From a virus: a DNA stretch of 23,537 nt. The translations under genes and the position numbers were made by a program. A model generated the notes under the pieces. It was given only the letters and a program-made list of their open reading frames with translations, did no database searches and was not told the origin of the DNA. This document shows positions 1 through 23,537 of the stretch, piece after piece (position 1 is the first letter of the stretch; each line of letters starts with the position of its first letter). The stretch lies in the IMG/VR virus record IMGVR_UViG_3300044922_000740, positions 1-23,537 of that record. One strand, written 5' to 3'.

Positions 1-1
1 A

Positions 2-187
2 AGACTATTTCTGCGGTACTATTTGCAAACTACAGCAGTCTTATTCGGTGCAAGTCTATCTGCACTAATACTTACTGCCATCTACCCTAAAGATGCAAAA
101 GGTTACTTGACTCAGTTTGCTGTGTTTTTTGGTTCTAGTATAGGTATCGTTGTTATCGGTGAGAAGGTAAGGAAAAAACGTGGCTAA
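2..187 (+). CDS. C-terminal end of a small membrane protein (partial)
   Basis: An open frame runs in from the left edge and ends with TAA at 185-187; 61 residues are visible. Two hydrophobic stretches (about residues 11-27 and 38-52 of the visible part) are separated by a short polar loop with Asp and Lys. The tail is strongly basic (EKVRKKRG). This is the shape of a two-span membrane protein with a cytoplasmic basic C-terminus, and phage holins often look like this. There is no family motif and the N-terminus is missing, so holin is only a guess. The stop overlaps the GTG start of the next gene by 8 nt, so the two are probably co-translated. Confidence 0.6.
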   Translation, partial: RLFLRYYLQTTAVLFGASLSALILTAIYPKDAKGYLTQFAVFFGSSIGIVVIGEKVRKKRG

Positions 188-734
188 AAAATTCTATGCT
201 GGTATCGGTAGTCGCGAGACTCCCAGAGATGTTCTTGACTCTATGGATAGGGTTGCAAGTGAACTGTACGATAAAGGGTATATCGTTCGTACAGGCGGAG
301 CTAAAGGTGCTGATACAGCTTTTAAATTAGGTGCTGCTGAAGCATCTTTAGGTGGTTCTTATGTACCTTATAGAATATATTTGCCTTGGGATGGTTTTAA
401 CAATTATAAACACAATCCCCGACAAGGTTATTTAGACGCATCCATTGCATCCACTTGGAGCGAAGCGCTTGCACTGGTTGACAAATACCACCCTGTACCC
501 GAAAAACTGACAGAGCATTCCCGTAAACTAATGGCACGAAACGCTTACCAAGTTCTCAGCACCACATTAAAAGACCCAGTAGATTTCGTGGTTTGTTGGG
601 CAAAAGGGGGTAAACTAGTCGGCGGAACAGCGCAAGCATTGAAAATTGCGATGGATTGGAATATTCCGATTTATAATTTGGCACTTGTTGAAGATATACG
701 AAAATTAAACAAAGAGGTACTCGATAATGACTAG
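180..734 (+). CDS. SLOG-fold (YspA/DprA-like) nucleotide-binding protein
   Basis: The 184-residue product begins at GTG 180, with an AAGGA-like Shine-Dalgarno at about 169-173. Starting at the next ATG would cut into the first motif, so GTG is preferred. The N-terminus has GIGSRETP (residues 8-15), the phosphate-binding turn typical of YspA-like SLOG proteins, and TGGAKGAD (38-45), the second conserved glycine-rich loop. The fold is Rossmann-like and is known to bind nucleotides or nucleotide-derived ligands; the substrate here is unknown. The gene overlaps the dNMP kinase gene by 8 nt, which suggests a role in nucleotide metabolism or nucleotide-signal handling. That is an inference. Confidence 0.75.
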   Translation: MAKKFYAGIGSRETPRDVLDSMDRVASELYDKGYIVRTGGAKGADTAFKLGAAEASLGGSYVPYRIYLPWDGFNNYKHNPRQGYLDASIASTWSEALALVDKYHPVPEKLTEHSRKLMARNAYQVLSTTLKDPVDFVVCWAKGGKLVGGTAQALKIAMDWNIPIYNLALVEDIRKLNKEVLDND

Positions 735-1371
735 GAAGGTGGTAGCTGCAATTGGGAACATAAACTCTGGCAAAGATTTTATCATGAATAAACTCCAATA
801 TAGATTGATTCATCAACACCGCTATATTATGTCTACAGTGAGAACTCGATTTGCAGATTCATTAAATGAAGCTGTAGCTCCAATTCTAGGTATCAGTGGC
901 AAAGAATTGCAAGACCGTAAATTAAAAGAGGAAAAACGGTTCAGTTTTGGCGCTAATCGTTCTGGAATCAATCACAAGTGGTCTTCAAGAGATGTGCAGA
1001 AAAGAGTAGGGCAATTGCTCCGCGAAGAACTTGGCGAAGACGTATTTATTAATGCACTTGACAGACGATACAATGGGATTTTACTTATATCAGATTTACG
1101 GTATCAAAATGAATTGGATTGGATACGTTCTCAGGGTGGAAAAGTTGTGTATATTCACAATGAAGCTGCTGCTCAGGTTCAGAAGTCGAGGGAGTCTATT
1201 CCTGTAGGGTTCGGTGACGACAAGCATTATCCCCCAGACAGTGAGTTATTGCAGTGGGATTTTTACAACAAAGTAGAGACACCTGATTACTGGCTAGACA
1301 ATAATGATTTCAGCGATACACAGCCTTTTGATGATTTTGTAGAGTTTGTTTTGGATTATTTGGAGAACTAA
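727..1371 (+). CDS. Deoxynucleoside monophosphate kinase
   Basis: The 214-residue product has a P-loop GNINSGKD at residues 10-17, in the GxxxSGKD form used by T4 gp1-like phage dNMP kinases. It is followed by a region with ADSLNEAVAPILGI and an RDVQKRVGQLLREELG helix, which match the lid and core segments of that family. The enzyme phosphorylates dNMPs to dNDPs, feeding the dNTP pool together with the nrdAB and thyX genes in this window. It overlaps the SLOG gene by 8 nt and its TAA is followed directly by the GTG of the polymerase gene, so the three form one operon. The acidic C-terminus is not diagnostic. Confidence 0.8.
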   Translation: MTRKVVAAIGNINSGKDFIMNKLQYRLIHQHRYIMSTVRTRFADSLNEAVAPILGISGKELQDRKLKEEKRFSFGANRSGINHKWSSRDVQKRVGQLLREELGEDVFINALDRRYNGILLISDLRYQNELDWIRSQGGKVVYIHNEAAAQVQKSRESIPVGFGDDKHYPPDSELLQWDFYNKVETPDYWLDNNDFSDTQPFDDFVEFVLDYLEN

Positions 1372-3942
1372 GTGGCAGATAGAATTTTGGCGATTGACAT
1401 CGAAACTTCAGGTTTGCTAAGCCAGATGCTCGATTATTCTGGCTTTCCTTATAAATTGCTTCCTAGCGCGAAGTTGCATTGCGTTGTTGTAAGAAATGTG
1501 GAAACAGGTGAGACGCACTCAGCCGAGAGGGAAGAAATTACTAAACACTGGCTCAGAACTGTTTTGTATGGTTGTACCCACTTGGTAGCTCATAATGGCA
1601 TCTCGTTCGACTTTCCAGCGTTGAAATTATTCGGTGTTCTTGATTACAGAATTGGATATCTTGACCAGCCTGATACAGTGTTTGGGCAACCTTGCCAAAT
1701 TGTTGATACATTGCTTTTATCTCGCTTGCTAAGTCCTGACCGCTATACTCCCGAAGGTATGGGACATTCGCTCGAAGTTTGGGGTCAACGGTTGGGCGAA
1801 GAGAAGTCAGATTATCGTGCAGATTGTATTGCTGCGGGGTATATTGAAAAAAATTCCCCCAAAGGCGAACAGTTTCTAAATTGGACTCCACTTTTACTGG
1901 ATTATTGTCGGCAAGATACTGTAGTCACTTGCAAGCTGTTTCAGCGCTTATGGGCTGAGTATTTGGAATATTCGGGTTGGCATCAAGCTTTTAAGATGGA
2001 ATCGAAGTTGTGTGACCTTGGAGTAAGGCGAGAACATTTGGGTTTCGCATTTGATGTAGAAAAAGCGAAAATTGCGGTTGCTGACCTGCAAGAGAAAATG
2101 AAAGCGATTGCAGACGCTATTAATCCAATTCTCCCTCCAAAACCTCGCAATAAAGGGGAACTTGCTGAAGTAACTCCTCCAGCTAACCAACTAAAAACTC
2201 ACAAAGCTGTCTATCTTCCTAAAGTGCAAGTCAAGAAAGATGGTAAGCTTTCGTCTGCGGTCGTTAAGTTCTTAAATAACCAAGAAGAAATTGAGTATAC
2301 CGAAGGGGATTTTAGTTTCATTTTTGGTGGTCAGACTTTTCAATTGCCTTACTACGAAGCTCTAGTGCCTGAGTTTACTGAACCTAGCGATGTGATGCTA
2401 CGTTTTACTGAAAGAGTTGGTGCTACTATCGAAAAAATCGACGAGGAGTGGCTTCTATTTTATAAGGGGCAAATGTATCCCTTGCCTTATAATGAACCGC
2501 TAGAGAGCCATATTAAAGCAGATATTGACGACATTGATTGGGTGAAGTCTGTCCTTATTTCAAAAAACTGGCAACCCACTGAATTTCGGGTTAGGAATCT
2601 TATTTGTGATTCCAAGAAGCAATCTATACCTTACGAGAAACGCTTAGCAGCATTGAAACGGTACGTCAAAGAAACTATTGAAGATGGTAAGTATAAAGAA
2701 CAAAGACTAGAGATTCTTGAGCTAAATGAAGAAAATTTGTTTCCTGCTCTAGCAGAAAAAATTAAAGGGAATCGACCAGTGGTAGTCCCCACTTCTCCTT
2801 GTATACGGGTCGGGGTTGAGAAAGAGCTTTGCCCATCTCTTATTAAAATTGGAGAAAAAGTTGCGTTTGCCAAAGATTTCGCTCTGTATCTTACCTATAA
2901 ACACCGCAAAAATTCGATTGCAGGTGGTGTTGACGATGAAGAGTGGGAGTTTAACGAGGATAATCCACCAAGCTCAGGATATCTAAACCAATATCGTCAG
3001 GTTGATGGAAGAATACCTGCTCCAGCCATCGAAATTGGAGCCGCAAGTCACCGTTATCGACATATCGGCATCACTAACATACCCAGAGTTACCAGTACTT
3101 ACGGTTTTCAAATGCGAGAGCTTTTTGGGTGTGGGTCTGGGGCTTTTCAATTTTCCTATGACTTTTCATCTTTAGAAGCGATGGTGATGGCTTTGTGGTG
3201 TTTAAAATACACGAATGGGGAAGAGTTGGCAAAAGATTTGGTTGCTGTCAAACCCAATGACATTCACACCAAAAACAGCATTAAATTAGGAATACCCAGA
3301 AGCGATGCAAAATCTCTTCAGTATGCCTTAATTTATGGTTGTCAACCTGCCAAAGTTGCAAAAATGTTGTCTGTCTCTTTAAAAGAGGGACAAAGAATTT
3401 ACGATGAGTATTGGCAAGCTGTTCCTGCACTAAAAGAGTTGCGCGACAACTTGGAAAAACATTGGAACAAAAATGGTAAAACTTGGATAAGAACAATCGA
3501 CGGCAGAAAAATTAATACACGTTCTAAGCACTCTCTACTTAATTTTTTGTTTCAGTCTACAGGCATTATTTGTGCCAAATATACTAATGTTTTGTCAATG
3601 CAAATTTTGGAGGAAAAAGGGTATTGTATTGATTGTTTTGTAGCTGAACCTGATGTAGCTGAGATGATTCATATGCACGATGAACAAGCTCTCCGCATCA
3701 AAAAACACATGGTACAAATCAAAAAGTTTACTAGTGAAGAAGAAGGTCGTCAGTTTGTGGAAAATTGGAAAGGTGAACAAATCTCTCCTTTAATGCACGA
3801 CAAAAATTGGTATATAGTCCTTCCGAACGATATCTCTAGAGCTATATCCGATGCTATATTAAAAACTGAAAAACTTCTTAAGCTAAGTGTTCATTTGCAG
3901 ACTGAAATTATGGTTAATTATAATTGGGCAAAATGCCATTAA
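1372..3942 (+). CDS. T7-type family A DNA polymerase with 3'-5' exonuclease
   Basis: The product has 856 residues. The GTG start at 1372 abuts the previous TAA, with GGAG about 8 nt upstream; it sits just before exonuclease motif I (D9-I-E11). Exo II (HNGISFDFPAL) and Exo III (DYCRQDTVVT) are present, so proofreading should be active. Polymerase motif A has D597 (DFSSLE), motif B has R643, K647 and Y651 ahead of IYG, and motif C is HDE at 769-771. The C-terminus NWAKCH resembles the NWAICH end of T7 gp5, so the gene is complete. It is about 150 residues longer than T7 polymerase (704). Much of the excess lies at residues about 255-480, around the thumb and the position of the T7 thioredoxin-binding loop, plus about 36 residues after motif C. 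It replicates phage DNA. Confidence 0.95.
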   Translation: MADRILAIDIETSGLLSQMLDYSGFPYKLLPSAKLHCVVVRNVETGETHSAEREEITKHWLRTVLYGCTHLVAHNGISFDFPALKLFGVLDYRIGYLDQPDTVFGQPCQIVDTLLLSRLLSPDRYTPEGMGHSLEVWGQRLGEEKSDYRADCIAAGYIEKNSPKGEQFLNWTPLLLDYCRQDTVVTCKLFQRLWAEYLEYSGWHQAFKMESKLCDLGVRREHLGFAFDVEKAKIAVADLQEKMKAIADAINPILPPKPRNKGELAEVTPPANQLKTHKAVYLPKVQVKKDGKLSSAVVKFLNNQEEIEYTEGDFSFIFGGQTFQLPYYEALVPEFTEPSDVMLRFTERVGATIEKIDEEWLLFYKGQMYPLPYNEPLESHIKADIDDIDWVKSVLISKNWQPTEFRVRNLICDSKKQSIPYEKRLAALKRYVKETIEDGKYKEQRLEILELNEENLFPALAEKIKGNRPVVVPTSPCIRVGVEKELCPSLIKIGEKVAFAKDFALYLTYKHRKNSIAGGVDDEEWEFNEDNPPSSGYLNQYRQVDGRIPAPAIEIGAASHRYRHIGITNIPRVTSTYGFQMRELFGCGSGAFQFSYDFSSLEAMVMALWCLKYTNGEELAKDLVAVKPNDIHTKNSIKLGIPRSDAKSLQYALIYGCQPAKVAKMLSVSLKEGQRIYDEYWQAVPALKELRDNLEKHWNKNGKTWIRTIDGRKINTRSKHSLLNFLFQSTGIICAKYTNVLSMQILEEKGYCIDCFVAEPDVAEMIHMHDEQALRIKKHMVQIKKFTSEEEGRQFVENWKGEQISPLMHDKNWYIVLPNDISRAISDAILKTEKLLKLSVHLQTEIMVNYNWAKCH

Positions 3943-3946
3943 ATAT

Positions 3947-4435
3947 ATGTTTAAAGAAATTTACAATGGTTATCAGGTTAATAAAGAAGGTGTTGTGTTA
4001 GGTAGAAGGGGTCAACCTTTATCGCAACACGATAACGGAAGAGGATATTTAATTGTTTCTCTTATCCTAGATGGTAAGTATACATCTAAAGCAGTTCACA
4101 GATTAGTAGCCGAAGCATTTCTTGACAACCCCAATAACTACTCGGATGTCAACCATATCGATTGCGATAGGCGTAACAACAGAGTTGAAAACTTGGAATG
4201 GATGACTCACGGCAACAACATCAAGTACAGCTACGACAATGAAAAACGTTCTGCTATTGGTGAAAGCAATGCCAGATGTAAGACAACTGAAAAAATTGTT
4301 ATTGAGATTTGTGAACTACTTCAACAAGGTCTGAAACCATCCAAAGTTCGCGACATGGGTTACTATTACAATCTTGTGAGGTCAATTAAGCAGAGAAGGT
4401 TGTGGACTAGTATCTCCAAAGATTATGTCTGGTAA
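3947..4435 (+). CDS. Free-standing HNH homing endonuclease
   Basis: The product has 162 residues if it starts at ATG 3947, four bases after the polA stop; the frame is open further upstream but overlaps polA. The N-terminus (IYNGYQVNKEGVVLG) resembles the NUMOD4 DNA-binding module. An HNH_3 core follows: H51 in AVHRLV, H70 in NHIDCD, N79, and VENLEW at 80-85. The C-terminal part has a helix-turn-helix-like end typical of phage HNH proteins. These enzymes nick or cut DNA and spread their own gene to sites in related phages. It shares the VHRLVxExFL...VENLEW pattern with the intron-encoded HNH at 8282-8764. No intron core is visible around it, so it appears free-standing. Confidence 0.88.
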   Translation: MFKEIYNGYQVNKEGVVLGRRGQPLSQHDNGRGYLIVSLILDGKYTSKAVHRLVAEAFLDNPNNYSDVNHIDCDRRNNRVENLEWMTHGNNIKYSYDNEKRSAIGESNARCKTTEKIVIEICELLQQGLKPSKVRDMGYYYNLVRSIKQRRLWTSISKDYVW

Positions 4436-4473
4436 TACCTCCCTCGACAGATGACGCTCCCTTCAACTAACGA

Positions 4474-4479
4474 CATAAT
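4474..4479 (+). promoter_or_regulatory. Possible -10 element (CATAAT)
   Basis: CATAAT matches five of six positions of the sigma-70 -10 consensus. It lies in the 68-nt gap after the HNH gene and ends 25 nt before ATG 4504, similar to other -10-to-start distances in this window. No clear -35 is seen. It slightly favours ATG 4504 over GTG 4495 as the start of the next gene. Confidence 0.3.
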
Positions 4480-4503
4480 ACCCACATCAACTAAGTGACG
4501 CAC

Positions 4504-5406
4504 ATGACCAACAAATTCATTAAGCCAATCAAAGAGTTCCTTGAAATCACTCGTGAAAATCTAAAGTGGGCAGCAAGTGAGATTCAGCACCAATATTTCC
4601 TTTCTACCCTTCGAGACATCGAAAAGAAATACCCTGAAATGCACACCGAAGTGGAAGCGTTCACTGAACATCTCGACGCTATTTTTTATGGTATTACAGA
4701 CGAAGATTGCCCTGATTTCGTAGAAACATCTGACACAACTTATTTTCGCGTAGTAGCGAAAGGCACTCAAGGCAACTCAGCAGCCTCCCCAGTAAACAAG
4801 TTTGAAAATGGTGTGGTGACAACTATCTCCAATTCAATTATCGTGTGGGATTCAGGATTCACGGATACACAATTGTCTGTAGGTGTTGTAATCACTAAAG
4901 ATGGCAACTCTTACCGTGTCGTGGACGGATTTAGTGGCAAGCTAGACATCACCGAGCAGCTAGACGTAATTACCAAACTTTCATCGCAGTATCCAGATGC
5001 AGTAGTCGGTATCTTGAACAAAGCCAACGGCGCAGCATTGTTTCACTTGCTACAGTCGAAAATCCCCAACATTCAACAGATTGAAACGTACTTTAGTGAA
5101 GGCACTCGTCTTGAAAACATCAAAAAAGAAGGTAGATTACTATTTGATTTTGGGTATGACGAAGAACGGGAGATTGCTATAAACTACGGTGTTGAGTATC
5201 TTTACAATCAATCCCTTAATAGCTTTACGGACGTTGACCTCACAGACTTGAAACAAGGTGACTACCTATCGAATCGCTTCGGCGCACCTGAGTTTGAAAC
5301 CGAAGCTGAAACCGACGCATTCAAGTTTGTAGAGATGAAGCAAAATATCTCAGACGACGGACTCAACGAACCACGCTACCCTTACGACACCGAGCCAAGC
5401 GCATAA
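4504..5406 (+). CDS. Orphan terminase-nuclease-like (RNase H-fold) protein, possibly inactive
   Basis: The frame is open from GTG 4495, but ATG 4504 (300 residues) is preferred. Residues about 107-200 follow the layout of the C-terminal nuclease domain of large terminase subunits. IVWDSGFTDTQLSVGVV stands where the first catalytic Asp lies, YRVVDGFSGKLD follows, and YPDAVVGILNKANGAALF stands where terminases have the IEdKAnGxAl motif. The acidic pair of that motif is replaced (E to L, D to N), so catalysis through this site looks unlikely. No ATPase domain is present and no DDxxDA-like third motif is obvious. The C-terminus is acidic. Part of the protein (YFRVVAKGTQGNSA onward) is duplicated in the small gene at 11441. 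The homology is read by eye, not searched; the function is unknown. Confidence 0.55.
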   Translation: MTNKFIKPIKEFLEITRENLKWAASEIQHQYFLSTLRDIEKKYPEMHTEVEAFTEHLDAIFYGITDEDCPDFVETSDTTYFRVVAKGTQGNSAASPVNKFENGVVTTISNSIIVWDSGFTDTQLSVGVVITKDGNSYRVVDGFSGKLDITEQLDVITKLSSQYPDAVVGILNKANGAALFHLLQSKIPNIQQIETYFSEGTRLENIKKEGRLLFDFGYDEEREIAINYGVEYLYNQSLNSFTDVDLTDLKQGDYLSNRFGAPEFETEAETDAFKFVEMKQNISDDGLNEPRYPYDTEPSA

Positions 5407-5645
5407 TGGAACCTGAAGTAATTCAAATGTTTTACATTTACCCTGAAGGTTGCGAAGACCTATATCGCTACTCAGTTATTGGAGAACTCCGCGATGTAGG
5501 TACTAACGGTGTCACTATCGACTTCGAGGAACGCGCAAGTGTAGGCGACCCGTACAAAGCTCAGCAAACAATTTCTTTTACTATCGAAGAAGCTCAAGCA
5601 CTACAAAAAAGTATCGAACTGATTCTCGCTCAATTTCATGACTAA
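5406..5645 (+). CDS. Small hypothetical protein (79 aa)
   Basis: The ATG at 5406 overlaps the last base of the preceding TAA (TAATG), so it is translationally coupled to the terminase-like gene. The product is acidic, with alternating beta-type segments (VTIDFEERASV, QTISFTIEEAQAL) and a C-terminal helix. I do not recognise a family. Its stop codon overlaps the stop of the convergent gene on the other strand (CTAA at 5642-5645). Confidence 0.6.
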   Translation: MEPEVIQMFYIYPEGCEDLYRYSVIGELRDVGTNGVTIDFEERASVGDPYKAQQTISFTIEEAQALQKSIELILAQFHD

Positions 5646-6097
5646 TAAGGAGGCTCTTGTTCAGGCTGCTGACCCTGCGGTAGTAACCCTCCTAGCATCG
5701 GAAGGACGTACATCCCCGTCATCGCGACACCTCCAAGTCCAGCAGCAGCTTTCCCGTATCTTCCAGCAGTATTTTTAGCTTTACCCCAAAATCCTTTTAC
5801 TTCAGCAACAGGGCTTTGAGTGTTCAAATTTTTAACTACTTGTTGGTTAATATTCTTAGTAACTTGTTGTTGGGGTAAGTTTTGGTTATTTTGATTTAGT
5901 CCCTTAGCAGCATTCTCTCTTAATTTCGCAGATTGTTCTGCCGCTTGCCTTTTATAATTCTCATAGCCTTCACGGTCATTTTTCATTAACCACTGAGCAT
6001 CTTTGCCAGTTTGAGATTGTGTACCAAAACTGTTTTTGGTTGCACCAAACCCTTCTCCTGTAGTTCGATTGTACGCAAAATTTACAAAGTGTTGCAT
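5642..6097 (-). CDS. Asn/Gln-rich protein with hydrophobic C-terminal segment (151 aa)
   Basis: This minus-strand gene starts at ATG 6097 with a weak purine-rich AAGAGAA just upstream. The N-terminal half is polar (GEGFGATKNSFGTQSQTGKD). The middle is rich in Asn and Gln, with a repeated short motif (VTKNINQQ / VVKNLNTQ). Residues about 112-140 form a Gly/Ala-rich hydrophobic stretch (AAAGLGGVAMTGMYVLPMLG) that could span or insert into a membrane, followed by a Pro/Gln/Glu tail. Several phage internal virion or ejection proteins have this composition, but there is no diagnostic motif. It is the only minus-strand gene in the left 19 kb, divergent from the gene at 6149 and convergent with the gene at 5406. 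Confidence 0.6.
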   Translation of the reverse strand: MQHFVNFAYNRTTGEGFGATKNSFGTQSQTGKDAQWLMKNDREGYENYKRQAAEQSAKLRENAAKGLNQNNQNLPQQQVTKNINQQVVKNLNTQSPVAEVKGFWGKAKNTAGRYGKAAAGLGGVAMTGMYVLPMLGGLLPQGQQPEQEPPY

Positions 6098-6119
6098 ATT
6101 CTCTTTTCTGTGTTATCAT
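6092..6119 (+). promoter_or_regulatory. Promoter: TTGCAT, 16 nt, TGT-TATCAT (extended -10)
   Basis: TATCAT at 6114-6119 is preceded by TG one base upstream (6111-6112), an extended -10. TTGCAT at 6092-6097 is a plausible -35 with a 16-nt spacer. The -10 ends 30 nt before ATG 6149, the same distance as for the nrdA promoter. It lies in the 51-nt gap between divergent genes; the -35 overlaps the start codon of the minus-strand gene. Confidence 0.45.
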
Positions 6120-6148
6120 TTACAACAATTCTACCACCTGATAAACAT

Positions 6149-6451
6149 ATGTTATTAGAACCACCATCTGAAGAGCCTATTCATAATTTTGACCTATCCC
6201 TTCTTAACAAGCGTATTGAGGAGGTAAAAACTGCCACCAGAGCAATTCCTGAACAAGATTATGTAGCTACCAAATTAGCTACAGAATTTTTTATGAATAA
6301 AGTGTTTCCTGTTTTAAATGTCCCCCAAATTCACCAAATGCTGCAAAATCCTGAGTTCGTAAAAGCTCTCGGTAATCTTATTGGAACTGGATTCCAAGGG
6401 GCATATATCCTTGGAAAGACTTCGCGTCGGAATCTTGACCCTAATGAGTAA
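6149..6451 (+). CDS. Hypothetical protein (100 aa)
   Basis: The frame is open from 6011, but that part overlaps the minus-strand gene. ATG 6149 lies 30 nt after a promoter-like -10 and is the likely start. The product begins with a Pro/Glu-rich stretch (LLEPPSEEP), then a helical segment with LNKRIEEVKTATRAI, and ends with QNPEFVKALGNLIGTGFQGAYILG, a mildly hydrophobic Gly-rich helix. No known family is recognised. It begins a plus-strand cluster of four small genes and overlaps the next gene by 8 nt. Confidence 0.6.
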   Translation: MLLEPPSEEPIHNFDLSLLNKRIEEVKTATRAIPEQDYVATKLATEFFMNKVFPVLNVPQIHQMLQNPEFVKALGNLIGTGFQGAYILGKTSRRNLDPNE

Positions 6452-6650
6452 AATAATCGCCTCATATCGAGGCACACCGATGAAATCGACAGTCGGGCTA
6501 CCAATTGGTGTTCGACTGTTCCCTCCAGACGCAAACTACTCTTATAGCCGTGTGGAAATTGAAACAAAAACGCAGTTGACACCCGAACAAGAGCGCAAAC
6601 TGTTTAAAATACTTGGGGAATGGTTCTTAGAATTAAAGAGGGAGGCATAA
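6444..6650 (+). CDS. Small hypothetical protein (68 aa)
   Basis: ATG 6444 overlaps the end of the previous gene by 8 nt, a spacing that suggests coupled translation. The frame is open upstream to 6381, but that would mean a long overlap. The product has a beta-rich middle (VGLPIGVRLFPPD, YSRVEIETKT) and a C-terminal helix (TPEQERKLFKILGEWFLEL). No family is recognised. Confidence 0.55.
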   Translation: MSKIIASYRGTPMKSTVGLPIGVRLFPPDANYSYSRVEIETKTQLTPEQERKLFKILGEWFLELKREA

Positions 6651-6651
6651 A

Positions 6652-6936
6652 TTGGACAAAGAAATTCATAACTACATTTGCTCCCTTGGGTTTCAGCTTA
6701 CCGATGGAGAAATATTTGAAACTTGGAAAGCCCATAACTTAGAGTACTCCTACGAAAGTACTTCTGACAATGTTGAATTTCATTACGACGACTGGAAAAA
6801 CAATCACTCGTTAGAATGCGCTATACCTCATGGAGGAGGCGGAGTTATTAGTCATTGGCTCGATGATGTATATCAATTGCCAAGCGTCCTCCAAATTATT
6901 AGACGACAAATTCGCATACTAGAAGTTTCTCAATAA
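6652..6936 (+). CDS. Hypothetical protein (94 aa), TTG start
   Basis: TTG 6652 is chosen because a strong Shine-Dalgarno, GGAGG, sits at 6641-6645 with a 6-nt spacer, and it directly follows the previous stop. The product is acidic and aromatic-rich, with a Gly run (PHGGGGVISHW) near the middle and a C-terminal helix (LQIIRRQIRILEV). I do not recognise it. Confidence 0.55.
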   Translation: MDKEIHNYICSLGFQLTDGEIFETWKAHNLEYSYESTSDNVEFHYDDWKNNHSLECAIPHGGGGVISHWLDDVYQLPSVLQIIRRQIRILEVSQ

Positions 6937-6949
6937 ATAGAGGTCTAAC

Positions 6950-7213
6950 ATGAAATTATTTCGCATTGTTCGCAACGAGTACTGGGATGAGTATGGTAAA
7001 CTGACTAAAACTCATTGGACTATTCTAGAGAAGCGTAAATTTCTCTGGTGGTATTATTGGGACACAATTCAGTATCAAGCAGACTATGACTACACTTCAC
7101 CTATAACCTTCAAATCGTATGCAGATGCAAATAAATTTGTTCAGGGAGTACTCGTTCTTGGGAAGCCATATTCTCAATTCGTAGAAGTTATCGAAGAAGA
7201 GTTTGCATTCTAA
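6950..7213 (+). CDS. Small aromatic-rich hypothetical protein (87 aa)
   Basis: ATG 6950 follows an AGAGG Shine-Dalgarno at 6939-6943. The product has a strikingly aromatic core (KFLWWYYWDTIQY) followed by TFKSYADANKFVQGVL. The layout 'I..+R..F.WY...D.I.Y...I..Y.S...A' also occurs in the product of 18098-18340, so the two may be distant paralogues of a small phage protein family. Function unknown. Confidence 0.55.
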   Translation: MKLFRIVRNEYWDEYGKLTKTHWTILEKRKFLWWYYWDTIQYQADYDYTSPITFKSYADANKFVQGVLVLGKPYSQFVEVIEEEFAF

Positions 7214-7219
7214 CTTTGT

Positions 7220-7249
7220 TTGCAGAAAAAGAAGCTTCGGTGCTAAAAT
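7220..7249 (+). promoter_or_regulatory. nrdA promoter: TTGCAG, 18 nt, TGC-TAAAAT
   Basis: TAAAAT at 7244-7249 is preceded by TGC (extended -10), and TTGCAG at 7220-7225 is a -35 candidate with an 18-nt spacer. The 10-mer GTGCTAAAAT recurs exactly upstream of phoH. The -10 ends 30 nt before the nrdA ATG, giving a leader of about 23 nt. Confidence 0.5.
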
Positions 7250-7278
7250 AGATAAACCAAAACGACAAAAAAGATATA

Positions 7279-8151
7279 ATGCAAGTAAAAAAACTCGATG
7301 GCTCATTGCAAAATCTTGACTACCAAAAGATTCATGCAATGGTTGAAATTTGTGCGACTGGAATCGAAAATGTAAGTGTTTCAGACGTAATCATGGGTGC
7401 AAAGCTCAACTTTTACGATGGCATTTCGACCCAAGATATTCAGACTGCGCTGGTAAAAAGTGCCGAGAACTTGATGACTGCCCGTACCCCAAATTATTCC
7501 CTGCTTGCTGGACGTTTACTCCTTACACAGCTTCGTAAGCAAGTATGGGGTCAGTGGGAAGTTCCTGCGCTTTTCTGGATTGTTATAAATAATATCGAAA
7601 AAGGATTCTACGACCCTAAATTAATTGGTTTCTACTCTACAGACGAGTGGCACGAACTAAACGATTACATCAATCACGACCGCGACTTAGATTACACTTC
7701 CGCTAGTATCCAGCAATTCAAAGACAAATATAGCGTCAAGAATCGCGTCACTGGACAGATTTACGAGACTCCACAAGTAGCTTATATGCTCATTGCTGCT
7801 GCTGGGTTTGCTCACGAAGACAAATCTATTCGGATGCAGTTTGTCAAGGATGCCTATGATGCCTTCTCAACTGAAACTATTTCACTTGCAACACCAATTC
7901 GCGCAGGAATGCGTACAAGTTCCAAGCAATATGCAAGTTGTGTGTTAATTGCGGCTGATGATGACCGTAAATCGATTGCTGCGGCTCAGTCCGCGATGAT
8001 GGAGTACGTTTGCCTCCGTTCAGGTATTGGCGTTGATTTTGGACGATGGAGAGCGCTCAACGCCCCCATCCGCAATGGCTCTGTTAAACATACTGGAGCA
8101 ATTGGTTTCCTCAAGTCCTTTGAAGCTACAATCAATGCCTGCTCACAGGGT
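7279..8151 (+). CDS. nrdA: Ribonucleotide reductase class Ia alpha subunit, exon 1
   Basis: This exon encodes residues 1-291 of NrdA, which reduces ribonucleoside diphosphates to deoxy forms. Residues 1-90 form an ATP-cone (MQVKKLDGSLQNLDYQKIH, then LTQLRKQVWG), the allosteric activity site. C221 in YASCVLI matches the redox-active C225 of E. coli NrdA. The exon ends at GGT 8149-8151 within the conserved CSQGGVR motif. The reading frame then runs five codons into a group I intron before a stop at 8169. Splicing to 8949 restores the motif; the joined protein has 748 residues, close to E. coli NrdA (761). Without splicing the protein would lack its catalytic site. Confidence 0.93.
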
Positions 8152-8948
8152 AAACTTATTGCCGTCTAATTTAGAAATAAATTAGAGTACAATCCTTCTA
8201 ATTGCTGGGACATCCTTGAAAAAGGGCAATCAGCAGCCAATAGCCTACAATAGACTTCTTTATTTTTAAGGAGTAGCAACTATGGTAATTTGGAAAACAA
8301 TAAAGAATGAATCTCAATATGAAGTCTCCTCAGACGGGCAAGTAAGAAACATTCGCACAGGTCATGTTAAATCTCTAAGGCTCGATAGGTATGGATACAG
8401 TAGAGTCACCCTCTACCCAAGCGGAAAAACCTACACAGTCCATCGCTTAGTTAGCGAGACATTCTTAGAAAATTCTGAAGACCTACCACAAATTAATCAC
8501 AAAAACGGCAACAAGACAGATAACAATGTCGAAAATCTAGAATGGTGTAATGCCTCACATAACGCCAAACACAGAGATACCGAACTGAGAAGTAAGTGGA
8601 AAGGTCAACAAAATCCAGAAGCAGTTTTAACATTTGCCCAAGCTAAAGAAATTAAGTACGGCGATTTCCCAAATATGACTAACAAGCAAATTGGGAAATT
8701 ATACGGAGTTAAAGACGAGGCTGTAAGGCAAATCAGAAACGGAACAAACTGGAAACACATTTAACATGAAGTGTATTGTAGGCTCAGGTTCAACGACTAG
8801 TGCAAAGGCACGTAGGGCTAAGTAGCTCGAAATGGAGGACACCTGACCACTGAAAGGTGAAGGTGAAGATATAGTCTAGTCTTGCTGGTAACAGTAAGAA
8901 GTTCATAAGAGAACTGGCAAAGAGTAACGAACTTTGTTGAATATATCG
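8152..8948 (+). ncRNA. Group I self-splicing intron in nrdA (about 797 nt)
   Basis: The boundaries follow from protein continuity and group I rules: the exon ends in U (8151), the intron ends in G (8948), and joining gives QGGVRKG in phase 0. Core elements are readable. P is AAUUGCUGGGA from 8200, Q is AAUCAGCAGCC at 8228-8238, R is GUUCAACGACUA at 8788-8799, and S is AAGAUAUAGUC at 8866-8876. R and S pair GACUA/UAGUC as P7. P2 is a 7-bp stem (8166-8172 with 8179-8185). P6 has 11 perfect pairs (8242-8252 with 8774-8784), and its loop holds the HNH gene. P1 is weakly visible (GGU 8149-8151 with GCC 8161-8163). The hairpin GUGC-AAAG-GCAC after R suggests subgroup IA, tentatively. Confidence 0.93.
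8282..8764 (+). CDS. Intron-encoded HNH homing endonuclease
   Basis: The product has 160 residues. ATG 8282 follows an AAGGAG Shine-Dalgarno at 8268-8273. Residues 3-30 form a NUMOD4-like module (IWKTIKNESQYEVSSDGQVR), and residues 54-95 the HNH_3 core: H54 in VHRLV, H73 in INHKNGNK, N81, and VENLEW at 83-88. The C-terminus looks like a helix-turn-helix (MTNKQIGKLYGVKDEAVRQI). The gene lies wholly within the P6 loop of the nrdA intron, so the ribozyme core is undisturbed. It would cut intronless nrdA alleles near the CSQGGVR codons and drive intron homing. The local start signals suggest it is translated from unspliced RNA. Confidence 0.92.
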   Translation: MVIWKTIKNESQYEVSSDGQVRNIRTGHVKSLRLDRYGYSRVTLYPSGKTYTVHRLVSETFLENSEDLPQINHKNGNKTDNNVENLEWCNASHNAKHRDTELRSKWKGQQNPEAVLTFAQAKEIKYGDFPNMTNKQIGKLYGVKDEAVRQIRNGTNWKHI

Positions 8949-10322
8949 GGAGTTAGAAAAGGGTCAGCTACTATGTTTTACCCAATTTGGCACAAAGATG
9001 TTTTGTCATTTTTACCTTTAACTAATGGCAAAGGTACAGAAGAAACCAGAACAAGAGGGCTTGACTACGGAGTAGGTATTTCTAAACTATTCTACGAACG
9101 CCTTCAAAACGGTCAAGACATCACATTATTTGACCCCAACGAAGTAAAAGCCAAATACAACTTGTATGAAAATTTTGGTCTTGAGAGTTTCAACAATTTG
9201 TACGAAGCAGCCGAAGCTGACCCCACAATTACTAAAACAACAATCAGTGCCTCAAAACTATGGACTCTTATTGCTCAAGAACGTGGAGAGACTGGACAAG
9301 TGTATATCCTCAACATTGACCACCTAAATACGCACAGTTCTTTTTCTGTACCTATTTCACAATCCAACCTTTGTATGGAAATCAGCCTCCCTACAAAACC
9401 CTTTTACTCTTTGACAGATAGCACTGGAGAAATTGCAACTTGTATTCTTGGGGCAATTAATCCTACTAAAATTAGAGGTAGGTTAAATTACGAAAAAGCT
9501 GCACGTATCATCGTTCGATTCCTAGATAACATCATCGAATATCAGGACTACCCATTTGTGATGTCCGAAATCGGCTCCAAGGGTCGTCGTTCAATTGGTG
9601 TAGGATTTAACGATTTTGCCCACTGGTTAGCCTTGAACGACCTAAAATGGGGCAGTGACGAGATGTTAAAGGCAGTCCACACACTAACTGAAACTCATCA
9701 ATACTATTTACTAAAAGCTAGCAATGAGCTTGCCATTGAGAAAGGCGCTTGCAGTAAATTCGATGAAACTAAGTACTCGCAAGGAATTTTGCCGATTGAC
9801 ACTTACTACAAGAATGTGGATAGTATTGTAGAACCTCATTACGAAAATGATTGGGAAAAGCTACGTGAGGCTATCCTAGAGCATGGTCTTCGTAACAGTA
9901 CTGTCACAGCCGCAATGCCGTGCGAATCGTCAAGTTTGACGGGAAGCGGCTCTACGAACGGGATTGAGCCGCCGCGCTCAGCAATTGGCATCAAAGACAG
10001 CAGTACCAATACACTCAAATTTGCTATTCCAGATGTAGATAAAGTTGAGTACGAATATGCTTGGTCTTTTTCTTCTAACGAAGCTTACCTAAACACTGTC
10101 GCGGTAATTCAGAAATTCTTTGACCAATCTATCAGTGCAAATACTTACTACAACCCTCTTCTGTACCCAGATTCAAAAGTACCTCTTCAGGTAGTTTTAG
10201 ACGACTTACTTTACGCTTATAGTATTGGTGTGAAGAGTTTGTATTATCACAACACTCATGATATGTCCGATAATGGTCTATCTTCTTCGTCTTCTTGCAG
10301 TTCTGGAGCTTGTGCATTGTAA
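8949..10322 (+). CDS. nrdA: Ribonucleotide reductase class Ia alpha subunit, exon 2
   Basis: This exon encodes residues 292-748 after splicing and starts at GGA 8949 (GVRKGSATMFYPIWH). The catalytic set is complete: N431, C433 and E435 in NLCMEISLPT (E. coli N437/C439/E441), C456 in IATCILG (E. coli C462, same spacing of 23), and the Tyr pair Y723-Y724 in SLYYHNTHD (E. coli Y730/Y731) for radical transfer. The C-terminus CSSGACAL carries the C-x4-C pair that receives electrons from thioredoxin or glutaredoxin. NGIEPPRSAIGIK is the conserved barrel segment. The frame is open upstream into the intron (from 8934), but those codons are intron sequence. nrdB starts 3 nt downstream. Confidence 0.93.
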   Translation, partial: GVRKGSATMFYPIWHKDVLSFLPLTNGKGTEETRTRGLDYGVGISKLFYERLQNGQDITLFDPNEVKAKYNLYENFGLESFNNLYEAAEADPTITKTTISASKLWTLIAQERGETGQVYILNIDHLNTHSSFSVPISQSNLCMEISLPTKPFYSLTDSTGEIATCILGAINPTKIRGRLNYEKAARIIVRFLDNIIEYQDYPFVMSEIGSKGRRSIGVGFNDFAHWLALNDLKWGSDEMLKAVHTLTETHQYYLLKASNELAIEKGACSKFDETKYSQGILPIDTYYKNVDSIVEPHYENDWEKLREAILEHGLRNSTVTAAMPCESSSLTGSGSTNGIEPPRSAIGIKDSSTNTLKFAIPDVDKVEYEYAWSFSSNEAYLNTVAVIQKFFDQSISANTYYNPLLYPDSKVPLQVVLDDLLYAYSIGVKSLYYHNTHDMSDNGLSSSSSCSSGACAL

Positions 10323-10325
10323 TTT

Positions 10326-11444
10326 ATGAAAGTCATTAACTTTGAAAAGAAAAATCAAATCCAACCCCTCTTTTTGGGGGAAACTCTTGGTGTTCAGAAG
10401 TACTTATCGCCTCAGCACCCTAAGCTCGAAGCATTGACCGTTCGCCAAATGGAATATTTCTGGCGACCCGAACGCCACGCAGCCAACATCGCCCAAGATA
10501 ATCTTGACTACCCCAACTTAACTGAGGCTGAGCGTCATGTATTTCTTTCTAACATCCAGTATCAGATTGTTCTTGATACTATTCAAGGTCGTGCAATTAT
10601 TCCTGCCCTTATGCCTTTTGTAAGTTGTGATGAGCTTGAATCTTGCATTACTGCTTGGCAATTTTTTGAGAACATTCATAGTCGCAGTTACTCTTTTATC
10701 CTCAAAAATGTGCTTTCACAACCTGAAGATATTTTTGACGGCATAGATAAGGTTCAAGAGATTATTGCACGGTCTAATGATATCTGTACTCAATACGAGG
10801 AGCTTATTGAATTTGCAAACAAGTACTCTCTTTGTGATGGGTATGAGTTTGGTGTTCTTGTAGATAGATTGAAAAGGTCTATTTACCTGACTCTTATTTC
10901 TATAAACATTCTTGAAGGTGTTCGCTTTTATAATTCTTTTGCTTGCTCATTCGCACTTGCAGAAAACAACAAAATGCTCGGTACTGGCAAGATTCTTAGT
11001 GAAATTGCGAGAGACGAAAGCTGCCATTTACAAATCACACAATACTTAATTAATTCCCTTAATTCAGACTCTGACTGGCAGCATATTACTCAAAACCCGC
11101 AAATTCGCACTCAAGTTGAGAGTATGTATCGCTCCGCCGTACAGCAAGAAGAAGACTGGGCAAAATATCTCTTTAGTAAGGGTTGCCTTTTAGGGCTTAA
11201 TGAAGCTATACTGAGCGAGTTCATTCGATGGATTTGCAATATGCGTACAGATGTCATTGGATATGGCAAGCTGTACCCAGAATCAAAATCCAACCCTATT
11301 ACTTGGATTCTACGCCATCTTGGTGGTGCAGAGACGCAATCAGCTTTACAAGAGACAGTTACTAATACTTATCTCGAAGGTGGTGGACTTGACCTTACCA
11401 AGCCACTTGACTTCAGTTCTAAAAAAAGGAAATTTTCATTATGA
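10326..11444 (+). CDS. nrdB: Ribonucleotide reductase class Ia beta subunit
   Basis: The 372-residue product houses the diiron-tyrosyl radical that NrdA needs. The metal ligands and radical tyrosine are all present: D84 (LDTIQGR), E115 and H118 with Y122 (FENIHSRSY), E197 (ILEGVRFY), and E231 and H234 (RDESCHL). The first four positions coincide with E. coli NrdB numbering. The intact Tyr and Asp/Glu pattern indicates class Ia rather than a Tyr-less class Ic enzyme. The C-terminus is basic (KKRKFSL), unlike the acidic tail of E. coli NrdB that docks on NrdA, so the partner contact may be phage-specific. Its TGA overlaps the next ATG (ATGA). Confidence 0.95.
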   Translation: MKVINFEKKNQIQPLFLGETLGVQKYLSPQHPKLEALTVRQMEYFWRPERHAANIAQDNLDYPNLTEAERHVFLSNIQYQIVLDTIQGRAIIPALMPFVSCDELESCITAWQFFENIHSRSYSFILKNVLSQPEDIFDGIDKVQEIIARSNDICTQYEELIEFANKYSLCDGYEFGVLVDRLKRSIYLTLISINILEGVRFYNSFACSFALAENNKMLGTGKILSEIARDESCHLQITQYLINSLNSDSDWQHITQNPQIRTQVESMYRSAVQQEEDWAKYLFSKGCLLGLNEAILSEFIRWICNMRTDVIGYGKLYPESKSNPITWILRHLGGAETQSALQETVTNTYLEGGGLDLTKPLDFSSKKRKFSL

Positions 11445-11456
11445 GATTCTTCAACT
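11432..11456 (+). repeat. Direct repeat copy 1 spanning a start codon
   Basis: This 25-nt segment (TTTTCATTATGAGATTCTTC and flanks) matches 11868-11892 at 23 of 25 positions. Both copies include the last codons of one gene, an ATGA overlap, and the first codons (MRFFN) of the next. Confidence 0.8.
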
Positions 11457-11626
11457 TCGTTAAATGGTTACTAAGCCGTCTTGTAACCTCTAAAAATCCA
11501 AAGAAAAACTGCCCAGTGTATTTTCGCGTAATCGCTAAAGATGTTGAAGGTAACTCAGCAATATCTTTGACCAGCAAGCTTGAAAACGGCATTGTAACAC
11601 CTATACCAGACAATTCTAACCTATGA
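11441..11626 (+). CDS. 61-aa protein carrying a copy of part of the terminase-like protein
   Basis: The gene is ATGA-coupled to nrdB. The first 18 residues are hydrophobic and basic (MRFFNFVKWLLSRLVTSK). Residues 27-58 (YFRVIAKDVEGNSAISLTSK, then LENGIVT and a terminal NS) match the terminase-like protein at 4504-5406 (YFRVVAKGTQGNSAASPVNK, FENGVVT, SNS). The nucleotide match is also visible: TATTTTCGCGTA is identical in both. The copy ends just before the first catalytic-motif position of the parent. The start region is shared instead with the gene at 11877. It therefore looks like a chimera of two duplicated pieces. It could be a functional small protein or a degrading remnant. Confidence 0.6.
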   Translation: MRFFNFVKWLLSRLVTSKNPKKNCPVYFRVIAKDVEGNSAISLTSKLENGIVTPIPDNSNL

Positions 11627-11880
11627 AAACTTGTACCATCAGTTTTAATCAAGCTAACGGTGTTTCTATCGACACCAGAACCTCGAAATATGAAGATTGG
11701 AGAAAATGGAACAAACCATTCATTCAATACTGGCTTCACGTTAACCGCAAACCTTATTTTCCCTACTACTCTATGCAAACTACTGGAGTATTTAGGGTTG
11801 CTAATCTAGCCTTAGTTTTACAATTCTCGTTCGTAGACCTTGTTTGGCTTAAAGAGAATGGCGAGGAGTTTTCACTATGA
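11623..11880 (+). CDS. 85-aa hypothetical protein, tandem paralogue A
   Basis: It starts at ATG 11623 with an ATGA overlap to the previous gene and ends in an ATGA overlap with the next. The product shares a spaced pattern with the product of 11877-12122: F-Q--G-S, then DW, PFIQ, a central variable part, then R--N--L-LxFxFV. Both look like small all-beta proteins. I do not recognise a known family, and no catalytic motif is seen. Confidence 0.6.
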   Translation: MKTCTISFNQANGVSIDTRTSKYEDWRKWNKPFIQYWLHVNRKPYFPYYSMQTTGVFRVANLALVLQFSFVDLVWLKENGEEFSL

Positions 11881-11892
11881 GATTCTTCAACT
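11868..11892 (+). repeat. Direct repeat copy 2 spanning a start codon
   Basis: This is the partner of 11432-11456 (23 of 25 identical), 436 nt downstream. It covers the stop of the 85-aa gene and the MRFFN start of the 81-aa gene, and marks the boundary of a local duplication. Confidence 0.8.
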
Positions 11893-12122
11893 ACCGCTTC
11901 CATCAGATTCACGGCATATCCAAATCTAATTGGAACCCGTACACAATGACTGATTGGAAGCAACAAGGACTTCCCTTCATCCAATTTGGTACTCGCGTTG
12001 ATTTTGGGCAGCATCATCCAGAATGCCCTCCCAACTACAGCCAAGTGCGACTTCGGGTTGGAAACTGGCGGCTAACGCTTCATTTTAATTTTGTAAACTG
12101 CGAATACGATACATGGGGCTAA
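11877..12122 (+). CDS. 81-aa hypothetical protein, tandem paralogue B
   Basis: ATG 11877 overlaps the previous TGA, and a GGAG Shine-Dalgarno lies at 11865-11868. The product resembles the upstream 85-aa protein (HGIS, DW, PFIQ, RVGNWRLTLHFNFV), so the two arose by tandem duplication. Its first five residues (MRFFN) and start region match the 61-aa gene at 11441 instead. Function unknown. Confidence 0.6.
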   Translation: MRFFNYRFHQIHGISKSNWNPYTMTDWKQQGLPFIQFGTRVDFGQHHPECPPNYSQVRLRVGNWRLTLHFNFVNCEYDTWG

Positions 12123-12123
12123 T

Positions 12124-12297
12124 ATGTGGCAAACACTAAAAGATTTTCAAGACCAAATCGACAAGTACTACAAGATTAATGGGGAATACCCCAGAGAACT
12201 CCGACTGTCACTAAGAGTCCCTAGACCTAAAGGATTCCGCGCTTACTGTAATCGAATGAAAATCAAGGTAAACTATAGTCAATACCCTAGAAGATAA
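12124..12297 (+). CDS. 57-aa basic hypothetical protein
   Basis: ATG 12124 follows the previous TAA after one base, and the TAA at 12295-12297 is one base before the next ATG. This tight spacing supports a real gene. The product is helical at the N-terminus (MWQTLKDFQDQIDKYYKING) and basic toward the end (LRVPRPKGFRAYCNRMKIK). No family is recognised; the charge would fit nucleic acid or ribosome contact. Confidence 0.5.
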   Translation: MWQTLKDFQDQIDKYYKINGEYPRELRLSLRVPRPKGFRAYCNRMKIKVNYSQYPRR

Positions 12298-12298
12298 C

Positions 12299-12772
12299 AT
12301 GATTGACCCAACTCAAGATGGTAAAACTCACATCAGGATTGATTCTAAGGCAGCAACTTTTATTGGCAAATTTCTCGCGCCTCGTACTCTTTGCGAATTA
12401 AATATGCCTGAAGGCAGATTCCTATGCGTAGCCGCTTACCAGTATCATCTAACTTGCAAAGAAGACAGCCGCCTTAACCGTGTTCACGATTGGGAAACTG
12501 AGCTTCTTGCTACTCAGCTACAACTGCTTCCTCGAAAAGAACAATTACCCGCAGTCGAACTACAAGCAAAAATTAAAAAAGCGCTCGACCAAAAAATTAA
12601 GTGGAGCGAGTATTGGATGGAGGAGTTTACTGAGTCAGAGCTTCCTTTTCTGTACTATCATTTTGATACTGAAGGTAATGTAATTGACGAAAGTAAAAAA
12701 TATCGGTGGTTGTTAAATCACCTCGAAGCAAGACGAAAACTATTACAACAGAGAAGAGACGATGCAGCTTGA
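12299..12772 (+). CDS. Hypothetical protein (157 aa)
   Basis: It starts at ATG 12299, one base after the upstream stop. The N-terminal 55 residues (IRIDSKAATFIGKFLAPRT, then GRFLCVAAYQYHL) look like a compact conserved fold. The C-terminal half is helical and charged (QAKIKKALDQKIKWSEYWME, LEARRKLLQQRRDDAA). The N-terminal pattern faintly recalls phage proteins that begin with a strand, a Ser-Lys segment and a G-x-F-x-x-V-E-Y-type motif, but I cannot name a family. It overlaps the next gene by 11 nt. Confidence 0.6.
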   Translation: MIDPTQDGKTHIRIDSKAATFIGKFLAPRTLCELNMPEGRFLCVAAYQYHLTCKEDSRLNRVHDWETELLATQLQLLPRKEQLPAVELQAKIKKALDQKIKWSEYWMEEFTESELPFLYYHFDTEGNVIDESKKYRWLLNHLEARRKLLQQRRDDAA

Positions 12773-12995
12773 ATTTCGTAAATCTCCTCGTACATGGGGA
12801 AACGGTGTCGATATACAGAATTTTTTTGTTATTGAATACCGTGATACAACTTACGGAGATATGGCTTGGTATGAACTTGAAGACTTTAACGAAAAAGTTG
12901 CTGACATTATTGTAGAAGCACTTACTAGACATCAATTACAAAACTCTGACGAACTAGTTACACAATGGAGAAAAGTACTAAAAAATGACAACTAA
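12762..12995 (+). CDS. Hypothetical protein (77 aa)
   Basis: ATG 12762 lies inside the end of the previous gene (11-nt overlap). The product has a beta-rich first half (FFVIEYRDTTYGDMAWYELE) and a helical second half (NEKVADIIVEALTRHQ). It is the last gene of the run that begins at nrdB. No family is recognised. Only 72 nt separate it from the GIY-YIG gene, and they hold a promoter-like -10. Confidence 0.55.
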   Translation: MQLEFRKSPRTWGNGVDIQNFFVIEYRDTTYGDMAWYELEDFNEKVADIIVEALTRHQLQNSDELVTQWRKVLKNDN

Positions 12996-13037
12996 CTATG
13001 CTTTCTTGTTGTAAGAAATTATGAGGCAACCCTAGTG

Positions 13038-13043
13038 TATAAT
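13038..13043 (+). promoter_or_regulatory. -10 element TATAAT for the GIY-YIG/thyX unit
   Basis: This is a perfect TATAAT, preceded by TG without the usual intervening base, and it ends 25 nt before ATG 13068. No good -35 is seen at 16-18 nt. A small hairpin (TTTCTT/AAGAAA, 13002-13018) lies just upstream. Confidence 0.5.
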
Positions 13044-13067
13044 CGGTATATACTTTTTTAATTTTCT

Positions 13068-13808
13068 ATGAAAGGCATATACAAGATTACGAATACTGTC
13101 AATGACAAGTTTTATATTGGTAGTTCAAAAAATATCCCCACTAGAATAAGGAGGCATTTTTATGACTTAAAGAGGGGTTGCCATCATTCGGCACACTTTC
13201 AAAGCGCTTACAATAAGTACGGGAAAGCTGCATTTATTCACGAAGTCTTATTAGAATGTGAAAATTTCACAGAGGAAGAGCAAAAACTTCTAGATAAACT
13301 TGACTGGTCTTTGGCTTATAACGTTAGTAAGGTTGCTGGCGGAGGTGATACCTATACCAACAACCCTAACAAAGAAGAAATCAGATTAAAGCTAATTGAA
13401 ATCTTAAAACCGTTTTGGGCTAACCCTGTAATTCGCTATGGCGCAGATAACTTCAACTGGAAAGGAGGTATTTCAAGTGGCATATGCGGAGGTTGTGGCA
13501 AAGTTCTTAAAGGAGACAGTAAATTTTGTGAGCCTTGTTATTTTGCACAAAGAGACATTTCAGGAGAAAAAAATCCATTTTTCGGCAAAAAGCACTCTAA
13601 AGAAACTATCGAAAAACTAAAAAAGAGAACTAATTTACCTAATAGTAAAAAAGTGATGACTAGTTACGGAGAATACTCATCTGTACAATCCGCAGCTAAC
13701 TCTCTTAAAGTTACCAGAACGACAATCATAAATAGAATACGAAATCAAAACCCTAAATTCTCTGATTATTATTTTTTAGAAGGTACAAATGACACAGAAC
13801 AAAGTTGA
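13068..13808 (+). CDS. GIY-YIG homing endonuclease with zinc finger and NUMOD modules
   Basis: The product has 246 residues. The GIY-YIG domain covers residues 1-90: GIY at 3-5, YIG at 16-18, R26 and R28 in the catalytic helix, and E63 in EVLLEC as the likely metal-binding Glu. A Zn-binding C-x2-C...C-x2-C pattern follows (C140, C143, C154, C157), then a NUMOD3-like NPFFGKKHSKETIEKL (169-184) and a NUMOD1-like helix-turn-helix near 200-225 (YSSVQSAANSLKVTRTTIIN). This is the architecture of I-TevI-like phage enzymes. It has its own promoter-like -10 and its last 20 nt overlap thyX. No intron core is visible, so it appears free-standing, inserted just upstream of thyX. Confidence 0.9.
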   Translation: MKGIYKITNTVNDKFYIGSSKNIPTRIRRHFYDLKRGCHHSAHFQSAYNKYGKAAFIHEVLLECENFTEEEQKLLDKLDWSLAYNVSKVAGGGDTYTNNPNKEEIRLKLIEILKPFWANPVIRYGADNFNWKGGISSGICGGCGKVLKGDSKFCEPCYFAQRDISGEKNPFFGKKHSKETIEKLKKRTNLPNSKKVMTSYGEYSSVQSAANSLKVTRTTIINRIRNQNPKFSDYYFLEGTNDTEQS

Positions 13809-14535
13809 GCTAATTGGCTATTACGGCGGTGACAAGCGCTCTTGCATCTCTGCTTGGCAATCTACTACTGAAGAACTCGGCATCGAGCTTCCAGAGTCGG
13901 TTCCTGACCGTGTGGATACTATCTTCGAGGCAATTGCTCAAACAAAGAAAAAATCACCTTGGGAACTGCTCGATTTTCTAGCCAGCAACACTCATGAAAC
14001 TCCTTTTGAGAAGTCTATTCTAGATTTTCAGATTACAGGAGATATTGCAAGCCATATCCATGCACTAAAACATCGTATTAGCTCTATAAACTCCGAATCT
14101 GCTAGGTATAAAGAATTTGTAGCTGACCGATTTTATATACCTGAAGACTGGTCTGGCTTGACTCTGCAAGAAGATTTCCTTGAAGATAATGGTGAGATTG
14201 GTTACGAAGCAGGTCAATATTGGTCGCATATATTAAGACACGAATCTGAACGACATTTCAAGCTATACCACCGAGCCGTTATGGATATGTCTAAACCTTT
14301 GGGGCGTAAACGAGCAAAAGAATCTGCCCGATTTTTTCTAGGCTACAATACCCAACTTAATTTTGATTGGCAAATGAATTTTCGTAGTTTTGTAAACATT
14401 CAAAAATTACGAAACTCTAGTCATGCTCAATCTGAAATTCATGAGATTGCAAATACAATGCTTTATCTTGTGGAGAATATTCCTGATAAACCTTTTCAAT
14501 ACTGTTTAAAAGCTTTTGGACTAAAATCCACTTAA
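13789..14535 (+). CDS. thyX: FAD-dependent thymidylate synthase
   Basis: The 248-residue product converts dUMP to dTMP using methylene-tetrahydrofolate, FAD and NADPH. The family signature RHR-x7-S is present as K94-H95-R96...S104 (KHRISSINSESARY), with Lys instead of the first Arg. The C-terminal signature NFRSFVNIQKLRNSSHAQSE matches the folate/dUMP-binding helix (canonical NARSL...LR...AQxEI). Its ATG lies within the end of the GIY-YIG gene, so the two are translated from one message. A strong terminator follows 30 nt after the stop. No thyA-type gene is in the window. Confidence 0.95.
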   Translation: MTQNKVELIGYYGGDKRSCISAWQSTTEELGIELPESVPDRVDTIFEAIAQTKKKSPWELLDFLASNTHETPFEKSILDFQITGDIASHIHALKHRISSINSESARYKEFVADRFYIPEDWSGLTLQEDFLEDNGEIGYEAGQYWSHILRHESERHFKLYHRAVMDMSKPLGRKRAKESARFFLGYNTQLNFDWQMNFRSFVNIQKLRNSSHAQSEIHEIANTMLYLVENIPDKPFQYCLKAFGLKST

Positions 14536-14564
14536 TCTATTCCTCTAGACAGATACAATTTAAT

Positions 14565-14612
14565 GTTGGGCAGTGATAGCTTTAAATAAGTAACCACTAC
14601 CCAACTATTTTT
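14565..14612 (+). terminator. Rho-independent terminator after thyX
   Basis: GTTGGGCAGTG (14565-14575) pairs with CCACTACCCAAC (14594-14605) to give a long stem with one mismatch; TATTTTT follows. The loop is AT-rich. Confidence 0.75.
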
Positions 14613-14614
14613 GT

Positions 14615-14719
14615 ATGTCTTTTGGACTATTAACTTTTCTCATTGCGACATTTGGCACTGCTGCTGTATGCCAGCTTTTTATCTGGTTGCTCGGTACTGA
14701 CGGGAGCGACAATCCTTAA
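14615..14719 (+). CDS. 34-aa single-span membrane microprotein
   Basis: ATG 14615 to TAA 14717-14719; the stop overlaps the ATG of the next gene (TAATG), which supports translation. Residues 3-27 are hydrophobic (FGLLTFLIATFGTAAVCQLF, then IWLL), followed by a polar GTDGSDNP tail. It begins 2-3 nt after the U-tract of the thyX terminator and has no evident Shine-Dalgarno, so expression may depend on readthrough. Phage membrane microproteins can act in lysis or superinfection exclusion; nothing here decides which. Confidence 0.5.
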   Translation: MSFGLLTFLIATFGTAAVCQLFIWLLGTDGSDNP

Positions 14720-15330
14720 TGATAAAGACCGATATCCGCCTCAGAACCGCTAATCTCATCCGACAACTGGATTACCCACAAATTCGCCTCAAACGTCTTG
14801 ATATAGACAAAGTACGCAACTGGTGTTATGTTAACTTACCTAAAGCCGTTGAAAAATTCAAGCGTGACCGATTCGACCTTAACGAAGCAACAACTTGGGA
14901 AGAGATTGCCGCCTACAATACCATTTTACAAATCTATGGGCGCAAAGTAGCCATTTATTTCACCTTTGGCTGGCTCGATTACCAAGCAGTCAAGGAGTTC
15001 ATAGCTTCGCGTAAAGGGGCAAAGTTCCGCCAAGATTTTGAGCTTGACCATCACAGCGCAATCCTACTATCGCCCACAACATTCTTTTCTGCCGAATCGC
15101 TTGACGAGTTTTGGGTAAGCTTCGACCTAAAAAGCGGTAAAGGATACAATTTCCTAGACTATTCGCACTACAATGATGATGAGGATATGGATTCATCTCA
15201 ATATGATTGGCTCAACGAAGCCCTAGCTGAGCAAGAAAACGAGAAAATCAAGAATCCCTACGAAGACTTGAACAGACGCTCCAATACTAAAACTAAACAG
15301 AAAAAAGATGTCACTATTACCAAACAGTAA
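14719..15330 (+). CDS. Hypothetical protein (203 aa)
   Basis: ATG 14719 overlaps the upstream stop by one base. The first 150 residues look globular, mixed alpha/beta, with conserved-looking aromatic segments (NWCYVNLPKAVEKFKRDRFD, YFTFGWLDYQAVKEFI, FELDHHSAILLSPTTFF). The last 50 residues are highly charged and probably disordered (acidic HYNDDEDMDSSQ, then basic RRSNTKTKQKKD). No family or catalytic motif is recognised. It overlaps the next gene by 23 nt. Confidence 0.6.
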   Translation: MIKTDIRLRTANLIRQLDYPQIRLKRLDIDKVRNWCYVNLPKAVEKFKRDRFDLNEATTWEEIAAYNTILQIYGRKVAIYFTFGWLDYQAVKEFIASRKGAKFRQDFELDHHSAILLSPTTFFSAESLDEFWVSFDLKSGKGYNFLDYSHYNDDEDMDSSQYDWLNEALAEQENEKIKNPYEDLNRRSNTKTKQKKDVTITKQ

Positions 15331-15721
15331 GCGCTACATAAGACCTCAGACTGAATCAGTTCCGCAACCCCCTGAGCCTCAGCCAGTACAGCCATTTACG
15401 GTACTAGATATTCTGCAAAGAGATGAATCCGAATTAAATTATCAACTTGGAAGAATAGAAGAGGCGAAAAGACTTGAGCCAGAGTTGCGACAACGACTTA
15501 ACGTAGTCCAACAATCATTGCAAGCATTTCGTGCCTTGGAAGCTGCTTCTGAGCCTGTACAAGAGCAATCCGCACCTGCGCCTATTGTCAAAAATGTTCG
15601 GAAAGCCGCCACTAGAAAGACGGCAAGACCTACCCAAAGTAGTGTTGCACCAGAGCCAACTGTGAGCGATACTGAAAATATTGAACTTGTACACGATGAT
15701 TTTTCAACTTTTCCTGACTAA
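15308..15721 (+). CDS. Pro/Ala-rich coiled-coil protein (137 aa)
   Basis: ATG 15308 lies inside the end of the previous gene. The N-terminus is Pro-rich (VPQPPEPQPVQPF), the middle (about residues 38-78) forms a charged coiled coil (SELNYQLGRIEEAKRLEPEL), then a basic Ala/Pro-rich linker (VRKAATRKTARPTQ), and the C-terminus is acidic. The layout suggests a flexible adaptor or scaffold. No family is recognised. Confidence 0.55.
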   Translation: MSLLPNSKRYIRPQTESVPQPPEPQPVQPFTVLDILQRDESELNYQLGRIEEAKRLEPELRQRLNVVQQSLQAFRALEAASEPVQEQSAPAPIVKNVRKAATRKTARPTQSSVAPEPTVSDTENIELVHDDFSTFPD

Positions 15722-15729
15722 TAACTAAT

Positions 15730-16221
15730 ATGACCAACAATAGTTTTTATTTTTCTGACCTGATTGGTATTCCAGTAACCGCAGCATATTCAAAAGCAGC
15801 TAGAGACAAAGAACTGAAGCAATTATCCGATGCTTTGTATTCTGCACTGACTTCCTCCCCCCCTAAAAAAGAGAAGTTTCTCGAACCTGTAACTATTTTC
15901 CATAACGACGCAAGGTTAACCAGAGTGAAGCCTGAAAATTCTCAGTATTACGAAGATGCTAAAGAGTTTTATGTTTCTCTCGGCATTTTCGACCTCGACC
16001 CCAGTTCTGCTGTTGTCACTGTCACCAAAGACAACAAACTTGAACTAACTTGGACTGAACGTGCAGGCAAAGGGAAATTCTTTAGTAAAATTCCTAGCTA
16101 TCTAGTTGCTACTTCAGCGCCTGTATTGAGTTATGAAGGCGGTGTTCTCGATATTCGAGTCAATGTGAAGTCCCGAAGCGAAAATGATGTGGTATTTGTC
16201 GGTAAGCTTGAATCGAAGTAG
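15730..16221 (+). CDS. Possible Hsp20-like (alpha-crystallin fold) protein
   Basis: The 163-residue product starts at ATG 15730, 8 nt after the previous stop. Residues about 75-150 follow the small heat-shock domain layout: EFYVSLGIFDLDPSSAVVTV (strands before and after the Gly/Asp turn), NKLELTWTERAGKGKFFSKI (where Hsp20 proteins have the variable loop and the R-x-F-x-+-x-x-L segment), and EGGVLDIRVNV, close to the GVLxIxv strand. The typical Arg-Gly-x-x-x-R-x-F segment is not clear, so this is a fold-level suggestion. Hsp20 homologues are common in cyanophages. A terminator follows at 16283. Confidence 0.4.
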   Translation: MTNNSFYFSDLIGIPVTAAYSKAARDKELKQLSDALYSALTSSPPKKEKFLEPVTIFHNDARLTRVKPENSQYYEDAKEFYVSLGIFDLDPSSAVVTVTKDNKLELTWTERAGKGKFFSKIPSYLVATSAPVLSYEGGVLDIRVNVKSRSENDVVFVGKLESK

Positions 16222-16282
16222 TAAAGAGTTACGAAAACTAATTCTCCCTATCTTTATTGAAAGGGTAAAGCAACAAATTTAT

Positions 16283-16312
16283 AGGGGACGCTGCGGTGTC
16301 CCTTTTCTTTTA
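16283..16312 (+). terminator. Rho-independent terminator
   Basis: AGGGGAC (16283-16289) pairs with GTCCCTT (16298-16304) around an 8-nt loop, followed by a T-rich tract to 16312. It closes the transcription unit that ends with the Hsp20-like gene. Confidence 0.75.
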
Positions 16313-16325
16313 CTAAGGAGTAACC

Positions 16326-16460
16326 ATGTTCAATTTTGACCAACTCTACAAATTGATGCTTGAGTATCTACTAATAGTAGTATTGACTATTCTTGGTCTG
16401 CAAGTTACACTTCTATTTACACAAACTATTTGGGAATTATACAGTTATGGCAGACCCTAG
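16326..16460 (+). CDS. 44-aa single-span membrane microprotein
   Basis: ATG 16326 is preceded by a good Shine-Dalgarno, AAGGAG (16315-16320), five bases upstream. The product has an N-terminal amphipathic part (MFNFDQLYKLMLEY) and a long hydrophobic span (residues 14-33, LLIVVLTILGLQVTLLF). The C-terminus is polar. It overlaps the next gene by 14 nt. It lies directly after a terminator, as the 34-aa microprotein gene at 14615 also does. Function unknown. Confidence 0.6.
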   Translation: MFNFDQLYKLMLEYLLIVVLTILGLQVTLLFTQTIWELYSYGRP

Positions 16461-16881
16461 ACACTACAGCATTTCAATTCTCGAAAACTACTCTGACAAG
16501 TCCTTACAAGAGATTGCACTTGCAGTCGCGAGAAAGATTGAAAAAGAAATTTCCGAAGATGATTTTAGTCTTTCAGATGAGGCTGAAGGTTTGGAATTAG
16601 GTGATAATTTCTTAACTACGGAGGAAGCTTATACTTGGTATTTTGTCGCAGAAGACCTTGCTCCCGTATTCGTAGATTTTCCTGATACTTGTTTCTGTCT
16701 TTCTGTCAGTGATGGTGAAGATGGTGGTCAATATCGTGTATTGTTCTTCAATGGTAAAACTGTAACTCAGTACCCTGAAATTCGCTATGAAGAGTTTCGC
16801 CCTAACGATTTTGAGTACCAAACTTCTAGAAAAAAGAGTTTGTTTAGAGATATTATTTTGGAGAGCCGACAAGATGCTTGA
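16447..16881 (+). CDS. Acidic hypothetical protein (144 aa)
   Basis: The frame is open from 16393, but ATG 16447, overlapping the end of the microprotein gene, is the better start (MADPRHYSISILENYSDKSL). The N-terminal third is helical (LQEIALAVARKIEKEI), the centre is strongly acidic, and the C-terminal half is beta-rich with FCLSVSDGEDGGQYRVLFFN. No family is recognised. It overlaps the next gene by 8 nt. Confidence 0.6.
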   Translation: MADPRHYSISILENYSDKSLQEIALAVARKIEKEISEDDFSLSDEAEGLELGDNFLTTEEAYTWYFVAEDLAPVFVDFPDTCFCLSVSDGEDGGQYRVLFFNGKTVTQYPEIRYEEFRPNDFEYQTSRKKSLFRDIILESRQDA

Positions 16882-17026
16882 AATAATTCCTAGTGGTACT
16901 ACTTTGTGGGTGAGAGACTTTGAAGTTAAAGAAGATACCCCTTCCCCAATCCCGACTAAGCCTCAACAAAAATCAGGAAAATGGATATTAATTAAAAATG
17001 ATTCACACAATGCCCCAAGGCGCTAA
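16874..17026 (+). CDS. 50-aa hypothetical protein
   Basis: ATG 16874 overlaps the previous gene by 8 nt. The product has a beta-like start (LEIIPSGTTLWVRDFEVK), a Pro-rich linker and a basic end (KSGKWILIKNDSHNAPRR). It overlaps the macrodomain start by up to 29 nt, so it may exist partly to couple translation of that gene. Confidence 0.45.
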   Translation: MLEIIPSGTTLWVRDFEVKEDTPSPIPTKPQQKSGKWILIKNDSHNAPRR

Positions 17027-17468
17027 CATTCTCGACGTTGACCTTACTAAGCCTGAGAACTGCATCTTTATTCCTGTGAATTGTGTAGGGGTCATGGGTA
17101 AAGGTTTGGCGCTCGACTTCAAGAAAAAGTATCCAGCAAAGTTTGAAATATACCAGACTCATTGTGAGATAGGACTTTTGACTGTTGGTAATCCTACTAT
17201 ATTGTGCGATTGGGGTTATAGAGGCTCTGTAGTATTCTTCCCAACTAAAAACGACTGGCGCAACCCTTCACAACTTAGCTGGATTAAAGAAGGTCTAGTC
17301 TGTCTAGCTGCTTCCCCAGCACATACACAATGGCGCAAACAAACTCGCAACATCCACATTCCCAAGCTTGGCTGCGGTCTTGGCGGTCTTGAGTGGGCTG
17401 ATGTACGTCCGTTGATTGTGCGATTTGCAGAAATGATGCCTGAACACGAAATCTACCTTTACGAATAG
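16998..17468 (+). CDS. DarG/TARG1-type macrodomain (ADP-ribosylglycohydrolase-like)
   Basis: The product has 156 residues if it starts at ATG 16998; ATG 17010 is an alternative. The motifs are those of the DarG-type macrodomain: IPVNCVGVMGKGLALDFKKK (residues 25-44, the ADP-ribose loop with the conserved Lys), FPTKNDWRNPSQLSWIKEGL (81-100), and IPKLGCGLGGLEWADV (121-136, the second phosphate-binding loop). Enzymes of this type remove ADP-ribose from DNA or protein, and DarG reverses DNA modification by DarT. No DarT-like gene is nearby, so it is an orphan. It might protect phage DNA against host DarTG, or process ADP-ribose by-products of RNA repair, since an RNA ligase gene lies 870 nt downstream. 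The activity is inferred. Confidence 0.85.
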   Translation: MIHTMPQGANILDVDLTKPENCIFIPVNCVGVMGKGLALDFKKKYPAKFEIYQTHCEIGLLTVGNPTILCDWGYRGSVVFFPTKNDWRNPSQLSWIKEGLVCLAASPAHTQWRKQTRNIHIPKLGCGLGGLEWADVRPLIVRFAEMMPEHEIYLYE

Positions 17469-17497
17469 TTGACAGCACACTTCTTTTCTGCCATACT
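17469..17497 (+). promoter_or_regulatory. Sigma-70-like promoter: TTGACA, 17 nt, CATACT
   Basis: This is a perfect -35 (17469-17474) with an ideal 17-nt spacer and a 4-of-6 -10 (17492-17497). It begins just after the macrodomain stop. The -10 ends 28 nt before ATG 17525, in line with other leaders in the window. It likely drives the genes from 17525 through the RNA ligase. Confidence 0.5.
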
Positions 17498-17524
17498 TCC
17501 ATTAATTATTCAGGAGCAATCAAA

Positions 17525-17806
17525 ATGTCTAGGACTCGCAAACACAGAGATTTATTCTTTCTTCAGTTTCTTTACAAAATCATTAAGTCTATCGGCAGTC
17601 CTTTTACACACCCTCGCGCAGCCCGATGGAATAAAGTACGTCGCAGAGTTAGCCGTCAATATGGAGGTTCTAACTGGGGAGACAATCAGTATGTAGATGA
17701 CAAGTACAATGATTTACCCTACAAACGTGCAGCAAAGCGAAGCGACCGTCGAGAAGCATTGCAACAAGCACATCAACAACTTGAGGAATACGAATATGGA
17801 GACTAA
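17525..17806 (+). CDS. Strongly basic hypothetical protein (93 aa)
   Basis: ATG 17525 follows an AGGAG Shine-Dalgarno at 17512-17516. The product is Arg/Lys-rich (MSRTRKHRDLFFLQFLYKII, RAARWNKVRRRVSRQYG), with a helical charged C-terminus (RAAKRSDRREALQQAHQQLE). The charge suggests nucleic-acid or ribosome binding, but no fold is recognised. It is the first gene after a promoter and overlaps the next gene by 11 nt. Confidence 0.6.
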   Translation: MSRTRKHRDLFFLQFLYKIIKSIGSPFTHPRAARWNKVRRRVSRQYGGSNWGDNQYVDDKYNDLPYKRAAKRSDRREALQQAHQQLEEYEYGD

Positions 17807-18101
17807 CCTGCGTTGGCAAGATAATGGACAATTTTCTTACGCTTGGTTCGGTATTACTAAGCTCAGCGTCGAGTATGAAGGGTCTATGCATCCAAGAGGC
17901 TCAGATTTACCTACTGGCTACCGAGTAAGCGTAGAAGGTTACAAAAAACGCGAACTCAAGCATCTTTTCTCTAAGCGAGACAATGCAAAAATTGCTGCTG
18001 AACGTCTACTCTGGAAAATTGTAAACGAAATGCACCAAGACCTATCTCAATATTCTTGGGATACGCACAACAAAGAAGAAGTTAAATGGGTGGTGAGATG
18101 A
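17796..18101 (+). CDS. Hypothetical protein (101 aa)
   Basis: The frame is open from 17697, but ATG 17796 has the short overlap usual in this operon and GAGGAA about 10 nt upstream (17783-17788). The product has a beta-rich first half (SYAWFGITKLSVEYEGS, YRVSVEGYKKREL) and a helical second half (NAKIAAERLLWKIVNEMHQD). No family is recognised. Its TGA overlaps the next ATG. Confidence 0.55.
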   Translation: METNLRWQDNGQFSYAWFGITKLSVEYEGSMHPRGSDLPTGYRVSVEGYKKRELKHLFSKRDNAKIAAERLLWKIVNEMHQDLSQYSWDTHNKEEVKWVVR

Positions 18102-18340
18102 TTAAATTACCGCCAAGGTTCAAAATTTTCCACAATGTTAGCGAGGACTATTACTTCATCAAAGAACGATTCTGTTTCTTTTGGTATATGACAGAAAGGG
18201 ATATTATTGCTTACGATGGTTCTACAGTAATAACTCGTTACGAGAGTGTTGAAGCTGCCGAAACTGTAATCGACCAATGGCTCCGTAATAAAAAACAATC
18301 CAAAACACCTGATGAAATCAAACTGGTAAAAGAACTATGA
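18098..18340 (+). CDS. Small aromatic-rich hypothetical protein (80 aa)
   Basis: ATG 18098 forms an ATGA overlap with the previous stop and is preferred over ATG 18086. The product (YFIKERFCFFWYMTERDIIA, then TRYESVEAAETVIDQWL) resembles that of 6950-7213 in its aromatic core and its following 'Y-S...A' helix. The two may be distant paralogues. It overlaps the RNA ligase gene by 4 nt. Confidence 0.55.
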   Translation: MIKLPPRFKIFHNVSEDYYFIKERFCFFWYMTERDIIAYDGSTVITRYESVEAAETVIDQWLRNKKQSKTPDEIKLVKEL

Positions 18341-19467
18341 CCAACGCAGTCGAAATCGTAACAATCTCTCGCATCATCCCTATCTATAAAAATGGCGAAG
18401 AAGCATCAGCTATTCAAGTAGTTAACTTCAATTTTGCCAATGGCGACGAATGCGGTTACAACGTAATCTCACAAAAAGGCATCTATCAAGTAGGCTCCAA
18501 GGCTGTCTACATTCAACCCGATTACTGTTTACCTGATTCGCCTCTGTTTGCCAGTTTTACAGCCCCTAACGGCGACCCCAACAAATCCAGACTTGGACGC
18601 AACAATCGCATTCGGGCGCTCAAGTTCAATTTCAGCTTTGAGAATAGTAGCGACCCAATCTATTCCGTCGGCATCTTACTGAATACAAACGAGCTGCCTA
18701 TCGAGTTACTTGCGGCTGAAGACCTTGCAACAGCATTAGGTATCACTAAGTACGAAGAACCAGAAAAAGGCGCTACAGGTCAAACCAGAGGCACACTGCC
18801 TTCTTTTTTGTACTCTACTGATGAAGAAAATTGTGCGAATCTCAAATCCCACATCAATCGTGTTCTTGAAAGTGGGGCAGAAGTTGCTTACACTATTAAA
18901 GTTGACGGAAGCTCATTCACTGAGTATTTCAAGAAAGATGCTGAAGGCAATTGGTACACAGGTATTTGCTCTCGCTCGTTAGAGAAGAAAATTACTGATG
19001 ACACTGCTGATAGTTGGGTCAAACTGGCTAAGTCTTCTGGATTGTACGAGCGTGGCATGGAATATTGCAAGAAGCACAACGTCGAGTTGGCGTTTCGGGG
19101 AGAAATCTATGGTCAGGGCTTGAAAGGTAGCGGCAATAAGCTGAATCCAGATGCTAATAAGAAGCAAGGACTAATTCTTTTCGGTATCGATAACTTATCA
19201 AGTGGTTTTGCTACTCGAATCCATTATGGTCAGCCTCACAATCTTGAACTTGTTTGCGACGAACTGCAACTCCAATATACTCCTTTAGTAAGGTTTTTCT
19301 CCCAATTTCGCCCCAAAAATTACGACGAACTAATCTCGTTTGCTTCTGATGTTTTTAAAAGAGAAAAAGAAGCTGGTCGAGTCGTTGAGGGTATTGTCGT
19401 TCGCACACTTTACTCAAACGATTTGTCGGTCAAGGTCATGAATCCCGAATATGATGCCAAGAAATAG
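18337..19467 (+). CDS. ATP-dependent RNA ligase, DRB0094 (Rnl5)-like
   Basis: The 376-residue product carries the nucleotidyltransferase motifs in order: motif I K188-V-D-G (the adenylated Lys), SR at 212-213 (motif Ia-like), motif III FRGEIYG (253-259), motif IV EGIVVR (351-356) and motif V SVKV (364-367). The first 110 residues, before the catalytic domain, look like an OB-fold module, as in the Deinococcus DRB0094 family; T4 Rnl2 instead has its extra domain at the C-terminus. These enzymes seal nicked RNA. In phages this fits repair of tRNA or mRNA cut by host defence nucleases. It ends at TAG 19465-19467, directly abutting the convergent stop of the tail gene. Confidence 0.85.
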   Translation: MTNAVEIVTISRIIPIYKNGEEASAIQVVNFNFANGDECGYNVISQKGIYQVGSKAVYIQPDYCLPDSPLFASFTAPNGDPNKSRLGRNNRIRALKFNFSFENSSDPIYSVGILLNTNELPIELLAAEDLATALGITKYEEPEKGATGQTRGTLPSFLYSTDEENCANLKSHINRVLESGAEVAYTIKVDGSSFTEYFKKDAEGNWYTGICSRSLEKKITDDTADSWVKLAKSSGLYERGMEYCKKHNVELAFRGEIYGQGLKGSGNKLNPDANKKQGLILFGIDNLSSGFATRIHYGQPHNLELVCDELQLQYTPLVRFFSQFRPKNYDELISFASDVFKREKEAGRVVEGIVVRTLYSNDLSVKVMNPEYDAKK

Positions 19468-19977
19468 CTAGTAGTTTGTAACAGACTTCACGTAAATCAA
19501 GTTGTTAATACATATAAACTCAATAATTGCAAAATTGCTTGAAAACGCAAATACAGGATTAGAGCCAAAACGAAAGCGTGAGTCCCACCCCGTAATCGTC
19601 CAGCTACCACTATTTCTATCTAAAAGCAAGCTACCAGCACCATTTCTCAGCGTCGTCTGTAGATTAATGGTGCTGTTTTGTGTAAATACCACTCGAACCT
19701 GCTCGACGGAAGTGAAGTCAGCTATAGTTGTTCCTGAAGTCGTTGTAATACTCGTAATTGTGTTTAATTTATTTGCTGTGTTGTTTGACCTGAACCATCT
19801 GCCAGCACCAACAGTCGGAGCAAATATCTGCCCTGAGACAGCAGCTTCGCTTGAGGTTGCATCATAAATAAGCCAAGACTTCAATTCAATGCAAACAACC
19901 GCAAACCCTTGTGGAAGTGTGCTGACATCAAGATTGAGAACTTCGGTAAGTGTGTCGAAACTAATAGGGTGAGCCAA
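19468..19977 (-). CDS. Small tail or adhesin protein (169 aa)
   Basis: This minus-strand gene starts at ATG 19977, 2 nt after the stop of the larger tail gene. The N-terminus (VLNLDVSTLPQGFAVVCIEL, then KSWLIYDA) repeats the N-terminal pattern of the 730-aa protein (LLALDLSLVPANTP...KCWQVY). The C-terminal 75 residues (WTITGWDSRFRFGS, FAIIEFICINNLIYVKSV) resemble the beta module near residues 225-295 of that protein. It therefore looks like a short relative that keeps the attachment and beta modules without the lectin domains. Ser/Thr/Asn-rich composition fits a virion surface protein. Confidence 0.7.
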   Translation of the reverse strand: MAHPISFDTLTEVLNLDVSTLPQGFAVVCIELKSWLIYDATSSEAAVSGQIFAPTVGAGRWFRSNNTANKLNTITSITTTSGTTIADFTSVEQVRVVFTQNSTINLQTTLRNGAGSLLLDRNSGSWTITGWDSRFRFGSNPVFAFSSNFAIIEFICINNLIYVKSVTNY

Positions 19978-19979
19978 AA

Positions 19980-22172
19980 TTATTCTCCATAAAAAACGTC
20001 AGGAATATAGTTGCCAGTATATCGCGCAGACTTAGTAAATCGTAGCTGTGAAATCTCAATCCAACTTCTACTTCTAAACAAAGAGGTGTTTATAGTGGCT
20101 ATAGAAGAATCTTGACTGTACAACCTCTTGATACTAAATTCAGACGCTGACGAGGCTATATTCATCGCTTCGCTTGTTGTTGCAGTTGCTTCGAGTTCGC
20201 CATTCAAGAATAGAGAACAGCTTGTACCAAATTTCACAAAAGATACATCAACTACTGTGCTATCTGGAATATCAGTTACACCATCAAGAGTGAAACTGCC
20301 GAAGGTGATGCGTAACTTGAGGTCATAGATGCCCCACGTAAAACCACCCTCAACATCGATAATAGCCCCACGAGTATTGCCAGATGGATTAAATATCTTG
20401 GCTTCAAGTGTTACATCGCCAGTTATCTCCAAGCTGCTATCGGTATACCCAATATGAGAGTACTTATTGAGCCGTCCTGACGCGATAAGAGGCTGAACCG
20501 TAACATTCGACGTGAAACTGCGTGAAAGGGTGTACTGGGCAAAATCAGCATCGCTGACGTTATACTTCAGTAGCAAAACAGTGGAAGCAGTGAGTGTATC
20601 CTTGGGTGGAACGTCATTGGCAGAAAAAGGAATGCTAGCTGCTGTATTTATCGTAAGTTGGCGCAAATATCCTTGCCAACTTTGAGAAGTCCATGAAGGT
20701 GTTCCTACTGCATTTTTTAAGCTACCTATACACAATGGCTCAGTTGAGTTGTTATTGAAATTATTAGCAGCTTTGAGATGAGCGCTTAGTACACCGTCGA
20801 CGAAGACCTTGTAGACTCGCCCGATTCGATTAATGACAACGCTATGCTCTTCGGTATCGTCTGGTAAGGCACAAGAGAGTGTGTTACTACCAAAGATAGC
20901 AAACAGAGTACTATCAGCCGCTACACCCACATAAAAGCCTATGCTCGATGAGCGATGACTACCGAGAATACAACCATACTCGCCTACGCTCGCTTTGGCA
21001 GAAAAGAAGGAAATAGTGAAGTCGGTTTCGTTGAGGTCGATTGCCGATGTTTTCGTTGCCTCAAGTCTGCCCCCTGAGAGTAAGAGGCGCGATTTGCTGA
21101 TGCTTGGAGTTCCTACAGTGACGCTTACGCTTGATATGCCAGCGCCAGCGTATGCAGTCGTCGAGGAGTCGAACGCCAGATACAAAGCTTCAGATGTAGG
21201 AGCCTCCCAATTTATTTTTTCAACTACGCTAATCGCTCCGTCTTTTGCCACATGGTCGCTGTAATCAATGTTCGCGTAAAGTTTGTTGACGTACTGCAAT
21301 TCAAGTACTTGTTTGCCAAAATATGCAGTGAGAAGTGTTGCTTGGCTGTATTGCTTAGGGAGCGCGAAGATGTCAGTGAAATTCTTGATTATGTGACCGT
21401 TTGGAATCAGCTCAATGAAGTATTTTGTGTACTTGCCAGCATTGAGAATTGTGAGTGTTGTGTTGGTCGCTAGAGTGATGCTGATGTATTGGGTCGCGCC
21501 AGCAAGGTCAAGCGAGTATGTGTCGGTAGAAATAGTAATTGAGGTCAGGTCGTATGCGTCGATTTGATTTTGAGGTATAGGCTCCCAAGTAGCAGGAGTC
21601 ACAATTAACGTAGCTTCACATTTTAGTTCTAACTCTCGGATACTGATTGTTGTCTGAGAACCCCGATAAAATACGAAAAGATAGGTCGTCGAAGGTGAAA
21701 ACTCTTCAGTTATAAAATATTCTGTAGTTGCATAATTACTTACTATAAACGTACCTACTAAGCTAGTCGGCTCTACGGCGCTGCCCCTATAAACATCCAC
21801 TTGTTCTGGTTTATTGAAGTTGCCATTGAATTGACCGTTAGTAAGCAAAAAGCTTGTTAATAATTTAGCTTCAGGAAATGTTGTGATTACTCTAAAAACA
21901 TTTGATGTATATGGCATACACGCTTCACCAGTACCGTCATTAAGTTTATCCAAAGCATAACTTGCATTAAAGTAAGAATAGCTTTCTGGTGTTGATGCTG
22001 TATAGGGAATGACTTGAGGTACACCGATTTCGGAAGTCTCAGGAATATACACTTGCCAACACTTGCGGTCAAAGTTGATTAGCGGTGTATTTGCAGGTAC
22101 TAGCGACAAATCGAGAGCTAAAAGTTCGCTGTCGCTGTTAATCGTGTAGCCGTTGCGGGGAGGTCTTGCCAT
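19980..22172 (-). CDS. Tail fibre/adhesin with two LamG-like domains (730 aa)
   Basis: The minus-strand start is ATG 22172. Residues 1-50 are shared with the 169-aa protein and probably anchor to the virion. Residues about 58-185 look like a discoidin-type galactose-binding domain (ASYALDKLNDGTG...NKPEQVDVYRGS...SIRELELKC). A short beta module follows (225-295). Two concanavalin A-like LamG repeats come next: about 333-515 (FDSSTTAYAG, DFTISFFSAK, VINRIGRVYKVFVDGVLSAH, YLRQLTINT) and about 527-730 (LLLKYNVSDADF, VTLEAKIFNP, VSFVKFGTSCSLFLNGELEA, ISQLRFTKSARYTGNY). The final ARYTGNY segment is typical of phage LamG tail proteins. The role is host surface glycan recognition; the glycan is unknown. 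Confidence 0.85.
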   Translation of the reverse strand: MARPPRNGYTINSDSELLALDLSLVPANTPLINFDRKCWQVYIPETSEIGVPQVIPYTASTPESYSYFNASYALDKLNDGTGEACMPYTSNVFRVITTFPEAKLLTSFLLTNGQFNGNFNKPEQVDVYRGSAVEPTSLVGTFIVSNYATTEYFITEEFSPSTTYLFVFYRGSQTTISIRELELKCEATLIVTPATWEPIPQNQIDAYDLTSITISTDTYSLDLAGATQYISITLATNTTLTILNAGKYTKYFIELIPNGHIIKNFTDIFALPKQYSQATLLTAYFGKQVLELQYVNKLYANIDYSDHVAKDGAISVVEKINWEAPTSEALYLAFDSSTTAYAGAGISSVSVTVGTPSISKSRLLLSGGRLEATKTSAIDLNETDFTISFFSAKASVGEYGCILGSHRSSSIGFYVGVAADSTLFAIFGSNTLSCALPDDTEEHSVVINRIGRVYKVFVDGVLSAHLKAANNFNNNSTEPLCIGSLKNAVGTPSWTSQSWQGYLRQLTINTAASIPFSANDVPPKDTLTASTVLLLKYNVSDADFAQYTLSRSFTSNVTVQPLIASGRLNKYSHIGYTDSSLEITGDVTLEAKIFNPSGNTRGAIIDVEGGFTWGIYDLKLRITFGSFTLDGVTDIPDSTVVDVSFVKFGTSCSLFLNGELEATATTSEAMNIASSASEFSIKRLYSQDSSIATINTSLFRSRSWIEISQLRFTKSARYTGNYIPDVFYGE

Positions 22173-22178
22173 TAAATT

Positions 22179-22187
22179 ATTATACCA
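22179..22187 (-). promoter_or_regulatory. Extended -10 promoter TGG-TATAAT for the tail genes
   Basis: On the minus strand TGGTATAAT is a perfect extended -10. It ends 6 nt before the ATG at 22172, so transcription should start at or next to the A of the start codon, giving a leaderless mRNA. No Shine-Dalgarno lies between them. Confidence 0.5.
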
Positions 22188-22188
22188 A

Positions 22189-22199
22189 ACTAAAGATAC
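22189..22199 (+). repeat. 11-nt direct repeat ACTAAAGATAC, copy 1
   Basis: It is identical to 22309-22319, exactly 120 nt apart, in the divergent region between the tail genes and phoH. Copy 1 lies next to the tail promoter. It could be an operator, or chance. Confidence 0.4.
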
Positions 22200-22217
22200 G
22201 TACTAGGGAGGATGATT

Positions 22218-22313
22218 TTGTCTTCTGGACGCTATACAATGCGGCAGGTGTACGCAAGAAACAACAGAGTTGATTCGAGTCTCTATACGCGCAGACGTTC
22301 GATATTAGACTAA
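22218..22313 (+). CDS. Candidate 31-aa Arg-rich microprotein
   Basis: TTG 22218 follows an excellent Shine-Dalgarno, GGGAGG (22206-22211), at 6 nt and runs to TAA 22311-22313. The product starts MSSGRYTMRQVYARNNRVDS and has seven Arg in 31 residues. It is the only sizeable start-to-stop frame I found in the 258-nt divergent region. The TTG start and short length make it uncertain; no plus-strand promoter is evident upstream. Confidence 0.3.
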   Translation: MSSGRYTMRQVYARNNRVDSSLYTRRRSILD

Positions 22314-22319
22314 AGATAC
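22309..22319 (+). repeat. 11-nt direct repeat ACTAAAGATAC, copy 2
   Basis: This is the second copy of the repeat at 22189-22199; it overlaps the end of the candidate 31-aa frame. The rest of the interval to the phoH promoter (about 22320-22390) shows no gene. Confidence 0.4.
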
Positions 22320-22393
22320 ATTGTCATAGAGAGATTTTGCAGTTATTGAGTGATTTGCTGACAACAAGAGAAATCTTATTGCAAAAAGTTTAG

Positions 22394-22402
22394 TGCTAAA
22401 AT
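22394..22402 (+). promoter_or_regulatory. phoH promoter: extended -10 TGC-TAAAAT
   Basis: TGCTAAAAT is identical to the -10 of nrdA (the shared 10-mer is GTGCTAAAAT). It ends 29 nt before the TTG start of phoH. No convincing -35 is seen, which is acceptable for an extended -10. Confidence 0.5.
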
Positions 22403-22430
22403 CATTAAAACCTAGCAAAGAGCGAAGATT

Positions 22431-23132
22431 TTGGCTAAACAAAGACACCAAACCACCGCACTATTTTCCGTAGACAAGCTCCTCACAGTAAAGCCGATGA
22501 CGGCTAACCAACAAAAAGCGTTTGATATGTGGGGGGAGAATTATAACCTCATCCTCAGTGGGTTTCAGGGGACTGGGAAGACTTACCTCGCTCTGTATCT
22601 AGCTCTCAAATCATTTCTACTCCGTAAATACGAGAAAGTTGTAATCATTCGTTCGATTGTCCCAACACGCAACATCGGCTTCCTGAAAGGCTCACAATCT
22701 GAGAAAGAGGAAATTTATGAAGAGACTTGCCGACATTTAGTGAACAAACTTCTCCCCACAATTCCCAACGCTTACGATGTGATGAAGAAAGAAAAGACTA
22801 TCGAGTTCAGGTCTACTTCGTTTATACGAGGAAATAATTTAGATAACTGTGTGGCTGTTATAGATGAATTTCAGAATCTGTCTTACCATGAGCTTAGCAG
22901 TTGTATAACGAGATTTGGAGAGTCGGCAAGAATCATTTTTAGCGGAGATTTTTTTCAGAGCGACCTGAAATACTCAGACGAAAAAGATGGGGTTTTGCAG
23001 TTCTTGCGGGTAATTGATTTGATGGAGGAGGACTTCAAAAGAGTTGACTTTCAGATTCAGGATGTCGTTCGTAGCGGTCTAGTTCGTAGATTTTTAATGG
23101 CGGAGCATGAACTAAGGCAGCAGAGTAACTAA
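22431..23132 (+). CDS. phoH: PhoH-like ATPase
   Basis: The 233-residue product starts at TTG 22431. ATG 22497 would remove only the N-terminal tail, but the TTG lies at the usual distance from the -10. Walker A is GFQGTGKT (44-51), followed by VVIIRSIVP and NIGFLKGSQSEKEEIY (81-96), the PhoH-specific Gly-Phe-Leu-x-Gly loop. Walker B is VIDEFQN (143-149) and sensor I is IIFSGDFFQSD (168-178, usually GDxxQxD). PhoH proteins are P-loop ATPases related to helicase cores, often with RNA-related roles; phages carry them widely, and the link to phosphate starvation in phages is unproven. It is a single-gene unit with its own promoter and a possible terminator. Confidence 0.92.
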   Translation: MAKQRHQTTALFSVDKLLTVKPMTANQQKAFDMWGENYNLILSGFQGTGKTYLALYLALKSFLLRKYEKVVIIRSIVPTRNIGFLKGSQSEKEEIYEETCRHLVNKLLPTIPNAYDVMKKEKTIEFRSTSFIRGNNLDNCVAVIDEFQNLSYHELSSCITRFGESARIIFSGDFFQSDLKYSDEKDGVLQFLRVIDLMEEDFKRVDFQIQDVVRSGLVRRFLMAEHELRQQSN

Positions 23133-23165
23133 CCCACTCAAAAACTTGCTTAGTTAGGGGGTTTT
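23131..23165 (+). terminator. Possible weak terminator after phoH
   Basis: AACCCACT (23131-23138) can pair with AGT (23052-style right arm at 23152-23154) and GGGTT (23159-23163) with a 4-nt bulge, ending in TTTT (23162-23165). The stem overlaps the phoH stop codon. The bulge makes it weaker than the other two terminators. Confidence 0.35.
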
Positions 23166-23175
23166 CATGTACACT
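23146..23175 (+). promoter_or_regulatory. Possible promoter: TTGCTT, 18 nt, TACACT
   Basis: TTGCTT (23146-23151) and TACACT (23170-23175) are 18 nt apart, with TG just before the -10. The -10 ends 27 nt before ATG 23202. It overlaps the putative terminator. The matches are modest. Confidence 0.3.
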
Positions 23176-23201
23176 AGCTTAACAACATCAAAATAACACC
23201 T

Positions 23202-23351
23202 ATGACTATGACCACTGAAGAACTAGAACAAATAAAAAGATGGGAAAAACACTGGATAAACTTTGAACGTGACTTCCGAATCCCTAAAACTGAAGACTTA
23301 GAAGTTATTGACCCGTTCAGAGGACTAAAAAGGCGTTACAAACGTTCTTAG
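23202..23351 (+). CDS. 49-aa charged hypothetical protein
   Basis: ATG 23202 (or the second ATG at 23208) runs to TAG 23349-23351. The product is helical and highly charged (TEELEQIKRWEKHWINFERD), with a basic end (FRGLKRRYKRS). It sits 27 nt after a promoter-like -10, and its stop overlaps the convergent stop on the other strand. No Shine-Dalgarno is obvious. No family is recognised. Confidence 0.5.
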   Translation: MTMTTEELEQIKRWEKHWINFERDFRIPKTEDLEVIDPFRGLKRRYKRS

Positions 23352-23537
23352 TATTTCTTGCTATCTTCGGGAACGGGGTCGGGCTTATCAACAGGCTCGT
23401 CCTCGTCGTCATCATCTTCATCCCAGAAGACCTCACTCATTTCCAAAATCTGAAATAATAACGAAAGATGTTCCGAGACTAATTCACTATTTTTCTCGCT
23501 TAAATCTACCAAAGCAAGCCCCTGAGCTTTCTCGGCA
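23348..23537 (-). CDS. C-terminus of a minus-strand protein with acidic tail (partial)
   Basis: The minus-strand frame is open from the window edge (first full codon at 23536) to TAA at 23350-23348; 62 residues are visible. A helical part (AEKAQGLALVDLSEKNSELV, then SEHLSLLFQILEM) is followed by a very acidic stretch (WDEDDDDEDEP) and a Pro/Lys tail. Acidic C-termini occur in phage single-strand DNA-binding proteins and scaffolding proteins, but the rest of the protein is outside the window. Confidence 0.55.
   Translation of the reverse strand, partial: AEKAQGLALVDLSEKNSELVSEHLSLLFQILEMSEVFWDEDDDDEDEPVDKPDPVPEDSKKY

Follow-up and report, generated by a model that had tools for sequence, protein, structure and literature searches.

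A group I intron with an HNH endonuclease gene in nrdA of a cyanophage-like virus, at an insertion site shared with other phages

In a single viral record of 23,537 bases (the window, meaning the whole stretch of DNA that was analysed), we identified an nrdA gene interrupted by what is very probably a mobile group IA-type self-splicing intron, which would splice to restore NrdA and home by means of its HNH endonuclease. Judged by gene order and identity, the window groups with Pam2 and PA-SR01, freshwater phages that infect Pseudanabaena. Sequence comparison establishes the anatomy of the element, its boundaries and covarying structure, the empty sites and the relatives inserted at the same site. 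The intron is real and complete but ordinary, and the insertion site itself is not new. The interrupted gene is organized as follows.

7279-8151 (+): nrdA exon 1, residues 1-291, C-terminal ...NACSQG; 92% identity to Pam2 NrdA 1-291; Pfam ATP-cone and RNR domains
8152-8948 (+): group I intron, IA-type, 797 nt, with P7.1 and P7.2 present
8167-8169 (+): in-frame stop TAA just past the 5' splice site, seen as the ORF end, which closes translation from exon 1
8282-8764 (+): HNH homing endonuclease gene, 160 aa, NUMOD4 and HNH_3, wholly inside the P6 loop
8948 (+): terminal guanosine; G is last in all five introns compared
8949-10322 (+): nrdA exon 2, residues 292-748, starting GVRKG; 85% identity to Pam2 NrdA 292-747

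Joining the two nrdA frames (7279-8151 and 8949-10322) restores one uninterrupted in-frame gene with a product of 748 aa. The initial annotation held that this joined protein keeps every catalytic residue, and alignment bears this out: the spliced NrdA can be aligned from one end to the other to E. coli NrdA (PDB 2r1r, E 4e-223; 8vhp alignment), with the ASC, NLCME, ATC, LYY and CxxxxC motifs all kept, and the active-site cysteines, the NLCME loop and the double tyrosine are present. The same annotation placed the frame break within CSQGGVR, gave the intron 797 nt and invoked the rule of a U before the intron and a G at its end. These boundaries proved right to the base. Among 13 offsets tested, only 8152-8948 combines the preceding U, the final G and the conserved CSQG/GVRKG; U8151 pairs with G8161 in P1, and the last intron base is G8948. 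In Pam2 the corresponding site is empty, reading CAAGGT/GGGGTG with nothing inserted.

PA-SR01 nrdA is also uninterrupted at the junction, as is NrdA in 158 of the 170 loci with a NrdA match. The remaining loci are accounted for by the window's own two copies, same-site introns (in part from duplicate records), insertions of intein type and a single truncated contig. An exact 20-mer spanning the 3' junction had no match in viral_contigs. The PA-SR01 junction (L004) reads CAAGGA/CATATC and encodes SQGHIR, where nearly all other NrdA proteins have SQGGVR or similar; the difference may mark a resistant site or a scar, or have arisen by simple drift.

The Rfam group I covariance search proposed as a check in the initial annotation returned two part-matches of RF00028, at 8619-8898 (35.2 bits, E 1e-5) and 8142-8333 (20.4 bits), neither of which reaches the gathering score of 50 bits. 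The match is probably split and sub-threshold because of the 483-nt ORF, since in Vibrio phage S4-7 the same-site intron, most of whose ORF is gone, attains 79.8 bits. A leave-one-out covariance model spanning P7 to P9.1, built from the introns of S4-7, Pectobacterium phage CB7, L008 and L016 with the window excluded, matched 8787-8916 at 116 bits (E 6e-24) and matched nothing in L003 or L004, whose sites are empty. Across these four relatives, compensatory (two-sided) changes affect 14 of the 28 pairs from P7 to P9.1 and 100% of cells are paired; none of 500 shuffles equalled this, and slid versions pair 34-47%. RNAalifold on the window, S4-7 and L008 found double changes in 30 of 82 pairs, P6 included. 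As a separate observation, a Bacilli MAG contig (L262) holds three consecutive intron-model matches (358-496, 1320-1447 and 1627-1802), one of them weak, and possibly carries several closely spaced group I introns.

Because P5 and P6 of CB7 and L016 were wrongly placed when all five introns were aligned with MAFFT, helices were checked one sequence at a time, a check that covered all but P4, P5 and P6 of L016. The window intron contains P1, P2, P3, P4, P5, P6, P7, P7.1, P7.2, P8, P9, P9.1 and P9.2, at positions that rest on sequence, the Rfam alignment and comparison.

8149-8163 (+): P1, 8149-8153 GGUAA with 8159-8163 UUGCC, U8151.G8161 at the splice site; read directly
8153-8157 AACUU with exon 8950-8954 GAGUU (+): P10 candidate; read directly
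8165-8186 (+): P2, 8165-8172 with 8179-8186
8193-8198 (+): P3 5' strand, pairs with 8834-8839; covaries
8203-8208 with 8230-8235 (+): P4; Rfam alignment, helix check
8213-8217 with 8222-8226 (+): P5; Rfam alignment, helix check
8242-8252 (+): P6 5' strand, AGCCUACAAUA, 11 bp with 8774-8784; closes the HNH-gene loop
8774-8784 (+): P6 3' strand, perfect pairing with 8242-8252
8795-8799 (+): P7 5' strand, GACUA, pairs with 8872-8876 UAGUC; invariant in five introns
8800-8803 with 8808-8811 (+): P7.1; compensatory changes among relatives
8815-8819 with 8824-8828 (+): P7.2; compensatory changes among relatives
8834-8839 (+): P3 3' strand, pairs with 8193-8198
8840-8865 (+): P8, 8840-8844 with 8861-8865
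8872-8876 (+): P7 3' strand, S element AAGAUAUAGUC; Rfam alignment
8881-8887 with 8892-8898 (+): P9; covariation
8900-8904 with 8911-8915 (+): P9.1; helix check
8916-8922 with 8932-8938 (+): P9.2; covariation

The conserved P3-P9 core with P7 is thus found by Rfam, by the leave-one-out model and by the helix check, so that the group I core, P7 and P2 read in the initial annotation all stand, and the presence of P7.1 and P7.2 between P7 and P3 makes the intron IA-type. P1 extends only briefly into the exon, by three pairs before a G-G mismatch, and the relatives likewise have a short P1; the pair at +1 is A-U in the window and U-A in the four others. P2 differs in sequence among all five introns and is fully paired, with 6 to 10 bp, in four of them (6 of 7 pairs in L008). 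In S4-7, P4 and P5 pair completely by eye, P4 with one bulged U. The claim of an 11-bp P6 spanning the HNH gene was upheld, as its length was matched by one of 2000 shuffles and its pairs covary between the window, S4-7 and L008.

The ORF flanked by the P6 strands, as anticipated for the endonuclease gene, encodes NUMOD4 (E 2e-9) and HNH_3 (E 1e-8), both above the Pfam cut-offs; the intron ORF thus pairs an HNH domain with a NUMOD domain for DNA binding, as expected of a homing endonuclease. Its best relatives are the HNH protein of L008 (61% identity over nearly the whole length) and those of the phiTE and CB7 nrdA introns (49%), and a scan of bacterial genomes gave distant relatives only, mostly about 30-42% identical. 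A hairpin precedes the gene.

8254-8274 (+): Shine-Dalgarno hairpin, ACUUCUU/AAGGAGU, 8254-8260 with 8268-8274, 7 bp

The gene's Shine-Dalgarno sequence AAGGAG (8268-8273) sits in the 3' arm. S4-7 and L008 have the same stem, CB7 covers its AAGGGG with a different stem made of other bases, and in L016 a stem at the HNH start extends to the start codon. According to a review (PMC3014915), the genes for I-TevI and mobE have comparable stems at their starts, and those of I-TevI protect splicing. By analogy with T4, the hairpin may repress endonuclease translation.

The initial annotation left open whether the insertion site had been described. It has: the identical codon boundary carries introns in Vibrio phage S4-7, in Pectobacterium phages CB7 and phiTE, and in the uncultured phage L008, and L016 has an intron at the equivalent site of a divergent reductase. 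Splicing of the CB7_202 nrdA intron in vivo was demonstrated by RT-PCR and Sanger sequencing of cDNA (Table 3, 'Yes'; PMC7344957); the text of that paper once calls CB7_202 nicotinamide phosphoribosyl transferase, and its table and abstract give NrdA. CB7 (CB7_202) and phiTE (phiTE_155) share with the window the boundary (CAGGGT/GGAGTA), the core, an HNH protein at 49% identity and a stem over the Shine-Dalgarno sequence, but they infect Pectobacterium, have introns of 783 nt with P6 and the Shine-Dalgarno stem in different bases, and carry an additional intein further downstream in nrdA. S4-7 (KX507046) has the same boundary and 74% identity over 91% of a 187-nt 3' query. However, its intron is 401 nt, is annotated only as split genes and is probably no longer mobile, because the HNH gene is deleted after about 30 codons; there (L005, 2814-3041) the sequence jumps to the 3' side of P6, and the ribozyme is retained.

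The T4 td, nrdB and nrdD introns (I-TevI, I-TevIII and I-TevII, respectively) differ from that of the window in their insertion sites, and I-TevI is a GIY-YIG enzyme. They are alike in being group I introns of nucleotide-metabolism genes with a hairpin-held endonuclease start (PMC3014915). In the freshwater cyanophage Pf-WMP3, the DNA polymerase gene has an intron of group IA2 that likewise comes with an HNH endonuclease, the nicking enzyme I-PfoP3I (PMC3428280), although the host gene is another and the phage is T7-like. Twort nrdE, too, has group I introns close to conserved positions of the large reductase subunit, one of them with a functional HNH endonuclease (cited in PMC3653736), but that gene is class Ib. 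Of the nucleotide-metabolism genes of phages, those for reductases are interrupted most frequently (PMC3653736). Since CB7 splicing, the frequent interruption of reductase genes and a cyanophage IA2 intron are already published, the window intron is a known kind of element.

Cyanobacterial, Vibrio and Pectobacterium phages all carry members of the QG/G lineage. L008 encodes the most similar HNH protein though its NrdA parts are only 39-49% identical to those of the window, yet Pam2, whose NrdA is 85-92% identical, has an empty site, and this comparison points to lateral movement of the intron lineage between phages.

Other mobile elements were seen near this motif and elsewhere in the window. 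Split-intein-like inserts lie within a few codons of CSQGG in L157 (1903-3955), L189 (5391-6792) and L155 (1-462); in L157 and L189 the intein halves flank a separate ORF that probably encodes an endonuclease. We rejected these three as further introns because the insert ends read as N-terminal and C-terminal portions of inteins. A similar arrangement is seen in the fractured genes of Dassa et al. 2009 (cited in PMC3653736). It is an evenly balanced proposal that phage NrdA CSQGG is a common target of unrelated mobile elements (QG/G introns and nearby split inteins with separate ORFs) and that the intron lineage spread laterally while retaining a hairpin that would protect splicing and delay the endonuclease.

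In the window itself, the stretch 1372-4435 holds a DNA polymerase gene (856 aa) and, overlapping the 3' end of that gene, an HNH gene (3887-4435). The polymerase shares only 20% identity with its Pam2 and PA-SR01 counterparts and has its nearest relatives (46%) in Acinetobacter phages, so the locus resembles one where the polymerase has been replaced, with a homing endonuclease gene at the edge of the exchange. A GIY-YIG/NUMOD3 gene (13068-13808) overlaps the start of thyX (13789-14535), and the stretches from Pam2 and PA-SR01 gave no match to such a gene. Replacement of ThyX relative to Pam2 was considered and rejected, as it is 90% identical to PA-SR01 ThyX. Two genes share a YFRVxAKxxxGNSAxSxxxKxENGxVT-like stretch (4702-4836 and 11504-11740; 44% identity over about 37 residues), which in 4495-5406 falls in an insert of about 190 aa missing from the Pam2 homologue.

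For splicing in this phage, HNH cutting, homing and translational control, we infer the following course. The ribozyme would fold in the nrdA transcript and guanosine would attack after U8151 in P1; exon 1 would then attack after G8948, giving a joined mRNA for the complete class Ia NrdA of 748 aa. The stop codon soon past the 5' splice site would bar ribosomes from the ribozyme, and the Shine-Dalgarno hairpin would limit endonuclease translation on the unspliced transcript. The NUMOD4-HNH protein would probably nick or cut intron-less nrdA near CSQG/GVR in co-infecting phages, and repair of the cut gene would copy the intron in.

Split yet functional phage nrdA genes exist (PMC3653736), and exon 2 is open from a TTG at 8934, so the insertion might no longer splice and NrdA might consist of two assembling chains, as with mobE in nrdA of Aeromonas phage Aeh1; a split gene of that type would lack a ribozyme and have both parts translated separately. 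We consider this very improbable, as the window has a complete group I core with all helices intact and covarying, the boundaries yield an exact uninterrupted NrdA, the same-site CB7 intron splices, and no obvious Shine-Dalgarno sequence was seen upstream of 8934. Somewhat less remote, though still unlikely, is a ribozyme that splices within an immobile element whose HNH gene is inactive: intron HNH genes decay, and the same-site S4-7 intron lost most of its own, but here the ORF is full length, with both domains scoring above their cut-offs and its close identity to the L008 protein extending over nearly the entire length. The window is a single record from a metagenomic collection, which might suggest an assembly chimera or a chance frame break resembling an intron; the exons continue exactly, the structure is complete and covaries, and cultured phages independently carry relatives at the same site, all of which makes this vanishingly improbable, and the leave-one-out match refutes it in practice. 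The reading we retain is a mobile, self-splicing intron.

For annotation, the window nrdA should be treated as one spliced gene, and likewise that of S4-7, annotated there as two genes. A cyanophage joins a same-site nrdA intron lineage found across phages of distant hosts, and the empty, full and endonuclease-losing states at one site make the gain, decay and loss cycle of a homing intron traceable.
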